Positions 1-64,000 of a DNA stretch of 64,000 nucleotides are shown one piece after another (positions within the stretch are counted from its first letter, which is position 1; every line of letters begins with the position of its first letter). Source of the DNA: Acidobacteriota bacterium (GTDB lineage: Bacteria; Acidobacteriota; Holophagae; Holophagales; Holophagaceae); NCBI GenBank assembly GCA_021794095.1, contig JAJYRN010000001.1, forward strand, positions 124,001 to 188,000. The letters are read 5' to 3'. The translations under genes were made by a program, and so were the position numbers. Under the pieces are notes generated by a model. The model worked only from the letters and a program-made list of their open reading frames with translations, was not told where the DNA came from and ran no database searches.

Positions 1-84
1 CACCGTGCCGCCCAGGCGCCGGGCCACGGCCACGGCCAGGGCCGATTTGCCGGAGGCGGTGGGACCGAGGAGGGCGATGGGCAT
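1..84 (-). CDS. miaA: tRNA dimethylallyltransferase, N-terminal fragment (window edge)
   Basis: Only the first 28 codons are inside the window; the gene runs off the left edge. The product begins MPIALLGPTASGKSALA, with the Walker A motif GPTASGKS at residues 7-14, which is characteristic of MiaA. MiaA transfers a dimethylallyl group to A37 of tRNAs that read codons starting with U. The ATG at 84 sits immediately before the P-loop strand, as in full-length MiaA. Its 5' end faces a small secreted-protein gene starting at 159, so the 74 bp between them should hold divergent promoters. Another P-loop enzyme is possible, but PTASGKS this close to the N-terminus is very typical of MiaA. Confidence 0.85.
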   Translation of the reverse strand, partial: MPIALLGPTASGKSALAVAVARRLGGTV

Positions 85-158
85 GGGTTCAAAGCTATCA
101 GCTCTTGGCGGTCGGCCCAGGATGGGAACCTGGGTGGGGGTGGGACCACTCATGGACC

Positions 159-530
159 ATGCGCCTGCTCTGCCTCCTCTGCCTCGGCACGGCCCTCCTG
201 GCCCAGACCGCCCATGACCTGCCTGAGCCGGGGCTGGACCGGGTTTTCCTGGCCCGGCTCCTCCCCTCCATTTCCGAAGGCCGGGGGCGCCCCTGGCACC
301 TCTACCGGGAACCTGCCGCCTCAGCCTCCGCCGTGGTGGAGGTGGTGGGCACCCTCACGGCAGAAGAACTCCGGCAGGCCCGGTTCGCCGAATTCCTGAC
401 CTGGTTCCAGGCCGATCTCCTCCGGTTCAGGAAGCGGTACCTCGATGGGGGGCCCGATCCATCCCAGGCAGGCCTCCCGCAGGGAGGGCCGGGGCCCACC
501 ATGGTGACGCTAGGAGGATCCGCCTTCTGA
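159..530 (+). CDS. Small secreted protein of unknown function
   Basis: A 123-residue protein beginning MRLLCLLCLGTALLAQT, a plausible Sec signal peptide with cleavage near Ala-Gln. The mature part is short and acidic-to-neutral, with no motif I recognise. The ATG at 159 was preferred over an upstream TTG because it places the hydrophobic stretch at the N-terminus. The 3' end overlaps the convergent gene at 510-857 by 21 bp. Function unknown. G/C-ending codons and a credible signal peptide are the main support for it being real. Confidence 0.5.
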   Translation: MRLLCLLCLGTALLAQTAHDLPEPGLDRVFLARLLPSISEGRGRPWHLYREPAASASAVVEVVGTLTAEELRQARFAEFLTWFQADLLRFRKRYLDGGPDPSQAGLPQGGPGPTMVTLGGSAF

Positions 531-857
531 CAGGCCAGGCAGGATCCGCGCCGCCTGATCCCGGGCCAGACGGGCGGCTTCCAGGGCGTGCCGGGCCGCA
601 TCCTCCGGCGACTGGCGCGGGGTGAGCAGGGCCTCCAGCTGGCCCCGCAAGCGGAGCGTCGCGCCCTCCGGATCGGGCAGGCGACGCCGAGCCGCAGCCT
701 CGAAGGTGGCCATGAAGCATTGGATGGCTTCGCAGGCGCTGCTGACCACCGCCGCGGCGCTGCGGTGATCCGTGCCCAGGGCCAAGGCGGTGGCCAGGCA
801 CCGCAGGCCGTCCTCGAACCGGGCCTGGGGAGTTCCGGCCGGACCGGAGCCGCTCAT
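510..857 (-). CDS. Conserved-looking small helical protein downstream of purF
   Basis: A 115-residue, Ala/Leu/Arg-rich and probably all-helical protein starting MSGSGPAG. It begins 4 bp after the purF stop, so it is probably co-transcribed and translationally coupled with purF. A central segment (about residues 28-50, around SACEAIQCFM) resembles a helical-bundle protein, but I cannot assign a family. No signal peptide or membrane segment is seen. It overlaps the convergent small secreted gene by 21 bp at the 3' end. Linkage to purF might suggest a role in nucleotide metabolism, but this is only positional. Confidence 0.55.
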   Translation of the reverse strand: MSGSGPAGTPQARFEDGLRCLATALALGTDHRSAAAVVSSACEAIQCFMATFEAAARRRLPDPEGATLRLRGQLEALLTPRQSPEDAARHALEAARLARDQAARILPGLSEGGSS

Positions 858-861
858 GGGG

Positions 862-2229
862 TCACCCCCGGTCCGGCGGCACCGGGTAGTCCCCGGTGAA
901 GCAGGCGTAGCAGAAGCCCTGGCCATCGTCGCCCACGCTGCTCTGGAGATCCTCCATGGCGAGGTAGCCGAGGGTGTCGGCCTCCACGAAGGCGGTGATC
1001 TCCTCGAGGGACAGGTACGAGGCGATGAGGTGCTGGCGCTTGGGGGTGTCAATGCCGTAGAAGCACGAGTGGGTGGTGGGCGGGCAGGCGATGCGGAGAT
1101 GCACCTCCTTCGCGCCGGCCTCCCGCACCATCTGCACGATCTTCTTGCTGGTGGTGCCGCGCACGATGCTGTCGTCCACTAGCACCACGCGCTTGCCCGC
1201 CAGCAGATGGCGCACGGGGTTCAGCTTCACCTTCACACCGAAGCTGCGGATGGTCTGCTTGGGCTCGATGAAGGTGCGGCCCACGTAGTGGTTGCGGATG
1301 ATGCCGAAATCGAAGGGGATGCCCGACTGTTCGGAATAGCCCAGGGCCGCGCTCACGCCGCTGTCGGGCACGGGCACCACGAGATCCGCTTCCACGGGAT
1401 GGCGCAGGGCCAGGAGGCGGCCCATCTCGCGCCGCGCTACCATCACGCTCTGGCCGTAGACCAGGGAATCGGGGCGGGCGAAGTAGATGTGCTCGAACAC
1501 ACACGGTTTCGCCTGGACCTTCGGCAGCGGGAAGTGGGAGCGGGGCTCCGCCCCATTCCGGGGCACCACCACCACCTCGCCCGGTTCCACATCCCGCACG
1601 TAGGCGGCGCCCACCAGATCGAAGGCGCAGGTCTCGGAACTGAAGACCGTCGTGCCATTGAGCCGGCCCATGGCCAGGGGGCGGAAACCGTGGGGATCCC
1701 GGGCGGCGATGAGGGCCTCCTCGGTGAGGATGAGCAGGGAGTAGGCGCCCTTGGCTTCGCGAAGGGCCGTGACCACGGCCTCCTCCAGCGTGTCCGCCGG
1801 GGCGCGGTTGATCAGGGCCAGCAGCACCTCGGAATCGGAGGGGCTGGTGAAGGTGTGGCCGTCCGCGATGAGTCGGGCGCGCAGATCCTCGGTGTTGGTG
1901 AGGTTGCCGTTATGGCAGAGGGCCACCTGGCCGAACCGGCCATGGATCAAGAATGGATGAGCCGCCGAAGCAACATTCCCGCCCGTGGTGGAATAGCGGG
2001 TGTGGCCGATGGCGGCATCCCCGGGCAGGCTGTCCAGCACGGTTTCGGTGAACACATCCGCCACGTAGCCCTGGGCCTTGTGGAGGTGGAGCCCCGCAGC
2101 ATCGCGCGAGCAGATCCCCGCGGCCTCCTGGCCCCGGTGCTGGAGGGCATACAGCCCCAGGTAGGTCTGGCGGGCGGCCTCGGCCTGGGGTGCGATCCCG
2201 AACACCCCGCACTCGTCCCTGAACGGCAT
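862..2229 (-). CDS. purF: Amidophosphoribosyltransferase (PurF)
   Basis: A 455-residue protein that catalyses the first step of de novo purine synthesis: PRPP plus glutamine gives 5-phosphoribosylamine. The N-terminus MPFRDECGVFGI has the short propeptide followed by the nucleophile Cys7 of class II glutamine amidotransferases. The phosphoribosyltransferase PRPP loop VLVDDSIVRGTTS lies around residues 350-365. Cysteines in KPCVFEH, RIACPPT and a C-terminal CYAC pair match the 4Fe-4S ligands of Bacillus-type PurF, so this is the iron-sulfur, propeptide-processed form. An upstream GGGAGG supports the ATG at 2229. A small unknown gene follows 4 bp downstream. Confidence 0.97.
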   Translation of the reverse strand: MPFRDECGVFGIAPQAEAARQTYLGLYALQHRGQEAAGICSRDAAGLHLHKAQGYVADVFTETVLDSLPGDAAIGHTRYSTTGGNVASAAHPFLIHGRFGQVALCHNGNLTNTEDLRARLIADGHTFTSPSDSEVLLALINRAPADTLEEAVVTALREAKGAYSLLILTEEALIAARDPHGFRPLAMGRLNGTTVFSSETCAFDLVGAAYVRDVEPGEVVVVPRNGAEPRSHFPLPKVQAKPCVFEHIYFARPDSLVYGQSVMVARREMGRLLALRHPVEADLVVPVPDSGVSAALGYSEQSGIPFDFGIIRNHYVGRTFIEPKQTIRSFGVKVKLNPVRHLLAGKRVVLVDDSIVRGTTSKKIVQMVREAGAKEVHLRIACPPTTHSCFYGIDTPKRQHLIASYLSLEEITAFVEADTLGYLAMEDLQSSVGDDGQGFCYACFTGDYPVPPDRG

Positions 2230-2256
2230 GCAGCCTCCCGCCTTCAGAATACGCCC

Positions 2257-2853
2257 TCAGCGCACCGATTCAGGCGTGCCTGCGGCGCCTTCGGCGGGGC
2301 TGTGGGTCCAGAGGGCGAGGGTGCTCAACAGGGCCGTGCCGTCCTCGGCGGGGGCCAGGGTGTGGGTGCCGCTCAGGCCTTCGAGGTGCAGGTCCATCCG
2401 GGCCACATCCCCCTGGGGGAAGCGCACGGTGAAATCGCAGACGGCCAGCAGGTTGGGGGCCACCTCCACGAAGGCGCAGGAGACATCCAGGTTGGGCGGC
2501 GTGCGCAGGCTCCACACGGGCAGGCTCCGGGCTCCGAACCTCAGCAGGATGGGTTCGCGGCGGGTCTGGGGCGCGGGCCCAGAAAGGTAGAGCAGGCGTT
2601 CCGCCCGGGCCAGCAACAGGGCCTGGGCGTAGGGGGTGCCCTGGTCCCGCTCAGCTTCCAGGCGCCAGGTGCCCATCCCGGGTTTCCGGGCCCGGTGATG
2701 ACGTCTCGTGCCAGGGCTGGCGTGGAGATCGAAGCGCGTTTCCAGGGGCACCGCGCTGCCGCGCATCCACACCTGGAAGCGGTAGCGGAGGCCGTCCTTC
2801 GCGGTGGCGGAAAGGCCCGTGGCCAGGAGGAGGGCAAGGACGGCGGATCGCAT
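2257..2853 (-). CDS. Secreted protein of unknown function
   Basis: A 198-residue protein with the signal peptide MRSAVLALLLATGLSATAKDG, likely cleaved after ATA. The mature protein alternates short beta-strand-like segments (YRFQVWMRG, LLRFGARSLPVWSL, CDFTVRFPQGD), suggesting a beta-rich periplasmic domain. I recognise no family. The start at 2853 was chosen because it puts the signal peptide first; an in-frame extension upstream would be Arg/Pro-rich and implausible. It ends 27 bp before the purF start on the same strand and is divergent from the HAD gene at 2903. Confidence 0.7.
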   Translation of the reverse strand: MRSAVLALLLATGLSATAKDGLRYRFQVWMRGSAVPLETRFDLHASPGTRRHHRARKPGMGTWRLEAERDQGTPYAQALLLARAERLLYLSGPAPQTRREPILLRFGARSLPVWSLRTPPNLDVSCAFVEVAPNLLAVCDFTVRFPQGDVARMDLHLEGLSGTHTLAPAEDGTALLSTLALWTHSPAEGAAGTPESVR

Positions 2854-2902
2854 CAAGGAACACCTTTCCCTTCGAGCATGCCATCCCATGCGATCCTGGG
2901 CC

Positions 2903-3544
2903 ATGCCGCTCTGCTTCGACCTGGACGGAACCCTCGGCCACTTCAGTGCCGGGTTCGTGCTGCTGCGGGAGGCCCTGGGCGAACTCTGGGGGACCGCGCC
3001 CACGGCGGAGGAACTGGGGCGATGCGCGGGCTCCACGGACTGGGAGATCGTGGACGAGCTGCACCGGATGCGCTTCGGGGCCGGGCTGACGGAACCGGGC
3101 TACGCCGCCTACGAACGGGCCTGCGTGGCCCGCTTCCGCACCACCTTTGGCCCGGGCGGCCTCGCGCCCGCGGCCTATGCCGGCATCCTGGAGGGCCTGC
3201 ACCTCCTGGCGGCGCGTCACGCCGTGGCGCTGGTTTCCGGCAACGCCCCAGGGCTGCTGGCCTTCAAGGCGGAAGCCCTGGGGGTGGATGCGGCCATCCC
3301 CAGGGTGGGCTCCCTGCCCCGCCACGGCCGCGTGGACCTGCTGCGGCGGGCCCTGGCGGAGGGACCGGGGCCGCACCTCTACGTCGGCGACCGCCCCCAC
3401 GACCTGGCCGCGGCCCGGGCGGCGGGGGTCCCGTTCCTGGCGATCGGGGAGGCCGTGCCCGGCACCCATCCCATCCTCGCGCCCACCGACGGGGCCGAGC
3501 GCCTGGTGGCATCGGTGGAAACGCTCCTCGCTACTGGGTGGTGA
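2903..3544 (+). CDS. HAD-superfamily hydrolase (phosphoglycolate-phosphatase-like)
   Basis: A 213-residue protein opening MPLCFDLDGTLGHF, the HAD motif I DxDGT with the nucleophile and acid/base aspartates. Motif II is the Ser in ALVSGNA. Motif III/IV is a Lys/Arg-bearing stretch followed by YVGDRPHDLAAARAAG. These features fit the Gph/PGMB-like subgroup with a helical cap between motifs I and II. Substrate unknown. The ATG at 2903 sits right before the first strand; an alternative ATG at 2888 would add five residues. The 3' end overlaps the convergent lipoprotein gene by 14 bp. Confidence 0.88.
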   Translation: MPLCFDLDGTLGHFSAGFVLLREALGELWGTAPTAEELGRCAGSTDWEIVDELHRMRFGAGLTEPGYAAYERACVARFRTTFGPGGLAPAAYAGILEGLHLLAARHAVALVSGNAPGLLAFKAEALGVDAAIPRVGSLPRHGRVDLLRRALAEGPGPHLYVGDRPHDLAAARAAGVPFLAIGEAVPGTHPILAPTDGAERLVASVETLLATGW

Positions 3545-4037
3545 CCACGAAGCCGTTCAGGAAGGCCTGCGTCCTCGGATCGTTTGCATGGCTGGTGATG
3601 GCCTGGGCATGGTGGATCCGCCCGGCACGGTAGATGACGATACCTTCGGCCACATCGCCGCTGGCCAGGTTCACGCGGTAGCGGAAGCCCGGGCCCTGAC
3701 CCGCCGGCAGATCACTCCGGGTGAGGGGGCCCAGGCGATAGGTGAGCCAGTTCTGGAACGTGGTCAGGATCTCCTGGGGGGTGGAGCCGCCCTGGTTCCC
3801 GGGCGGCAGATTGCCGACGGAGACGGAAAACGACTCGTCCATGCGGCCCGCGGGGCTCATGGCCAGATCGAACCATTCCATGGTGCCAAAGGGCCCCGGG
3901 TCCGTGTGGCGGTGCAGCCTGGGCTCGCCCGGAAAGGTGGCGATGATGCCGAGGTTGGTGTTCACGACGCGTCGGGGCCGCTCGCTGCACCCGAGCAGGG
4001 CCGCGATCAGCAGCAGGCCAGTCCAAAGGCGGGTCAT
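3531..4037 (-). CDS. Putative lipoprotein
   Basis: A 168-residue protein with a lipoprotein signal MTRLWTGLLLIAALLGC; the lipobox LLGC gives a lipidated Cys at residue 17. The mature domain has alternating strands (IIATFPGEPRL, MEWFDLAMSP, SFSVSVGNLPP, GFRYRVNLASG, GIVIYRAGRIHHAQAI) and ends in FVVTTQ. The pattern resembles small periplasmic ligand-binding or PsbP-like folds, but no family can be assigned confidently. It lies 16 bp downstream of the Sel1-repeat gene on the same strand and may belong to that operon. Confidence 0.75.
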   Translation of the reverse strand: MTRLWTGLLLIAALLGCSERPRRVVNTNLGIIATFPGEPRLHRHTDPGPFGTMEWFDLAMSPAGRMDESFSVSVGNLPPGNQGGSTPQEILTTFQNWLTYRLGPLTRSDLPAGQGPGFRYRVNLASGDVAEGIVIYRAGRIHHAQAITSHANDPRTQAFLNGFVVTTQ

Positions 4038-4053
4038 GGCGTCTCCCCTTCCT

Positions 4054-5331
4054 TCATCGGATGGTGCCGTCGGTCAGTTGATTTGCATCAGCGCGGGCCG
4101 CGGCCTCCCATTGGATCGCGAGACGGGGATCCCGCACCACGCCCTGCCCTCCGCGGTAGGCATCGGCCAGGGCAAGCATGGCCCCGGCATGGCCCACTTC
4201 CGCCGCGCGCCGGAACCACAGCACGGCCGTGAGGTCATCGGCCGGGTGGCCCGCCCTGCCTCGGCGACAGGCCAGACCGAGCCGATAACAGGCCTCCGGA
4301 TCGCCGTCCTCGGCCCGTTCCCGAAGACGGTCCCGGCCGGTCCGGGGCCCCTCCCGCCGCAGCCGCCAGGCCTGCCGCCCGAGCATCAGGAGCGGCACGG
4401 CCAGCAGCAGCAGGGGCAGGTGGTACAGCTGGGAGGAACCCTCCCAGAAGAAGGCCCCCAGGACGAACAGGAAGAAGCCCCCCAGCAGGGCCGCCGCCAC
4501 GAGCAGGATCGCGCGCCCGCTCCGGTGCGCGACCACCTGGTCCATGCCAGCCTCAAGGTGCGCCATCGCCGCGGCCTGGGCCCGCACCAGGGGATCCGCC
4601 GGCGCAGCCGCGTGATGGAGGGGACTGTGCTGGAGCGGCGGATGGGGGGCAAGGCGGGCCGAGGCCTCGGCCCAGATCCGGGCCTGTTCCGGATCCAGCG
4701 CCAGCCCGTCGCCACAGGCATAGGCGTGGGCCAGCCAGGCGGCAGCCCGGCCGAAGCCGGCGGCAGCGGAACGCCGGTACCAGGCCTCGGCTTCCAGGGG
4801 CGCCGGGGCGCAACCCTGCCCGGTCCGCAGGGCCTCGGCAAGCCGGAAGGCCGCTTCGGGATGCCCCCGCTTCGCCGCGCGGGCCAACCGGTCCACGGCG
4901 GCGATCGCCCCGCCCGGACCCAGGCCGCCCTCGAGGTAGACCAGGGCTTCCTGGAACAGGGGCTCCGCGCCGCCTTCGCGACAGGCTTGCTCCAGGCACC
5001 ACCACCCCATGGCAGGGTGATGGGCCTGCCGGGTCCAGTGCAGCCACAGCGCCTGGGGATCCGGCGCGAACCAGGCCACCCAGCGGCGCAGCCCGCGTTC
5101 CAGGAAGGCGAGGGGGGGCGTGGTGGCCTTGGCCAGGACCCCCACGAACGCAGCCACGAAGAACAGCCAGGCCACGAGGATCAGAATCCAGCGCCAGGCT
5201 TCGGCGAGCCCGGTGAAGGGCGTGGCGTACAGCAGGAAGGGGGCCAGCAGCAGTGCCAGCAACCCCGCCAGGGGCCCGGCCCAGAGGCGCAGGCCGGTGA
5301 CCGGCGGGCGGGCACGGGCCCCGGGGCCCAT
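4054..5331 (-). CDS. Membrane protein with Sel1-like (TPR) repeats
   Basis: A 425-residue protein. Two hydrophobic helices lie at about residues 14-36 and 46-68, and two more at about 275-300 and 305-322. Sel1-type repeats occur in two blocks: about 150-215, with motifs like GHPEAAFRLAEALRTGQG and AWYRRSAAAGFGRAA, and about 345-410, with DPEACYRLGLACRRG and VGHAGAMLALADAYRGGQG. Sel1 repeats are protein-protein scaffolds. It starts 1 bp after the TlpA-like gene stop (TGAGATG), so translation is coupled. The pair may form a membrane-anchored redox or assembly module, but the role is not evident from sequence. Confidence 0.8.
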   Translation of the reverse strand: MGPGARARPPVTGLRLWAGPLAGLLALLLAPFLLYATPFTGLAEAWRWILILVAWLFFVAAFVGVLAKATTPPLAFLERGLRRWVAWFAPDPQALWLHWTRQAHHPAMGWWCLEQACREGGAEPLFQEALVYLEGGLGPGGAIAAVDRLARAAKRGHPEAAFRLAEALRTGQGCAPAPLEAEAWYRRSAAAGFGRAAAWLAHAYACGDGLALDPEQARIWAEASARLAPHPPLQHSPLHHAAAPADPLVRAQAAAMAHLEAGMDQVVAHRSGRAILLVAAALLGGFFLFVLGAFFWEGSSQLYHLPLLLLAVPLLMLGRQAWRLRREGPRTGRDRLRERAEDGDPEACYRLGLACRRGRAGHPADDLTAVLWFRRAAEVGHAGAMLALADAYRGGQGVVRDPRLAIQWEAAARADANQLTDGTIR

Positions 5332-5332
5332 C

Positions 5333-5881
5333 TCAGTGCGCCTTCAGGGCTTCATCCAGGGCCCGCTTGGCCATGCCCTCGCCGTAGCCGGACCAGCGCT
5401 GGATCAGCCGCCCCTGGCGATCCACCACGATGCTGGTGGGAATGCCGGTGATCGGGCCGAAGGCATCCAGCGCCTTGGGGCCATCGGGCACAAAGGCGGT
5501 AAGGCCCAGCTCGGGATGCTTGGCCAGAAAGGGCTTCACATCATCCCAGCCGCCATTGTCCACGGAGATGGGCACCACCACGTAGCTGGCATTCTCCGCA
5601 TGCTGGAGCTGGGCCACTTCGGGCAGGGACTTGCGGCAGGGCGGGCACCAGGTGGCCCAGACATCCACCAGCACCACCTTGCCCTGGAACTCCGCCAGGG
5701 TATGGCGCTGGCCCTGCGCGTCCACGAAGGCGACGGAACGGACATCCGTGCCTGCGCTGGCCCCGTTGGCAGGGTGAAGGGTCCGGAGCAGGACCGTGCC
5801 CCCCAGCAGCAGCCCCCCAGCCACCAGCGCGACCGCGGCGATGGTACGCCAGGACGATTGGGAATCGGGGGGTTCGGCCAT
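5333..5881 (-). CDS. TlpA/ResA-type membrane-anchored thioredoxin
   Basis: A 182-residue protein. One N-terminal transmembrane anchor (residues about 13-33) is followed by a periplasmic thioredoxin-like domain. The redox site WCPPC gives Cys79-Pro-Pro-Cys82, preceded by VDVWAT. The cis-proline region GIPTSIVVDRQG and the strand-helix order match the AhpC/TSA-Redoxin TlpA group. These proteins reduce periplasmic disulfides, for example in cytochrome c maturation. The substrate is unknown, as no heme-lyase gene is adjacent. It is first in a pair with the Sel1-repeat membrane protein. Confidence 0.9.
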   Translation of the reverse strand: MAEPPDSQSSWRTIAAVALVAGGLLLGGTVLLRTLHPANGASAGTDVRSVAFVDAQGQRHTLAEFQGKVVLVDVWATWCPPCRKSLPEVAQLQHAENASYVVVPISVDNGGWDDVKPFLAKHPELGLTAFVPDGPKALDAFGPITGIPTSIVVDRQGRLIQRWSGYGEGMAKRALDEALKAH

Positions 5882-5954
5882 GGTGCATCTCCTCGGGATC
5901 GCCGGGCGGGGTCCGCAGGCTACCAGGGTAGACGATCCTGGCGCCCCGGACGCA

Positions 5955-5980
5955 ACGAGGCCCCCGGGTGGGGGCCTCGT
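5955..5980 (-). terminator. Intrinsic terminator-like hairpin after rpsA
   Basis: A perfect 11-bp inverted repeat (ACGAGGCCCCC / GGGGGCCTCGT) with a 4-nt loop lies 24 bp beyond the rpsA stop. There is no clear U-tract on the minus strand, so termination strength is uncertain. The position between rpsA and the TlpA-like gene fits an end-of-transcript structure. Confidence 0.65.
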
Positions 5981-6004
5981 AACGGGACCGACCTGCGTTC
6001 CTGG

Positions 6005-7762
6005 CTAGTCTTCCCGCTCCGCGCGATTGAAGGCGTCCGCGAGGGTGGCCTTCTTGAACTCGGGCTGGCGGGCCTTGGCGGCTTCCAGGTCGCCCCGTTC
6101 CTGATCCTGCTCCAGCTGCTTGACGGAGAGGCCGATGCGGCGCTCGGTGGGATCGAGCTTCACGATCTTCATCGTGAGGTCCTGGCCGGCGGAGAACTCC
6201 TTCTGGATGTCCTCCACGCGCTTCCGCGAGAGTTCGGAGACATGCACCAGGCCCTCGATGCCATCGCCGAGATCCACGAAGGCGCCGAAATCGGTCAGGC
6301 GGGCGATCTTGCCGGTGAGGACATCGCCCACATTGTGCTTGTCGAAGAAGATCTCCCAGACATTGGGCTCCATCTGCTTCACGCCGAGGCTCATGCGCTG
6401 GGCCAGAGGATCCAGGCTCAGCACCTTCGCGGTGACCTGGTCGCCCTTCTTCACGATCTCGCCGGGGTGCTTGATCTTCTTGGTCCAGCTGAAGTCGGAC
6501 ACATGGATCAGCCCGTCAATGCCCTCTTCCAGCTCGATGAAGGCACCGAACTCCGTGATGTTGCGCACGGTGCCCGTGACAATCTGGCCGGGCTGGTACT
6601 TCTCGGCGATGGCCATCCAGGGATTCGGGGTGATCTGCTTCATGCCGAGGCTGATGCGGCGGTTCTCGGAATCCACCTGCAGGATGACGGCTTCCACCTG
6701 GTCGCCCAGGTTGACCATGCCCTTGGCGGACTTGACCTTCTTGGTCCAGCTCATCTCAGAGACATGCACCAGGCCCTCGATGCCGGGCTCCAGTTCCACG
6801 AAGGCGCCGTAGTCGGTGATGGACACCACCTTGCCCTTGACGGTGGCCTGGATGGGATAGCGCTCTTCCACCGAGAACCAGGGATCCGGGAATTTCTGCT
6901 TGTAGCCGAGGCTGACGCGCTCGGTGTCCTTGTCGTACTTGAGGACGGCCACCTCGACCTTGTCGCCCACCTGGAACATCTCGGAGGGGTGGTTCAGCCG
7001 GCCCCAGCTCATGTCGGTGATGTGCAGCAGGCCGTCCACGCCGCCCAGGTCCACGAAGGCACCATATTCGGTGATGTTCTTAATGGCGCCCTCGACCAGC
7101 TTGCCTTCCTCGAGGCCCGCCAGGGTCTCTTCCTTCAGGCTCGCGTTGATGGTCTCGAGGAACAGCTTGCGGGACAGCACGATGTTGCCCCGGCGGCGGT
7201 TGACCTTGATGACCTTCATGTCGAAGGACTTGCCAAGGTAGGGATCCAGGTTGCGGACGGGCTTCATGTCCACCTGGCTGCCGGGCAGGAAGGCCCGGAT
7301 GCCGATGTCCACGGCCAGGCCACCCTTGACCTTCTCCAGCACGGTGCCATGCACGGTCATGTTGGAACGGAAGGCCTTCTCGACCTCGTCCCAGATCTTC
7401 ATCTTCTCGGCGCGCTCGCGGCTGAGGCGCACGTTGCCGTGGGCATCCTCGAGCATCTCGAGCAGCACTTCCACCACTTCACCCACCTGCACGCCCTGCG
7501 TGCCATCGGGGTTGTTGAACTCATCCAGGTTGACGGTGCCCGAGCCCTTGTAGCCGATGTCCACGATGACATCCTTGCCGCGGATCTCCACGACCACACC
7601 CCGGACCACTTCCTCCTCGCGAAGGCCGCGGGTCTCGCCTTGCAGGGCCGCCATGAACTCCTGGCTCTCCTCCGTGTCGTCCATGAAATCCGGATCGAGC
7701 ACGGTGATGCGGCCCATCTGCTTGGGACCATTCCCCTTGATGATTGCTTCTAGCTTGGACAT
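6005..7762 (-). CDS. rpsA: 30S ribosomal protein S1
   Basis: A 585-residue protein with six S1 (OB-fold RNA-binding) domains. The last four are strong repeats, each with an ITEYGAFVDL / TDYGAFVEL / TEFGAFIEL / TDFGAFVDL core followed by G(I/V)(D/E)GL(L/V)H(I/V)(T/S). This matches the six-domain S1 of Gram-negative bacteria, which recruits mRNA to the 30S subunit. ATG 7762 (MSKLEAIIKG) is preceded by GAGGTGG at good spacing, so upstream in-frame starts were rejected. It is divergent from the NRDE gene at 7909; the 146 bp between them must contain both promoters. Confidence 0.96.
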   Translation of the reverse strand: MSKLEAIIKGNGPKQMGRITVLDPDFMDDTEESQEFMAALQGETRGLREEEVVRGVVVEIRGKDVIVDIGYKGSGTVNLDEFNNPDGTQGVQVGEVVEVLLEMLEDAHGNVRLSRERAEKMKIWDEVEKAFRSNMTVHGTVLEKVKGGLAVDIGIRAFLPGSQVDMKPVRNLDPYLGKSFDMKVIKVNRRRGNIVLSRKLFLETINASLKEETLAGLEEGKLVEGAIKNITEYGAFVDLGGVDGLLHITDMSWGRLNHPSEMFQVGDKVEVAVLKYDKDTERVSLGYKQKFPDPWFSVEERYPIQATVKGKVVSITDYGAFVELEPGIEGLVHVSEMSWTKKVKSAKGMVNLGDQVEAVILQVDSENRRISLGMKQITPNPWMAIAEKYQPGQIVTGTVRNITEFGAFIELEEGIDGLIHVSDFSWTKKIKHPGEIVKKGDQVTAKVLSLDPLAQRMSLGVKQMEPNVWEIFFDKHNVGDVLTGKIARLTDFGAFVDLGDGIEGLVHVSELSRKRVEDIQKEFSAGQDLTMKIVKLDPTERRIGLSVKQLEQDQERGDLEAAKARQPEFKKATLADAFNRAERED

Positions 7763-7908
7763 GAAGTCCACCTCGTTTGGTTGCGCCCACTCTCTGGCGG
7801 TGCGCTGGAATCCCGGCACACGAAGTCCGGCAGAACGGACAGACTACCCTGGAAGCGGGCAGGAGGCCAGGAAATGAATGCACAGGGAGGGCATCGCAGG
7901 GCTGAACC

Positions 7909-8667
7909 ATGTGCCTGATCGCGGTCCGCTGGCAGCCGGAGGCACCGGAGCCGCTGCTCCTTCTGGGAAACCGGGATGAGGTCTACGACCGCCCTGCCGC
8001 GCCGTTGGCGTGGTGGGACGACCGCGCCATCCTCGCGGGCCGGGATCTCCGCGCCGGCGGCACCTGGCTGGGCATGACGCGACAGGGGCGGTGCGCCGCG
8101 CTCACCAACTTCCGGCAGCCCGCGGCCTCCCGGCCGGACGCGCCGTCGCGGGGCGCGCTGCCCGTGCAGGCCCTCGCCTCATCTGAGCCCGCATCGGCCT
8201 TCCTGGAGGCACTGCGCCCGGACGCGGCCCGCCACAACCCCTTCAACCTGCTCCTCTACGATGGCCGGGAGCTGCTGGGCTACCAGAGCCGGGATGACCG
8301 GATGCTCCACCTGGCCCCCGGCCTCCACCTCCTTTCCAACGGGGATTTCAATGCGCCCTGGCCCAAGGCGGAGGCCCTGCGGGCGGCCCTGGCCGACGCC
8401 CCGGAGGACGACGCGGCCCTGCTGAAGCTGCTGGAGGATGACCGCGGGTTCGAGGATGCGCATCTGCCGCATACCGGGGTGCCCCTGCCCTGGGAGCGAG
8501 CGCTGGCCCCGATCTTCATTCGCACGCCGACCTATGGCACCCGCGCCTCCACCCTGGTCCGGATCGGACGCGCCGACGTACGGGTGGTGGAGCAGGGGTT
8601 CGGTCCGGAGGGCCCCCTGGCGCGCACGGAGATCGCCTTCTTCCGGCAGGATCCGCAAGGAGCCTAA
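7909..8667 (+). CDS. NRDE/TANGO2-family protein
   Basis: A 252-residue protein starting MCLIAVRW, with the family's hallmark GNRDE at residues 24-28. NRDE (Ser/Thr-rich TANGO2 C-terminal) proteins have an Ntn-hydrolase fold and an N-terminal Cys2; cellular roles in bacteria are poorly defined. Conserved blocks include GGTWLGMT, the strand FNLLLYDG and the LSNG segment. It is followed after 10 bp by a penicillin-acylase-family gene, so two Ntn-fold proteins are probably made from one transcript. Confidence 0.9.
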   Translation: MCLIAVRWQPEAPEPLLLLGNRDEVYDRPAAPLAWWDDRAILAGRDLRAGGTWLGMTRQGRCAALTNFRQPAASRPDAPSRGALPVQALASSEPASAFLEALRPDAARHNPFNLLLYDGRELLGYQSRDDRMLHLAPGLHLLSNGDFNAPWPKAEALRAALADAPEDDAALLKLLEDDRGFEDAHLPHTGVPLPWERALAPIFIRTPTYGTRASTLVRIGRADVRVVEQGFGPEGPLARTEIAFFRQDPQGA

Positions 8668-8677
8668 GATAGGCCGC

Positions 8678-10888
8678 ATGGCCCACCCAGATCCTGCCTC
8701 AAGCCTTCCGTTCCAGCCCGCGGCCTGCCTGTCTTTGGCCGCACTGCTCGCGCTCGGCCCCGTCGCCCAGGCGGGCACACCGGACCGGGCGCGCTGGCAG
8801 CGCGAGGCGCAGGCCGTCACGATCACCCGCGACGACTGGGGCATCGCGCATGTCCATGGCCGGACCGACGCCGACGCGGTGTTCGGCATGGCCTACGCGC
8901 AGGCGGAGGACGACTTCAACCGGGTCGAGACCAACTACCTCAACGCGCTGGGCCGACTCGCCGAGGCCGTGGGCCCCTCCGCGATCTGGCGGGACCTGCG
9001 GATGAAGCTGTTCATCAACCCGGTCGAACTGAAGCGCCTCTATGCCCAGAGCCCCGCCTGGCTCCAGTCCCTGATGCAGGCCTGGGCCGATGGGCTGAAC
9101 GACTACCTCGCCACCCATCCCAGCGTGCATCCGCGGGTCCTCACCCATTTTGAGCCGTGGATGGCCCTCAGCTTCACCGAAGGCAGCATCGGCGGCGACA
9201 TCGAGCGGGTGTCGCTCCCCGGGCTCGCAGCCTTCTACGGCCACGGCGCCCCGGCGATCGCGCAGGCGGAGACACCCTCAAGCTGGCGCGAGCCCTCCGG
9301 CTCGAACGGCATCGCCCTCGCGCCAGCACTCACCGCCGACGGCCACGCGCTGCTGCTGATCAATCCGCACACCTCCTTCTTCTTCCGGTCGGAACTGCAG
9401 ATGTCCAGCGACGAGGGCCTGGACGCCTACGGCGCAGTCACCTGGGGGCAGTTCTTCATCTACCAGGGCTTCAACCGCCATGTCGGCTGGATGCACACCT
9501 CCACCGGCGCCGATGTGGTGGACGAATTCGCCGAGACGATCGTCCCGAAGGACGGCCGCCTGTTCTACCGCTATGGAAAGGAACTGCGGCCGGTCACCCC
9601 GCGCGTGATCACGGTGTCCTATCGCGCGGGGAACGGCTCGATGGCCGAACGGAGCTTCACCGTCTATGCGACCCATCACGGCCCCATCGTGCGCGCCGAG
9701 AACGGCAAGTGGATCGCGATCGCCCTGATGAACCGCCCCCTCCCGGCCCTCGAACAGAGCTGGCTGCGCACCAAGACCACCGACTACGCCAGCTACATGA
9801 AGGTGGCCGAGCTGAAGGCCAATTCGTCGAACAACACGATCTTCGCCGACGACAAGGGCGAGATCGCCTACCTCCACCCGCAGTTCATCCCCCGGCGCGA
9901 TGACCGCTTCGACTACACGAAACCCGTGGATGGGAGCGATCCGGCCACCGACTGGAAGGGGCTCCACGCCCTCGACGAGGCACCGCACCTGCTCAATCCG
10001 CCGAACGGCTGGATCATGAACACCAACGACTGGCCCTACTCCGCCGCCGGGCCCTTCAGCCCGAAGCCCGCGGACTATCCGCGCTACATGGACAGCGTCG
10101 GCGAGAACCCGCGCGGCCTCCACGCCACCCGCCTGCTGACCGGCCAGCGGGACTTCACGCTGTCCTCGCTGATCACCACCGCGTTCGATTCCTACCTGCC
10201 GGCCTTCGCGCAGCTGATCCCCGTACTCGTGTCCGACTACGATGCGCTCCCCGCCGGTGATCCCCTCCGATCCCGGCTGGCGGGCCCGATCGCGCTCCTG
10301 CGGGGCTGGGACGAGCGCTGGGGCATCGCCTCGATGCCGACCACGCTGGCCGTGTTCTGGGGCGACACGCTGTGGGACGAGGTCAGCGCCGCTGCGGCCG
10401 CCAAGAACGTGTCGGTCTATGACGACATGGCCGGTCCGGCGGGCCCGAAGGCGCGCCTGGGGGCACTGGTCGAGGCCTGCGACCGCCTCCAGAAGGACTT
10501 CGGCAGCTGGGGGGTTCCCTGGGGCGAGGTCAACCGCTTCCAGCGCCTCACGGGCGCCCTGGTCCAGCCCTTCGACGATGCGAAGCCCAGCCTTCCGGTG
10601 CCCTTCACCTCCTCCCGCTGGGGCTCGCTGGCCTCCTTCGGCGCGCACCGCTGGCCTGGGACGAAGCGGTACTACGGCACCAGCGGCAACAGCTTCGTCG
10701 CAGTGGTCGAGTTCGGCCCCCGGGTTCGCGCCCGCGCCATCACCGCCGGTGGCGAAAGCGGCCACCCGGGGTCACCCCATTTCAACGACGAGGCCGAGCG
10801 CTACACCACCGGCGATCTGCGGACGGTCTATTTCTGGCCCGAGCAGCTCAAGGGGCACACCGAGCGCGTCTATCACCCCGGTTCCTGA
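8678..10888 (+). CDS. Secreted penicillin-acylase-family Ntn hydrolase
   Basis: A 736-residue precursor with a signal peptide (hydrophobic ACLSLAALLALGPVAQA, residues about 16-32). The alpha-chain region has DDWGIAHVHG and ADAVFGMAYAQAEDDF, both typical of the family. A SGSNGIAL motif places the predicted autocatalytic nucleophile Ser209 at the alpha/beta junction. The beta chain carries INPHTSFFF, GFNRHVGWMHTS and the conserved Asn/Arg region around NSSNNTIFAD. Family members deacylate beta-lactams, N-acyl homoserine lactones or lipopeptides in the periplasm, and the substrate cannot be decided here. The ATG at 8678 was chosen for the signal peptide. It overlaps the convergent usp remnant by 16 bp. 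Confidence 0.92.
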   Translation: MAHPDPASSLPFQPAACLSLAALLALGPVAQAGTPDRARWQREAQAVTITRDDWGIAHVHGRTDADAVFGMAYAQAEDDFNRVETNYLNALGRLAEAVGPSAIWRDLRMKLFINPVELKRLYAQSPAWLQSLMQAWADGLNDYLATHPSVHPRVLTHFEPWMALSFTEGSIGGDIERVSLPGLAAFYGHGAPAIAQAETPSSWREPSGSNGIALAPALTADGHALLLINPHTSFFFRSELQMSSDEGLDAYGAVTWGQFFIYQGFNRHVGWMHTSTGADVVDEFAETIVPKDGRLFYRYGKELRPVTPRVITVSYRAGNGSMAERSFTVYATHHGPIVRAENGKWIAIALMNRPLPALEQSWLRTKTTDYASYMKVAELKANSSNNTIFADDKGEIAYLHPQFIPRRDDRFDYTKPVDGSDPATDWKGLHALDEAPHLLNPPNGWIMNTNDWPYSAAGPFSPKPADYPRYMDSVGENPRGLHATRLLTGQRDFTLSSLITTAFDSYLPAFAQLIPVLVSDYDALPAGDPLRSRLAGPIALLRGWDERWGIASMPTTLAVFWGDTLWDEVSAAAAAKNVSVYDDMAGPAGPKARLGALVEACDRLQKDFGSWGVPWGEVNRFQRLTGALVQPFDDAKPSLPVPFTSSRWGSLASFGAHRWPGTKRYYGTSGNSFVAVVEFGPRVRARAITAGGESGHPGSPHFNDEAERYTTGDLRTVYFWPEQLKGHTERVYHPGS

Positions 10889-11049
10889 GTCTTCGTCCCC
10901 GCGCGGTCGCCGCGCACGACGAGCACGGGGCAGTTGGCGTGGTGGGCCACCAGGCGCAAGTGGAGATCCTTCGCCAGCCCGGCGGCGCACACCAGGGCCT
11001 GGTGGCTTGCGGGCGAGAAATCAATCCCGACGAGAATGCGGCGGAACAT
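10873..11049 (-). pseudogene. Internally deleted universal stress protein (UspA family), 58 codons
   Basis: The frame reads MFRRILVGIDFSPAS..., the start of a UspA-type protein (strand 1 and helix 1). After about residue 33 it jumps straight to VAHHANCPVLVVRG, the normal C-terminal strand of the family. Typical Usp proteins are about 140-150 residues and have an ATP-binding GxxG(9-10)G(S/T) segment just before that strand. Here roughly 80-90 middle residues, including that segment, are absent, yet the frame is kept from ATG to TGA. The apparent junction is near 10950. It is either a decaying gene or a mini-protein. The first third and the end are well preserved, so the deletion looks recent or tolerated. 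Confidence 0.7.
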
Positions 11050-11152
11050 GACGACCTACCCATCTTCTTTAAGGGTAGGCCCGGAAACGGATCTACTCCG
11101 AAATTGAAGGGGCGAAGTGGTATTTTTAAAGTCCAATCAAACAAACAGAGAG

Positions 11153-12064
11153 CTAAAACACCGACCATCCGGTCCGCGTCGTGAAGCGGTCCAGGGCCTC
11201 GACGCCGGCCACGCTGTTGCCGTGGGCGTCCAGGGCGGGGCTCCACACGCAAAGGACGCCGCGCTCGGGCAGCACGGCCAGGATGCCGCCGCCCACGCCG
11301 CTCTTGCCGGGCAGGCCCACGCGGTACGCGAAGTCGCCAGCGGCATCGTACGTCCCGCAGGTGAGCATGATCGCGTTGATGCGCTTGGCCTCGCTGCGGG
11401 TGAGCAGGCGGTCGCCGTCGGCCCGCAGGCCGTGGTTGGCCAGGAAGAGGCCGGCCCGGGCCAGGTCCGCGCAGCTCATGCAGAGGGCGCACTGGCGGAC
11501 GTAGTGGTCCAGCACGCGCTCGACGGGGTTCTCCAGGTTCCCGCAGCTGGCCATGAAGTGGGCCAGCGCCGCGTTGCGGTGGCCGTGGGCGGCCTCCGAC
11601 GCGGCCACCTCGGCGTCCACTTCCACCCCGGGGTTGCCGCTCTCCTCCCGCAGGAAGGTCCGCAGGGTGCCCAGGGAATCGCCCGTGAGGCTCAGCAGCC
11701 GGTCAATGAGGATGAGGGCGCCGGCGTTGATGAAGGGGTTGCGCGGGATGCCCTTCTCATACTCGAGCTGCACGAGTGAGTTGAAGGGGTTGCCGGAGGG
11801 CTCGCGGCCCACGCGGCGCCACAGCGCCTCCCCGTCCCGGGCCAGCACCAGGGCCAGGGAGAAGGCCTTGGAGACGCTCTGGATGGAGAAGGGCGCCTGC
11901 CAGTCGCCGCTGCCCAGGATCCGGCCGTCCATGGTGGCGAGGGCGATCCCGAAGCGCGTGGGATCCACCGCCGCCAGGGCCGGGATGTAGTCTGCCACCC
12001 GGCCCTGGGCCGCGAAGGGCGCGGATTCCGCCGCGAGATCATCAAGGAGGGCCTGGAGATCCAT
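11153..12064 (-). CDS. glsA: Glutaminase A
   Basis: A 303-residue protein of the serine-dependent beta-lactamase-fold glutaminase family, which hydrolyses L-glutamine to glutamate and ammonia. The catalytic SxxK is Ser63-Val-Ser-Lys66 in SIQSVSKAF. Other family blocks are PSGNPFNSL, PRNPFINAGAL, LAHFMASCGNL and SGVGGGILAVLP. The length matches bacterial GlsA (about 305-310). ATG 12064 is preferred because the upstream in-frame extension is low-complexity. It is divergent from the SDR gene across a 111-bp region that contains a 10-bp-arm inverted repeat. Confidence 0.95.
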   Translation of the reverse strand: MDLQALLDDLAAESAPFAAQGRVADYIPALAAVDPTRFGIALATMDGRILGSGDWQAPFSIQSVSKAFSLALVLARDGEALWRRVGREPSGNPFNSLVQLEYEKGIPRNPFINAGALILIDRLLSLTGDSLGTLRTFLREESGNPGVEVDAEVAASEAAHGHRNAALAHFMASCGNLENPVERVLDHYVRQCALCMSCADLARAGLFLANHGLRADGDRLLTRSEAKRINAIMLTCGTYDAAGDFAYRVGLPGKSGVGGGILAVLPERGVLCVWSPALDAHGNSVAGVEALDRFTTRTGWSVF

Positions 12065-12089
12065 GGGACGAGCATCCCACACCCGGGCG

Positions 12090-12119
12090 GCCCTGGATGG
12101 CGGGCGGCGCATCCAGGGC
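12090..12119. promoter_or_regulatory. Inverted repeat in the glsA / SDR divergent promoter region
   Basis: Perfect 10-bp arms GCCCTGGATG and CATCCAGGGC are separated by 10 bp, centred between the divergent starts of glsA (12064) and the SDR gene (12176). The symmetry and position suit a dimeric regulator controlling both genes, though an mRNA hairpin is equally possible. No regulator gene is adjacent. Confidence 0.4.
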
Positions 12120-12175
12120 TTGAGCCTGGCGGCGGGGGGCGCCAGAATCACCCTCACTTCTTACCAGGAGGGTCC

Positions 12176-12919
12176 ATGACCATCAGGGGCAACGTCGCAC
12201 TCGTCACCGGCGCAAGCCGCGGCATTGGCGCCGCCATCGCCCGGTCCCTGGCGGCCCAGGGCGCCTCGGTGGCCGTCAACTACCACGCTTCGGAAGCGGC
12301 GGCGCAGGGCGTGGTGGCCGATATCCGCCAGGCGGGAGGCCGGGCCCTGGCCGTGAAAGGCGATGCCCGGGACCGGGGCCAGATCGAGGCCATGGCCGCC
12401 ACGGTGAAAGCCGAACTCGGCCCCATCGGCCTCCTGGTGCTGAACGCGTCCATTGGCTTCCCCATGAAGGGCTTCCTCGAGTACCCCTGGGAGGCCTTCG
12501 AAGCGAAACTGATGGGCGAAATGAGCGCGGCCTTCCACGGCTGCCGGGCTGTGGTGCCCCAGATGCTCGAACGGAAGGGCGGTTCCATCGTGGCCATCAC
12601 CAGCGGACTGGCCCGCAATCCCGGCTGGGGGTTCTGCGCCCACAGCGCGGCAAAGGGGGCGCTGGAGGGCTTCGTGCGGGCCCTGGCCTTCGAACTGGGC
12701 CCCATGGGCATCCGCGTGAACGCCGTGGCCCCTGGCCTCACCCTCACGGACGCCACCGTCCACCTGCCCGAGAAGCACAAGCAGGCCGCGGCCGAACACA
12801 CGCCCCTGCGCCGGAACGGCCAGGCCGAGGATGTGGCCGAGGCCGTGACGGGCCTGCTTCAGACCGGATTCGTCACCGGCGCCACCTTGCCCGTCAACGG
12901 CGGCGGCTACATCTTCTAG
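12176..12919 (+). CDS. Short-chain dehydrogenase/reductase, atypical active site
   Basis: A 247-residue classical-SDR protein (FabG-like). The NAD(P) motif TGASRGIG is at residues 11-18, the LNAS motif at 89-92 and the catalytic Ser at 143 (ITSGLA). A C-terminal NGGGYIF completes the fold. The active-site YxxxK reads His156-Ser-Ala-Ala-Lys160, so the usual catalytic Tyr is His while Lys160 is kept. A cofactor-binding Arg after the glycine motif and Asn36-Tyr-His suggest NADP(H) preference. A strong GGAGGG precedes the ATG at 12176. Substrate unknown; it may be a non-catalytic or altered-chemistry SDR. Confidence 0.92.
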   Translation: MTIRGNVALVTGASRGIGAAIARSLAAQGASVAVNYHASEAAAQGVVADIRQAGGRALAVKGDARDRGQIEAMAATVKAELGPIGLLVLNASIGFPMKGFLEYPWEAFEAKLMGEMSAAFHGCRAVVPQMLERKGGSIVAITSGLARNPGWGFCAHSAAKGALEGFVRALAFELGPMGIRVNAVAPGLTLTDATVHLPEKHKQAAAEHTPLRRNGQAEDVAEAVTGLLQTGFVTGATLPVNGGGYIF

Positions 12920-12942
12920 GCCCCCATCCCCCGGAGGCAGGC

Positions 12943-13332
12943 ATGAACCACGTGGTGGCGCACTACCTGGACGGCCGGCTGCTCAAAGGCGTGACCGGCG
13001 ATTTTTCTCCCGCCAAGGACAGTTTCCACGTGGTTCCCGGCGATGGGGCCCGCCCCGTGGAGGTCCGCGCGACCCAGCTGAAGGCCCTGTTCTTCGTGAA
13101 GGACCTGCAGGGCAACCCCGGCCACCTGGAGAAGGGCGCCTTCGATCCCGCCCACCCCACGCCGGGGCGCAAGCTCATGGTGACCTTCCAGGACGGTGAG
13201 CACCTGGTGGGCGCCACCCAGGGCTATCAGCCTGGACGCCCGGGGTTCTTCATGGTTCCGGCCGATTCGGAATCCAACATCGAACGCTGCTACGTGGTGG
13301 CCGGGGCCCTGAAAACCATCGCGTTCCTCTGA
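12943..13332 (+). CDS. DUF6982-type conserved protein
   Basis: A 129-residue soluble protein whose pattern (VVAHYLDGRLLKG, then LKALFFVKDLQGN, then VTFQDGEHLVGAT and a GFFMVPAD segment) matches a small beta-rich family common in Acidobacteriota, Myxococcota and Geobacter-like genomes, annotated as DUF6982. The family has no established function. It lies 23 bp after the SDR gene on the same strand with a GGAGGCAGGC leader, so it is likely in the same operon. A strong hairpin follows it. Confidence 0.75.
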   Translation: MNHVVAHYLDGRLLKGVTGDFSPAKDSFHVVPGDGARPVEVRATQLKALFFVKDLQGNPGHLEKGAFDPAHPTPGRKLMVTFQDGEHLVGATQGYQPGRPGFFMVPADSESNIERCYVVAGALKTIAFL

Positions 13333-13352
13333 CGGAGTTTTGTGTCGGACAC

Positions 13353-13384
13353 GCGATGGCCACCCGCGCAAGGGTGGCCATCGC
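13353..13384. terminator. Bidirectional terminator hairpin
   Basis: A perfect 13-bp stem (GCGATGGCCACCC / GGGTGGCCATCGC) with a 6-nt loop lies between the convergent DUF6982 gene (ends 13332) and ahcY (ends 13402). The position serves both transcripts. U-tracts are weak, as is common for other hairpins in this window. Confidence 0.75.
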
Positions 13385-13401
13385 ATACCCCGGACTTTCC
13401 C

Positions 13402-14799
<1,398 letters not shown>

Positions 14800-14861
14800 G
14801 GGACCTCCTCGTGAGCCGGGACAGTGAGGTAAACCCACCTCGTCGTCCCCTGCAGGGTTGA

Positions 14862-14944
14862 GGTGAGCGCCGTTCCTGGAAGGTTGGGTCCGAGCCTGGG
14901 ATCCCGCACAGCCGTTCCGGCGGGTCCTGCAGCGCTCCTCGGAA
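14862..14944 (-). promoter_or_regulatory. SAH riboswitch in the ahcY leader
   Basis: The transcribed strand reads TTCCGAGGAGCGCTGC..., then CCAGGCTCGG, then AACGGCGCTCACC, which are the conserved blocks of the SAH riboswitch. P1 forms between CCGAG (14938-14942) and CTCGG (14890-14894). The pseudoknot pairs GAGCGC (14932-14937) with GCGCTC (14865-14870). An internal stem CCCGC/GCGGG is also present. The element lies 62 nt upstream of the ahcY ATG. The class is known to switch on SAH-recycling genes when SAH accumulates. Downstream, a GAGG/CCTC hairpin near the GAGGAGG ribosome site could serve as the expression platform. Confidence 0.93.
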
Positions 14945-15014
14945 CCTTCAGGATAATCCACCCGGCCTTGAATCGGGCGGCAGGAATGCCACAGTGGGGG
15001 CCATCACAGCGCTC

Positions 15015-15200
15015 TTAAAAATATGTCACTTTTTATCAATTTTTATTTTTATGATTACATAATATAAATATTGAATTAATTTTATTTATTGAATTATTTA
15101 AATAATATGTCATAAATTAAGGTCACATTTTTTGTTAATATTTTTGTTAAATAGCTAAATCATTCAATTTAAAACATTGGCACAACATTCGATCTATTGA
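15015..15200. other. Extremely AT-rich intergenic block upstream of the ComEA-like gene
   Basis: From 15021 to 15180 only 23 of 160 bases are G or C (about 14% GC), in a window that is otherwise strongly GC-rich. It contains runs of A and T, the repeat ATATGTCA at 15021 and 15105, and two TTTGTTAA copies 12 bp apart (15131, 15143). No open frame of note crosses it. It lies between the ahcY leader and the ComEA-like gene and probably contains that gene's promoter. AT-rich islands like this are typical UP elements or targets of nucleoid-silencing proteins. Confidence 0.85.
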
Positions 15201-15201
15201 G

Positions 15202-15221
15202 GTCGCCTGAAAGGAGGCGAC
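15202..15221 (+). promoter_or_regulatory. Hairpin overlapping the ribosome-binding site of the ComEA-like gene
   Basis: GTCGCCT (15202-15208) pairs perfectly with AGGCGAC (15215-15221) around the loop GAAAGG. The Shine-Dalgarno AAAGGAGG straddles loop and stem, directly before the ATG at 15223. Folding would partly hide the ribosome site, so translation may be controlled. This is inferred from sequence only. Confidence 0.5.
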
Positions 15222-15222
15222 G

Positions 15223-15528
15223 ATGATCAAACCCCTCACCACCCTGGCCTTGGCGGCTGCCCTGGCCTTCCCACTTGTTGCGGCCGGCAAGACCCCCCGC
15301 CAGCCCCAACATCCCATCAACCTCAACACCGCCACGGTGACGGAGCTGATGCAGCTCCCCCGTGTCGGCCAGAAGACCGCCGAGCGCATCGTAGCCTTCA
15401 GAAAGGAGCACGGAGGCTTCCAGCGCCCGGAAGAACTGATGAACGTGAAAGGCATCGGCGAGAAGGCCTACGCGCGGATCAAGCCCTTCCTCGCCGCCGC
15501 CCTTCCACCCGCTTCAGCGGCCCGGTAG
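15223..15528 (+). CDS. ComEA-like periplasmic helix-hairpin-helix DNA-binding protein
   Basis: A 101-residue protein with a signal peptide (MIKPLTTLALAAALAFPLVAAG) followed by one ComEA-type HhH unit: INLNTATVTELMQLPRVGQ, GQKTAERIVAFR, then LMNVKGIGEKAYARIKPFL. ComEA proteins bind incoming double-stranded DNA in the periplasm during natural transformation. The standalone, signal-peptide form is typical of Gram-negative bacteria. It starts behind a strong AAAGGAGG partly folded in a hairpin and downstream of a very AT-rich block. A pseudopilin gene follows after 9 bp. Confidence 0.9.
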   Translation: MIKPLTTLALAAALAFPLVAAGKTPRQPQHPINLNTATVTELMQLPRVGQKTAERIVAFRKEHGGFQRPEELMNVKGIGEKAYARIKPFLAAALPPASAAR

Positions 15529-15537
15529 GAGACGGGC

Positions 15538-16059
15538 ATGGCTACCGGCCTGTTCCGCCTCCCCTCCGGCGCAGGCCGGTCCCTCCAGCGCGGACACTCC
15601 CTGCTAGAACTCACGGTCGTGATGGGTGTCTCTGGTCTCCTGTCCCTGGCGGGTCTGAGCGGCCTCGATGCCGGCCGCCTGGAACTGGACGCTGCCCAGC
15701 AGGAACTGGTGGAAAGCCTAGACCAGGCCTTCGTCCTGGCCCGGGCCCGGGGTACCAACATCACCCTGGGCCTCGCCTCGGGGAACGATCCCAACCATCT
15801 GCCAATCCACCTGGGACGTCACGTGAAATGGGGAAAACCCGCCCGCGTTCCCCTGCCGCCCGGTATGAAGGATCCCGCCCGGGCCGATACCCGGGGCGAG
15901 GCCCATCCGACTATCACCGTGACCCCCCGGCGCACCGCCACCGCCAGCCTCTGGTTCCTGAACGACGGCAGGGATGTCCTCTGCATGCGGCTCTCCAACC
16001 ATGGGCGGATCCATCTGCTTCGATGGTCCAGCAGCCTCCGGCGCTGGAAGCGGGTGTGA
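15538..16059 (+). CDS. GspH/FimT-type pseudopilin
   Basis: A 173-residue prepilin. A leader of 19 residues ends in Gly, followed by HSLLELTVVMGVSGLLSLAGL, a class III prepilin cleavage site with Glu at +5 (His at +1 instead of the usual Phe/Met) and the hydrophobic assembly helix. The C-terminal globular part has the GspH/FimT pattern, including a helix QQELVESLDQAFVLARARG followed by strands and a final R/K-rich tail LRRWKRV. FimT-like minor pilins bind DNA and help uptake in some bacteria. It is co-transcribed with the ComEA-like gene. Confidence 0.85.
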   Translation: MATGLFRLPSGAGRSLQRGHSLLELTVVMGVSGLLSLAGLSGLDAGRLELDAAQQELVESLDQAFVLARARGTNITLGLASGNDPNHLPIHLGRHVKWGKPARVPLPPGMKDPARADTRGEAHPTITVTPRRTATASLWFLNDGRDVLCMRLSNHGRIHLLRWSSSLRRWKRV

Positions 16060-16087
16060 AGGCGATGGCCCCCCTCGTGCCGCCCCA

Positions 16088-16118
16088 CGGGGTGTCCCGG
16101 CCAAGCCGGGACACCCCG
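16088..16118 (+). terminator. Strong hairpin terminator after the pseudopilin gene
   Basis: A perfect 14-bp stem (CGGGGTGTCCCGGC / GCCGGGACACCCCG) with a 3-nt loop lies 28 bp after the pseudopilin stop and 16 bp before radC. It has no U-tract. It may separate radC from the upstream pair or act as an attenuator in the radC leader. Confidence 0.65.
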
Positions 16119-16134
16119 TCAGAATGGAGATCCC

Positions 16135-16815
16135 ATGCGCATCCTTGATCTTTCGCCCGATCAGCGCCCCCGCGAACGCCTGCTGGCCGGCCACGGCGAA
16201 ACCTTGGCGGACGCGGATCTGCTGGCCCTGCTGTGGGGCACGGGCCGCCAGGGGCAGAGCGCGGTGGAACTGGCCCAGACGCTGCTTGGCCGCACCGGCG
16301 GGCTGGCAGGTCTCCTGGGACTCGGCCTCCAGGATTGGCTGGATCAGCCGGGCCTCGGACCCGCGAAGGCGGGCCAGCTCTGGGCCGCGATGGAGCTGGC
16401 CCGGCGCAGCCACCGGAGCGCGGAGCGCCCCCGCATCACCAGCCCCAGGGCAGCGGGCGACTACCTGATCCCCCGGGCCCAGGGCTGGACCGAAGAGCGC
16501 TTCGGCCTGCTGGCCCTGAACGCCAAGGGTGAGCTCCTGGCCGAACGCATCCTCAGCCAGGGCACGGCCACGGCCACCCTCATCAGCCCGCGGGAGTTCT
16601 TTCGCGAGGCCCTGCGCTATGGCGCCACCACCGCCCTGGCCTTCCACAACCATCCCAGCGGCGATCCCACCCCAAGCCGGGAAGATATCCAGCTCACCCG
16701 CCGCCTCCAGGCCGCGGGGGATTCCCTCGGCGTACCCCTGGCCGATCACCTCATCCTCGGCAGCGACCGTTGGCACAGCTTCCGGGCAGCGGAAGGCTGG
16801 GACCAGCGGGGGTGA
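16135..16815 (+). CDS. radC: RadC/DUF2466 JAB-domain protein
   Basis: A 226-residue RadC-family protein. An N-terminal helical HhH-like region (RERLLAGHGETLADADLLALL) is followed by the C-terminal JAB/MPN domain. The metal-binding motif HNHPSGDPTPSREDIQLT holds the two His and the Asp, and the Glu lies upstream in the ERFGLL segment. RadC was once thought to act in DNA repair; its biochemical role is unsettled, but it is often competence-induced or found on mobile elements. Its position right after ComEA-like and FimT-like genes fits a DNA-uptake context. Confidence 0.93.
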   Translation: MRILDLSPDQRPRERLLAGHGETLADADLLALLWGTGRQGQSAVELAQTLLGRTGGLAGLLGLGLQDWLDQPGLGPAKAGQLWAAMELARRSHRSAERPRITSPRAAGDYLIPRAQGWTEERFGLLALNAKGELLAERILSQGTATATLISPREFFREALRYGATTALAFHNHPSGDPTPSREDIQLTRRLQAAGDSLGVPLADHLILGSDRWHSFRAAEGWDQRG

Positions 16816-16824
16816 CCCTGCGCC

Positions 16825-17622
16825 TCAGGGCTGGAGGGTCCGGGCCCGCCACACGCTGGGGGCCAGGCCCGTGGCCTTCCGGAAGGCCCGGCTGAAATAG
16901 GCCGGGGAGGAGAAGCCGAGGTCCGCGGCGATGGTGCTGACGGGCGCCTCCGTATCCGAAAGGAGTTCACAGGCCCGCTCCAGACGCTGCCGCATGCGGA
17001 ACTCCTGCGGAGCCATGCCCGTCTGCGCCCGGAAGCAGCGGCGGAACCAGGTCTCGCTCACCCCCAGTTCCTCCACCAGGCCAGCCAATCCGTGGGGCTC
17101 CCCCCCGGATTCCGACAGCCGCCGCTGGGCCTCCTGCACAAGGCGCGCCTGGGGGCCCGCGGGGAGACTCCGGGTGGCCAGTTCCAGCCGGGCCAGCAGG
17201 TGGCCCAGGGCCCCGGCCATGAGACGGGAGGCCTCTGGCGGACGGTTGCGCGCCAGTTCCACGAGCCGAGCCACCAGCCCCAGCAGCCCCTCGTCGAACC
17301 CCGGCCGGAGCACCCGTGGCAGCGGCGCGAAGAACCCCGCCTCGAGCCAGCGGTCCATCTGCCAACCCCTGAAATCCACTTGATGCACGCGGCAGCCCCG
17401 CGCTGGATCGGGCAGGAACCGGTGGCCCGCCTCCGAGGCGGCCAGGACAACATCGCCCGCTTCCAGGCGCATCCTGCGGCGGCCACCCGTGGCCAGGGTG
17501 GCGCCGCCCCGCACCACGAACAGGAGGCGCCAACCGGGGACCGGCCCCCCGAGCGGCTGGTCCGAGGAGGCCAGGGCCGACACGTACAAGCCCCAGGCCT
17601 CATCCTGGGAGGAGGGGGCCAT
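16825..17622 (-). CDS. AraC-family transcriptional regulator of the mannoside PTS operon
   Basis: A 265-residue regulator. The N-terminal cupin-like sensing domain has a GGATLATGGRRR turn and GDVVLAASEAGHRFLP. The C-terminal AraC DNA-binding domain (about residues 165-265) has both helix-turn-helix units: LAGLVEELGVSETWFRRCFR, and the second around TIAADLGFSSPAYFSRAFRK with the signature GFSSPAYFSRAFR. The ATG at 17622 begins the conserved N-terminus; a TTG at 17700 would give a 291-residue form. It is divergent from the PTS EIIC gene (17774), so it very likely controls the PTS/mannosidase operon. Confidence 0.92.
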   Translation of the reverse strand: MAPSSQDEAWGLYVSALASSDQPLGGPVPGWRLLFVVRGGATLATGGRRRMRLEAGDVVLAASEAGHRFLPDPARGCRVHQVDFRGWQMDRWLEAGFFAPLPRVLRPGFDEGLLGLVARLVELARNRPPEASRLMAGALGHLLARLELATRSLPAGPQARLVQEAQRRLSESGGEPHGLAGLVEELGVSETWFRRCFRAQTGMAPQEFRMRQRLERACELLSDTEAPVSTIAADLGFSSPAYFSRAFRKATGLAPSVWRARTLQP

Positions 17623-17773
17623 CCTCCAGAGGTTTGGTGGGACTTTGGACAAGGTAGGCTCCAGGGCCACCAGTCTCGAAGCCCGTGCCGAAAAGGTCAA
17701 ATCCCGGCCCGGATCTTCCGGCTGTCCGGGAGGGCCCGGAGCTTCCTATCCTGGCGCATCCCCCGGAGCCGAC

Positions 17774-18805
17774 ATGCGTCAAGCCCTTCTGCGCCTGAAG
17801 CAGTACCTGCTCTCCGGCGTCTCCCATGTCATCCCGTTCGTGGCCTGCGGCGGCATCCTCATCGCCCTGGCCATCGCCCTGGCCCCCATGAAGCCCGGCC
17901 TGGGGCCCGACTTCAGCCAGGCCCCGCACCTGAAGCTGCTCCTCGACATCGGCAGCGCCGCCTTCGCGCTGGTGGTGCCGGTCCTGGCGGGCTATATCGC
18001 CTATGGGATGGCCGACCGCCCTGGCCTCGTGCCCGGCATGGTGGGCGGGTTCGTGGCCAATACCGTGGGCGCGGGCTTCCTCGGCGGCATCGTGGCGGGC
18101 CTCCTGGCGGGCTGGGCCGTGCTGCTCATCCGGAAGCTCCCTGTGCCCCGGATGCTGCGACCCATCATGCCCATCCTCGTCATCCCGGTGCTTGCCTCCC
18201 TGGTCGTGGGCGGATTGATGTACACCCTGCTCGGCGGTCCCATCAAAGACCTCATGGCCTTCCTCGCCCACGGACTGGCCACCCTGGGCCATGGCAACCA
18301 GGTGCTACTCGGCCTGGTGCTGGGCGCCATGATCGCCTTCGACATGGGCGGACCGGTGAACAAGGCCGCGTTCTTTTTCGGGGTTGCGATGATCAAGGAG
18401 GGCAACCTCGCGGTCATGGGCGCCTGCGCGGCCGCCATCTGCATTCCGCCCCTGGGCCTGGGCTTGGCCACGTTGCTGGCGCCCTCGCGGTGGACGGACC
18501 AGGAACGGGAATCCGGGCTCGCGGCCCTGGCCATGGGCTGCATCGGCATTACCGAAGGCGCCATCCCCTTCGCCGCGGCGGACCCCCTGCGCGTGATCCC
18601 CACCATCATGGGCGGCTCCGCCGTGGGGGCGGCCCTCGCCATGCTCGGCGGCGTGGGCGACCACGCGCCCCATGGCGGCCTCATCGTGCTGCCCGTGGTG
18701 GATCACCGGCTCTGGTACCTGCTCTCCATCGCGACCGGCGTGCTCGCGGTCGCCGTGGCCATGAACCTTCAGCGCCGGCGCGCCCCCCGAAAGGAATCCG
18801 CATGA
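17774..18805 (+). CDS. Fructose-family PTS permease, EIIC
   Basis: A 343-residue polytopic membrane protein opening MRQALLRLKQYLLSGVSHV, characteristic of fructose/mannitol-family EIIC (the VSHVIPFVACGGI block). A later conserved segment is IAFDMGGPVNKAAFFFG, and the substrate-site region is GCIGITEGAIPFAAADP. It has about 8-10 hydrophobic helices. It is a free-standing EIIC; EIIB is the next gene with a 4-bp ATGA overlap. Sugar specificity cannot be read directly, but the downstream alpha-mannosidase suggests a mannoside or mannose. Confidence 0.93.
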   Translation: MRQALLRLKQYLLSGVSHVIPFVACGGILIALAIALAPMKPGLGPDFSQAPHLKLLLDIGSAAFALVVPVLAGYIAYGMADRPGLVPGMVGGFVANTVGAGFLGGIVAGLLAGWAVLLIRKLPVPRMLRPIMPILVIPVLASLVVGGLMYTLLGGPIKDLMAFLAHGLATLGHGNQVLLGLVLGAMIAFDMGGPVNKAAFFFGVAMIKEGNLAVMGACAAAICIPPLGLGLATLLAPSRWTDQERESGLAALAMGCIGITEGAIPFAAADPLRVIPTIMGGSAVGAALAMLGGVGDHAPHGGLIVLPVVDHRLWYLLSIATGVLAVAVAMNLQRRRAPRKESA

Positions 18806-19104
18806 AGATCCTCGCCATCACCGCCTGCCCCACGGGCATCGCCCACACCTACATGGCCGCCGAGCAGCTGGAGCGGGTCGGCCAGCAGCTGGGCCACACC
18901 GTGAAGGTGGAGACGCAGGGCGCCATGGGCATCGAGAACCGCCTCACAGAGGCCGACGTGGCGGGTGCCGATGCCCTCATCCTCGCCGCGGACGTGGCCA
19001 TCGAAGGCCGGGACCGCTTCGCGGGCATCGCGAAGGTCGTGGAAGTCCCGGTTCAGCTCGCCATCCGGCATCCCGCCGACGTCTTCGCCCGGCTCGGCGC
19101 CTGA
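18802..19104 (+). CDS. Fructose-family PTS EIIB
   Basis: A 100-residue EIIB-fructose domain protein. The phosphocysteine motif is TACPTGIAHTYMAAEQL, with Cys9 accepting phosphate from EIIA and passing it to the sugar during transport. Further family marks are VKVETQGAMGIENRLT and LAADVAIEGRDRF. The start ATG at 18802 overlaps the EIIC stop (ATGA), and its TGA at 19102-19104 overlaps the next ATG by 1 bp, indicating tight translational coupling across the PTS genes. Confidence 0.95.
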   Translation: MKILAITACPTGIAHTYMAAEQLERVGQQLGHTVKVETQGAMGIENRLTEADVAGADALILAADVAIEGRDRFAGIAKVVEVPVQLAIRHPADVFARLGA

Positions 19105-21575
19105 TGCCCCACCTGGACCTGGCCTTCCCCCTCGCTGGAGGACTGCACGCGCGCCCTGCTGCCGCGCTGCGGGAGCGGGCCCTGGCGCACCGGGCGGAAC
19201 TGTCCTGGACGAACCACCGCACGGGCCGCACGGCCTCGCTTCGGAATGTACTGGACCTGCTGGCCACCGAAACGCGCCTGGAGGATCCCTGCCGCCTCTC
19301 CGCCACCGGACCTGACGCCGAGGCCGCCTGCCGGGATCTCGGGGCCTTCCTGGCGGGCCCCTTCCGCGCCACCGACGCCGTGGAGCCCAGCGCATCGGCC
19401 TGCGCCGGTCCAGGCGTCCCGCGCCTCCTGGCGCGCCTGGGCTGCCCCTGGTGGCCGGCCGTTCCCGTCGCCTCCGGCCTCGGCGAGGGCCCCGTCCGGG
19501 TACTCGCCGATTCCGACGAGAGCCCAGATCGAGGCGTGGCCTCCGGGGATCGTGAGGCGGAGGTCCGGCGGCTCCGGACGGCCCTGGAGCGGCTGGGCGC
19601 CACCCTGGAGGCGGAGGCGGCCCGGGCCGCCCATCCCGCCCAGCGGGCCATCCTCCACGTCCACGGCGCCATGCTGGCCGATGAGGGCTGGACGGCGGCG
19701 ATGGTGCGCGCCATCCGCGAGGCCGGCTTGAGCGCCGGGGCCGCCATTGCCCGGGCCACGGACGCCACCGCCACCGCCCTGGCCGGGGCCGGGGAGGCCC
19801 TGCTGCGCGCCCGGGCCCTGGATCTGCGCGGTCTAGGTCACCGGCTTCGCACCCTGCTGGACGGTCCTCCGGAACCTGCGGCCGGCCTCGAGGCCCCGGG
19901 CGTGCTCGTGGCCGACCTGCTGACACCCACCGCCTTCCTCGCCCTGGACCCCAGCCGCCTGCGGGCCCTGGTGCTGGGCGAGGGGAGTGCCACCTCCCAC
20001 ACCGCCATCCTGGCCCGTTCCTTCGGCATCCCCTGCGTCGCGCTTCCGCCCGCACGCCTCGCCGCGGTGCGGCCGGGCCAGCCCCTCCTGGTGGATGGCC
20101 ATCGGGGGCTCGTGGTGCCCGACCCGCCCCCGGAGCTGTCGGCCTGCCTGCGGGTGGAGCAGCAGGGCCGCGAGACGCGGGCGGCGGCGTGGGCGGCGCT
20201 CGCCCGGCGCCCGGCCGCCACCGCCGATGGGACGCCCGTGAAGATCCTCGCCAACGTGGCCGGCGCGGAGGAGGCTGCCCGGGCCTTCGAGCTGGGCGCC
20301 GACGGGATCGGACTCTTCCGCACCGAGCTGCGCTTCCTGGGCCGGGAAGCCCCACCGACCGAGGACGAGCAGATGGAGGCCTACGCCGCCGTCCTGCGGG
20401 CCGCGGGCGACCGTCCCGTCGTGCTGCGGCTCCTGGATGCCGGGGGCGACAAGCCCCTGCCCTTCCTCCCGCTGCCTCCGGAGGCCAACCCCTTCCTGGG
20501 ACGCCGGGGGGTGCGCTGGTATGCGGGCCACGCGGACCTCATCCGAACCCAGGTGCGGGCCGCCCTCCGCGCCGCCCCGGCGGGGAATCTCCGGTTGATG
20601 GTCCCCCTGGTGACGGACCCCGGAGAGCTGCGCTGGGTGCAGGCGCTCATCCAGGCCTGCGCCACGGGCCTGGGCCGATCGGACCCACTGCCCGGGCTCG
20701 GCATGATGGTGGAGATCCCCGCCACGGCGCTGTGCCTGGAGCCCTTCGCCGACGCCGCCTTCTTCAGCGTCGGCACCAACGACCTGCTGCAGTACCTCTT
20801 TGCCGAGGATCGCGGGGATCCCACCCTGGGCGGCCCCGCCCGGGCCTGGCATCCAGCCACCCTCCGCCTGCTCGGGGCCGTGGCCCACACGGCGCGAGCC
20901 CTGGGGCGGGAGGTCAGCCTCTGCGGCGAGGCCGCGGCCGATCCCCGCCTGCTCCCCCTGTTTCTCGGCCTCGGCTTCACGGCCTTCAGCGCCGCGCCCC
21001 AGGCCATCCCCGCCCTCAAGGCCGCCGTGGCGGGCCTCGATCTGGCCTCCTGCCGCGCGCTTGCCGAAGCGGCACTGCGGACCGGCACCTCCGCGGAGGT
21101 CTCCGCCCTCCTCGACCACCCGGCGCCCCGCGCAGATCTGCCCCTGGCCGCGCCGGACCTGGTGGTCCTGGACGAAGCCTGCGCGACGAAGGAGGAGGCC
21201 ATCCGCCGGCTCGTGGAGCGGCTGGCCTGCACGGGCCGGGCCCCGGATCCGGATGCCCTGGAGGCGGCCGTGTGGGCTCGGGAAGATGCCCATCCCACCG
21301 GCATCGGCTTCGGCGTGGCCGTTCCCCACGGCAGGGCCGCCGGAGCCCGCGGGCTGGCCCTGCTCCGCCTCCAGGACGGCCTCGACTGGGGCACCGGTGA
21401 CGGCGAGGCCGTACGCCTGGTGATCCTGCTTGCTGGCGGCGATGACGAGGCCCACCTCCGCACCTTCGCCGCCCTGGCCCGGCGGCTGATGGATCCCGCC
21501 TTCCGCGCGGGGCTGATGACGGCCCCTTCCGCCGAAGCGCTGATCCGGCTCCTTCCCGACGACCTCACCCGGTGA
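19104..21575 (+). CDS. Multiphosphoryl transfer protein: HPr-EI-EIIA(Fru) fusion
   Basis: An 823-residue fusion. HPr is at about 1-90, with the phospho-His15 motif GLHARPAA. Enzyme I is at about 115-665: phospho-His299 in GSATSHTAILARSFGIPC, the PEP-binding GLFRTELRFL, the SVGTNDLLQY block and Cys607 in LCGEA. A C-terminal EIIA-fructose domain is at about 682-823, with His742 in VAVPHGRA. It therefore takes phosphate from PEP all the way to EIIA, and with EIIB and EIIC makes a complete PTS inside one operon. The domain order HPr-EI-EIIA is one known for some fructose-type fusions. It is coupled by 1-bp overlap to EIIB. Confidence 0.95.
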   Translation: MPHLDLAFPLAGGLHARPAAALRERALAHRAELSWTNHRTGRTASLRNVLDLLATETRLEDPCRLSATGPDAEAACRDLGAFLAGPFRATDAVEPSASACAGPGVPRLLARLGCPWWPAVPVASGLGEGPVRVLADSDESPDRGVASGDREAEVRRLRTALERLGATLEAEAARAAHPAQRAILHVHGAMLADEGWTAAMVRAIREAGLSAGAAIARATDATATALAGAGEALLRARALDLRGLGHRLRTLLDGPPEPAAGLEAPGVLVADLLTPTAFLALDPSRLRALVLGEGSATSHTAILARSFGIPCVALPPARLAAVRPGQPLLVDGHRGLVVPDPPPELSACLRVEQQGRETRAAAWAALARRPAATADGTPVKILANVAGAEEAARAFELGADGIGLFRTELRFLGREAPPTEDEQMEAYAAVLRAAGDRPVVLRLLDAGGDKPLPFLPLPPEANPFLGRRGVRWYAGHADLIRTQVRAALRAAPAGNLRLMVPLVTDPGELRWVQALIQACATGLGRSDPLPGLGMMVEIPATALCLEPFADAAFFSVGTNDLLQYLFAEDRGDPTLGGPARAWHPATLRLLGAVAHTARALGREVSLCGEAAADPRLLPLFLGLGFTAFSAAPQAIPALKAAVAGLDLASCRALAEAALRTGTSAEVSALLDHPAPRADLPLAAPDLVVLDEACATKEEAIRRLVERLACTGRAPDPDALEAAVWAREDAHPTGIGFGVAVPHGRAAGARGLALLRLQDGLDWGTGDGEAVRLVILLAGGDDEAHLRTFAALARRLMDPAFRAGLMTAPSAEALIRLLPDDLTR

Positions 21576-21601
21576 CCCTTCCCCCACCCGCAGGAGTTCC
21601 C

Positions 21602-24600
21602 ATGCGACAAGCCCTCCGAACCGCCGGCCTCACCGCCCTGGCCAGCCTCCTCGCGGCCGGCACGCCTCCACCCGCAGCGCCCCTCGACCTCACCCGCGAC
21701 CGCGCGCTCTTCGTGGTGAACTACTCCCACCTGGATACGGAGTGGCGGTGGTCCTATCCGCTGGTGGTCCGGCGCATGCTGCGCGACACGCTGTACGACA
21801 ACTTCAACCTCATGGAGCAATGGCCGGGCTACGTCTTCAACTGGACGGGCGCCGGGCGCTACCAGCTGTTCCAGGAGTACTACCCGGAGGAGTTCGCGCG
21901 GCTGAAGGGCTATGTGGCGAAGGGGCAGTGGTGGCCCGCCGGCAACGCCTGGGAGGAGTGCGATGTGAACGTCCCCTCCTCCGAATCGCTGTTCCGCCAG
22001 CTCCTCGTGGGGCATGAATTCTTCAAGCACGCCTTCGGCACCGAGAGCTCGGACTTCATGCTGCCCGACTGCTTCGGCTTCCCCGCCTCGCTCCCCTCCA
22101 TCCTCGCCCACGACCGCCTCAAGGGTTTCTCCACCCAGAAGCTCACCTGGGGTTCGGCCGTGGGCATCCCCTTCAACGTGGGCCGCTGGATCGGTCCCGA
22201 TGGCCAATGCATCGTGGCGGCCTTCAATCCCGGCGCCTACGACGCGAAGCTGACCACCCCGCTCACGGGCGAGGCCTGGGTGAAGCGGCTCGATGCCAAC
22301 GGGAAGGCCCTGGGCATCAAGGCCGACATGCTCTACGACGGGACCGGCGACGAGGGGGGCGCTCCCATGCCCGAATCCCTGGCCACCTTGCGGACGGCCC
22401 TCGCGGCGGACGGTCCGGTGAAGGTGATCGCGGGCCGGTCGGACCTCCTGTTCCAGACCCTCACGCCGGCGGAGAAGGCGGCGCTGCCCGCCTACCAGGG
22501 CGACCTGCTCCTGACGCAGCATTCGGCCGGTTCCATCACCTCTGAGGCCTTCATGAAGCGCCTCAACCGCCAGGACGAGCTGCTGGCCGACGCGGCGGAG
22601 AAGGCCAGCGTGGCGGGGGATCTCCTGGGCGGCTGCCCCTATCCCTCGGACACCCTCACGAAGGCCTGGGGCCTGATGCTCCGGAACCAGTTCCACGACA
22701 TCCTGCCGGGGACCAGCCTGCCCAAGGTCTACGAGTACGCCTGGAACGATGGCATCCTGGCCGCCAAGGCCTTCGAGGGGGCCCTCCAGGATGGCGCCGG
22801 CGCCGTGGCCCGGGCCCTGGACACCCGCGTGGACGGCGTGCCCCTCGTGGTGTTCAACCCGCTCGGTGTGGACCGGGACGACCTCGTGGAAGCCCTCGTG
22901 CCCGCGGGCCTTCCCCAGGGCGGGAACCTCGAAGCGGTGGATCCCTCGGGGCGGGCCTGGCCCGTGCAGCGCGTGACGGGCGTGGATGGCCGGCCCCGGC
23001 TGGTCTTCCAGGCCCATGTGCCCTCCGTGGGCTTCGCCGTCTACGGCCTGAGACCAGGGACGGCGGCGGTCCGTTCCACCCTGAAGGTGACCCAGGACTC
23101 CCTGGAGAACGACCGCTACCGCGTCACGCTCGACGCCACCGGCGACCTGGCGGGCCTCTACGACAAGAAGCTCCACCGGGATCTGCTGGCGGGCCCGGCC
23201 CGGCTCGCGTTCCAGCACGAGAAGCCCGCCTACTGGCCGGCCTGGAACATGGACTGGAGCGACCAGAAGCTCCCGCCCGAAGGCTATGTGGCGGGCCCCG
23301 CCACGATCCGCATCCTCGAACAGGGCCCCGTGCGCGTGGCGCTGCAAGTGGCGCGCGAAAGCCGGGGCTCCCGGTTCGTGCAGACCTACCGGCTCAGCGC
23401 CGGCGGCGCGGGCGAACGCCTGGAAGTGGACAACCTCGTGGACTGGAAGTCCTCCGAGGCCGCGCTGAAGGCCACCTTCCCCCTCGCGGCCTCGAACCCT
23501 GAGGCGACCTACACCTGGGATCTGGGCACGATCCAACGGGGCAACAACGATCCGAAAAAATACGAAGTGCCCACCCACGGCTGGGTGGACCTCACGGCCC
23601 CGGACCACAGTTTCGGCGTCACCCTCCTCACCGGGGCGAAGTACGGCAGCGACAAGCCCGATGACCGCACCCTCCGCCTCACCCTGCTCTACACCCCCGG
23701 GGTGCCGAAGGAGTACCGCGAGCAGCGCTGGCAGGACTGGGGCCGGCACGCCTTCACCTACGGTCTCGCCGGGCACGGCGGGGACTGGCGGAAGGGGCAG
23801 GCGCCCTGGCTGGCGTTCCGCCAGGATCAGCCCCTGGTGGCTTTCGCCGCTTCCTCCCACGCCGGGCCCCTGGGCCGCCAGTTCAGCCTCCTGCGCGTAT
23901 CGTCGCCCCAGGTGGCCATCCAGGCCCTGAAGCGGGCCGAAGATGGCGATGGCTACGTGGTGCGGCTGCAGGAACTCGATGGGCGCCCCCTGAAGGACCT
24001 GGAGCTCCAGGCCGCGGGCGGGATCCAGGCCGCCACGGAACGGGATGGGCTCGAGCGGAAGCTCGGGGATCTGTCGCCCCGGAAGGGACGCCTCGACCTC
24101 ACCTTCACGCCCTACCAGGTCCGCACCCTGGGTCTGCACCTGGGGGCCCCGGCCCGCATCCCGGCCCCCGTCGGCACGCCACTGGACCTGCCCTTCGACG
24201 TGGCCGCCTTCAGCCCGAACTCGGACCGCATGGCCGGCAGCCTCGACGGCACCTTCACCAGCCTGCCCGCCGAGATGATGGGCGACACCGTGACCACCGG
24301 CGGCGTGACTTTCCGCATCGGTTGCCGCGCCGTAGGCCAGAAGAACGCGCTGGCGTGCCGCGGGCAGGCGCTGGCTCTGCCGGCCGGCACCACCCGGGTG
24401 CATCTGCTGGTGGCCTCCACCGGCGGCGACCTTCAGGCGCCGTTCCGAGCCGGGACAGCCACCCGCCAGCTCACGGTCCCCAGCTGGGAGGGCTACGTGG
24501 GTTCCTGGGACAACCGCGTCTTCAAGGGGCGCGTGGAGGAGCTGACCTACTCGGTGGACAACGACCTCGAACGGATCGCCCCGGCCTTCCTGCGCCCGGG

Positions 24601-24853
24601 CCGTCCGGCCTGGTGGGCTTCGCACCACCACGCCAAGGGGCAGGATGCCATCTACGAGTACGCCTGCCTCTACGCCGTGGATGTGACGATCCCGGCGGGC
24701 GCCCACACCCTGACCCTGCCCGAGGACCCCCGGGTGAAGGTCTTCGCCGCCACGGCCACCGCCGTGGACAACGATGGCCTGGAACCCCTCCAGCCCCTGC
24801 TGCCGGACCTGCACCGGGACGCGACCTTCCACGCCCGGTACGACAAACCCTGA
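21602..24853 (+). CDS. Exported GH38 alpha-mannosidase
   Basis: A 1083-residue glycoside hydrolase family 38 protein with a likely signal peptide (MRQALRTAGLTALASLLAAGT). The zinc-site HLD (His43, Asp45) lies in YSHLDTEWRW, and the predicted nucleophile Asp156 in LPDCFGFP. LTQHSAGSIT and RNQFHDILPGTS match the later zinc/helix-bundle blocks (His in QFHDI). The C-terminal half is beta-sandwich. The signal peptide suggests action in the periplasm or outside the cell, releasing mannosyl units for the PTS encoded just upstream. E. coli mngA-mngB similarly pairs a fructose-family PTS with a GH38 enzyme for mannosylglycerate. An upstream CAGGAG supports the start. Confidence 0.93.
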   Translation: MRQALRTAGLTALASLLAAGTPPPAAPLDLTRDRALFVVNYSHLDTEWRWSYPLVVRRMLRDTLYDNFNLMEQWPGYVFNWTGAGRYQLFQEYYPEEFARLKGYVAKGQWWPAGNAWEECDVNVPSSESLFRQLLVGHEFFKHAFGTESSDFMLPDCFGFPASLPSILAHDRLKGFSTQKLTWGSAVGIPFNVGRWIGPDGQCIVAAFNPGAYDAKLTTPLTGEAWVKRLDANGKALGIKADMLYDGTGDEGGAPMPESLATLRTALAADGPVKVIAGRSDLLFQTLTPAEKAALPAYQGDLLLTQHSAGSITSEAFMKRLNRQDELLADAAEKASVAGDLLGGCPYPSDTLTKAWGLMLRNQFHDILPGTSLPKVYEYAWNDGILAAKAFEGALQDGAGAVARALDTRVDGVPLVVFNPLGVDRDDLVEALVPAGLPQGGNLEAVDPSGRAWPVQRVTGVDGRPRLVFQAHVPSVGFAVYGLRPGTAAVRSTLKVTQDSLENDRYRVTLDATGDLAGLYDKKLHRDLLAGPARLAFQHEKPAYWPAWNMDWSDQKLPPEGYVAGPATIRILEQGPVRVALQVARESRGSRFVQTYRLSAGGAGERLEVDNLVDWKSSEAALKATFPLAASNPEATYTWDLGTIQRGNNDPKKYEVPTHGWVDLTAPDHSFGVTLLTGAKYGSDKPDDRTLRLTLLYTPGVPKEYREQRWQDWGRHAFTYGLAGHGGDWRKGQAPWLAFRQDQPLVAFAASSHAGPLGRQFSLLRVSSPQVAIQALKRAEDGDGYVVRLQELDGRPLKDLELQAAGGIQAATERDGLERKLGDLSPRKGRLDLTFTPYQVRTLGLHLGAPARIPAPVGTPLDLPFDVAAFSPNSDRMAGSLDGTFTSLPAEMMGDTVTTGGVTFRIGCRAVGQKNALACRGQALALPAGTTRVHLLVASTGGDLQAPFRAGTATRQLTVPSWEGYVGSWDNRVFKGRVEELTYSVDNDLERIAPAFLRPGRPAWWASHHHAKGQDAIYEYACLYAVDVTIPAGAHTLTLPEDPRVKVFAATATAVDNDGLEPLQPLLPDLHRDATFHARYDKP

Positions 24854-24887
24854 GCGCGGCCTGCCCGGGATCCCCCTCCCAGCGCCC

Positions 24888-24912
24888 AAAAAAAGCCGCC
24901 TCGCGGCGGCTT
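24888..24912 (-). terminator. Intrinsic terminator of tRNA-Ser(GCT)
   Basis: On the minus strand AAGCCGCC-GCGA-GGCGGCTT is followed by a run of seven T, a textbook rho-independent terminator 3 bp beyond the tRNA CCA end. It is also just downstream of the mannosidase stop, so it may help end that plus-strand transcript. Confidence 0.9.
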
Positions 24913-24915
24913 CGG

Positions 24916-25008
<93 letters not shown>

Positions 25009-25082
25009 AAGGCCTTCCAGCTTACCTGTGGACCCAAGGCGGCACAAGGCTCTCGGCTCGGGATCCCGTATGATGAACCCAC

Positions 25083-25173
25083 GGAAGGTTGGCCGAGTGG
25101 TTTAAGGCTCTCGTCTTGAAAACGAGCGTGGGTGGCAAGCCCACCGGGGGTTCGAATCCCTCACCTTCCGCCA
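25083..25173 (+). tRNA. tRNA-Ser (anticodon TGA)
   Basis: A 91-nt type II tRNA. The acceptor stem is GGAAGGT/ACCTTCC, with G discriminator and encoded CCA. The anticodon stem-loop CTCGT-CTTGAAA-ACGAG has anticodon TGA, and the long variable arm (GTGGGTGGCAAGCCCACC region) is typical of serine tRNAs. It is divergent from tRNA-Ser(GCT), 74 bp away, so the two share a promoter region. It decodes UCN codons, mainly UCA. Confidence 0.96.
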
Positions 25174-25287
25174 ACACGCGCCCGAAAGCGGCGTGTTCTA
25201 CTGTGGGCTGGTTCCGCCCAAGGCGCCGGTGCGCCATGGCGGTGGCATTCCGGGCGACCCGGGCCCCGGTACACTGGAGCCTGTCCC

Positions 25288-28041
25288 ATGTCCGCCAGAG
25301 TGTCCGCCTCCTCCCTTTCCAGCCTCGGTCGCCGAGGCGTGTTGGCCATGGCCTTGGGATTCAGCCTGGCGGGGGCCCAGCCCCCGCCGAAGCGCTTCGA
25401 GGTGACGGTCCATCCGCCAGACATGCTGTTCCGCTTTGCGCCCTCGGTGGATATTCCAGGCCTACCGAAGGTGGCGCTGGTGTTGAGTGGTGGCGGGGCC
25501 CGGGGCATCGCCCACATCGGTGTCATCCAGCGATTGGAAGAGGTGGGCTATCCCATTGCCAATGTCACCGGCACCAGTGCGGGCGCCCTGGCCGGGGCCC
25601 TCTACGCTAGCGGCTTCTCGGGCCGGGAAATGGAGGAGATTTTCCGGCGGCTGGACCTGGGCCAGGCGGCTCTGAATCCACTCTTGCGCGCGCCGGGCTC
25701 CACCCTGGATGAGCAGGAGGCCCGCAACGACACGCTGATCACCGCGGAGTTCGACCACAGCGGCTACACCGTGGCGCAGAGCCTCCGCAGCAGCCGGGAA
25801 CTGCGGCACCTCCTCCAGGGCCTGCTGGCGCGGGCCACCTACTTCTCGAACGGGGACTTCGACCACCTGCGGCTCCCCCTCCGCGTGCTGGCCACGAATC
25901 TGGAAACAGGCGAGGGGCGTGTTTTCGGCAGCGGGGATCTCGCCCGGGCCGTGCAGGCGTCCATGACCATTCCCGGCGGCTTCCAGCCGGTGCTGATCGG
26001 CGGTCAGCAGTACGTGGACGGTGCCCTGGTGGAGAACCTGCCGGTGGACACCGCGCGCCAGGCCTTCCATCCGGACCTGGTGTTGGCCGTGGACGCGAGC
26101 GCGCCGCTCCCCCGACAACCTTCCAACAACTTCTTCTCGGTGGCCACCCGCAGCCTGGATCTGGTGGTGGAACGCCGGCAGCGCGAAAGCCGGGCTCACG
26201 CGGACCTGCTGGTACGGATGGACCAGCCGAACATCCCCTTCCTGGACTACAGCGGCCTCATCCCCAAGCTGGTGGAGGACGGCCGCGAGGCGTTCGACCA
26301 TCAGTCCAGCCAGCTCAACGAACGGCTGCTCAAGGCCCTCGGCCGCAGGCGGAACCTTGGCGTCCAACGGGTGGACATGGATTGTCCAGATGCCATTCCG
26401 CAGCCTCTGGAAGCCTTGCGCGACCAGCTGCTGAAATCGCCCCGGGAAATCCGCGAACAGGATGTCCTGATCTTTCTCCAGCAGGCGCTGGTGCATGGCC
26501 TCGCCTCCGAGGCTTGGGCCGAGGTGGTTCCGGAATCGCCGCCCGTCCTCAAGGTCCACCTCCGCCTCTTCCCGGCCATACGCGGGGAGCAGGTGGTGGC
26601 TCCCACCCCGTGGCGGGCCAGCATCCAGGCCGATCTCGCGAAGCGCCTGCCCCCCGGCACCCGGTTCAACCCGGAAGCCCTGGGACGGGTGCTCAGTAAG
26701 ACGATCTACCAGCTGGTCATGCAGGGAAACCCGCTCGTGGATGTGCGTGGCTCTGGCTTCGATCCATCCACGGGGCGGGTGCGCGTGGAGGTCCGTGAGC
26801 CGGTGGTGACCGATGTCCGGGTGCTTCCGGCCGATAGCCGCCCGGTGGATCCCACCCTGGTGCACCGGATGCTCGCCCCCCTGGAAGAGCGGCCGCTGAA
26901 GGCCGCGGCCCTCCAGGAGCGCCTGGACCTGGCCGAGCACCGGCTCCACCTGGCGGCCCTCCCCTGCACCGTCGTGCCGGAAGACGACTTCCGTGAGGTG
27001 CGGGTCCAGGTGAAGCCGCGTGCAGCCCTGCGGAACCGGGTGGACGCCTCGCTGGGCTACGAAACGAATCTCGGCTGGCAATTGGGCCTCAGCTACCTGG
27101 GACGGGACCTTTTCGGTGCCGGAACCGAGCTGGAACTCGACGGAGCCCGGAACCGCCTTCAGGAAATGGGTGAGATCTCCATACGACAGCCCTTGTCAAA
27201 AATGCCGGAAACAGTCCTGGAGGGCCGTTTCTCCGCCTGGAACCAGCGCCTGGAGGCATTCCAGACTCCCGCCACGGGTGACCTCCTGGCCGTCTATCCG
27301 GGCCTCCGGCTGTCAGTCACCGAGGCCAGCCTGGGCGGCTACGCGCGCTTCGGCGGCGCCCAGACCGGCAAGGCCCGGCTGGAAGTGTCCCAGCGGGAAG
27401 TCTCCTACCTCGGCCCAGGCCTCCAGGACACTCAGCAGGCTGCCTACCTGAACATCGGCTGGGACAACTTCGACCAGCACACCCTGCCCACCCGAGGCCT
27501 GCTCCTGCGGGGCCGGTTCGGCGCCGGCGAGGCCCTTCCGGATGCGGGAGCGCGCAACACCTTCACCCAGGCCTATCTGCGGGCGCGCGGACTCCAGCCG
27601 CTGGCGGGGCCCGTGGGACTGGATCTTGATCTGGAGGGCGCCCTGGGCCAGCACCTGCCCCTGGACCGCTGGTGGGCTGTCGGTGGGCCGGGGTTCATGC
27701 TGGGCAGCCTGCCGCTCAGCTACCTGACCCCGGATTTCGCGGCGGCGCGGATCGGCCTGCCCTTCCATTTCCCCACGGCGATGGGCCTCATCCTGGAGGT
27801 GGAACCACGGTTCGACCTGGCCCGGGTGGCTCCGAACAGCGCGGGCCTCTGGAGCAGCAGCGTCTATCGCCAGTCGCGCGGGGTGGGCTTTCTGGTGCGC
27901 ACGACCCTTGTGGGGCAGTACTACCTGGAGGCCTCCTATGGCTGGCGCAGCCGCAGCGGACCCAACGGCGCCCTGCCCTCCAACCGCCAGTTCACGGTGG
28001 CCTTCGGCACCCAGCCCTTCGACCTCTGGCGCCGGCGCTGA
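25288..28041 (+). CDS. Patatin-like phospholipase fused to POTRA and outer-membrane barrel
   Basis: A 917-residue protein with an N-terminal export signal (hydrophobic RRGVLAMALGFSLAGAQ). The patatin domain is at about 60-255: the oxyanion loop SGGGARGIAHIGV, nucleophile elbow GTSAG with Ser97, and the catalytic Asp in DGALVENLPV. Around 385-570 is a POTRA-like region. The C-terminal third has alternating beta-strands of an Omp85/BamA-like barrel (LGYETNLGWQLGLSYLG, LGGYARFGGAQTGK). This matches the PlpD/RssA-BamA type, sometimes called type Vd secretion, which delivers or displays a lipase at the cell surface. ATG 25288 was chosen for the signal peptide; the upstream frame runs through the tRNA. 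Confidence 0.9.
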   Translation: MSARVSASSLSSLGRRGVLAMALGFSLAGAQPPPKRFEVTVHPPDMLFRFAPSVDIPGLPKVALVLSGGGARGIAHIGVIQRLEEVGYPIANVTGTSAGALAGALYASGFSGREMEEIFRRLDLGQAALNPLLRAPGSTLDEQEARNDTLITAEFDHSGYTVAQSLRSSRELRHLLQGLLARATYFSNGDFDHLRLPLRVLATNLETGEGRVFGSGDLARAVQASMTIPGGFQPVLIGGQQYVDGALVENLPVDTARQAFHPDLVLAVDASAPLPRQPSNNFFSVATRSLDLVVERRQRESRAHADLLVRMDQPNIPFLDYSGLIPKLVEDGREAFDHQSSQLNERLLKALGRRRNLGVQRVDMDCPDAIPQPLEALRDQLLKSPREIREQDVLIFLQQALVHGLASEAWAEVVPESPPVLKVHLRLFPAIRGEQVVAPTPWRASIQADLAKRLPPGTRFNPEALGRVLSKTIYQLVMQGNPLVDVRGSGFDPSTGRVRVEVREPVVTDVRVLPADSRPVDPTLVHRMLAPLEERPLKAAALQERLDLAEHRLHLAALPCTVVPEDDFREVRVQVKPRAALRNRVDASLGYETNLGWQLGLSYLGRDLFGAGTELELDGARNRLQEMGEISIRQPLSKMPETVLEGRFSAWNQRLEAFQTPATGDLLAVYPGLRLSVTEASLGGYARFGGAQTGKARLEVSQREVSYLGPGLQDTQQAAYLNIGWDNFDQHTLPTRGLLLRGRFGAGEALPDAGARNTFTQAYLRARGLQPLAGPVGLDLDLEGALGQHLPLDRWWAVGGPGFMLGSLPLSYLTPDFAAARIGLPFHFPTAMGLILEVEPRFDLARVAPNSAGLWSSSVYRQSRGVGFLVRTTLVGQYYLEASYGWRSRSGPNGALPSNRQFTVAFGTQPFDLWRRR

Positions 28042-28072
28042 GGCCGTAAGTCTGCGGCGGGAAACATAGGTC

Positions 28073-29227
28073 TCATCGCACCCACCCCAGCGCCCCGGCC
28101 GCGGCGCCCAGGACCAGGACGAAGGCGGGATGCCAGCGGAAGCGCAGCAACAGGAGCAGCGCCAGGAGGGCCACCAGGATCCCGGGGAAGCCATGGATGG
28201 CACCCCGGACCAGCAGCAGGGCCGCCCCGAGGATGAGGCCCACCACCACGGGCGAGAGGCCCGCCAGCAGATCCTGGGCTCGGCCCAGATCCTTCAGCCG
28301 GGTGTAGAAGTGGGAGAGCAGGCTCATGAGGACCAGGGCCGGGAGGAACAGCGCCAGGGTGGCCACCAGCGCGCCGGGAACGCCCTGGAGGCGGTAGCCC
28401 GCGAAGGTGGCCAGCACGGCGATGGGGCCCGGCGTGAGGTTGCTGATAGCCACGCCATCCAGGAACTGGCGGGCATCCAGCCAGTGGAGCCGCTCCACCA
28501 GGGTCTGATGGAGGATGGGCACCAGCACGAACCCGCCGCCAAAGAACACGAAGCCCACTTTGAGGAAGGTCCAGCCCAGGCCCAGGAGGGAGGGCGCGGC
28601 CAGGGCCGCAGGGGCGGCCGCAGGCAGGGCCAGGGCCGCGGCGACAGGGGGGCGCTCCGGCGGCGGCTTGGGGCCGGGTTCTCCGGCCAGACGCCCCTTC
28701 CCCAGCCAGAGGCCCAGGATGGCGCCCGCCACGAGGACGGCGAGGCTGTTCCATTTCAGGAGGGAGAGGCCCAGCGCCAGGGCCAGCAATAGGATCGCGG
28801 CGGGGGTGCGCACCGCCGTGCGACCCATGGACCAGGCGGCGCTCAGGATGAGGGCGATGACCACGGGCCCCAGCCCCAGCAGGGCCGGCTGGAGTCCGGG
28901 AACGGCGTGGAAGGTGAAATAGAGCCAGGAGAGCAGGATCACCAGAACCACCGATGGCGCCAGGAAAGCCGCCGCGCAGGCCAGCCCGCCGAGGAACCCG
29001 AACCGCCGGTACCCCACGAAGAGCGCCGCGTTCACCGCGAAAGGACCGAGAAGCTGCCCCAGGGCGACACCGTGAAGGAATTCGTCTTCGGGGATCACCC
29101 GGCGCCGGCGCACCAGGTCGTGCTCCATGAGAGCCACCACCGCCATGCCGCCCCCGAAGCCGAGGGCCCCCAGGCGGAGGAAGAGGGCCGTCAGATACAG
29201 CAGGGAGAGGGGGCGGTCCTGCTCCAT
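28073..29227 (-). CDS. chrA: Chromate transporter ChrA
   Basis: A 384-residue two-domain CHR protein. Each half has the CHR signature: FLRLGALGFGGGMAVVALME (residues about 16-35) and FLKVGFVFFGGGFVLVPIL (about 221-240). Each is followed by a GVALGQLLGPFA or GVAISNLTPGPIAV block and several membrane helices. ChrA expels chromate or takes up sulfate-like oxyanions. It starts 3 bp after the ferredoxin gene stop, at the end of the TolC-MFP-RND-ferredoxin operon, an unusual setting for ChrA. It is convergent with the patatin gene. Confidence 0.93.
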   Translation of the reverse strand: MEQDRPLSLLYLTALFLRLGALGFGGGMAVVALMEHDLVRRRRVIPEDEFLHGVALGQLLGPFAVNAALFVGYRRFGFLGGLACAAAFLAPSVVLVILLSWLYFTFHAVPGLQPALLGLGPVVIALILSAAWSMGRTAVRTPAAILLLALALGLSLLKWNSLAVLVAGAILGLWLGKGRLAGEPGPKPPPERPPVAAALALPAAAPAALAAPSLLGLGWTFLKVGFVFFGGGFVLVPILHQTLVERLHWLDARQFLDGVAISNLTPGPIAVLATFAGYRLQGVPGALVATLALFLPALVLMSLLSHFYTRLKDLGRAQDLLAGLSPVVVGLILGAALLLVRGAIHGFPGILVALLALLLLLRFRWHPAFVLVLGAAAGALGWVR

Positions 29228-29230
29228 GGG

Positions 29231-29866
29231 CTACAACTTCGTCTCGTTGACCAGGACGAAGCCGTTGCGGCGGGCGAGGTCGCGCAGCATGGGCAGGAAG
29301 GCCTGGATGTCTTCCTGGCCTGTGGAGGCCACTTCGAAGCGCATGAAGGCGGGTGCCTTCTCTGCGGAGCCCTTGACGGTGGGCACCTGGAGGTCCAGGT
29401 TCACGAGATCCACGGGGTGGTCCGCGATGAGGTCCTGGAGCTGGCGGAGAAAGGGCTTGTCGCCGAAGGAACCGGCGATCTCCATCCGCGTCCGGCAGGT
29501 GAGACGGCCCAGCGTCTCCTCCGCTGCCGCGCGGGCGCGGGCCGCCCCCTGCTTGCCCCGCTTGGTCCTGGCCTCCTCCTTCACGACCTGGAGGATCTTG
29601 TGCTCGCGCTCGACCCGGCGGACCAGATCCCGATCCGGAAAGCGGATGGCGTCCGTGGGGCAGACCATGGCGCAGGTCGAGCAGCCCACCATGCAGGCGT
29701 AGGGATGGGCCGCCACGGCCTTCCGGTCGGTCATCACATAGACGCCCCGGCCACAGGTGACATAGCACAGTTCGCAGCCGATGCAGGCCCGGGCGTCCAC
29801 GGCGGGCAACCAGGGAATCTCCTCACGGGGGATCCCATGCCAAGGGTCAAGGGTGGCGGATGCCAT
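29231..29866 (-). CDS. Ferredoxin with two 4Fe-4S clusters and C-terminal domain
   Basis: A 211-residue protein. Residues about 26-80 have CIGCELCYVTC and then CMVGCSTCAMVCP, two cluster-binding motifs. A charged helical linker (REHKILQVVKEEARTKRG) follows. The C-terminal 80 residues (CRTRMEIAGSFGDKP ... LARRNGFVLV) have a beta-alpha-beta layout resembling NIL/ACT-type small-molecule-binding domains. It is soluble, with no signal peptide. ATG 29866 has GGAGGTG before it. It lies between the RND pump (13 bp) and ChrA (3 bp), so it is tightly co-transcribed. A redox partner of the efflux or chromate response is plausible but inferred. Confidence 0.88.
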   Translation of the reverse strand: MASATLDPWHGIPREEIPWLPAVDARACIGCELCYVTCGRGVYVMTDRKAVAAHPYACMVGCSTCAMVCPTDAIRFPDRDLVRRVEREHKILQVVKEEARTKRGKQGAARARAAAEETLGRLTCRTRMEIAGSFGDKPFLRQLQDLIADHPVDLVNLDLQVPTVKGSAEKAPAFMRFEVASTGQEDIQAFLPMLRDLARRNGFVLVNETKL

Positions 29867-29879
29867 GGCGCACCTCCGG

Positions 29880-32800
29880 TCAGGCCTCACCGTGGGTGGA
29901 TTCCGGCTCTGGCCTGGGGTGGCGGAAGCGGGCGGCCAGACCGTCGAACAGCTCGTAGAACATGGGCACGTAGACCAGCGTCAACAGCGTGGACACCATC
30001 AGCCCGCCGATGGCCACCACGGCCAGTGGCGAGAGCCGTTCCAGGCCGATGGCCCATTCCAGGGCGATGGGCAGCATGCCCACGGCGGTGCCCACGGCGG
30101 TCATGAGGATGGGCCGTGTGCGGGTGCGGACGGACTCGACGAGGGCCGCTTCCAGACCCATCCCCTTGGCGCGGGCCTCCTCGATGAAGTCCAGCAGCAG
30201 AATGCTGTTCTTCACGACGATGCCCGCCAGCAGAATCATGCCCATGAAGCCCGGCATGCAGCTGTGCTTGCCCGCCAGCAGCATGGACCAGATGGCCCCG
30301 ATGATGCCCAGGGGGATGGCCACCATGATCGTGAGCGGGTGGATCCAGGACTTGAACGCCGGCACCAGGCTGAAGTAGAGCAGCACCAGACCCAGCACCA
30401 GAGCCGACATCAGCGACGTGAAGGCCTCGGTCATGGTCTTCATCTCGCCCTCCTCGGTGATCGTGTAGCCGGGCGGGAGCTTCAGCCCTTCGAGCGCCTT
30501 CTGGACATTGGCCTCGATGTGGGTGACGGCGCCGGTGGAGCGGTAGCCCAGCACATCCACCGTCTCCTGGAGGTTCTGGCGGGTGTGCAGGGTGGGCACC
30601 GCCGCCGGCTCGATGCGGCCCAGGGAGGAGAGGGGCACGGGGCCCCGGGGCGTCATCACCGGCAAGGTGGCCAGGTCGAGGTCGCTCGTGCGGCGGGCGC
30701 CTTCGGCCTGGACCCACACGGCGAAGGAATCCTGGCCGGGGATGCGGAACAGGGTGGCGGGCATGCCCTTCACCTGGCCGCTGATCTGGGTACTGACCTG
30801 GTCCGCCGTGATGCCGTAGATGGCCATGCGGTCCCGGTCCGGAAGGAACCGGTACTCGGTGCGATCCAGGGTCCAGGTGGGCACCACGGCCGTGAGGCCG
30901 CCCACCTTCCCGAGCCGCGTCTGCACCTGCTGCCGAATCCCATCCAGCACTTGGGGATCGGGCCCTGAAATCATCAGGTCCACCGTGGCGCGGATGGTGG
31001 AGAGGGGCGTGGCGCCGTAGTCGAAGGCGGCCGGGAAGCGCAGCCCAGGGATGCCTTGCATGTCCTTGAGCACCTTCCCCTCGATGTCCCAGAGCGTGGC
31101 CTTGCGGTGGAAGCGGTCCACCAGGTGGACGGTGATGAAGGCCTGCTGGGGGTTGCGGCCCGATCCGAAGGAGAGGATGCCCGGTTCGGAGCCCAGGGTG
31201 GACGAGGTCATCGTCACCTCCGGCAGCTTCCAGATGGCCTGCTCCACCCGCGTGAGCGTCGCCTCGGTCTGCGGCATGGAGGTGTTGGGGTAGGTCTCGA
31301 AGGTGACGCGGAAGATGCCCGTATCCATGGGTGGCATGAGGTCGCGGCCCACCAGGGGCATGACCACGCGCCCCGCCAGCATGAGCATCATCACGGCGGG
31401 CATGATGAACAGCGCCTTGTGCCGGAGCGCGAATTTCAGCGTGCGGACGAAGAACTCCTGGATGGGGTGAAGCACCTTGCCCATGACGAAGCCATCCAGC
31501 TTCAGCTCCCAGGCCCGGCGTTCCATGCGCCCGCCCAGCCGGAGGATGAAGGGCGCGAAGATCGGGATAATGGTGACGGACACCACGTACGAAGCCAGCA
31601 GCGCGATGGTGAGCGTGAGGCTGAGGGGCCGCAGCACCGTCTGCACGAAGCCGCCGATCCAGATGATGGGCACCAGCACCGCCACCGTAGCGTAGGTGCC
31701 GGAGAGGATGGCCAGCATCACCTCTTCGGTGCCGCCGATGGTGGCCTCCTCCAGCGGCTGACCCAGCGTGTGGTAGTGCCGTTCGATGTTCTCCAGCACC
31801 ACGATGGCGTCGTCCAGCAGCATGCCCACGCCGAGGATCACGCCTGTCAGCGTCACCATGTCGAACTGGAATCCGAAGATCCACATGAAGGCGAAGGTGA
31901 TGAGGTACGTGAAGGGGATCGAAATGCCCGCCAGCAGCATGCCCCGCACATCCGCCAGGAACAGGAAGATGATGATGACGGTCATGATGATGGCGTCGCG
32001 CAGCGCGTCCACCATGTTCGACACGCTGGCGTGGATCAGTTCGCCCTGGGTATCCGCGATGCTGAACGAGAGGCCCGGGTACTGCCGCTCCAGGCTCGGC
32101 AAGGCCTTCGTGACACTCTCGATGGTGGGCAGGGCGAAGCCCGAGTTGGACCGCTGGATGTTGAGGCCGATGGCGGGCTTCCCGTTGCCGTGGAAGGCCG
32201 AAAGGCGCTCCTGGACATCCATGCGGACCTTGGCCACATCCTTCAGGTACACCGGGGCGCCCGGCCCCTGGCTCACGACGACGTTCCCGACCTGTTCGGG
32301 CCGGATGAACTCGCCCTGGTTCTTGAGGAGGATCTGGCCTTCCTTGGAGATCACCAGGCCCTCAGGGGTGTTGCGGTTCCACGCGTTCAGCGCCAGGGCC
32401 ACCTGGCCCGCGCTCAGGTGATGGGCCTGGAGCGCGTTGGGATCCAGATCCACCCGCAGCACGCTCTGGTAGCCGCCGAAGACCTCCACGTTGGAGACAT
32501 CCGGCAGCCGGAGGAGCGCCTCCTTGATGGGGTTGTCCGCCAGGCGGCGCACCATGGCGAGATCCAGGTTGGAACCCGGCTTGGGTGTCACCGAGAGCGT
32601 GAGCACCGCGGGCGTGGCCGAGGACACCTTGAAGACCTGGAAGGGCCGGATGTCCGGCGGGAGCTGGGCGCGGATCGTGTTCAGGGCGTTGGAGACATCC
32701 GTGGCGGCCGAGTCCAGTCCCTTGCGGTAGTTGAATTCCGCCATCACCACCGACACCTCGTCGTTGGAGGTGGAGGTCACCCGGCGGGTCAGCTCGATGG

Positions 32801-33017
32801 TTTTCAGTTCCTTCTCGACGACGCGGCTGACATCGTTGGCGACATCGTCTGCCGATGCGCCGGGCCACACCGTGACCACGGCAATCTGGGGGCGCTCGCT
32901 GTCGGGGAAGAGGTTGACGGGCATCTTGAAGAAACCCACCAGCCCCACCACCGCGAGCAGGAAGACCAGCGACAGCAGCAGGTGCGGCCGCTTCATGTAA
33001 CCTCGGACGAAGTTCAT
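29880..33017 (-). CDS. RND efflux pump, inner-membrane subunit
   Basis: A 1045-residue RND transporter with the usual 12-helix/two large periplasmic loop layout. The N-terminus MNFVRGYMKRPHLLLSLVFLL is typical. TM4 has GMLLDDAIVVLEN with the paired Asp of drug-type (HAE) pumps, and a later helix has GIVVKNSILLLDF with the matching Lys, so the proton relay looks intact and more HAE-like than metal (HME) type. It overlaps the membrane fusion protein gene by 4 bp (ATGA) and is followed 13 bp later by a ferredoxin gene. The substrate is unknown. Confidence 0.95.
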   Translation of the reverse strand: MNFVRGYMKRPHLLLSLVFLLAVVGLVGFFKMPVNLFPDSERPQIAVVTVWPGASADDVANDVSRVVEKELKTIELTRRVTSTSNDEVSVVMAEFNYRKGLDSAATDVSNALNTIRAQLPPDIRPFQVFKVSSATPAVLTLSVTPKPGSNLDLAMVRRLADNPIKEALLRLPDVSNVEVFGGYQSVLRVDLDPNALQAHHLSAGQVALALNAWNRNTPEGLVISKEGQILLKNQGEFIRPEQVGNVVVSQGPGAPVYLKDVAKVRMDVQERLSAFHGNGKPAIGLNIQRSNSGFALPTIESVTKALPSLERQYPGLSFSIADTQGELIHASVSNMVDALRDAIIMTVIIIFLFLADVRGMLLAGISIPFTYLITFAFMWIFGFQFDMVTLTGVILGVGMLLDDAIVVLENIERHYHTLGQPLEEATIGGTEEVMLAILSGTYATVAVLVPIIWIGGFVQTVLRPLSLTLTIALLASYVVSVTIIPIFAPFILRLGGRMERRAWELKLDGFVMGKVLHPIQEFFVRTLKFALRHKALFIMPAVMMLMLAGRVVMPLVGRDLMPPMDTGIFRVTFETYPNTSMPQTEATLTRVEQAIWKLPEVTMTSSTLGSEPGILSFGSGRNPQQAFITVHLVDRFHRKATLWDIEGKVLKDMQGIPGLRFPAAFDYGATPLSTIRATVDLMISGPDPQVLDGIRQQVQTRLGKVGGLTAVVPTWTLDRTEYRFLPDRDRMAIYGITADQVSTQISGQVKGMPATLFRIPGQDSFAVWVQAEGARRTSDLDLATLPVMTPRGPVPLSSLGRIEPAAVPTLHTRQNLQETVDVLGYRSTGAVTHIEANVQKALEGLKLPPGYTITEEGEMKTMTEAFTSLMSALVLGLVLLYFSLVPAFKSWIHPLTIMVAIPLGIIGAIWSMLLAGKHSCMPGFMGMILLAGIVVKNSILLLDFIEEARAKGMGLEAALVESVRTRTRPILMTAVGTAVGMLPIALEWAIGLERLSPLAVVAIGGLMVSTLLTLVYVPMFYELFDGLAARFRHPRPEPESTHGEA

Positions 33018-34105
33018 CGCGCGCCTCCCAGGGGCTGGAGGCGCGTACCGGCGGTGAGGGCCATCAGTTCACTGGGAAGGCCCAGCACCACCTGGTCGCC
33101 GGCGGCGATGCCGGTCACCGCCGCCGTGGATTCGCCCCGGAGCAGCACCGTCACCGGCACGGGCACGGCTTTCCCATTCACCACTTTCACCACCAGCGTC
33201 TGTGTAAGACCTTCCAGCAGGGCCTGAGCGGGCACCACGACCCCCTGCACCGGCTTCGTGCGGTACTCGGCCTGCACCGTGGCTCCGGCGGGAAGGCCGA
33301 AGGGCGCGACCTTGAGGTCCGTCTCCACGGTGCCCAGGTGCGCCATATCCAGCGCCGGGTGGATGAGGCTGGTCTTGAGGGTGAGCGCCTGGTTGCCGGT
33401 GCGGAAAACCACCTCCTGGCCCGCGGTCAGGGTGGCCAGGCTGTCCTGGCTCAGCTTGCTGATGAGCTTCACGGGGCCGGGTACTTCCATGGCAAAGAGG
33501 GGCTTGCCGGGCGTGGCCAGATCGCCGGGGTTCACCAGCTTCTGGGTGATGATTCCGGTGTAGGGAGCGGGCACCGCCGCGTAGCCGCGCTGGATGCGTA
33601 CGGAGGCCAGGGCGCGCTCAGCGCCCACATCGCCGGCCTTCACCGCGGCGAGCCGCGCCTGGGAGATCTCGAAGGCCTGCTGGCTGATGGCCCCCGCCTT
33701 GAGCAGGATCCGGTCCCGGTTGTGGATGGCCTGCTGCTTGGCCAGTTCTTCGTGCGCCGCCGCGGCCCGCGCCTGGGCCGCCTGGAGCGCATCGTCCAGG
33801 GTGCGCGGATCAATGACGGCCAGGGTCTGGCCCCGGCGGACGCTATCACCTTCCTGCACCTTCACGTCGAGGATCGTGCCCGGAACCTGGGCCGCCACGG
33901 TGGCGGAGGTGGTGGCCTCCACCAGGGCCACGGTGCTGAGCGATCCGCCCGCCTGCCCTTCGCGCGCAAAGGCGGTGCGCACGGGGATGGCGGCCTCGTG
34001 GGGCGGCGGCATGCGCGCGATGGCATGCTTCCGGGCGGCGATGGCCGCGGCCATGCCCCCCAGGACCACCAGAGCGATGACGAGGGCGAGGCTGCGCTTA
34101 CTCAT
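33014..34105 (-). CDS. RND efflux periplasmic membrane fusion protein
   Basis: A 363-residue HlyD/AcrA-type adaptor. An N-terminal membrane anchor (SLALVIALVVLGGMAAAIA) is followed by the biotinyl-lipoyl half AAQVPGTILDVKVQEGDSVRRGQ, a helical hairpin (about 110-165), then YAAVPAPYTGIITQKLVNPGD and the beta-barrel/membrane-proximal domains. It bridges the RND pump and TolC. The start at 34105 follows GAAGGAG. It overlaps TolC's 3' end by 8 bp and RND's 5' end by 4 bp, so the three form one translationally coupled unit. Confidence 0.93.
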   Translation of the reverse strand: MSKRSLALVIALVVLGGMAAAIAARKHAIARMPPPHEAAIPVRTAFAREGQAGGSLSTVALVEATTSATVAAQVPGTILDVKVQEGDSVRRGQTLAVIDPRTLDDALQAAQARAAAAHEELAKQQAIHNRDRILLKAGAISQQAFEISQARLAAVKAGDVGAERALASVRIQRGYAAVPAPYTGIITQKLVNPGDLATPGKPLFAMEVPGPVKLISKLSQDSLATLTAGQEVVFRTGNQALTLKTSLIHPALDMAHLGTVETDLKVAPFGLPAGATVQAEYRTKPVQGVVVPAQALLEGLTQTLVVKVVNGKAVPVPVTVLLRGESTAAVTGIAAGDQVVLGLPSELMALTAGTRLQPLGGAR

Positions 34106-35402
34106 GGGAGGCTCCTTCCACGAAATCGAGATAGTCGAGGGCGCTCTGGAGGGCGTAGAGCCCCTGCCAGTAGCCGGTGAGGCCCTGCAGTTCCTGGGTC
34201 CGGCCCGCCAGGTAGTCCTCCATGCGGCCGGCGCCCTGTTCAAGCTTGAGGTGCTCGATGCGGGCCACCTCGGCGCCCAGGGCGCGCTGGGCCTTCCCTG
34301 CGGCGAACTGGGCCTCCGCGGCCTTCACGCGCTGCACGGCTTCCACCACCTGGCTGCGCACTTCCAGCGTCTTCCCCTGTTCGCGCTCCCGCGCCTCCAG
34401 CAGCTCCGCCTGGGCCGCATGGAGGTTCTGACTGCGCTGGCGCCCCGAGAAGAGCGTCCACTTCAGGTTCAGGCTCACCTCGTTGGTGTTGTAGGTCGGC
34501 AGGTTCGGGCCGTTGTTCTTGAGGGCCAGACCCGTGATCCCCACCTGGGGCAGGTAGGCTTCCAGGCCCAGGGCCTTCTTCCGCTCGAAGACCTGCGTGC
34601 CGGTCCGCGCGGCCTTCAGGTCCATGCGCTCCGCCAGGGCCTGCTCCGTGAGCGCGGCCACATCGAGGCCCGGCACCTCCGGCGCCTCGGGGATGTCCTG
34701 AAGGTCGTAGCCCTCGCGGGGCGGCGGATCCCCCATGAGGGCCGCCAGCATCGCCTGGGCGCCCGCCTCCTGGGCCGCCACACCCGCCCGCTGCGCCTTG
34801 GCCGATTCCAGGGCGAAGTGGATCTTCGCGCCGTCCACCGAGGCCCAGGCCCCCAGCTTCACCTTCAGGTCCGCATCGGCCGCATCCTTCGCCAGGGCGG
34901 CCACCAGGCTGTCGAGGGCCGCGTGGGCATGGTGGAGCGCCAGGGTCTGCCGGTAGGTGGCCCGCACGTTGTAGCGGATCTCCGCCTGGGTATGGAGCGC
35001 CAGCTCCGCCGCGGCGTCCCGGCTGAGGCGGGCCATGCGCTGGCCTTCCATGATCTGGCCGGAAGCCAGGATGGGCACGGTCCACGCGATGCCGTAGTGG
35101 AACTGGCTCGCGGCCCAGGGCAGCCCGTAGAAGCCCTTGGGCCCCAGGTAGTCCAGGGAGATGGGCGCGATGGGCCGCTCGGTGTTGTAGTGGTTGTAGG
35201 AACCCACCACGCTCAGCTCGCCGAAGTGCCGCCCCCCGGCGGCCTTGGCCCGGCTGGACGCGGCGGCCGCCTCCAGCTGCGCGGCCCGCAGGCGCGGATT
35301 GGCCGCCAGGGCCTTCTCCGTGGCCTGCTGGAGGGTCAGGGGCGTCCCCGCAGCGGCCAGGGTGCAGGCCAGCACGGGAAGCAGCAGGAAGACGTGTTTC
35401 AT
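34098..35402 (-). CDS. TolC-family outer-membrane efflux protein
   Basis: A 434-residue protein with a signal peptide (MKHVFLLLPVLACTLAAA), then LTLQQATEKALAANPRLRAAQLE, the first TolC helix, and a second matching repeat from about residue 215 (LTEQALAERMDLKAARTG). Long Ala/Glu-rich helices alternate with short strands (VSLNLKWTLFSG), as in OEP channel proteins. The ATG at 35402 is used because AGGAG lies at good spacing; a GTG 3 bp upstream is less likely. It heads the pump operon and is 129 bp downstream of the LexA/CRP hybrid regulator on the same strand. Confidence 0.93.
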   Translation of the reverse strand: MKHVFLLLPVLACTLAAAGTPLTLQQATEKALAANPRLRAAQLEAAAASSRAKAAGGRHFGELSVVGSYNHYNTERPIAPISLDYLGPKGFYGLPWAASQFHYGIAWTVPILASGQIMEGQRMARLSRDAAAELALHTQAEIRYNVRATYRQTLALHHAHAALDSLVAALAKDAADADLKVKLGAWASVDGAKIHFALESAKAQRAGVAAQEAGAQAMLAALMGDPPPREGYDLQDIPEAPEVPGLDVAALTEQALAERMDLKAARTGTQVFERKKALGLEAYLPQVGITGLALKNNGPNLPTYNTNEVSLNLKWTLFSGRQRSQNLHAAQAELLEAREREQGKTLEVRSQVVEAVQRVKAAEAQFAAGKAQRALGAEVARIEHLKLEQGAGRMEDYLAGRTQELQGLTGYWQGLYALQSALDYLDFVEGASHE

Positions 35403-35473
35403 CACTCGCTCCTCAGGACAGGGTGTGGCGTCCTCTGTTCCCCCCGGCCTGGGGCCAGGGCCCGTGCGCGGCA

Positions 35474-35486
35474 GCGGATCATCCGC
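35474..35486. promoter_or_regulatory. Palindrome upstream of the efflux operon
   Basis: GCGGAT-C-ATCCGC, perfect 6-bp arms with a 1-nt centre, lies 72 bp upstream of the tolC-like ATG in the 129-bp gap after the regulator gene. It is a candidate operator for the pump operon, but its sequence is unlike the palindrome at the regulator's own start. Confidence 0.35.
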
Positions 35487-35531
35487 CTTGCACAGGTTCG
35501 GCGCGATGACCCTCTCCCTCGTTGCTCCCGA

Positions 35532-36464
35532 TCAACTTCCCAACGATTCCCGTCCCGAGGCCAGCCGTCTCAGGGCCTCCAGGTGGAGCACCTGGAACCG
35601 GCGCGGCCCGAGCCGGTGCAGCACCCCCCGCCGGACGAGGGCCGCCAGCGCCCGCGAGAAGGAGGCCGGAGTCAGGCCGATGTCCTCGGCGAAGGCCCGG
35701 GCGCTGCCTGGAATGGCGACGATGGGATAGGGGCCGCCCGGCACCAGGGGCTCCAGGGCCGCCGCCACGCGGGTCAACGCACTGCGGATGGAGAGCTGCT
35801 CGATGGTGTCGAAGGCCTTGCGCAGTTGGCGGGCCAGGAGCGCGAGAAGGGCCACCGACATCCCCGGCTCCTCCAGGGCGGCCTGGAGATCCCGCCGGTG
35901 AATCAGCCTCACCCGCGTAGCTGCCAGGGCCTCCACCGAGGCCGGCAGGCTGCCGCCATCGAAGAAGGGCGCGAAACCCAGCACATCCCCGGGCCCGAAG
36001 CGCAGCAGGGTGGCGGTGCGGCCATCCTCGAAGGTCCGAAAGGCCCGCAACAGGCCATGTTCCACCTGCACCAGCCGGTCCGCCGGATCGCCCTCCCGCC
36101 AGAGGGAGCTGCCCTTGGGCAGCATCACCCCCCGGGCATGGGCCTCCAGGAGCTGCATGACCGCCTGGGGGCCCGCCAGACCGAGGGGGGATGGCAGCGC
36201 CGGAACGGGGGCTTTCCGGGGCACCTCCACCCGGAGCCGCCCGGACTCGGTGAGGCGGATGGCCCGGGCCCGGCCGGGCTCCACCTGCACGAGGCCCAGG
36301 GCCTGGAGCCGGCCCAGGTACTCGCGCACCGCCGCCGCCGAGCGCCAGCCCAGCGCCAAGGCCAGCTCCCGCAGTGTGGGGGGCAGCCGACCGGCGGGCC
36401 AGATGGACAGCGCCTGGAGCACCCGGCGTTCGGCCGCCGTGAGGGGGGCATCCGGAACAACCAT
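35532..36464 (-). CDS. Hybrid regulator: LexA-type winged helix + CRP/FNR core
   Basis: A 310-residue protein. Residues about 8-73 match a LexA-type winged helix: LTAAERRVLQALS, then LPPTLRELALALGW, SAAAVREYLGRLQALGLV and a GRARAIRLT wing. Residues about 105-195 form a cNMP-type beta-roll, with PGDVLGFAPFFDGGSLPASVEAL. CRP's Gly-Glu and Arg-Ser cyclic-nucleotide contacts are absent there, so cAMP binding is doubtful. A long helix follows (ALLARQLRKAFDTIEQL), then a CRP-type HTH at 255-280 (ARAFAEDIGLTPASFSRALAA). It therefore has two DNA-binding domains. A palindrome covers its start codon. It is upstream of and co-oriented with the TolC-MFP-RND-ferredoxin-ChrA operon, which it may control. 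Confidence 0.87.
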   Translation of the reverse strand: MVVPDAPLTAAERRVLQALSIWPAGRLPPTLRELALALGWRSAAAVREYLGRLQALGLVQVEPGRARAIRLTESGRLRVEVPRKAPVPALPSPLGLAGPQAVMQLLEAHARGVMLPKGSSLWREGDPADRLVQVEHGLLRAFRTFEDGRTATLLRFGPGDVLGFAPFFDGGSLPASVEALAATRVRLIHRRDLQAALEEPGMSVALLALLARQLRKAFDTIEQLSIRSALTRVAAALEPLVPGGPYPIVAIPGSARAFAEDIGLTPASFSRALAALVRRGVLHRLGPRRFQVLHLEALRRLASGRESLGS

Positions 36465-36476
36465 ACAAAAGTATGG
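36461..36476. promoter_or_regulatory. Palindromic operator candidate over the regulator start codon
   Basis: CCATAC-AAAA-GTATGG, perfect 6-bp arms with a 4-bp spacer. The regulator ATG (36464) lies in the left arm. This is the layout expected for autorepression, or it could control the divergent lipoprotein gene at 36613. No second copy was noticed in the window. Confidence 0.5.
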
Positions 36477-36612
36477 ATCATTCCGGCCACCGGGAAACCC
36501 AGGATCTGCCAACCCCCACGGTCGCGGGCCAGCGGCCTCAGCAACTCCAGCGCGGATCCCGGGGCCGGACCGGACTACACTGGACCGAATCGTCCTTGCT
36601 CCAGGAGTGACC

Positions 36613-37767
36613 ATGCGCGCGCGTTCGATCCTGGCCGTCCTGCTCCTCGGGTTCGCCCTGGCCTGCGGGGGCGGCAGCGGCTCCGGCGGCTCCGGCGCCA
36701 CCGGCAGCCTGACCCTCCGCTTCGGCTCCGACAGCTTCCCCGGCTACGACCAGGCCGTGGTGAGCGTGGAGAAGGTGGAGGCCTCCACCAACGGCTCCAC
36801 CTGGATGGCCCTCGGCAACGTGCAGGCCACCTACGACCTGATGACCCTCCAGAACGGCCACAGCGCCGCGCTGCTGTCCAACATCGCCGTGCCCCCGGCC
36901 ACCTACACCCAGTTCCGCATCACCTGGGCGACAAGCAATTATGCCCACCCGACAACTGATCCGGCGGCTTGGGTCAAACCCACAGGTGCCTCCATCGGGC
37001 AGTCCATGTCCATGCCCGCCACGACCGTGATCCCTGGCCCGGTGACCGTGAATTCAAGCGCCAGCACCACCGCACAAATCATGCTTTCCGGCCAGCAACC
37101 CGTGCAGTTCCGTGCGGGAATGGCCCTCCCCTACACCTTCCAGGCCACGGGGCAGGCCTACGATCTCTCCCAGACGGCCAGCATCACCGGGAAGCTGACG
37201 GATGGCACCACGCCCCTGGTGGGGGCAGAGGTCTATGCGGAGACGGTGGATGGCCTCCAGGTGGCCACCATCCAGCGCCGGGCCTTCACGGATGGCACCG
37301 GCAGCTACCTGCTGGAGTGCCTGCCCGCGGGCGCCAGCACGGCCTACTTCGTGGTGTCCCAGCCCGCCAGCACCCTTTCGGCCTATGCCGCCGAGGCGTC
37401 CAGCCCCATTAGCACGACGGCCGCCGCCACCGCCACCGCGAACCTAGCCTTCAGCAACGCCCAGCAGCCGGGTGCCTTGACCCTGACCATCACCCCTCCC
37501 TCCCTCCCGACCGTGGATACCTGGGGCGAGCTGCGGCAGAACCTCTCCGCGGGCCCCGGCCTGCTGGAGAACCTCATCGTCCGCTCCCAGAGCGCCGTCA
37601 CAGGCGCCTCCCAAGACCAGGTGTTCTTCACCGGACTGGCTCCCAACTACTACGGTGTGACCGCCCAGCGCAGCACCGCCGGAGCCACCCCGGTGACCCA
37701 GACCTTCCCGTCCCAAGTCCCAGTCTCCTCCGGCGCCACCGCCACCGTCAGCCTCAGCTATCCCTGA
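36613..37767 (+). CDS. DUF4382-type lipoprotein with carboxypeptidase-like repeat
   Basis: A 384-residue lipoprotein: signal MRARSILAVLLLGFALAC with lipobox LAC, then a Gly/Ser linker. The DUF4382 domain (about 30-180) has SLTLRFGSDSFPGYDQAVVSVEKVE and the strand set around TYTQFRITWATS. A second beta-domain (about 190-290) with SITGKLTDGTTPLVGAEVYAE resembles a carboxypeptidase-regulatory-like fold, and a third related segment follows. It is probably outer-membrane-attached and exposed to periplasm or outside. Function unknown. A TACACT box at 36576 may be its -10. A strong hairpin follows it. Confidence 0.85.
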   Translation: MRARSILAVLLLGFALACGGGSGSGGSGATGSLTLRFGSDSFPGYDQAVVSVEKVEASTNGSTWMALGNVQATYDLMTLQNGHSAALLSNIAVPPATYTQFRITWATSNYAHPTTDPAAWVKPTGASIGQSMSMPATTVIPGPVTVNSSASTTAQIMLSGQQPVQFRAGMALPYTFQATGQAYDLSQTASITGKLTDGTTPLVGAEVYAETVDGLQVATIQRRAFTDGTGSYLLECLPAGASTAYFVVSQPASTLSAYAAEASSPISTTAAATATANLAFSNAQQPGALTLTITPPSLPTVDTWGELRQNLSAGPGLLENLIVRSQSAVTGASQDQVFFTGLAPNYYGVTAQRSTAGATPVTQTFPSQVPVSSGATATVSLSYP

Positions 37768-37790
37768 TCGAGGCGGTAGGCGCAAACAAA

Positions 37791-37822
37791 CGAAGCGCGC
37801 CCGCATCCGCGGGCGCGCTTCG
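37791..37822. terminator. Bidirectional terminator hairpin
   Basis: A perfect 14-bp stem (CGAAGCGCGCCCGC / GCGGGCGCGCTTCG) with loop ATCC lies between the convergent DUF4382 gene (ends 37767) and ilvE (ends 37840). It sits in an A-rich flank (CAAACAAA) on the ilvE exit side, giving a modest U-tract for the minus strand. Confidence 0.85.
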
Positions 37823-37839
37823 GATCGGTTCGGTGAATC

Positions 37840-38949
37840 CTAGAGGATCCGCGTCATCCACCCGTGGGTGTCGGGGGCGACGCCGTGCTGGAGATTCAGG
37901 AGTACCTCCCGCAGCTTGGCGGCGACGGGGCCGGTCTCGCCGCCATTCACCAGCCAGTCCCCCTTGGCGGATTTCACGCGGCCGATGGGCGTGATGACCG
38001 CGGCGGTGCCGCAGGCGAAGGCCTCCGTCATGCGGCCCTCCTTGAGGGCAGCGTCCCATTCCTGGGTGCTGATCTTCCGTTCCTCGGCGCGCCAGCCCTG
38101 GTCCTTGGCCAGTTGCAGGAGGCTGTCCCGCGTCACGCCGGGCAAGAGGGTGCCGGTGAGTTCGGGCGTGACCACCACGGTCTCGCCGTGCTCCTGGTAG
38201 ACGAAGAAGATGTTCATGCCGCCCATCTCCTCGACGAACTGGCGGTGGATGGCATCGAGCCACACCACCTGGTCGCAGCCCTCGCCCTTGGCCTGGCGCT
38301 GGGCCACGAGGCTGGCGGCGTAGTTGCCGGCGCACTTGGCGAAGCCCGTGCCACCGGGCGCGGCGCGGACGTAGTCCTCGGAGATCCACACGGTCACCGG
38401 CTTCACGCCCTGGGCGAAGTAGGCGCCACTGGGGCTGGCGATGAGGAGGAAGAGGTACTCGCTGCTGGGCCGCACGCCGAGGAGGGCATCCGTGGCGATC
38501 ATCAGGGGGCGCAGGTAGAGGCTCTCGCCGATGGCGCCGGGGATCCAGGCGCGGTCCTGGCGGATGAGGGCCCGGGCGGCTTCCAGGAACAGTTCCTCGG
38601 GCAGATCGGGCATCGCCAGGCGGCGCGCGGAGGTCTGGAAGCGGCGCGCATTGGCCTCGGGGCGGAAGCTGGCCACGCTGCCATCCTGCTGGTGGTAGGC
38701 CTTGAACCCCTCGAAAATGGCCTGGCCGTAGTGCAGCACGGAGGAGGCGGGATCCATGGCGATCGGCCCGTAGGCCTTGAGTTCGCCACGCCCCCAGCCT
38801 TCACCCTCCTTGTAGGGGATCACCACCATGTGATCCGTGAAGACGCGGCCGAAACCGGGATTCGTCATCTTCCGGGCGCGTTCCTCGGCGCTCGCGGGAT
38901 GGCTCGAAGGACGGATATCGAAGCTCGGGGTGGACGTCGTGGTGCTCAT
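37840..38949 (-). CDS. ilvE: Branched-chain amino-acid aminotransferase
   Basis: A 369-residue class IV PLP aminotransferase. It interconverts Leu, Ile and Val with their 2-oxo acids. Family blocks include FGRVFTDHMVVIPY, SSVLHYGQAIFEGFKAY, LYLRPLMIATDALLG and GTGFAKCAGNYAASL, where the Lys of AKCAGNY is the PLP-binding residue. VEEMGGMNIFFVY and the ELTGTLLPGVTRDSLLQLA block complete the BCAT signature. ATG 38949 is preceded by GGAGCC. It is 29 bp downstream of a MocR-type regulator gene on the same strand. Confidence 0.96.
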   Translation of the reverse strand: MSTTTSTPSFDIRPSSHPASAEERARKMTNPGFGRVFTDHMVVIPYKEGEGWGRGELKAYGPIAMDPASSVLHYGQAIFEGFKAYHQQDGSVASFRPEANARRFQTSARRLAMPDLPEELFLEAARALIRQDRAWIPGAIGESLYLRPLMIATDALLGVRPSSEYLFLLIASPSGAYFAQGVKPVTVWISEDYVRAAPGGTGFAKCAGNYAASLVAQRQAKGEGCDQVVWLDAIHRQFVEEMGGMNIFFVYQEHGETVVVTPELTGTLLPGVTRDSLLQLAKDQGWRAEERKISTQEWDAALKEGRMTEAFACGTAAVITPIGRVKSAKGDWLVNGGETGPVAAKLREVLLNLQHGVAPDTHGWMTRIL

Positions 38950-38978
38950 GGAGGCTCCTTGGGCGGGGCGGTGTTGAC

Positions 38979-40442
38979 TCAGGTCCGGCGGGCCAGGTGG
39001 CCCAGGCGCGCGATGGCGTCCCGGGTGACCGCAGGGTCGTGGGTGGAGAAGTTCAGCCGAAGGCAGTTGGTGCCCCGGCCATCCGCGAAGAAGAGCGGCC
39101 CGGGGGCGAAGCCGAGGCCGTGCTGGAGCGCATCCCGGTGCAGGTCCATGGCGGAATAGCCTTCCGGCAGCACCACCCAGAGGTGCATGCCGCCCTTGGG
39201 CTCGGAGACCTGCGTGCCGGGAGGAAAGTGGGCGATCGCCGCCTCGTACATCGCATCCCGGCGCTCCTTCAACGCGCGGCGCAGGCGGACCAGGTGGCGC
39301 CGGAAGCCGCCGCTGTCCAGGAACCGCGCCACCACCTCCTGGGTGAGGGTGGACAGGGCGATGGTGTGGACCTCCTGGATGGGCGCCAGGCGGCGGAGGA
39401 TATCCTCCTTGGCGATGAGGTAGCCCAGGCGCAGGCCGGCGGCCAGGGATTTGGAGAAACTCCCGATGTGGATGACATGGTCCGCCTCCGGCAGGCGGCG
39501 GAAGGGCGGCATAGAGCTGCCGGTGAAGCGCAGATCCCCGTAGGCCGAATCCGTCACCAGCACCACGCCGTGGGCGCGGGTGAGGGCCAGCACCCGCTCC
39601 CGGCGTGCCTTGGAGAGGGTCATGCCGGTGGGATTGTGGAAACTGGGCACCGTGAAGAGCAGCTTCGCCTCGCTGCGCTGGAGGGCGGAGGCCAGCCGTT
39701 CGGGATCCAGCCCCTGGCGGTCCACAGGCACCGGCACCGCCTCCCGGCCCAGGGCGCGGATGAGCGCGATGAAGCCCAGGTAGCAGGGGCTTTCCACCAG
39801 CACCCGGTCGCCGGGCACCGTGAGGGATTCCAGCGCCAGGGCCAGGCCGGCCTGGGCGCCGGGCATGGCGCGGATGCCCCAGCCCACATCCACGGGATCG
39901 CCCTCTGAAGCCAGCCACCGGGCCACCGCGTCCAGGTAGGGTTTGTGCCCGCCCGGAGCCGCGTACACCCAGGCTTCGGGGCCGAGATCCTTCATGACCT
40001 GCGCCGTCAGGCGGCGAAGCTGTTCGCCGGGCAGAAGATCCGAAGGGATGAAGCCGGCGGAGAAGCTCACCAGGTGCTGATCCTGGGCCCGTTCCAGCGT
40101 CTCGCCGATCCAAGAGCCCAGCTCGCCTTCGTGGACGAGCAGGGGCGAACCCTCGAAGGGGAAATCCCCGCTGGCGCGCAGACCGGGCGCCTCGGGCAGG
40201 CGGGAGGCGACGAAGCTGCCCCGCCCCTGCACGGTCTGGATCCAGCCCGTGCGCTTGAGGCCTGCCAGGGCCTTGAGTACCGTGAGCCGATGCACCCCCC
40301 AGCGCGTGGCCAGTTCCGGCACAGCGGGAAGACGGGTGCCAGGCCGCCATTCACCGCCCTGGATCAGCCCCCGCAGCTGCCGCTGAAGCTGCAGGTAAAG
40401 GGGGCTGGAAGCGCCCGGATCCAGTACGGGGTCGAGGACCAT
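38979..40442 (-). CDS. MocR-family (GntR/aminotransferase) regulator
   Basis: A 487-residue fusion. A GntR winged helix at about 12-80 (YLQLQRQLRGLIQGGEWRPG, LPAVPELATRWGVHRLTVLK) is followed by a class I aminotransferase-fold domain. That domain has SPCYLGFIALIRALGREAVP, SFHNPTGMTLS, VTDSAYGDLRF and the PLP-Lys motif IGSFSKSLAAGLRLGYL. MocR proteins usually regulate PLP, amino-acid or polyamine genes rather than transaminate. Its position directly upstream of ilvE suggests it controls branched-chain amino-acid metabolism. The start (MVLDPVLDP) was chosen over an upstream in-frame codon. Confidence 0.92.
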   Translation of the reverse strand: MVLDPVLDPGASSPLYLQLQRQLRGLIQGGEWRPGTRLPAVPELATRWGVHRLTVLKALAGLKRTGWIQTVQGRGSFVASRLPEAPGLRASGDFPFEGSPLLVHEGELGSWIGETLERAQDQHLVSFSAGFIPSDLLPGEQLRRLTAQVMKDLGPEAWVYAAPGGHKPYLDAVARWLASEGDPVDVGWGIRAMPGAQAGLALALESLTVPGDRVLVESPCYLGFIALIRALGREAVPVPVDRQGLDPERLASALQRSEAKLLFTVPSFHNPTGMTLSKARRERVLALTRAHGVVLVTDSAYGDLRFTGSSMPPFRRLPEADHVIHIGSFSKSLAAGLRLGYLIAKEDILRRLAPIQEVHTIALSTLTQEVVARFLDSGGFRRHLVRLRRALKERRDAMYEAAIAHFPPGTQVSEPKGGMHLWVVLPEGYSAMDLHRDALQHGLGFAPGPLFFADGRGTNCLRLNFSTHDPAVTRDAIARLGHLARRT

Positions 40443-40624
40443 GATCCTTTCAGCATCGGACGATTTCCCCAAGAATCCAGCGTCCTCAAGCCAAAAACAC
40501 AGCCCTGGGCAGACCACACTCCACGAGGGATGGGTTTCCGGCCTTTCCTATACCGCCCTAGACCACAGATCCACCTCAACCCAACCCGCCCGGAGCCCTC
40601 CATAATGGGTGCCCTGGAGGTCTC

Positions 40625-41170
40625 ATGAGCTCGTTCCGCCTCGCATCCATCCTGCTGCCCCTGGCCCTTCTCACCAGCTGCATGGGCTACCAGGTCCGCT
40701 ACGACTACGATGTGACCGTTCCGTTCTCGCACTACAAGACCTTCGACTACTACACCTCCAAGAAGGGTACCGGCGGCACCAGCACCTTCATGGACACCCG
40801 GGTGAGGGCCGCCATCGAGAAGGAACTCCAGGCCAAGGGCTACGTGCTGGAGACCAAGGCGGATCCCGACTTCCTGGTGACCTACTACCCGGTCGTCCGG
40901 GAGCACCGCTACCGCACCACCACGCACTACGGCGGCTACTGGGGCTGGGGTTTCCGGCCCTTCTACGGCGGCGTCGGCACCACCGTGAGCCAGGTGCATT
41001 CCTACAAGGAAGGCACGCTGGTCATCGAGATCGTGGATTTCAAGAGCAACCGCCTGATCTGGAAGGGAGCCGCCGATGGGGCCCTGACGGGGCTCGACAA
41101 TCCGGATGATGCCAACGAGGTGGTGGGCCGCGCGGTCCATGATGTCCTCGCCAAATTCCCACCCAAGTAA
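40625..41170 (+). CDS. DUF4136-type lipoprotein
   Basis: A 181-residue lipoprotein: MSSFRLASILLPLALLTSC ends in the lipobox LTSC. The mature part begins with a YDYDVTVPFSHYKTFDYY-type strand, has FMDTRVRAAIEKELQAKGY and a Tyr/Gly-rich loop (HYGGYWGWGF). It ends GALTGLDNPDDANEVVGRAVHDVLAKFPP, all features of DUF4136. Function not established. GGAGG precedes the ATG, and CATAAT at 40601 may be the -10. It is divergent from the MocR regulator gene. Confidence 0.9.
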   Translation: MSSFRLASILLPLALLTSCMGYQVRYDYDVTVPFSHYKTFDYYTSKKGTGGTSTFMDTRVRAAIEKELQAKGYVLETKADPDFLVTYYPVVREHRYRTTTHYGGYWGWGFRPFYGGVGTTVSQVHSYKEGTLVIEIVDFKSNRLIWKGAADGALTGLDNPDDANEVVGRAVHDVLAKFPPK

Positions 41171-41210
41171 GCACCAGCGGTAATCTGGGAGCTTCTTCAA
41201 GGAGCACGTC

Positions 41211-41708
41211 ATGGCCCAGGTCACCCTCAACGGCAATCCCTTCCACACCTCCGGCGAGCTGCCCAAAGCTGGCGGCGCCGCCCCCGCGTTCACCCTCGTG
41301 AAGACCGATCTCTCCGAAGTGTCCGCCAAGGATCTGGCGGGTCAGCGGGTGGTGCTGAACATCTTCCCCAGCCTGGACACGCCCACCTGCGCCGCCAGCG
41401 TGCGCGCCTTCAACGTGCGGGCCAACGAGAAGCCGAACACCACCATCCTCTGCATCAGCGCGGACCTGCCCTTCGCGCAGAAGCGCTTCTGTGCGGCCGA
41501 AGGGCTGGACAAGGTGGTGCCCGCCTCCACCTTCCGCAACGCGGATTTCGGCGCGGCCTACGGCACGACGCTGGTGGATGGCCCCCTGAAGGGCCTCCAC
41601 GCCCGGGCCGTGGTGGTGCTCAATGAGCAGGGCAAAGTCATCCACACCCAGCTGGTGCCCGAGATCGCCAAGGAGCCTGACTACAACGCCGCCCTGGCGG
41701 TCCTGTAG
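41211..41708 (+). CDS. tpx: Thiol peroxidase, 2-Cys Prx type
   Basis: A 165-residue Tpx. The peroxidatic Cys60 lies in [13 protein letters not shown], and the resolving Cys94 in [10 protein letters not shown], the spacing typical of atypical 2-Cys Tpx. It reduces hydroperoxides with thioredoxin. The N-terminus [18 protein letters not shown] and the C-terminal [22 protein letters not shown] match the family. AAGGAG lies at good distance from ATG 41211. It is convergent with the chemoreceptor-like gene; the stops are 6 bp apart. Confidence 0.95.
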
Positions 41709-41714
41709 GAAGCT

Positions 41715-43604
41715 TCAGCCCACCTGGAAGGCGTCGGCCGAGGTCTTGAGGGCCCCGGCCACAAGCACCAGATCCTTGGCGGTCAGCACCACTTCCGGGG
41801 CCGTGTTGGCGAGCTGCGCAGCCGCCAGTTGCACGGCCCCGGTGGCCGCCAGGCTGGCTTCCATGCGCCGGCTCACCTCCGTGCTCACCTGAGCCTGGTT
41901 CTCGGTGGCCTGGTGGATCTCCCCGGCCGCCAGTTCGATCTCGCCCAGGGCCGCGTCCACCGATGTCATGGCCGCGACCATGGCCTCGACCTGGAGGGTT
42001 CCCTCCCGCAGGGCGGTGCGGCTGGCCTCCACCAGCCCGGACACCTGGGCCGCGGCCCGCTCGCTCTGGACGCTGATCTGATGGAGGCGGAGCGCCGTGT
42101 CGGGTTCACGGGGGCCCTCGAGGATCTGGCGGCCTGACTGGGCGAGCGTCTGGATGGCCTGGGCGGACTGCACCGCGGTTTCCGTGCGCTGAACCACCTC
42201 CCGCAGGGCGGCCACGACAGCCTGGGCGCGCTGGGAGGTCTGGCGAGCCTGGTTCCCGGCCGAACGCCCCCCGTCCAGCAGGCTCTCGAGGCTGGCCTGC
42301 ACCTGGAGGACCGAGGCCTGGAGCTGGGTGACGGCGGAGGCCACTTCATCGGAGGCCTCCCGCTGGACCCGGCTGCTCCGGGCGAGCTGCTGGGTGGCCG
42401 ACGAGACTTGGCTCGCGCTGGCGGACAGGGCGTTCGCCCCTCCGCTCAGGCGGCCCGCATGGCCCTGGAGTGCCTGGACCAGTTCCCGCAGATGGGCGCT
42501 CATGGCATTGAAGGCCCGGGTCATCTGGCCCGTCTCGTCGTAGCTGTGCACGGGCAGCTGCGTGCGGAGATCCCCACCCTCCATGCGCGTCATGCTGTCC
42601 GCGAGATCGCGGATCGGATCGGTGATGAGCTGGGTGGCCCGCCAGGTCCATGCGAACACCAGCAGGCCGAACAGGCCGAACCCGCCCAGCAGCAGCCACC
42701 GCTGCCGCTGCGCGCCATGCTCCAGGGCCCCGGCCTCGGAGGCCAGCTCCGCGCCCAGGCGATCCTGCACCCCCTTGAACGCCGCGAGCCTCGCATCGGC
42801 AACCCTGGACCAGGTATCCGGATCCTGCACGAGCCGCCCCGCCTGGACCTGATCCAGCACGCGCGCGAACGCCGGCGCGAAGGAGCCGGACATCGCGGCG
42901 CCGTAGGCCTGCCGTGCCGAGGCGGGCGCGGCGGCCAGGAATGCGGCCTCCTGGACCTTCTGGCCTTCCACGGCTTCGGCCAGGCGCTCGGACCCACCTG
43001 GCGCCGGAGCGCCCTGGGCGAGGGCATGGGAGAGGACCGCCTGCTCAAGGCCCGCCGCCTCCTTGGCCCTCAGCAGGCTGATGAACGCGCGGAAGCGGGT
43101 CTCCAGCGGCGTTCCGGCGGCGGGGAGCAGGAGGCGCTCCTCCAGCTGGAGCAGCGCTTCCACTTCGTGGTGATAGCCATTGATGACTTCGGAACCGCCC
43201 CCCTGCTGGTCGGCTTGCTGGCGGAGCTGGTGGAGCCGGGTCAGATCCACGACCGGCTGGGGCAGCAGGGCCTTCAGACCGGCGTCCGTGCCGGCCACGG
43301 CGGCTTCCAGGAACCTCGCCTGCTGGTCCGTCGCCTCCCGGGCCTGGGCCAGATCCTGCGGGTGGCCGGCGCCCTTGGGGCCCAGGGCCAGCGCCGTGTC
43401 CTGGGATTCCGATTGAAGCGCCTGGGCCAGATCCCCCACGGCGCTGGATACCGCGGACGCGGCCCGCAGCTGCCGCATGCGCTCCAGCAGGCGGGTCTGC
43501 TGCCCCACCAGGAGGCCAGACAACAGTCCGCCACCCACGATGGGAAGGAGCACCAAGCCAAGCAGCTTGACGCGGATACGCACATGGGCAAGGTCAAAGA
43601 ACAT
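41715..43604 (-). CDS. Chemoreceptor-like protein (NIT + HAMP) with non-canonical signalling domain
   Basis: A 629-residue protein. TM1 (residues about 10-32) is followed by a periplasmic helical domain resembling NIT nitrate/nitrite sensors (RQLRAASAVSSAVGDLAQALQ). TM2 is near 295-320 (WLLLGGFGLFGLLVFAW), then HAMP (TQLITDPIRDLADSMTRMEG). A long Ala/Gln/Ser heptad-rich coiled coil follows. The usual receptor tip, which carries a NLLALNAAIEAARAGE-type segment that contacts CheA/CheW, is not found; the turn instead reads LEGPREPD. It may be a sensor without chemotaxis output. ATG 43604 follows AGGTGA. Confidence 0.82.
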   Translation of the reverse strand: MFFDLAHVRIRVKLLGLVLLPIVGGGLLSGLLVGQQTRLLERMRQLRAASAVSSAVGDLAQALQSESQDTALALGPKGAGHPQDLAQAREATDQQARFLEAAVAGTDAGLKALLPQPVVDLTRLHQLRQQADQQGGGSEVINGYHHEVEALLQLEERLLLPAAGTPLETRFRAFISLLRAKEAAGLEQAVLSHALAQGAPAPGGSERLAEAVEGQKVQEAAFLAAAPASARQAYGAAMSGSFAPAFARVLDQVQAGRLVQDPDTWSRVADARLAAFKGVQDRLGAELASEAGALEHGAQRQRWLLLGGFGLFGLLVFAWTWRATQLITDPIRDLADSMTRMEGGDLRTQLPVHSYDETGQMTRAFNAMSAHLRELVQALQGHAGRLSGGANALSASASQVSSATQQLARSSRVQREASDEVASAVTQLQASVLQVQASLESLLDGGRSAGNQARQTSQRAQAVVAALREVVQRTETAVQSAQAIQTLAQSGRQILEGPREPDTALRLHQISVQSERAAAQVSGLVEASRTALREGTLQVEAMVAAMTSVDAALGEIELAAGEIHQATENQAQVSTEVSRRMEASLAATGAVQLAAAQLANTAPEVVLTAKDLVLVAGALKTSADAFQVG

Positions 43605-43709
43605 TCGGTCACCTAAAAAAGCAGACATCAGTGTGCAGGGATATTCCCCGTCCTGGTCGCTTGTCAGGACAGAGTTGACAAAGATCACCCTTAGGTCGCT
43701 TCAGGCCAT

Positions 43710-44960
43710 CTACCGGATCCGGTCCATCCGGCGCAGGGCCGGCACGCGCCAGGCGACGACCCCCACCACCAGGAGCGTTATGCAGCCCCCAAGAACCACC
43801 GAGGGGACCAGCCCCAGGAAGCGCGCAGCCAGGCCGCTCTCAAAGGCGCCCAGTTCATTGCTCGAACCGATGAAGATCTGATTGACGGACGATACCCGGC
43901 CCATCATGGGGCCCGGGGTCACGGTCTGTACCAGGGTGGCCCGCAGCACCACGCTGACGCTGTCCACCGCCCCGCTGAGGACGAGCAGCCCAAGGCTCAA
44001 CGGGAAACTGCGGCTCAGGGCGAAGGCCACCATGGTCACGCCGAAGGCGGCCACACAGAGCAGGAGGGTGCGGCCCGCCCGCCGGAAGGGGGGACGGTGC
44101 GCCAGCGCCACCGCCATGACGAGGGAGCCCACCGCCGGGGCGGCGCGCAGCAACCCCAGACCCTGGGGGCCGACCCGGAGGATATCTTTCGCGAAGACCG
44201 GGAGGACGGCCACGGCTCCGCCGAAGAGCACCGCGAAAAGGTCCAGGCTGATGGCCCCGAGCAGCAGTTTCTGGGCGGAGACGAACCGGAGACCCTCCGC
44301 CAGGCTGTCCAGGACCGTCCCCGCGCGCGCGGCGACCGGCGCCGGGACATGCCGGATGGGGAGGGTGGCGAGGAAGGCCAGGACCAGCAGGACCAGCACC
44401 ACCCCATGGGTGAAGATCGGCCCTCGCCAGGCATAGGCCAGGCCGCCGAGGGCGGGCCCCACGACCATCCCCGTATGAAAGACCGAGGACCGCCAGGAAG
44501 CGCCGTTGGCATAGAGGGCCTTGGGCAGCAGTTCCGCGCCCAGGGCCGAGCTGGCCGGGCGGTAGAAGGCGCGCACCACCCCCGTGAGGAAGATCACCCC
44601 ATAGATGGGCACCACCGCACCGGCCAGCGGGCCTGTGCGCGAATGCCAGCTGAAGGCCCACAACATCGCCGAACAGGCAGCCAGGCTGAGGGTCCCGAGG
44701 CGGACGATGCGGAGGCGGTTGAGGCGGTCGGCCGCATGGCCCCCGAAGAGCGCCAGGGCGAGGAACGGCAGCGCCTCGGCCAGCCCCACCAGGCCCAGGG
44801 CGAGGGGATCCCCCGTCCGGGCGTACACCTGCCAGCCCACCACCACACCCTGCATCTGGAGGCCCAGGGTGGCGAGCCCCAGCGACAGGATGAAGCGCCG
44901 GTAGCCGGGCAGCCTCAGCGCCGCGTAGGGATCGTGGGATTCAGGTTCCGGCTCAACCAT
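43710..44960 (-). CDS. MFS exporter (EntS/MFS_3-like)
   Basis: A 416-residue polytopic protein with about 12 hydrophobic helices. The N-terminal LRLPGYRRFILSLGLATLG and the loop GGHAADRLNRLRIVRLG (a DRxxRRR-type motif A) match the MFS_3/EntS-like enterobactin/drug exporter group. A second loop RPPFRRAGRT separates the halves. The substrate cannot be deduced. It is 24 bp downstream of the MacB-like permease and same-strand, so likely one operon with the MacA/MacB-like pair, possibly an export set. Confidence 0.9.
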   Translation of the reverse strand: MVEPEPESHDPYAALRLPGYRRFILSLGLATLGLQMQGVVVGWQVYARTGDPLALGLVGLAEALPFLALALFGGHAADRLNRLRIVRLGTLSLAACSAMLWAFSWHSRTGPLAGAVVPIYGVIFLTGVVRAFYRPASSALGAELLPKALYANGASWRSSVFHTGMVVGPALGGLAYAWRGPIFTHGVVLVLLVLAFLATLPIRHVPAPVAARAGTVLDSLAEGLRFVSAQKLLLGAISLDLFAVLFGGAVAVLPVFAKDILRVGPQGLGLLRAAPAVGSLVMAVALAHRPPFRRAGRTLLLCVAAFGVTMVAFALSRSFPLSLGLLVLSGAVDSVSVVLRATLVQTVTPGPMMGRVSSVNQIFIGSSNELGAFESGLAARFLGLVPSVVLGGCITLLVVGVVAWRVPALRRMDRIR

Positions 44961-44984
44961 GCCAGGCCACGGGACGAGCGGTGG

Positions 44985-46202
44985 TCATTCGTAGCGCAGC
45001 GCGTCAATCACATCCAGCTTGGCGGCCTTCACCGCGGGCAGGAATCCGGCCGCCACCCCCACGAGGGCGCTGAAGCCCAGGCCCAGGACCACGGCCCACT
45101 GCTCGATGATGGCCGGCACCTGGAACTTCTGGAGGATGGCGATGGCGGTCACGGCGAAGCCGATGCCGAGGATGCCGCCCAGCAGGGACAGCACCACGGC
45201 CTCGATGAGGAACTGCCAGAGGATGCTGTCCTGGGTGGCGCCCAGGGCGCGCCGGATGCCGATCTCGCGGGTCCGTTCCGTCACGCTGACCAGCATGATG
45301 TTGGAAATGCCGATGCCCCCCACCACCAGGGAGATGCTGGCAGCCACGGCCAGCAGCGCGGTGAGGATGCCGGCCTGCTGGGTCTGCATCTGCACGATGT
45401 CGTCCTGGGCCCGGATCTGGAACGGGCTGTCATCCCCGGGCGCCACCTTCATCCGCTGACGGAGCAGGGCCGTGATCTCCGCCTTGGCCACATCGGTCAT
45501 GCCGTCCTGGGCGCTGACGATGATGCGCTGGATCTTGTCGCGGCCCATGATCTTGTGCATGACGGTGGTGTAGGGCGCCACGATCAGATCATCCTGGTCG
45601 CCGAACATGCCGGCGCCCTTCGCATCCAGCACCCCGATCACCTGGAAGGGCAGGTTCCCGATGCGCACCGTCTGCCCCACGGGATCCTCCCCGTCGGGGA
45701 AGAGGTTGTTCTTCACGGTCTGGCCCAGGACACAGACCTTGGCCATGCCCCGGACCTCCGCGCCCGTGAAAAAGCGTCCACTCTGCATGTCCCAGGCGCG
45801 GATCTGGAGGAACTCCGGGCCCGTGCCCTGGATCTGGGTGACGTAGTTGTAGTTCTGGTAGATCACCGGCCGGGTGGTCGAAACCTGGGGTGTGGCCGTG
45901 ACGACACTGCTCTGGCTGAGCTCCCGCTTGATGAGCTCGACATCGCTGTCCAGCAGGATGTCGGCGCTGCCGATGGCTTGCGGGCCGAAACGCCCGCCGC
46001 CGCTGCCCGGAAAGACGAACAGCATATTGGAGCCCATGTTCTGGATGAGTTTGAGTGAGGCCTGCTTGGAACCCTCGCCGATGCCGATCATGGCGATGAC
46101 CGCCCCGACGCCGACGATGATGCCGAGCATGGTGAGGAAGGCGCGCAGCTTGTTGCGCGTGATGGCGAACATCGCCAGTTTGAGGAACTCCAGGAAGGCC
46201 AT
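44985..46202 (-). CDS. ABC-type permease, MacB/FtsX family, no fused ATPase
   Basis: A 405-residue protein. TM1 is near the N-terminus (NKLRAFLTMLGIIVGVGAVIAMI), then a large periplasmic MacB_PCD-type domain (about 50-280). Three C-terminal helices of the FtsX fold contain GGIGISNIMLVSVTERTREIGIRRALGAT, a hallmark block. The ATPase half of full MacB is missing and no separate ABC ATPase gene adjoins it. It starts 15 bp after the MacA-like gene stop. It would need an ATPase encoded elsewhere. Confidence 0.92.
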   Translation of the reverse strand: MAFLEFLKLAMFAITRNKLRAFLTMLGIIVGVGAVIAMIGIGEGSKQASLKLIQNMGSNMLFVFPGSGGGRFGPQAIGSADILLDSDVELIKRELSQSSVVTATPQVSTTRPVIYQNYNYVTQIQGTGPEFLQIRAWDMQSGRFFTGAEVRGMAKVCVLGQTVKNNLFPDGEDPVGQTVRIGNLPFQVIGVLDAKGAGMFGDQDDLIVAPYTTVMHKIMGRDKIQRIIVSAQDGMTDVAKAEITALLRQRMKVAPGDDSPFQIRAQDDIVQMQTQQAGILTALLAVAASISLVVGGIGISNIMLVSVTERTREIGIRRALGATQDSILWQFLIEAVVLSLLGGILGIGFAVTAIAILQKFQVPAIIEQWAVVLGLGFSALVGVAAGFLPAVKAAKLDVIDALRYE

Positions 46203-46217
46203 GGGTGCGGCTCCCGG

Positions 46218-47696
46218 CTAGTTCCGCCGTCCGCGGCCCGCGCCGGGACCGGCGCCAGCGGCCTTGGGCCCCTCCACGCCGACCAGCACCTTCAGCCCGG
46301 GATGGAGGCCTTCACCACTCACCTCGGAGTATTCCCCATCCGATAGCCCCGCCGTTACAGGGATGGGCTTGGGCTGCCCGTTCTCCAGCACCCAGAGGTG
46401 ATCCTGCCGCCGGACGACCATCCCGCCCTTGGTGCCTGTGCCCGCCTGGGCGCCCTGCCTGGAATGGCCGTGGAACATCATGGGCTGGCCCAGGTGGAAC
46501 GAGGCTCCCTGAGCATTCGCCTTCACGTACATGGACGGGTTGAACCGCAGGGCCGCGTCGGGCACCCGCAGCACATCCTTATGCTGGGCGGTGTAGATGG
46601 TGACATTGGCCGTCATGCCGGAACGCAGGGCCAGGTTGCCTTGGAACTTGGGCCCCGGCATCAGGCGGGCGCCGCCCGGGATGTGGGCGAGCAGCTTGGG
46701 ATCCAGCGGTACCGCTTCGGGAAGAGGGCTCACGGGACGGCTGGCAGCCTGGCGTTCCTTGAAGCGCTTGAGGAAAGCCTCCTTGGTGACTCCGGGCGGC
46801 AGGTGTCCCTTTGCCCGTTCCCAGGCCTGCTCGGGATCCGGTGCGGGGCCCGGGGACGCGGTGAAGGAGCCGGCATGGTCGGACGGCAGCGGCTCATTCG
46901 GCACGATCATCTCGACCACATAGGTCACCACATTGCTCGTGGTCACCGGCTCCTGGCGCACCAGACTCACCCGGGCCTTGAACTGCTTGTCGGGCAGGCT
47001 GTCCACCGTGAAGAAGGCCGGCTCGCCGACCTTCACCTGGTCAATGTCCGACTCGTCAATGGAGACCTGCACCTTCATCTTGGAGAGATCCTGGGCGATG
47101 ACGTAGAGGCTCGGCGTGCTGAAGCTGGCGGCCACGGTCTGGCCCACATCCGCCAGCCGGGAGATGACCACCCCATCCACGGGCGCCGTGATGTTGCAGT
47201 AGCCGAGGTTGGCCTTGGCCTGATCCACGGCCGCCTGGGCGGACACGAGGTTCCCCTTGGCATTCTTCAGGGCCGTGGATTTGGTATCGAGATCCTGGTC
47301 GGCCAGCAGCTTGGCCTCGTGCAGCCGCTTGCTCCGTTCATAATCGGCCTTGGCGAAGTCGTAGGCGGCCTGGGCGCGCGTGAGTCCCGCTTCGGCATTC
47401 ATAAGCTGGGATTTCCACACGGTCGGATCAATCTGGGCGATGAGCTGGCCCTTCTTGACGATGCTGTTGTAGTCCACGTAGAGCGCCGAGATCACGCCCG
47501 AAACCTGGGTGCCCACGCTGACCTGCACCACCGGGCTCACCGCGCCCGTGGCGCTGATCCGCTGGGTGATGTCCCCCCGCTCCACCTTGGCGGTGCGCCA
47601 TTTGATCTCAGCCTTGGGCTTGGCCGAGAAGTAGGTGGCTGCCGCCGCCACCGCCAGGACTCCGCCGGAGAATGCGATCCACGTCTTCCGCTTCAT
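46218..47696 (-). CDS. MacA-like periplasmic membrane fusion protein
   Basis: A 492-residue adaptor. An N-terminal membrane anchor (TWIAFSGGVLAVAAAATYF) is followed by GAVSPVVQVSVGTQVSGVISAL, the lipoyl half-motif with a YVDYNSIVKKGQLIAQIDP start of the helical hairpin. The second lipoyl half is YCNITAPVDGVVISRLADVGQ. An extra Pro-rich stretch of about 90 residues (around 270-350) sits in the later beta-barrel region, longer than usual MacA. It pairs with the MacB-like permease. Another RND/ABC adaptor family cannot be excluded. Confidence 0.9.
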   Translation of the reverse strand: MKRKTWIAFSGGVLAVAAAATYFSAKPKAEIKWRTAKVERGDITQRISATGAVSPVVQVSVGTQVSGVISALYVDYNSIVKKGQLIAQIDPTVWKSQLMNAEAGLTRAQAAYDFAKADYERSKRLHEAKLLADQDLDTKSTALKNAKGNLVSAQAAVDQAKANLGYCNITAPVDGVVISRLADVGQTVAASFSTPSLYVIAQDLSKMKVQVSIDESDIDQVKVGEPAFFTVDSLPDKQFKARVSLVRQEPVTTSNVVTYVVEMIVPNEPLPSDHAGSFTASPGPAPDPEQAWERAKGHLPPGVTKEAFLKRFKERQAASRPVSPLPEAVPLDPKLLAHIPGGARLMPGPKFQGNLALRSGMTANVTIYTAQHKDVLRVPDAALRFNPSMYVKANAQGASFHLGQPMMFHGHSRQGAQAGTGTKGGMVVRRQDHLWVLENGQPKPIPVTAGLSDGEYSEVSGEGLHPGLKVLVGVEGPKAAGAGPGAGRGRRN

Positions 47697-47806
47697 GGTT
47701 TGGCGCTCCAGATCTCACAACCGGACTCAGGCCGGCCCTACACCATTGCATAACGATGTATGGAGCACCAGAGGCCTGTTCGGGTTGAGGCCGTTGGCGC
47801 CCAGAC

Positions 47807-49306
47807 TTACCGGAACAAGCCCAGACCTTCCTGCAGTGCCCGCTGGGCAAAGCCCTGCACGAGGAACGCCTGGGTAAACCCGCCCGCCAGGACGATGGCC
47901 GCGGCCACCAGGACAGTCGCCCCCGCGAAGGGCGCATGGACCGCCGGACGGTCCGAGGCCAGGCGCTCCGCTTCGGCGCTGGGGGCCTGGAGAAACAGGG
48001 CCACCAGCACGTGCAGGTAGTAGTAGACACTCACGAGGCTGGCCAGTACGCCCAGGATGGCCAGGCCCACGTGGCCCGTGCCCACCAGTTCCTTGAAGAT
48101 CATGTACTTGCCGTAGAAGCCACCCAGAGGGGGGATGCCCGCCAGGCTGAGCATGAACACGGCGGCGCAGAAGCCCATGGCGGGCCGCTTCCAGCCCAGG
48201 CCCCGCAGGTCCTCGAAAGTGGTGTGGCCACCCACGAGGCCGAAGGCCGTGAGGAGGCCGAAGGCACCCATGTTCATGGCCAGGTAGATCACCAGGTAGA
48301 ACAGCAGGCCCGAGAAGGCCGCGGGCGTTCCCGCGACGAAGGCCAGCATGAGGTAGCCCGCGTGGCTGATGCTGGAATAGGCGAGCATGCGCTTGACGTT
48401 GGTCTGCACCAGGGCCGTCAGGTTCCCCACCACCAGCGTCAGCACCGCCAGGATGGCCAGGGCCGACTGGACGTGGGCTTCGAGGCCCCGCACCGCTCCG
48501 AGACTGACTGGAAAGATGCGGAGCAGGGCGATGAAGGCCGCGCCCTTCGTGGCCACGGACATGAAGCCGGCCACGGGATGCGGCGAGGCCTCGTAGGCGT
48601 CTGGCGTCCACTGGTGGAAGGGCGCGGCGGACACCTTGAAGAGGAAGCCGAACAGCAGGAGCGCAGCGCCGGCGAGGACCAGCGGATCCGCGCCCAGACC
48701 CTGGGCCTGGAGGAGCGTTGCGGCCGTCTTCAGATCGAACGTTCCACTGAATCCGTAGAGCAGCACACCGCCCATCAGGAAGCAGCTCGAGGCCACCGCT
48801 CCGGTAAGGAAATACTTCATGCCGCCTTCGGCCGTTTCGGGGCGTGGCCGCACAGTCGCGACCAGGGCGTAGAGGGGCAGGCTGAACAATTCGAGGCCCA
48901 GGAACAGGGTCACGAAATTCGAGGTGGCCGTGAAGAGCATCATGCCGGTCACGGAGAAGAGCAGCAGGGAGAGGGTTTCCCCCTTGACCCAGCCCTCCTG
49001 GTGGAAGTGATCCCAGCCCTGGAGGATGGTCATGGCGGCCGCCACGAGGATGAAGATCCCCGAGAACTGCGCCAGACGGTCCATGTGAAGCTGGTGGAAG
49101 CTGGGCTGGGCCCCGGTCGTCCACAGATCCGTGAGGTACCAGAACCCCGCAGCCACCGCCAGCAGCGCTGTGAGATACATGGCCCCACGGATCCACTTGG
49201 CCGCGGCCTGGTCCCGGTCCAGCGACATGAGCGGGATCAGGCAGGCGCCAAGGGCGGGAAAGAGCAGCGGCAGAATCGCCGCCCACTGGGTCGGGGTGAT
49301 GGTCAT
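47807..49306 (-). CDS. nuoN: NADH-quinone oxidoreductase subunit N
   Basis: A 499-residue antiporter-like membrane subunit of Complex I. The core motifs are the lumenal LysTM7/TM8 region in LLLFGFLFKVSAAPFHQWTPDAYE and NVKRMLAYSSISHAGYLMLAF. It takes part in proton pumping. It is the last gene of the nuo run: it overlaps nuoM by 4 bp (ATGA) and is followed by a MacA-like gene after 110 bp. Length agrees with NuoN (about 485). Confidence 0.95.
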   Translation of the reverse strand: MTITPTQWAAILPLLFPALGACLIPLMSLDRDQAAAKWIRGAMYLTALLAVAAGFWYLTDLWTTGAQPSFHQLHMDRLAQFSGIFILVAAAMTILQGWDHFHQEGWVKGETLSLLLFSVTGMMLFTATSNFVTLFLGLELFSLPLYALVATVRPRPETAEGGMKYFLTGAVASSCFLMGGVLLYGFSGTFDLKTAATLLQAQGLGADPLVLAGAALLLFGFLFKVSAAPFHQWTPDAYEASPHPVAGFMSVATKGAAFIALLRIFPVSLGAVRGLEAHVQSALAILAVLTLVVGNLTALVQTNVKRMLAYSSISHAGYLMLAFVAGTPAAFSGLLFYLVIYLAMNMGAFGLLTAFGLVGGHTTFEDLRGLGWKRPAMGFCAAVFMLSLAGIPPLGGFYGKYMIFKELVGTGHVGLAILGVLASLVSVYYYLHVLVALFLQAPSAEAERLASDRPAVHAPFAGATVLVAAAIVLAGGFTQAFLVQGFAQRALQEGLGLFR

Positions 49307-50901
49307 GGATGCACCTCGGCGGAGGCGGGGGCATGGCCTTCGACGGCGGCCTCGACCGGCACCGGCAGCGGTGCGGAAGGCAGGACGAGGGGCCGGATGG
49401 CGGGAGCGTTCGCGTCCTTGAGCAGGGTGGCGACCGGGGCTTCGCTGACCGCCTGGAAGGTACTCGGATGGATGCCCATCCAGAGGATCAGCACCACCAG
49501 CGGCAGCATCACGGCGATCTCCCGGGCGTTCAAGTCGCTGTGAAGGTGCTGGGTGCCACTGTCCTCATCCGGATTGACCGGTCCCCAGAAGACCCGCTTC
49601 ACCATCCACAGCATGTAGACCGCTCCGAGCACCACGCCGAGGGTGGCGATCACCGCATAGGCGCGGCCCCAGGCGAAGCCGGAGAGGAAGGTGCCGTTGA
49701 GGATCTGGAACTCGCCCACGAACCCGTTGGTCAGGGGCAGGCCGATGGAGCTGAGGGTGACGATGATGAAGAAGGTCGTGAAGATCGGCATCTTCGTGGC
49801 CACGCCGCCAAAGTCGGCGATCATCCGGGTGTGGGCCCGGTCGTAGATCATCCCCACCAGCAGGAAGAGGGCGCCGGTGCTGATGCCGTGGTTCAGCATC
49901 TGGAGCATGGCCCCCTGGGTGCCAATGACCGTGAAGGACGCGAGCCCCAGCATCACGAACCCCATGTGGCTGACGGAGGAGTAGGCCACCAGCTTCTTCA
50001 TGTCGCGCTGGACCATGGCCACCAGGGCCCCGTAGATGATGGCGATGACGCTGAGCAGCGCCAGGGGCTTGGCGAAGTGCATGGCCGCCTGGGGGAACAT
50101 GGGAATGGCGAAGCGGATGAAGCCGTATCCGCCGAGCTTCAGCAGCACGCCCGCGAGGATGACCGAGCCCGCCGTGGGAGCCTGGACATGGGCATCCGGC
50201 AGCCAGGTGTGCAGCGGGAACAGGGGCACCTTGATGGCGAAGGCCACGGCGAAGGCCAGGAACAACCAGCACTGGACACCGAACGGCAGCGTGGAAGCGG
50301 AGGCGGCCATGATCGCCGGAGCGAAGCTGCCGGCCTTGCCTGCCAAGAAGAGCAGCGCCACCAGCCAGAGCAGCGAACCGCTCAGGGTATAGAGGAAGAA
50401 CTTGTTGGCGGCGTAGCGCCGCTCATCCCCGCCCCAGACCCCGATCATGAAGTACATCGGGATGAGCATCCCCTCCCAGAACAGGTAGAAGAGGAAGAGA
50501 TCCTGGGCCACCAGGGCGCCGAGCATGCCCGTTTCCAGCAGCAGGAACATCGCCGCAAAGGTGCCGATGCGGTCCTTCAGGCTGTTCCAGGTGCCCAGCA
50601 TGGTGAGCGGCACCAGGAAGGTGGTGAGGATGACCAGCCAGAAGTTCAGGCCATCCACCGCCAGGGAATAGTCCACCGGCAGGCCCACGAGCGTGAACCA
50701 GGGCGCGTGTTCCGCGAGCGGCGCCCCGGGCGCCCGGCCCAGGAGCCAGGCGAGGCTGAGCACGAAGATGGCCAGGGCCCCGAGAAAGCCGAGGAGACGC
50801 GTGAGCTTGCCGAGGGTCTGGGGCAGCGTGAGCAACAGCAGGCCCAGCAGCGTGGGAGCGAAAACCAGGAAGGTGAGAGGATGGGAGTTCAGCCAGGTCA
50901 T
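49303..50901 (-). CDS. nuoM: NADH-quinone oxidoreductase subunit M
   Basis: A 532-residue Mrp-antiporter-like subunit. Blocks include YFLFWEGMLIPMYFMIGVWGG, KVPLFPLHTWLPDAHVQAP and MKKLVAYSSVSHMGFVMLG. The conserved Glu in FWEGM and Lys in the TM7 half-helix are present. It is 8 bp downstream of nuoL and overlaps nuoN by 4 bp. Together NuoL, M and N form the distal membrane arm. Confidence 0.96.
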   Translation of the reverse strand: MTWLNSHPLTFLVFAPTLLGLLLLTLPQTLGKLTRLLGFLGALAIFVLSLAWLLGRAPGAPLAEHAPWFTLVGLPVDYSLAVDGLNFWLVILTTFLVPLTMLGTWNSLKDRIGTFAAMFLLLETGMLGALVAQDLFLFYLFWEGMLIPMYFMIGVWGGDERRYAANKFFLYTLSGSLLWLVALLFLAGKAGSFAPAIMAASASTLPFGVQCWLFLAFAVAFAIKVPLFPLHTWLPDAHVQAPTAGSVILAGVLLKLGGYGFIRFAIPMFPQAAMHFAKPLALLSVIAIIYGALVAMVQRDMKKLVAYSSVSHMGFVMLGLASFTVIGTQGAMLQMLNHGISTGALFLLVGMIYDRAHTRMIADFGGVATKMPIFTTFFIIVTLSSIGLPLTNGFVGEFQILNGTFLSGFAWGRAYAVIATLGVVLGAVYMLWMVKRVFWGPVNPDEDSGTQHLHSDLNAREIAVMLPLVVLILWMGIHPSTFQAVSEAPVATLLKDANAPAIRPLVLPSAPLPVPVEAAVEGHAPASAEVHP

Positions 50902-50909
50902 CGCCCCAC

Positions 50910-52823
<1,914 letters not shown>

Positions 52824-52830
52824 CACATCC

Positions 52831-53160
52831 TCACTGCTTCAGGCTGGCGGCCCGGTCGGAATCGGTCGTATCCCGGTGCCGGTAGAGGCCGATGATCAGG
52901 GCCAAGCCCACCGCGGCCTCGCAGGCGGCCACGGCGATGATGAAGAGGTAGAAGACCGTGCCCTGGAGATCCCCACCGTGGTAGCGGGCGAAGGCCAGCA
53001 GCGCCACATTGGCGGCATTGAGCATCAGTTCAACGCCCATGAATTGCAGCAGGAGCGTCCGGCGCAGCAGCACCGACGCCAGGCCGATCGCGAACAGCAG
53101 AAGCGCGACGACCAGGTACCCCTGGAGGCCGCCGTGGAGGATTGCGTCCATTCCGGTCAT
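52831..53160 (-). CDS. nuoK: NADH-quinone oxidoreductase subunit K
   Basis: A 109-residue protein with three hydrophobic helices. The conserved block FMGVELMLNAANVALLAFAR contains the membrane Glu (VELMLN), and FYLFIIAVAACEAAVGLALI follows with the second key Glu. Length is close to NuoK's usual 100. The gene is 10 bp after nuoJ and 7 bp before nuoL. Confidence 0.96.
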   Translation of the reverse strand: MTGMDAILHGGLQGYLVVALLLFAIGLASVLLRRTLLLQFMGVELMLNAANVALLAFARYHGGDLQGTVFYLFIIAVAACEAAVGLALIIGLYRHRDTTDSDRAASLKQ

Positions 53161-53170
53161 CGCCCGCCCC

Positions 53171-53665
53171 TCACAGATTCCGTTTGGTCAATGCCACTGC
53201 GCCCACCATCGCCGCCAGCAGCATCAGGCCCGCCACTTCGAAGCCCAGCAGATGGTTCGCGAACAGGACGGCTCCCACGCCCTGGAGCGTGACCCCCTGG
53301 GGCACGGGGGCTCCCTTTTCAGCCAATTGCTGCAAGCCCTTCGAGGCCAGCACCAGCTTCACGGCCCCGGCCGCGAGGGCCAGGGACAACACGACCGACA
53401 CCCAGCGCTGGATGGGACGGGAGGTCTCCGCCGGTTCTTCTTCGTGGCTGTTGAGCATCATGATCACGAACAGGACCAGCACCAGGATGGCGCCGGTATA
53501 GACGATGATCTGCAGCGCGGCCGCCACGGGGTTGCCCAGCAGCACGAACAGGCCAGCCACGCCGAAGAACGACGCAACCATGAACAGGCCGGCCACGATG
53601 ATGTTCTTCTGGAGCAGCATGCCCAGGGCGCCGAGCAGGGTGATGAGGGCAAAGGCCAGGAACAT
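53171..53665 (-). CDS. nuoJ: NADH-quinone oxidoreductase subunit J
   Basis: A 164-residue membrane protein with five predicted helices. The family segment AALQIIVYTGAILVLVLFVIMMLN contains the conserved TGAI and pi-bulge region, and NIIVAGLFMVASFFGVAGLFVLLG precedes it. It is 9 bp downstream of nuoI and 10 bp upstream of nuoK. Length agrees with NuoJ (about 170-180). Confidence 0.95.
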   Translation of the reverse strand: MFLAFALITLLGALGMLLQKNIIVAGLFMVASFFGVAGLFVLLGNPVAAALQIIVYTGAILVLVLFVIMMLNSHEEEPAETSRPIQRWVSVVLSLALAAGAVKLVLASKGLQQLAEKGAPVPQGVTLQGVGAVLFANHLLGFEVAGLMLLAAMVGAVALTKRNL

Positions 53666-53674
53666 GGCAGCTCC

Positions 53675-54238
53675 TTACATCGCGATGGCGCGGCGGGGCG
53701 CGGAGGGGATGGGATCCTCGGTGATCCGCGCTTTGCCGTCAGCCTCGGCATAGGTATTCATCAGATCCCACTTGCCGAACTGCATGGACAGGCGGTCGTA
53801 GGCGGCCACCTCATAGTCGTTGCGCAGCCAGATGGCGTCCTTGGGGCAGGCTTCTTCGCACATGCCGCAATAGATGCAGCGCAGCATGTCAATCTTGAAG
53901 ACCTGCGGGCGCTTCTCTTCGAAGCCCTGGGTGATGTTCAGGTCGCTGAACTCCTCGGCCTCGATGCTGATGCAGCGGGCCGGACAGGCCTCCGCGCACA
54001 TGAAGCAGGCCACGCACTTGATGGCGCCATCTTCGAAGCGCTTCAATTCGTGCAGGCCGCGGTAGCCCGCCGGCATCACCTTTTTCATGTCCGGGTACTG
54101 GATCGTGTACCGCTTGGAGGTCGGGGTGAACAGCTGCTTGATGAAGTGCTTGAACGTGATGCCCATGCCCTTCAGCACCGGCCAGACGTAGGTGCGGTCC
54201 AGCCAACTCAGCTCGACCTTCTTGACGACGACACCCAT
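53675..54238 (-). CDS. nuoI: NADH-quinone oxidoreductase subunit I (2 x 4Fe-4S)
   Basis: A 187-residue peripheral ferredoxin-like subunit. The two cluster motifs are CVACFMCAEACPARCI and CIYCGMCEEACPKDAI, binding N6a and N6b, which pass electrons toward NuoB. The N-terminal amphipathic part (MGITFKHFIKQLF) docks on the membrane arm. It has GAGGAG before ATG 54238 and lies 10 bp after nuoH. Because nuoB, C and D are not in the window, its electron donor subunits are encoded elsewhere. Confidence 0.96.
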   Translation of the reverse strand: MGVVVKKVELSWLDRTYVWPVLKGMGITFKHFIKQLFTPTSKRYTIQYPDMKKVMPAGYRGLHELKRFEDGAIKCVACFMCAEACPARCISIEAEEFSDLNITQGFEEKRPQVFKIDMLRCIYCGMCEEACPKDAIWLRNDYEVAAYDRLSMQFGKWDLMNTYAEADGKARITEDPIPSAPRRAIAM

Positions 54239-54248
54239 GTCCCTCTCC

Positions 54249-55310
54249 TCAGCGGCCGTGGCTCATGAGCCAGGCATGGACGACCAGGTTGACCATAGAC
54301 ATCGGGAGCATGGCCTTCCAGCCCAGGCGCATCATCTGGTCATAGCGGAACCGCGGCAGGGTCCACCGGATCCAGACGAACACCCAGGCGAAGAACAGCA
54401 GCTTGACGACAAAACTCAGGATGGAAAGCCCCACCGAGGGATGGGCCACGAAGGGCACCTGCCAGCCCCCGAAGAAGAGCGTGACCACGAGCGCCGAGGC
54501 CGTCATCAGGTGCGCGTACTCGGCCAGGGCCAGGAGGCTGAATTTCATGCTGCCGTACTCGGTGTTGAACCCCGCCACGATCTCGCTCTCGCCCTCGGCG
54601 AAGTCGAAGGGCAGGCGGTTCGTCTCCGCGAACATGCAGGTGAAGAAGACGATGAAGCCGAGGAACTGGGGCACCACATTCCAGTGCCAGGGCAGGCTGC
54701 CCTGGGCCGAGATGATCTCGGCGGGATCATAGCCGCCGGTGGTCATGAAGATGGACACCACGGCCAGGCTCATGCCGATCTCGTAGCTCACCATGGCCGC
54801 CGAGGCCCGCATGCCGCCGAGGATGGACCACTTGTTGTTGCTGGACCAGGCCGCCACGAGCACGCCATAGACCGCGAGGCCGCCGATGGCCATGGGGTAG
54901 AGCATGCCCATCCCGTTGCCCGGGTCGAGCACCGAGAGATGGTAGGTGGCGCCACCACTCACGAAGTCCCGGCCGAAGGGGATCACGGCGAAACCCATCA
55001 TGGCCGGCACGAAGGCCAGGAAGGGCGCCAGCCAGAACAGCCCCTTGTTCACGTCCGTGGGCTCCAGGTCCTCCTTGAAGAAGAACTTGATGCCGTCCGC
55101 CAGAAGCTGGGCCAGCCCGATGATCCGGATCCGTCCGAACAGCGCGGCCCGGTTGGGGCCGATGCGATCCTGGATCATGGCCGAACCCCGGCGCTCCACC
55201 CAGGTCCAGACCGAGGCCAGGAGCATGACGGCGCTGAAGACGATGACGATCTTCACCACCATCCACGCGAGGGCAGGTGAGGTGTGCAGCAGGCTCGCGA
55301 GCGTGTCCAT
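54249..55310 (-). CDS. nuoH: NADH-quinone oxidoreductase subunit H
   Basis: A 353-residue membrane subunit at the quinone-entry junction. Conserved blocks include WVERRGSAMIQDRIGPNRA, LADGIKFFFKEDLEP, SSNNKWSILGGMRASAAMVSYEI and ETNRLPFDFAEGESEIVAGFNTEY, where several Glu/Arg line the Q-channel. It is the first gene of the nuoH-N run. The 139 bp between its start and the end of glnS presumably hold the promoter. No nuoA-G is upstream. Confidence 0.96.
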   Translation of the reverse strand: MDTLASLLHTSPALAWMVVKIVIVFSAVMLLASVWTWVERRGSAMIQDRIGPNRAALFGRIRIIGLAQLLADGIKFFFKEDLEPTDVNKGLFWLAPFLAFVPAMMGFAVIPFGRDFVSGGATYHLSVLDPGNGMGMLYPMAIGGLAVYGVLVAAWSSNNKWSILGGMRASAAMVSYEIGMSLAVVSIFMTTGGYDPAEIISAQGSLPWHWNVVPQFLGFIVFFTCMFAETNRLPFDFAEGESEIVAGFNTEYGSMKFSLLALAEYAHLMTASALVVTLFFGGWQVPFVAHPSVGLSILSFVVKLLFFAWVFVWIRWTLPRFRYDQMMRLGWKAMLPMSMVNLVVHAWLMSHGR

Positions 55311-55449
55311 GGGCGGCTTCCCGGCAGGGCCTCCGCAGGGACGCCCAATCCTTCGAGCCTACCAGAGCGCCCGGCTTCCCGACACGGAGGGAAAGAACGG
55401 GGCCCGGGGCCTTGCGACATGCATCACAGCGACAGATCGGGCCCTGGCG

Positions 55450-57159
<1,710 letters not shown>

Positions 57160-57281
57160 CGAGGCTCACAGGATGTAAACATCCAAGATACCCGGTGGGC
57201 CGCACTTCCAACAAAAGGCAATTGCGCCGGGAATCGGTCCACACCGCCATTCACCGAATACAGGCCGGATCCGGAAACGCC

Positions 57282-57626
57282 CTACTGGTCCCGCCCCCCG
57301 TCCAGGGTCCACCAGGGGCACTCCACCCGATCGGACACCATGAAGCCCTGGTGCATCTGGGAGATGCACTGGAAGTGCGTACCGGTCAGGCTGTGGAAGC
57401 CGGTGGTGACCTCGCCGGGCCCGGAACGCACGCCGAAGAAGTACTCGGACTGGGCGAGGCCCAGGCGCAGCACCATCTCCTGGAGGGCCTCCCGGGGATC
57501 CACATCCGGGGGGATGCCCTGGATGACCTGCACCGCGTCGCCTGCGATGATCGTGGGCGCGTAGGCGTCCGCGCCATGGTCCTCCAGCACCGCCAGGGTG
57601 AGGTGCGTGAATTCCGGGAGATCCAT
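57282..57626 (-). CDS. Small conserved-looking protein coupled to gltX
   Basis: A 114-residue acidic protein (MDLPEFTHLTLAVLEDHG...) with no signal peptide or membrane helix. Its ATG overlaps the gltX stop by 1 bp (TGATG), so it is probably translated by coupling with gltX. The central stretch APTIIAGDAVQVIQGIPP and the C-terminal FHSLTGTHFQCISQMHQGF have regular strand-helix spacing, but I do not recognise a family. Context gives no firm clue to function. Confidence 0.6.
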   Translation of the reverse strand: MDLPEFTHLTLAVLEDHGADAYAPTIIAGDAVQVIQGIPPDVDPREALQEMVLRLGLAQSEYFFGVRSGPGEVTTGFHSLTGTHFQCISQMHQGFMVSDRVECPWWTLDGGRDQ

Positions 57627-59098
57627 CAGAGCCACCGTTCCAGGCGGGCCGCCACGCCCTCCCGCCCCACGAGCATCAGGGTGTCGAAGATGCCGGGGCT
57701 CACGGGCTTCCCGCAGAGGGCCACGCGAAGGGCCTGGGCCAGGTCCTTGGTCTTGAGGCCATGCTTCGCGAGGATGGCGTTGAAGCCCGCTTCCAGCCCG
57801 GCGTGGGTGTAGTCGGCAAGGCCGCGCACCTCCGCCAGGGCGGGCTTGATGGCCGGTGTCATGAACTTTTCCACGGCCTTCTCGTCGAAGGTGGTGGGAG
57901 GCGCGAAGGCGAAGCGCAGGGCCTCGGCCATGTCCGTGAGGGACTTCCCCTTCTGGGTGGCCTGGATGGCCAAGGCCTTCCATGCGTCCGGCTTCTCGGC
58001 CCAGGCCGCGGGCAGGAAGGGCCGCAGGTGGGGCTCCAGCTCCTGCCAGGTGGCCCGCTGGATGAGCTTCTGGTTCATCCAGTTGAGCTTGTCCATGTCG
58101 AAGCGGGCCGCGCTCTTCTGGCAGTCCGCCAGGTCGAAGAGCTGGATCATCTGGTCGTCCGTGAGCAGTTCCTCCTCGGCGGATTCCACGGCCCGGCCGT
58201 CAATCTTGGGCGTCCAGGAGAGGCGGGCCAGGGCCAGGCGCACGGCGGAGGGCAGCAGGCCCATGGCCTGGTACTCGGTGATGCTGGTGGCGCCGTGCCG
58301 CTTGCTGAGCTTCGCGCCATCCGCGCCCAGGATCATGGGCACGTGGGCGAAGGCGGGCAGCTCGTAGCCGAAGGCCCGGAAGAGGGGAATCTGTTTGGGC
58401 GTGTTGTTCAGGTGGTCGTCACCACGGATGACATGGGTGACCGCCATGTGGGTGTCATCCACCACCACGCAGAAGTTGTAGGTGGGCACGCCGATCTCGC
58501 CTGGGGCGTCGCCGGTGCGGGCGAGGATCCAGTCGTCCAGGCTCTCGGCCGGGAAGCGGGTCTCGCCCTTGATGAGGTCGTCCACCACGATGTCACCGTC
58601 CACCGGCATGCGGAAGCGGATGGCGCAGGGCCGGCTGGCGTCGTGGTGCGCGTCGGCGCAGCCCTTCCCGGCATCCAGGCCGCGGTTGTACTGGAAGACC
58701 TTCCCGGCCGCTTCCACCGCCTTTCGGCGCTCATCGAGGGCCTCCCTGGAGCAGCGGCAGCGGTAGGCGAGGCCCTTGTCCAGCAGTTCCTGGATCTTGG
58801 ACTTGTAGAGATCCATGCGCTGCATCTGGCGGTAGGGGCCGTGGGGGCCCTTCCATTGGCCGGGATCGCCCACGATGGGGCCCTCGTCCCAGTCGAGGCC
58901 GCACCAGGCCATGCCCTCCTCGATGATGCGGATGTTGTCGTCCGTGCTGCGGGAGAGATCCGTATCCTCGATGCGGAGGATGAAGGTGCCGCCATGCTTC
59001 CGGGCGAACAGCCAGCAGAAGAGCGCCGTGCGGACGCCCCCGATGTGGAGCATGCCCGTGGGCGACGGGGCGAAGCGGGTGATGACCTTCTGGGACAT
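57626..59098 (-). CDS. gltX: Glutamyl-tRNA synthetase
   Basis: A 490-residue class I synthetase. The N-terminus MSQKVITRFAPSPTGMLHIGGVRTALF carries the HIGG form of HIGH seen in bacterial GluRS. The KMSKS loop is KLSKRHGA. GGTFILRIEDTDLSRS and a CRCSREALDERRKAVE zinc-like Cys segment are present. Because GlnRS is also encoded here, this enzyme is likely a discriminating GluRS, though that is inference. A small unknown gene is coupled to its 3' end. Confidence 0.96.
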   Translation of the reverse strand: MSQKVITRFAPSPTGMLHIGGVRTALFCWLFARKHGGTFILRIEDTDLSRSTDDNIRIIEEGMAWCGLDWDEGPIVGDPGQWKGPHGPYRQMQRMDLYKSKIQELLDKGLAYRCRCSREALDERRKAVEAAGKVFQYNRGLDAGKGCADAHHDASRPCAIRFRMPVDGDIVVDDLIKGETRFPAESLDDWILARTGDAPGEIGVPTYNFCVVVDDTHMAVTHVIRGDDHLNNTPKQIPLFRAFGYELPAFAHVPMILGADGAKLSKRHGATSITEYQAMGLLPSAVRLALARLSWTPKIDGRAVESAEEELLTDDQMIQLFDLADCQKSAARFDMDKLNWMNQKLIQRATWQELEPHLRPFLPAAWAEKPDAWKALAIQATQKGKSLTDMAEALRFAFAPPTTFDEKAVEKFMTPAIKPALAEVRGLADYTHAGLEAGFNAILAKHGLKTKDLAQALRVALCGKPVSPGIFDTLMLVGREGVAARLERWL

Positions 59099-59136
59099 GG
59101 ACGAGCCTCGGATCCAAAGTTCCAGTGTGCCCCAAG

Positions 59137-59185
59137 CGCGCGGACTTCGTCCGCGCGATAACGGAAAACGCGCAGCGTTTTCCGT
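59137..59185 (-). terminator. Tandem hairpins between mglA and gltX
   Basis: Two perfect hairpins in a row: CGCGCGGAC-TTC-GTCCGCGCG (59137-59157) and ACGGAAAACGC-GCA-GCGTTTTCCGT (59161-59185). They lie just after the mglA-like stop (59187) and 39 bp upstream of the gltX start. The first-read hairpin probably ends the mglA transcript; the second could be a terminator or an attenuator affecting gltX. Confidence 0.6.
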
Positions 59186-59186
59186 C

Positions 59187-60050
59187 CTACTTGATATAAA
59201 GCTTCAGCTTGATCTCCACGGGGTTCTCGCCGTTGAAGAGGCTGCGGTCCAGCACGACGGGCACCTCGACGACGCTGCTGTGGGGCATGTGCGCGGAAGT
59301 CGGGACATGGGCAGGGGAATCACCGGTCTCTCCCGGAAGATCTTCGACCTCCTCCAGCAGTTCGCTCGCCGACAGTTCCTCCACCTCGAAGGGCTCCGTG
59401 TGCAAGGGCGCTTCCGCTTCCTGGCCCGGGGCCAGGAAGGCGGGCTCCTCCACCACCCCCCCGCCGTACTTCTCAGCCAGGTGCTTCAGCACCAGCCGAG
59501 CCACACCAGTGAGGGTCTCCTTGACGCCCTCCCCACGCATGGCGCAGGCCTCGAAGGTGGGCACGCGGAAGAGGTTGATCTCCTGATCCAGGGTGGCCAC
59601 CGGCAAGGCATTCGGCGTATCCCGCTTGTTCCACTGGATCACATGGGGGATCTTGGCAAGCTCGGCGCCCTGTTCCTTCAGGTTGACGATGAGGTTCTGG
59701 AAACTGTCCTTGTTCGATTCCAGGGCCGGTGCCTGGGAATCGGCCACAAAGACAACCGCATCCGCCCCGCGCAGCACCAGTTTCCGGGTGGCGTCATAGA
59801 ACACCTGGCCCGGCACCGTATAGAGCTGGATGCGCGTCTTCATGCCCCTGATGGTGCCCAGCTCGATGGGCAGGAAATCGAAGAAGAGGGTGCGATCCGT
59901 CTGGGTGGCCAGGGACAGCATCTTCCCGCGCCCATCCTGGGGCAGCGTGTCATAGATGTGCTGCAAATTGGTGGTCTTGCCGCAAAGGCCTGGGCCGTAA
60001 TAGACGATCTTGGCCGTCAGCTCCTTCGTGGCTGCATTAAAGAGCACCAT
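59187..60050 (-). CDS. mglA: MglA-family small GTPase with C-terminal extension
   Basis: A 287-residue protein. GTPase domain 1-195 has the P-loop GPGLCGKT (19-26), switch region QTDRTLFFDFLP, the PM3 region LYTVPGQ with Thr78 replacing the usual Asp (a hallmark of MglA), and the G4 motif NKRD (141-144). Myxococcus MglA sets cell polarity with the GAP MglB; no mglB-like gene is here. About 90 acidic, Pro/Glu-rich residues follow the GTPase domain (ELSASELLEEVEDLPG), an extension not present in canonical MglA of about 195 residues. ATG 60050 has GGAGG upstream. Confidence 0.93.
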   Translation of the reverse strand: MVLFNAATKELTAKIVYYGPGLCGKTTNLQHIYDTLPQDGRGKMLSLATQTDRTLFFDFLPIELGTIRGMKTRIQLYTVPGQVFYDATRKLVLRGADAVVFVADSQAPALESNKDSFQNLIVNLKEQGAELAKIPHVIQWNKRDTPNALPVATLDQEINLFRVPTFEACAMRGEGVKETLTGVARLVLKHLAEKYGGGVVEEPAFLAPGQEAEAPLHTEPFEVEELSASELLEEVEDLPGETGDSPAHVPTSAHMPHSSVVEVPVVLDRSLFNGENPVEIKLKLYIK

Positions 60051-60199
60051 GCCCCCTCCACCCGGATTGGGATCACCCGCAGGTTGGCGGATGCTCCGCA
60101 GCCCGTCAAGAAAGAACCGGCCATCTCGCGCCTGGGGCCACCTCCAGAACGACGGGGTTGCGATACACTTCCGGGCATATCTTCCCCGCTGAGGTGGCC

Positions 60200-61252
60200 A
60201 TGGCCAAGCTGCTCGTGCATGAAAGTGCAGGCGTCCGCGAGTTCGAGATCGTGGATGATGAGGTCCGCATGGGCCGGGAGCTGGATAACACCCTGCGGCT
60301 GCCGGACCCCAGCATCAGCCGCCACCATTGCGTACTCCGCAAGGTGGGCGAGGGCTATGAGATCCAGGATCTCCAGAGCAGCAATGGCGTCCTGGTGAAC
60401 GGCAACCGGGTGCAAACCGCTCCCCTGCGGAACGGCGACCGCATCACCCTCGGCCAGATCCAGCTCACCTTCGAGGATCCTCGGCCTGAACCCGCCCCTA
60501 CCGTGGCCATCAGCCGGGAAGACGTCCCCGCCCCGCCCCTGGGCACCGTGCGGATGTCCGCCGCGGAGCTTGCTGCCATCCATACGGGCAACGGCGCGCC
60601 CGTCGGAGGCGGCCAGGGATCCACGGGCGCCATCCCCGTCCCCTCCCCGGCAGCCCCCATGCCGCCCGCGCCTCCCGTGGCCCCGCCCCCGGTGGCGCCG
60701 AAACCTCCCGCCCGCGCGCCCGAATTCGGCCATTTCACGAATGCCGGAATCCAGGCCAACCCCGCGCCGGCCTTCCTCCAGCCCTACCTGCCGCCGGTCC
60801 CCGACGACGCCCAGCCCACGGGCGAGCGGGGGGACTTCCTCACCCGTCTGCTCGCGGTTCTCATTGATGCCGCGCCACTGATCGCCCTGTATGTGGTCAT
60901 CTGGGTCATCCAGATGGTGCTGGGCCACCTCGTTGGACCAGGCGCCTGCCTGACCGGCTGCCTCTTTGGGCTCATCCAGCTGGTGGTGGGCATCGGCTAC
61001 GCCTGGGTCTTCATCCCCTGGTGCTGGATCACGTTCGGCGCGAGCCCCGGCAAGAAGATGATGAAGCTGCGGGTCGTGCCCGAATCCGATCCCAACGGCC
61101 GCATTGACGTGAGCACCGCGGTGCTGCGCCTGGTGGGGTACCTGGTCAACGGTGTGCTGCTCGGCCTGCCCTACCTGATCATCCTCGGGAGCGAGCGCAA
61201 GGGCCTCCAGGACATCATCTCCAAATCCCTGGTCATCAAGGTGGACCGCTGA
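60200..61252 (+). CDS. FHA-domain protein with RDD membrane domain
   Basis: A 350-residue protein. FHA is at about 1-95: VRMGRELDNTLRLPDPSISRHHC and LQSSNGVLVNG supply the Arg, Ser and Asn that bind phosphothreonine. A Pro/Ala-rich linker (about 110-215) follows. The C-terminal RDD domain has three to four hydrophobic helices (LIALYVVIWVIQMVLG, FIPWCWITFGASPGKKMMKLRVV with the Gly-Lys-Lys region). It may be a membrane docking point for Thr-phosphorylated partners; no kinase is in the window. GAGGTGG precedes the ATG. A TACACT box at 60164 may be its -10. Confidence 0.9.
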   Translation: MAKLLVHESAGVREFEIVDDEVRMGRELDNTLRLPDPSISRHHCVLRKVGEGYEIQDLQSSNGVLVNGNRVQTAPLRNGDRITLGQIQLTFEDPRPEPAPTVAISREDVPAPPLGTVRMSAAELAAIHTGNGAPVGGGQGSTGAIPVPSPAAPMPPAPPVAPPPVAPKPPARAPEFGHFTNAGIQANPAPAFLQPYLPPVPDDAQPTGERGDFLTRLLAVLIDAAPLIALYVVIWVIQMVLGHLVGPGACLTGCLFGLIQLVVGIGYAWVFIPWCWITFGASPGKKMMKLRVVPESDPNGRIDVSTAVLRLVGYLVNGVLLGLPYLIILGSERKGLQDIISKSLVIKVDR

Positions 61253-61281
61253 TGGCCCTGGTCATTCCGGTTCCGGCGCCT

Positions 61282-61304
61282 GTGCAAGCGGGCGCCGCTT
61301 GCAC
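61282..61304 (+). promoter_or_regulatory. Hairpin directly upstream of dcd
   Basis: GTGCAAGCGG-GCG-CCGCTTGCAC, perfect 10-bp arms, ends 9 bp before the dcd ATG (61314) and 52 bp after the FHA-RDD stop reach. It could end the upstream transcript or occlude dcd translation; dcd lacks a good Shine-Dalgarno otherwise. Confidence 0.5.
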
Positions 61305-61313
61305 GGGGTTGGC

Positions 61314-61841
61314 ATGATCCTAACCGGCCGACAGATCCAGGCCTACCGCGCCGAGGGGCGGATCCGCATTGATCCCTGGGACGAAGCCCAGCTCAATCCC
61401 AACAGCTACAATCTGCGCCTCGGCGAGGATCTGGCGGTCTATACCAGCCGGGAACTGGACATGGCCCAGCCGAACGGCGTCGCGTTCCTGAAAATCCCGC
61501 CTGAGGGATTGCTGCTCGAACCGGGCCGCCTGTACCTGGGCCGAACCCAGGAGTACACCGAGACCCACGGCCTGGTCCCCATGCTGGAGGGCCGCAGCAG
61601 CGTGGGCCGGCTCGGCCTTTTCGTCCATGTCACCGCCGGGTTCGGCGATATCGGCTTCTGCGGCTACTGGACCCTGGAGATCAGCTGCATCCAGCCCGTG
61701 CGCATCTACGCCGGCGTAGCCATCTGCCAGATCTTCTACCACACCGTCAGCGGCGAGTACGACAGCTACGACTCCGGGAAGTACCAGCGGAACTCCGGCA
61801 TCCAGCCCTCGATGCTGTGGAAGGATTTCACGAAGGAATGA
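61314..61841 (+). CDS. dcd: dCTP deaminase
   Basis: A 175-residue enzyme that converts dCTP to dUTP (or dUMP in bifunctional forms) for dTTP synthesis. Family blocks are LNPNSYNLRLGEDL near the N-terminus and the active-site segment MLEGRSSVGRLGLFVHVTAGFGD, with the catalytic Glu in LEGRSS. The GYWTLEIS strand and C-terminal GKYQRNSGIQPSMLWKDF complete it. The ATG at 61314 begins MILTGRQIQ, matching family N-termini; a TTG at 61299 is unlikely. A hairpin lies directly upstream. Confidence 0.94.
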   Translation: MILTGRQIQAYRAEGRIRIDPWDEAQLNPNSYNLRLGEDLAVYTSRELDMAQPNGVAFLKIPPEGLLLEPGRLYLGRTQEYTETHGLVPMLEGRSSVGRLGLFVHVTAGFGDIGFCGYWTLEISCIQPVRIYAGVAICQIFYHTVSGEYDSYDSGKYQRNSGIQPSMLWKDFTKE

Positions 61842-61846
61842 CCCCG

Positions 61847-61884
61847 CCACGGACAAGCGGCGCTTGTGTGCCGCTTATCCGTGG
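61847..61884. terminator. Terminator hairpin after dcd
   Basis: Arms CCACGGACAAGCGGC and GCCGCTTATCCGTGG pair with one mismatch around the loop GCTTGTGT. It lies between dcd (ends 61841) and the convergent membrane-protein gene (ends 61908). Confidence 0.7.
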
Positions 61885-61907
61885 ATGGATGCAAGCTGCC
61901 GGATGGC

Positions 61908-62351
61908 CTACGCCGGTTGCCCGCCCATGAGCCTGTTGAAGCCAGCGACCTTGACCCACCAGATGATCACGCACACCAGGGCCGCGGGCCCGGCGATGAC
62001 GTTGACGAGCGGGACGACCGCGCAGCAGTTCGCGATGCAGGCGATCAACCCGATGGTGTAGCCCGCGTCGTCCACCTGCGCGCCATGCTCCTCCGCCCAC
62101 CCTTTGATGGAGTCGGAGACGTTCTTCACGACGAAGAAGTGCCAGACCAGGTTGAAGAGCGGAATGAGCATCAACCAGACCATCGCCGGCTGCATCTTCT
62201 GATGGCTAGGGCCCGCGAGGGTCAGGGCCTTCTGCATCGTCAGGATGTAGAAGATTCCGATGACGAAGGTAATGGCGAAGATGACCAGGAAAAAAATCAG
62301 GCAGCCCCCGCCAAGCATGGCTGCAAAAGGACCGAGATCGGATTGAGGCAT
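61908..62351 (-). CDS. Small polytopic membrane protein
   Basis: A 147-residue protein with about three to four hydrophobic helices (CLIFFLVIFAITFVIGIFYIL, VWLMLIPLFNLVWHFFVV, a Cys-rich CIANCCAVVPLVNVIAG and LVCVIIWWVKVAGFNRL). The arrangement, with LIPLFNLVWHF and WWVKVAGFNRLM, resembles DUF4328-type small membrane proteins, but I cannot be sure of the family. GGAGGTA precedes ATG 62351. It lies between dcd and the cyclase gene with its own promoter region likely in the 153-bp gap upstream. Confidence 0.8.
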   Translation of the reverse strand: MPQSDLGPFAAMLGGGCLIFFLVIFAITFVIGIFYILTMQKALTLAGPSHQKMQPAMVWLMLIPLFNLVWHFFVVKNVSDSIKGWAEEHGAQVDDAGYTIGLIACIANCCAVVPLVNVIAGPAALVCVIIWWVKVAGFNRLMGGQPA

Positions 62352-62504
62352 GGTACCTCCTGGAAATGGGCAAGCCCGGGGTCAGGGGCAAACCGGACAA
62401 AGAAATGGAAGGTGTATCGTCCTCCGAGGGTAGAGTCACTCCCTTCGGGGCACAAGGCGTTGGCGGCTCTTCACACCGGCCGCGGCAGCATGGGCTCCCC
62501 CGTG

Positions 62505-64000
62505 CTACCCGTGTACGGCCGTCGGCATATCCGGTGTCCACACCACTTCGAAGGGGCTCACCGGGTGTTCGATGTTCTTGAGGGACACGGCTTCCAGGGG
62601 ACGGAGACGTGCGGGATCCATCCACTCGGCCGTGCGGGGCCCGATGACGACCTGGCCGGGCTTGGCCACACCGCTTTCCAGCCGTGAGGCCAGGTTCACG
62701 GTGCTGCCCATGACCGTGTAGTCCATGCGCTTCTCGCAGCCGATGTCGCCGGCGAAGGCCTCACCGCTGTTGATGCCGATGCGCATCCGGAGTTCGGGGT
62801 AGCCCTCGGGGCGGGCGGCGTTCAGCGTGGCCAAGGTTTCCTGCATGGCCATGGCCGCCTCTACCGCGTGGAGGGCGTGGTCAGGATCAGGGTTCGGCGC
62901 GCCGAAGAAGGCCATGATGGCGTCGCCGATGTACTTGTCGAGCGTTCCGCCCCGGGCGAAGATCTGATCCGTCAGCGCCTCGAAGGTGCGGTTGAGGATG
63001 CCCGCCAGCCGGAGCGGTTCCAGGCCCTCGCTCATGCGGGTGAAGCCGGAGATATCGGCGAAAAGCACGCTGATCTCGCAGCGCTGGGCCTGGAGGGCCG
63101 GGGCTTCCTTGTTCTGGCTGGACTTGAGGATCTGGTTCACCACCTGGGGGCTGTGGTACCGTTCCAGCCGCTGGCGGAATTTGGCTTCCCGCTCGCGCTG
63201 GATGCCCACGGCGGCAAAATTCGCCATGGCGGAAAGCAGATGTTCATCCTCCCGCTTGAAGCCGCCCTTGTTGAGGCTGGTCTCCAGGTAGATCACGCCC
63301 AGGGCCTGGTCCTCCACGATGAGCGGGGCGCACAGGGCGGAGGTGATGCCGTGGATCTTGATGCTCTCGCCCGCGCTGAACCTTGGATCCATGCGGGCAT
63401 CTGTGGTGAGGATGGCCACGCGGTCGGTCATGGCCGTGCGGGCGATGGTGCGGCTGATGGGGTTGCTGTGGATCCCGGGCTGCTCCTCCCAGACCAGTTC
63501 GGGCACCAGTTCCCCAGCGGCGTCTTTCAGCAGGATGAAGCCGCGCTGGCAGGGAATCTGGGCTGTCACCAGGCCCATCACCGAATCCAGCAGCTCGCTC
63601 AGGCCCGCGGCGCGCAGCAGGGTGCCCGCCATGCTGGCCAGGCGCTGGAACAGGCTGAGCGCATCCGAAGCCACGTGCTGGCCGCTGGCCTGGGCCAGCA
63701 TCTCATTGAGGCTGGCATGGGGCATCAGGATCGAGCCGGAGGCATCGAAGGCGCGCTCCTCCAGGGAAATACGAGAGGAGGATCCGCGGGGCGCCAGGGC
63801 CTGGTTCAGGCCCGTCACCGTGGGCGCCGCGGAGGCGTCACCGCTTTCAGGCACCCAGGTCACCAGGGCCTCGCCCAACAGCACCGCATCGCCCATCCGA
63901 AGCCGGACGGGCGCCGTGATCGGGCTGCCGTTCAGGCTGGTCCCGTTCAGCGACTTGAGATCCTCGATGAACGGGACCCCCTCCTTCAGGAAGATCCGCG
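62505..64000 (-). CDS. FHA-GAF-class III adenylate cyclase, 5'-truncated at window edge
   Basis: The gene enters at the right edge and is missing its start; 497 codons are visible. It begins inside an FHA domain (VPFIEDLKSLNGTSLNG ...). A GAF domain is at about 130-270 after the visible start (LLDSVMGLVTAQIPCQRGFILL). The class III cyclase catalytic domain spans about 300-470: VLFADISGFTRMS and KYIGDAIMAFFGAP supply the metal Asp pair, and the Lys of DKYIGD with Asp of KRMDYTVMG points to adenine, so ATP is likely. RIGINSGEAFAGDIG and STVNLASRLES complete it. It may make cAMP in response to a phospho-partner and a GAF ligand. Confidence 0.92.
   Translation of the reverse strand, partial: RIFLKEGVPFIEDLKSLNGTSLNGSPITAPVRLRMGDAVLLGEALVTWVPESGDASAAPTVTGLNQALAPRGSSSRISLEERAFDASGSILMPHASLNEMLAQASGQHVASDALSLFQRLASMAGTLLRAAGLSELLDSVMGLVTAQIPCQRGFILLKDAAGELVPELVWEEQPGIHSNPISRTIARTAMTDRVAILTTDARMDPRFSAGESIKIHGITSALCAPLIVEDQALGVIYLETSLNKGGFKREDEHLLSAMANFAAVGIQREREAKFRQRLERYHSPQVVNQILKSSQNKEAPALQAQRCEISVLFADISGFTRMSEGLEPLRLAGILNRTFEALTDQIFARGGTLDKYIGDAIMAFFGAPNPDPDHALHAVEAAMAMQETLATLNAARPEGYPELRMRIGINSGEAFAGDIGCEKRMDYTVMGSTVNLASRLESGVAKPGQVVIGPRTAEWMDPARLRPLEAVSLKNIEHPVSPFEVVWTPDMPTAVHG

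What the first reader, a model, noticed from the sequence alone, without database searches (positions are those of the whole stretch)
28073..35402. One operon joining a TolC-MFP-RND pump to a ferredoxin and the chromate transporter ChrA
Seen: overlaps of 8 and 4 bp and gaps of 13 and 3 bp tie five genes together. Known: RND pumps are proton-driven and ChrA moves chromate; neither normally needs a ferredoxin. Inference: a redox-linked oxyanion or toxic-metal response, with the ferredoxin reducing chromate or sensing redox state, in an organism likely to respire metals.
Basis: partly seen in the sequence, partly recalled or inferred. Interest (0 to 1): 0.66.

Follow-up and report, generated by a model that had tools for sequence, protein, structure and literature searches.

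The report
Ferredoxin inside a metalloid-efflux operon
A bacterial pump operon carries an iron-sulfur protein from an unnamed family that, in many distant bacteria, sits beside arsenic-resistance genes, and its supposed chromate transporter groups with a cyanobacterial protein linked to arsenite, so the operon more likely handles arsenic-like toxins than chromate.

Summary
The five-gene operon is real: TolC, MFP, RND, ferredoxin and ChrA on the minus strand, with the stated overlaps and gaps. The chromate reading is not supported.

The ferredoxin belongs to an unnamed 2[4Fe-4S] family with the N-terminal motif WHGIPREEI. It occurs alone, with a C-terminal domain (as here), or fused to an FAD/NAD(P)H reductase. 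ACR3 arsenite-exporter genes lie within 10 kb of 17 of 31 family places found by phylum scans, against 0.17 expected. An arsenic-type gene lies within 6 kb of 37 of 56 places, and in 0 of 18 control stretches. A same-genus copy of the operon has a probable arsC at its head. The window's ChrA groups with SuoT, a Synechocystis CHR protein reported to act in arsenite transport, with 100/100 support.

RND-ferredoxin linkage recurs in Thermovibrio and, with an unrelated RND and the fused form, on a Sulfuricella plasmid.

My reading: a redox-assisted metalloid-resistance operon in which the ferredoxin supplies electrons for a cytoplasmic reduction and the pump and CHR protein move the product. Against it: no arsenic gene lies in the window, and 19 of 56 places lack them. 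Substrate and electron path are inferred.

The parts
34098..35402 (-). TolC-family outer-membrane factor, first gene of the operon
   Evidence: OEP, 112.8 bits; ATG with GAGGAG before it
33014..34105 (-). RND periplasmic adaptor (MFP)
   Evidence: TIGR01730 153.6 bits over cut-off 94.9; 8-bp overlap with tolC
29880..33017 (-). RND permease, HAE/HME subclass not assigned
   Evidence: ACR_tran 678 bits; no NCBIfam RND subclass over its cut-off; Asp-Asp (LLDDA, 400) and Lys (VVKNS, 934) motifs present, proton-relay role recalled
29231..29866 (-). 2[4Fe-4S] ferredoxin of the WHGIPREEI family with a C-terminal beta-alpha-beta-beta-alpha-beta domain (about residues 121-211)
28073..29227 (-). CHR-family transporter (annotated ChrA), SuoT-type
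   Evidence: TIGR00937 243.8 bits over 171.7; clade with SuoT 100/100
35532..36464 (-). Regulator: LexA-type DNA-binding domain + cNMP-binding domain + Crp-type helix-turn-helix, 310 aa from the ATG at 36464
   Evidence: conserved upstream of the operon in L031, L034/L137, L136, L175
36461..36476 (.). Perfect palindrome CCATACAAAAGTATGG over the regulator's start codon, candidate operator
   Evidence: only exact match in the window; kept with 0-1 change per locus in five further loci, spacer aside
35522..35535 (-). FNR/FixK-box-like site TTGATCGGGAGCAA over the regulator's stop codon, about 125 bp before tolC
   Evidence: only exact match in the window; TTGATC...CAA kept in five further loci; likeness to the FNR box recalled

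Best explanation
This is a metalloid-resistance operon, most likely for arsenic or chemically similar species, with its own redox module. Proposed path: electrons from a cellular low-potential or NAD(P)H pool pass through the two 4Fe-4S clusters of the ferredoxin to reduce, in the cytoplasm, an oxidised toxicant (arsenate, a methylated or thiolated arsenical, or a similar oxyanion) or the disulfide of its reductase. The proton-driven TolC-MFP-RND pump and the SuoT-type CHR permease then move the product. The Crp/FNR-like regulator upstream, which has a second, LexA-like DNA-binding domain, controls the operon, probably through the palindrome at its own start and the FNR-box-like site before tolC. 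Shown: gene order, protein families, conserved sites, statistical linkage of the ferredoxin family to arsenic genes, and grouping of this ChrA with SuoT. Inferred: substrate, electron donor and acceptor, direction of CHR transport, regulator binding.
For: ACR3 within 10 kb of 17 of 31 scan-only places (0.17 expected) and 20 of 51 in all (0.33 expected); any ars-type gene within 6 kb of 37 of 56 places against 0 of 18 controls; three architectures, one fused to FAD/NAD-binding reductase domains, point to electron delivery; RND-ferredoxin pairs in the genus (5 of 5), Thermovibrio (RND 49%) and, with an unrelated RND (25%), a Sulfuricella plasmid; probable arsC at the head of the orthologous operon in G043, with an ArsE-family thioredoxin, a thioredoxin and a DsbD-like gene beside it; window ChrA in the SuoT clade, 100/100, SuoT reported to act in arsenite transport (PMC4307280 and PMC5061849, passages); conserved regulator sites.
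Against: No ACR3, ArsP, ArsR, ArsA, ArsD or ArsC homologue was found in the 64-kb window with these queries (the ArsC queries were not run on the window), and none within 6 kb in L031 to L034. 19 of 56 places lack ars genes, among them all five non-Thermovibrio Aquificota places. The own genome already has ACR3 elsewhere. The G043 ArsC scores 97.7 bits, below the curated 174.3. SuoT is said to import arsenite (PMC5061849 passages), an odd partner for an exporter. The two RND-ferredoxin cases outside Acidobacteriota lie by sulfur-type genes.
Confidence: 0.5

Rival explanations
1. Reactive-sulfur or sulfide handling: the ferredoxin serves a sulfur redox step, and the pump and CHR protein move sulfur species or thio-metalloids; the arsenic links are secondary.
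For: SuoT lies beside a sulfide:quinone oxidoreductase-type gene and an ArsR. In Thermovibrio an ArsR, a rhodanese-like and a TauE/SafE-like gene (read by eye) run divergent from the ferredoxin. On the Sulfuricella plasmid YeeE/YedE-type genes follow.
Against: ACR3, ArsD and ArsA, which are arsenic-specific families by curated model, dominate the family's neighbourhoods.
Confidence: 0.15
2. Chromate resistance: ChrA exports chromate and the ferredoxin reduces it, with the pump as a side defence.
For: The protein is over the cut-off for the chromate efflux family (TIGR00937, 243.8 over 171.7). ChrA lies within 10 kb of the ferredoxin at 6 of 51 places, 0.25 expected.
Against: It groups with SuoT and not with the plasmid chromate-operon ChrA (only one such protein was tested, and it sits on a long branch); no ChrB beside it; ChrA is missing from 3 of the 5 sister pump-ferredoxin loci.
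Confidence: 0.1
3. Divalent-metal (Zn, Cd, Co) efflux, with the ferredoxin sensing or buffering Fe-S damage rather than reducing a toxicant.
For: CDF genes next to the ferredoxin in L032, L035 and L060 and near it in L115 and L135; SufC/SufD-like genes at L054, L060, L121, L126.
Against: The RND is not over the CusA/CzcA cut-off (365.9 against 701); the fused flavin reductase suggests electron flow, not sensing; arsenic genes are far commoner.
Confidence: 0.12
4. The ferredoxin is an ordinary carrier that happens to lie in the operon; the pump is a general multidrug pump.
For: Patchy distribution: the close form is in 4 of 93 class genomes. Some Aquificota members sit beside NADH-dehydrogenase or ABC-transporter genes. 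The tree shows no clustering of RND linkage beyond shuffles.
Against: Tight coupling (13-bp gap here, 8-bp overlap on the Sulfuricella plasmid), 5 of 5 conservation after this RND, and recurrence with two unrelated RND subfamilies.
Confidence: 0.08

Closest known systems
ars operons with ACR3, ArsR, ArsD/ArsA, ArsC and ArsP-type permeases
   Same: The ferredoxin's relatives lie inside or beside such operons in many phyla; a probable arsC heads the sister operon in G043.
   Different: The window operon has no ACR3, ArsR or ArsC; its transporters are an RND pump and a CHR protein.
Synechocystis pSYSM suoS-suoR / suoC-suoT cluster
   Same: Window ChrA and SuoT share one 100/100 clade and about 49% identity.
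   Different: No sulfide:quinone oxidoreductase, ArsR or DUF302 gene in the window operon; the suo cluster has no ferredoxin or RND.
Plasmid chromate operons (chrB-chrA-chrC type)
   Same: Same CHR superfamily.
   Different: Separate branch; no chrB or chrC.
HgcB, the mercury-methylation ferredoxin
   Same: 2[4Fe-4S] ferredoxin; hgcAB also occurs beside arsenic genes (PMC7438021, passages).
   Different: 34.7 bits against a cut-off of 99; no hgcA among the operon genes.
Tripartite RND multidrug and heavy-metal pumps (AcrB, CusA types)
   Same: TolC-MFP-RND gene set with Asp-Asp and Lys motifs.
   Different: Over no NCBIfam subclass cut-off; a ferredoxin and a CHR gene are in the operon.
Ferredoxin genes near arsC in Fusibacter sp. 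3D3 (PMC9751042)
   Same: Authors report a ferredoxin and a redox-active disulfide protein by arsC-1, and a 4Fe-4S protein 'Pno' by acr3-arsC-2 (passages).
   Different: Whether those belong to this family was not tested; no RND or ChrA is mentioned in the passages seen.

Membership tests
CHR (chromate efflux) family | Score over the curated TIGR00937 cut-off | tested here: met
   243.8 against 171.7 bits
Chromate-operon ChrA (chrB-chrA type) | Groups with a ChrA from a chrB-chrA-chrC operon | tested here: not met
   P. aeruginosa plasmid ChrA lies outside the SuoT clade; one such protein tested, on a long branch
Chromate-operon ChrA (chrB-chrA type) | ChrB beside ChrA | tested here: not met
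   Neighbours are a ferredoxin and a patatin gene
SuoT-type CHR protein | Same supported clade as SuoT | tested here: met
   100/100; only plasmid matches at E 1e-20 are the Synechocystis gene
SuoT-type CHR protein | Moves arsenite | not testable with these tools
   Needs transport assays
WHGIPREEI ferredoxin family (named here) | N-terminal motif plus eight cluster cysteines | tested here: met
HgcB | Score over the curated cut-off | tested here: not met
   34.7 against 99 bits
Heavy-metal (CusA/CzcA) RND | Score over the curated TIGR00914 cut-off | tested here: not met
   365.9 against 701.45 bits
HAE-type RND (TIGR00915) | Score over the curated cut-off | tested here: not met
   423.7 against 940.35 bits
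ars operon | ACR3 or ArsB exporter in the operon | tested here: not met
   No ACR3 match in the window by tblastn; ACR3 is on contig C20; ArsB itself was not searched for
ars operon | arsC in the operon | tested here: inconclusive
   No ArsC among the window operon's genes; a probable arsC heads the sister operon in G043, 97.7 against 174.3 bits
LOR/SDH (Saccharop_dh_N) domain in the ferredoxin C-terminus | PF04455 over its gathering score, or a clearly best structural match | tested here: inconclusive
   No match for the window's domain; one of ten homologues at E 0.0023, 18.8 against 23.5 bits; 3mgj Z 9.5, other rows 9.2; profile against PDB, best match 3mgj, E 0.31

The most novel reading that the evidence does not exclude
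The WHGIPREEI ferredoxins are a hitherto unnamed, widespread component of arsenic (metalloid) resistance: an electron-delivery protein, sometimes fused to its own NAD(P)H-flavin reductase, that reduces a cytoplasmic arsenical or its reductase. In Holophagae it works in one operon with a tripartite RND exporter and a SuoT-type arsenite-linked CHR permease, making a redox-coupled trans-envelope metalloid pump under FNR-like control.
Probability: 0.3. Interest if true: 0.75.

Novelty: new variant of a known kind. Interest (0 to 1): 0.55.

Why it matters
If right, a ferredoxin family present in at least 11 phyla, for which no curated Pfam or NCBIfam model covered the whole protein over its cut-off, gains a testable role in arsenic detoxification. 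A group of proteins annotated as chromate exporters would need a new label. And tripartite RND pumps would join the candidate routes of metalloid export. All three are testable by gene deletion in a cultured relative.

Tried and rejected
Rejected: the chromate-specific reading (ChrA phylogeny); HgcB membership; the heavy-metal RND class; a promoter in the 13-bp gap between rnd and the ferredoxin gene. The idea that the pump replaces ACR3 is not supported: G000, G032, G038 and G043 all carry ACR3 elsewhere, and ACR3 is common in the class (71 of 93) whether or not this ferredoxin is present.

Led nowhere or weak: Pfam on the C-terminal domain. The pMOL28 stretch fetched as a chromate yardstick did not contain chrA. 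Paper searches for ArsE and for the Sao system gave little. The ferredoxin tree has few columns and many unresolved forks; the RND-linked rows do not form one clade and the label is not clustered beyond shuffles.

Rows dropped and limits: one search used the 33 ACR3 matches over the cut-off and left out the 8 weaker ones; its ChrA list left out 2 stop-broken pieces of G362 and kept 3 that are under the cut-off; the partial ferredoxin end G367:C275:5-121 was left out. Chance is copies x 21 kb / genome size. One search dropped L005, L137, L053 and the window as duplicates or self. Its tblastn queries came from the family's own loci (ten of them checked later by curated models), so one search is partly circular; (ACR3 by TIGR00832) is not. 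The ACR3-like matches in L042, L055, L056, L058 and L114 rest on queries of the type that scores 83 bits against the ACR3 cut-off of 282.8. Of 20 control stretches asked for, 18 existed, and several were shorter than asked.

Print: searches listed no paper whose title or shown abstract start describes this ferredoxin family or an RND-ferredoxin-ChrA operon; most hits were seen only as listings. Four papers were read in passages only (PMC9751042, PMC7438021, PMC5061849, PMC4307280).
Full report
OBSERVATION. The operon is as described: minus strand, TolC 35402-34098, MFP 34105-33014, RND 33017-29880, ferredoxin 29866-29231, ChrA 29227-28073, with overlaps of 8 and 4 bp and gaps of 13 and 3 bp. 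Families are confirmed by Pfam and NCBIfam. Four of the five start codons are preceded by a purine-rich ribosome-binding site (clearest GGAGGT, for the ferredoxin); that of ChrA is weak. A regulator with a LexA-type DNA-binding domain, a cNMP-binding domain and a Crp-type helix-turn-helix lies upstream on the same strand.

THE FERREDOXIN IS A FAMILY OF ITS OWN. The first 80 residues hold eight invariant cysteines preceded by WHGIPREEI. The 14 full-length or nearly full-length sequences aligned (window plus 13 loci from Acidobacteriota, cyanobacteria, Chloroflexota, Myxococcota, WOR-3/Hydrothermota, Calditrichota and Caldisericota) share W9, H10, G11, P13, R14 and E16. Three architectures exist: short (about 100-130 aa), with a C-terminal domain of about 90 aa (the window's), and fused to FAD- and NAD-binding domains. 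No NCBIfam model is met; the top match is HgcB at 34.7 bits against 99. The C-terminal domain is predicted as beta-alpha-beta-beta-alpha-beta (mean pLDDT of the whole protein 81.6). Its closest solved structure is 3mgj, a Saccharop_dh_N (LOR/SDH) domain, Z 9.5, but other rows reach 9.2, so this is a lead only. By the labels in the tree, with the Sulfuricella plasmid counted as Pseudomonadota, members occur in 11 phyla.

ARSENIC NEIGHBOURHOODS. Scans with an 18-row profile (A2) found the family in 21 of 297 Acidobacteriota genomes, 5 of 251 of the phylum of G363 (the genome of an Anaerolineae locus) and 6 of 121 of the phylum of G364 (that of the Thermovibrio locus). ACR3 (TIGR00832, over cut-off) lies within 10 kb of 17 of 31 places found only by these scans, with 0.17 expected, and of 20 of 51 places in all, with 0.33 expected. 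By tblastn, 37 of 56 places have an ArsR, ACR3-like, ArsP-type, ArsA, ArsD or ArsC gene within 6 kb (25 of 56 for ACR3-like, ArsA, ArsD or ArsC); none of 18 control stretches has any. Query identities were checked: ACR3 413.9 bits over 282.8, ArsD 105.4 over 90, ArsE-family thioredoxin 89 over 62, ArsR/SmtB 88.9 over 55; ArsP_1 240.7 over 32.3, ArsA_ATPase 484.2 over 24.3. NCBIfam's two arsenical-pump ATPase models stay under their own cut-offs for that ArsA.

RESULTS AGAINST. Nineteen of 56 places have none of these genes within 6 kb: the window's close relatives L031 to L034 and L136 (whose arsC lies just beyond 6 kb), L037, L038, L054, L057, L059, L060, L113, L117, L118, and five Aquificota places L130 to L134 (two beside NADH-dehydrogenase genes, two beside an ABC-transporter system, read by eye). 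The 64-kb window has no match to the ACR3, ArsP, ArsR, ArsA or ArsD queries. G000 has ACR3 on another contig.

LOCAL TIE. In same-genus G043 (L136) the orthologous operon (RND 88%, regulator 67%) reads arsC - regulator - tolC - mfp - rnd - ferredoxin on one strand. An ArsE-family thioredoxin, a thioredoxin and a DsbD-like gene run convergent to it. The ArsC there has 97.7 bits, below the curated 174.3, so its identity is probable, not certain; the CVANSARS loop is seen directly. In G031 the regulator is followed by FmdE-like and CDF-like matches and then tolC-mfp-rnd (91% RND, cut by the contig end). More distant RNDs of the same subfamily (44-45%) in other class members lie by ArsR-like and FmdE-like genes (L170, L172, L173). 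In G084 two such RNDs lie on the same strand as a family ferredoxin and an ArsR, the nearer about 8 kb away.

RND LINKAGE BEYOND THE GENUS. Thermovibrio L050 reads ferredoxin-tolC-mfp-rnd, RND 49% identical. The Sulfuricella denitrificans plasmid NC_022358 reads SufD-like, CDF, tolC, mfp, rnd, then a ferredoxin-FAD fusion overlapping rnd by 8 bp, then YeeE/YedE-type genes; its RND is only about 25% identical to the window's. So two distant RND subfamilies are paired with this ferredoxin. The tree does not show the RND-linked rows as one clade, and their clustering is no stronger than in shuffles.

THE CHRA. At E 1e-20 the only matches among 72,556 plasmid records are four Synechocystis records holding one gene, chrA of pSYSM. 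Its neighbours (ArsR, FAD-dependent oxidoreductase, DUF302) and the account in PMC4307280 (passages) identify it as suoT. At E 1e-3 there are 382 records, the four Synechocystis ones first. In a 27-row tree the window, L032, L033, L187, L190, L196, the cyanobacterial ferredoxin-linked ChrA (L035) and SuoT form one clade with 100/100 support; the P. aeruginosa plasmid ChrA from a chromate operon lies outside on a long branch. PMC4307280 says that SuoT operates in arsenite transport; PMC5061849 says that Synechocystis imports arsenite through it (passages). The primary paper was not read. The ChrA proteins beside the Calditrichia and Bacteroidales fusions belong to another CHR branch, so the ChrA-ferredoxin pairing involves two branches. 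ChrA lies within 10 kb of 6 of 51 places (0.25 expected).

REGULATION. The palindrome CCATACAAAAGTATGG overlaps the regulator's start codon, and TTGATCGGGAGCAA lies over its stop codon about 125 bp before tolC. Each has one exact site in the window, and both recur, with small changes, in five further loci: L031, L034/L137 (one place), L136, L175 and L032. The second resembles the FNR/FixK box (recalled). That two sites pair with two DNA-binding domains is inference.

MECHANISM. The neighbours point to metalloids, the clusters and the fused reductase to electron delivery, the RND and CHR proteins to transport. I therefore propose reduction of an oxidised metalloid species, or of its reductase, followed by export. 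Acceptor, donor and CHR direction are unknown. Rivals, in order: reactive sulfur, divalent metals, chromate, chance.

NOVELTY. Ferredoxin genes near arsC have been mentioned for Fusibacter (PMC9751042, passages), and hgcAB near arsenic genes (PMC7438021, passages). The ten paper searches listed no title or abstract start that describes this family or this operon. I file it as a new variant of a known kind: a metal(loid)-resistance operon with an unusual redox part.

Noticed in passing
window 35532-36464 (-): Chimeric regulator with two DNA-binding domains: LexA-type at the N-terminus, then cNMP-binding and Crp-type helix-turn-helix. No SOS or cAMP link is evident.
   Followed up: partly
window 25132-28041 (+): A patatin-like phospholipase gene runs convergent to the operon's end; a similar gene lies convergent to the ferredoxin or ChrA end in three separate loci of G032 (L031, L032, L033), as if the block had been copied as a unit.
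   Followed up: no
L032 7980-8558; L035 12132-12755; L170, L172, L173, L175: FmdE-like zinc-ribbon-type genes recur beside the ferredoxin, the RND pump or ArsR in Acidobacteriota and a cyanobacterium. Role in metalloid handling unknown.
   Followed up: partly
L054 1180-2873; L060 1-1252; L121; L126: SufC- and SufD/SufB-like Fe-S assembly genes lie near the ferredoxin family in several phyla, perhaps for Fe-S repair under metal stress.
   Followed up: no
L131 3948-4313; L132 7565-7945: Short family ferredoxins divergent from NADH-dehydrogenase-type genes in the phylum of Thermovibrio, a hint to an NADH-linked donor.
   Followed up: no
L036 4771-5547; L044 6102-6882: The same pair of small uncharacterised genes follows the ferredoxin in two Chloroflexota loci.
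   Followed up: no
G032:C61, C65, C236: One genome carries three divergent copies of the ferredoxin block with different transporters (RND, CDF + ChrA, RND + ChrA).
   Followed up: partly

Follow-up and report, generated by a model that had tools for sequence, protein, structure and literature searches.

A LexA-CRP fusion regulator conserved in Holophagaceae and predicted to use two operator classes flanking its own gene

Our analyses support a domain order, a LexA-type winged helix followed by a complete CRP/FNR protein, that is real, conserved and undescribed, and that belongs to the CRP/FNR kind and not to a new one. In the reading that we prefer, with a probability of roughly 0.6, the CRP head would activate the adjacent efflux and chromate-transporter operon and the LexA head would autorepress the regulator gene. 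That one chain would in this way be both activator and repressor, through two DNA-binding families on two operator classes flanking its own gene, we rate a shade lower, at slightly better than even odds.

Bacterial one-component regulators usually combine one DNA-binding domain with one sensor. In a survey of 761 genomes, LexA was classed as a non-promiscuous family (PMC5882156). A LexA head on a complete CRP protein, with a second operator class seen where the head is present, constitutes a testable case in which domain grafting would have given a regulator a second DNA specificity and in which two heads would divide activation and autorepression between them. For the chromate-transporter/RND efflux operons of Geothrix relatives, on whose regulation a literature search returned nothing, it further supplies a candidate regulator together with a promoter logic. 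The architecture, its conserved clade, the two classes of site with their positions and the operon linkage were all computed.

In the window, i.e. the whole stretch of 64,000 nucleotides that was analysed, the regulator gene (start codon ATG at 36464-36462) and its parts are as follows:

35532..36464, minus strand: LexA-CRP fusion regulator, 310 aa, ATG start (reading frame and domain matches)
36261..36449, minus strand: N-terminal LexA-type winged helix, residues 6-68 (PF01726, E 1.6e-12)
36165..36248, minus strand: variable linker, residues 73-100 (pairwise identity of main-clade copies 0.18-0.33; dN/dS relaxed)
35871..36122, minus strand: cNMP-type beta-roll with replaced cAMP contacts, residues 115-198 (PF00027, E 1.1e-16)
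35745..35867, minus strand: long dimerisation (C) helix, residues 200-240 (AF2 secondary structure, CRP alignment)
35562..35771, minus strand: C-terminal CRP/FNR-type HTH with an xxxSR recognition helix, residues 232-301 (PF13545, E 1e-10)

Each of the three domains exceeds its curated Pfam cut-off (LexA_DNA_bind at 6-68, 47.4 bits vs 23.7; cNMP_binding at 115-198, 61 vs 27.5; HTH_Crp_2 at 232-301, 41.9 vs 27), PF00027 and PF13545 placing the window protein among the CRP/FNR proteins, and all three families were matched at E <= 0.01 in 12/12 intact relatives scanned singly. The NCBIfam lexA model TIGR00498 matched residues 6-74 (E 2e-11, 43.9 bits of 110.95), the FixK and FtrB models of the same collection gave partial matches, and sequence matches in the PDB fell on CRP/FNR proteins over residues ~96-304 and on LexA over residues 9-74. 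Neither Pfam nor NCBIfam gave an S24 autopeptidase match in the fusion protein; the [4Fe-4S] cysteines of FNR proper are absent, the window protein having no cysteine anywhere. The AF2 model (pLDDT 76.6) is composed of a three-helix winged head (helices 10-20, 31-38 and 43-55 plus a beta wing), the roll, a long helix and the C-terminal HTH, with low pLDDT in the linker region 81-94 and over much of the roll (53-70). Its head superposes on the LexA-DNA structure 3jsp at 1.4 A over 68 residues with 34% identity, MarR folds scoring alike, and fold searches alone do not separate LexA from other winged helices.

These results bear out the first-pass annotation, made from the sequence of the window, which had described a two-headed regulator with a LexA-type N-terminal domain, a cNMP roll, a dimerisation helix and a CRP-type HTH. 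A generic MarR winged helix at the N-terminus was rejected, as MarR_2 scored 25.9 bits against its cut-off of 27 and LexA_DNA_bind 47.4 bits. An unstructured leader was rejected on the Pfam cut-offs and on selection: purifying selection acts on the LexA-type winged helix, whose dN/dS (0.02-0.37) is comparable to that of the roll and the HTH, the linker reaching up to 1.1. A mis-called start was rejected because of in-frame stops 3-5 codons upstream of the same ATG in two relatives (G011 and G065_C308). Invariant residues of the head (P29, R32, G39, W40, A44, R47, R67 and R70) lie in its wing and helix-3 region. The same annotation knew of no described family with this order; the literature search found none either, no full-length Pfam or NCBIfam model covers it, and the homologue search that it had proposed did recover the order elsewhere.

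Thirteen copies of the LexA-CRP order were found in 8 of 77 Holophagaceae genomes, within 2 of 11 genera (relatives of Geothrix): one each in G000, G011, G034 and G435, two each in G027, G065 and G069, and three in G419. The fusion of the window is single-copy in its own genome. The 12 intact copies form one clade with support 98/97 in a tree of the CRP part, and the best explanation is that a dimeric CRP/FNR-type activator acquired its LexA-type winged helix in a single grafting event within Holophagaceae. Full-length matches were confined to this family both when 396 genomes of the phylum were searched with a profile, few candidates being scored in each genome, and when ~85,000 species were scanned with patterns taken from the roll; the next relatives in the phylum align from residue ~81-113 onward and do not have the first head. 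In ten genomes searched with LexA_DNA_bind, no more than one match per genome lay outside the fusions, in a frame of its own; nine of these matches were read as housekeeping LexA, and the 72%-complete genome of G011 gave none. A phage or plasmid origin was considered and rejected, no plasmid place covering 80% and none occurring in viral contigs. A resolvase-like recombinase lies near one of the two near-identical fusion copies of G069, at a contig end (L044:3494-4090, G069:C1), and hints at mobility. The one copy that is not intact (G435, L075:8894-9853) is split by an internal in-frame TAG and has a degenerate CCAYAC-like site, possibly representing a decaying copy, read-through or an assembly error.

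Downstream of the regulator, on the same strand, the window holds an efflux and chromate-transporter operon in the order OMF-MFP-RND-FeS-ChrA:

34098..35405, minus strand: outer-membrane efflux protein, OMF (PF02321, E 2.2e-32)
33014..34111, minus strand: RND periplasmic adaptor, MFP (TIGR01730, E 6.3e-45)
29880..33017, minus strand: RND permease (PF00873, E 2.6e-203)
29231..29890, minus strand: 4Fe-4S ferredoxin-like protein (Fer4 families; true start probably inside)
28073..29227, minus strand: two-domain chromate transporter of the CHR family, ChrA (PF02417, E 4.1e-84; TIGR00937, 243.8 bits vs a cut-off of 171.7)

The same RND operon follows the regulator in G027, G034 and G065, and stands behind an FmdE-type gene in G011. 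The MFP ortholog occurs in 5/77 genomes of the family, all five with a main-clade regulator, and nowhere else among them. The second copies in G027 and G065 are followed by genes for FmdE and a cation-efflux protein, the divergent G069 copies by ChrA, with an RND system in addition in one, G419_a by RND-MFP-OMF, G419_c by FmdE and ChrA, and the G435 copy by ChrA, while G419_b is the last gene of FmdE-ChrA-Reg. In the eight genomes, 7 of 13 ChrA proteins are encoded within fusion-regulator clusters. An FmdE-domain protein (PF02663) recurs with ChrA and the regulator (L033:5981-6652, L073:14581-15207, L074:7609-8319). Between two fusion regulators of G419 (L073:9060-12370), ArsR-like regulator, permease, thioredoxin-like and CcdA-like genes on the plus strand, read by eye, look like a metalloid-resistance island. 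A 1121-aa open reading frame antisense to the operon (window 33594-36959, plus strand) is an artefact of high G+C content and not a gene.

Between the regulator and this operon lies the first class of candidate operator:

35522..35535, minus strand: FNR-type box TTGATCGGGAGCAA, overlapping the regulator stop codon
35494..35499, minus strand: -10-like hexamer GAACCT, 22 bp past the box, with A2 and T6 in 13/13 copies

The consensus TTGAYC-N5-CAA is found near the regulator stop, ahead of an OMF-MFP-RND, FmdE or ChrA operon; TTGATC-N5-CAA stands at or just past the stop in 12/13 copies, and the thirteenth (G419_b) has TTGACCTGGGTCAA ahead of FmdE-ChrA-Reg. When the -10-like hexamer was scanned at all offsets, only the 22-bp spacing had A2 and T6 in 13/13 copies, with a mean -10 score of 1.38 vs an all-offset mean of -5.98 (sd 1.92). 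At that spacing xAxxxT was present in 14/14 distinct promoters, a set that includes four from single-headed relatives, vs <=6 in 20000 shuffles. Because the hexamer comes exactly 22 bp after the box, the box would be centred at -41.5, the position of class II activation, relative to a transcription start predicted at about 35487; the conserved A and T of the hexamer then fall at -11 and -7. The CRP/FNR-type operator is thus at the class II position relative to the predicted -10. For FNR, a box at -41.5, the match at -11A/-7T and recognition of TTGAT by ETxSR have been described (PMC7349173). The G069 copies and G419_a have an ETLSR recognition helix and TTGATC-NN-GMTCAA boxes; the main clade has Ala in place of FNR's Glu in ExxSR and, in its boxes, an imperfect right half; the box of G034 departs from the palindrome at 2 positions. 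A reading of TTGATC as an ordinary -35 hexamer was rejected, inspection giving no -10 at 17 bp, the hexamer lying 22 bp past the 14-bp box. In two further genomic places TTGATCCAGAGCAA with the hexamer at 22-bp spacing lies ~70 bp upstream of the gene for an outer-membrane porin of the Porin_O_P type (L155:1501-1542, G065:C269:8735-8776; L160:1501-1542, G027:C138:6715-6756), and this porin is a possible distant target of the regulator.

The second class of site lies at the other end of the regulator gene:

36461..36476, no strand assigned: palindrome CCATAC-N4-GTATGG, predicted autoregulatory operator, spanning the start codon and a -10-like CATACT

CCAYAC-N4-GTRTGG occurs near or over the regulator start with <=1 mismatch in 9 copies. 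In the main clade, CCATAC-N4-GTATGG is placed at -12..+4 of the ATG in 7/7 copies with 0-1 mismatch, and across five contexts whose upstream DNA is unrelated it is 93% identical vs 30% for the flanks. The two copies of G069 carry CCACAC-N4-GTGTGG at -28, G419_a a version with 2 mismatches at -27, and G419_c and G435 a degenerate site with 3 mismatches. No CCAYAC site was found at G419_b, as expected if the site belongs to the regulator's own promoter, since that copy ends its FmdE-ChrA-Reg operon. A -10-like hexamer, CATACT or CATAAT, is embedded in the main-clade site five bases ahead of the ATG, an arrangement that suggests a self-repressed and near-leaderless gene. In the genome of the window the zero-mismatch site occurs once. 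A role as a global regulon motif was rejected, genome counts not exceeding the reversed control in most genomes, so that the site appears local. Membership in the SOS regulon was likewise rejected: no CCAYAC site with <=1 mismatch was found at the housekeeping lexA of the same genome, nor was one seen by eye in the lexA promoters read.

Activation, repression and the ligand are inferred, as is the pairing of heads with sites, which we draw from comparison with single-headed CRP relatives (G054, G092, G079, G164 and G300) from other families of Acidobacteriota, whose roll and HTH sequences are the closest to those of the fusion. They share a GFxPLxDG-like pocket, the box and the -10 spacing, and part of them lie near arsenic or RND genes; unlike the fusion, they have no LexA head, and 0/5 have CCAYAC upstream of their own gene. 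Five perfect TTGAY-N4-RTCAA boxes stand by neighbouring genes of G054, G092 and G079, with the same 22-bp spacing to xAxxxT. Because only TTGAY boxes accompany the single-headed proteins, the CRP half would be the partner of the TTGAY box. The LexA head is the most likely partner of the CCAYAC site, by co-occurrence and elimination, although the host may have another factor for it. In the mechanism that we propose, the roll would sense efflux-related stress, the CRP head, bound at -41.5 to the FNR-type box just beyond the end of the regulator gene, would bring RNA polymerase to the neighbouring operon, which in the window is OMF-MFP-RND-FeS-ChrA, and the LexA head would bind CCAYAC-N4-GTRTGG at the promoter and start of the regulator and repress it.

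Different scenarios might explain the two site classes. Activation and repression are both possible for CRP/FNR proteins, and winged helices fold alike across many unrelated proteins, so that the CRP head might serve both sites, as class II activator at TTGATC and repressor at CCAYAC, the LexA head being a dimerisation or ligand-coupling module devoid of specificity of its own. The half-sites TTGAT and CCATAC are, however, unrelated, the single-headed relatives have TTGAY sites only, and residues of the wing and helix-3 region of the LexA head are conserved, all of which makes this scenario unlikely. A little less probable still is that another CRP/FNR protein of the host uses the TTGATC box and the fusion binds only its own promoter. 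The genus does have CRP/FNR paralogs, and composite-promoter matches occur in sister-genus genomes devoid of the regulator (G143 and G436), so that boxes of this type may also serve other CRP/FNR proteins; but five same-genus genomes lacking the fusion, some of them carrying the paralog, gave no composite match, the box travels with the fusion gene past differing downstream genes (OMF, FmdE, ChrA, RND), and it also accompanies the single-headed relatives in other families.

The first-pass annotation had instead suggested that the two heads may bridge two sites, which here would form a loop of ~940 bp coupling autoregulation to operon activation, and this we regard as the least probable of the three. 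Both site classes do flank the gene in most copies, yet their spacing follows automatically from gene length, G419_b has no CCAYAC site, and class II geometry needs no loop. Separate jobs for the two heads, operon activation and autoregulation, fit the evidence at least as well as a DNA loop.

As to the signal, the roll reads G163-F164 and P174-A175, F164 and P174 being invariant in an alignment of 12 sequences; they take the places of Glu and Arg in the two pairs of cAMP contacts, Gly-Glu and Arg-Ser, which the earlier annotation had correctly called missing. A signal other than cAMP is plausible for the roll. The invariance of F164, P166, F168, P174, F218 and W122 suggests a hydrophobic pocket, and the ligand is perhaps hydrophobic or aromatic; no pocket geometry was taken from the AF2 model because of the low pLDDT of the roll. 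A similar pocket, GFLPLLDGGPWPLS, is present in the closest single-headed relatives, and the pocket change is therefore older than the fusion.

Among known systems, the fusion resembles the CRP/FNR class II activators FNR, FixK2 and DNR in its cNMP-type roll, dimerisation helix and HTH_Crp, in its TTGAT-type box at -41.5 (predicted here) and in its xxxSR helix, ETLSR in part of the clade. It differs from them by an added N-terminal LexA-type head and a second operator class, and by having neither Fe-S cysteines nor cAMP contacts. ChrB, a 312-aa regulator of chromate operons with proposed N-terminal DNA-binding and C-terminal metal-detecting parts (PMC3817168), is similarly a local regulator beside chrA, with an AT-rich inverted repeat over its -10 and suggested autorepression; unlike the fusion it is two-domain, and no CRP or LexA match is reported for it in that paper. 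With the LexA repressor (PF01726 plus peptidase S24) the fusion shares the N-terminal winged helix, by profile and fold, and the 16-bp geometry CCAY-N8-RTGG of its predicted operator is that of E. coli LexA, CTGT-N8-ACAG. It differs from LexA in having no autopeptidase domain, and the genomes encode a housekeeping LexA in addition to it. The promoters of these housekeeping lexA genes (L121-L129, ~60-120 bp upstream of the LexA frames) share a aggcgaaaaaaaagggattgac-type sequence and, further upstream, AGTATG-GCAGA or ACCAGA-TGGT elements, as candidates for the LexA box of Holophagaceae.
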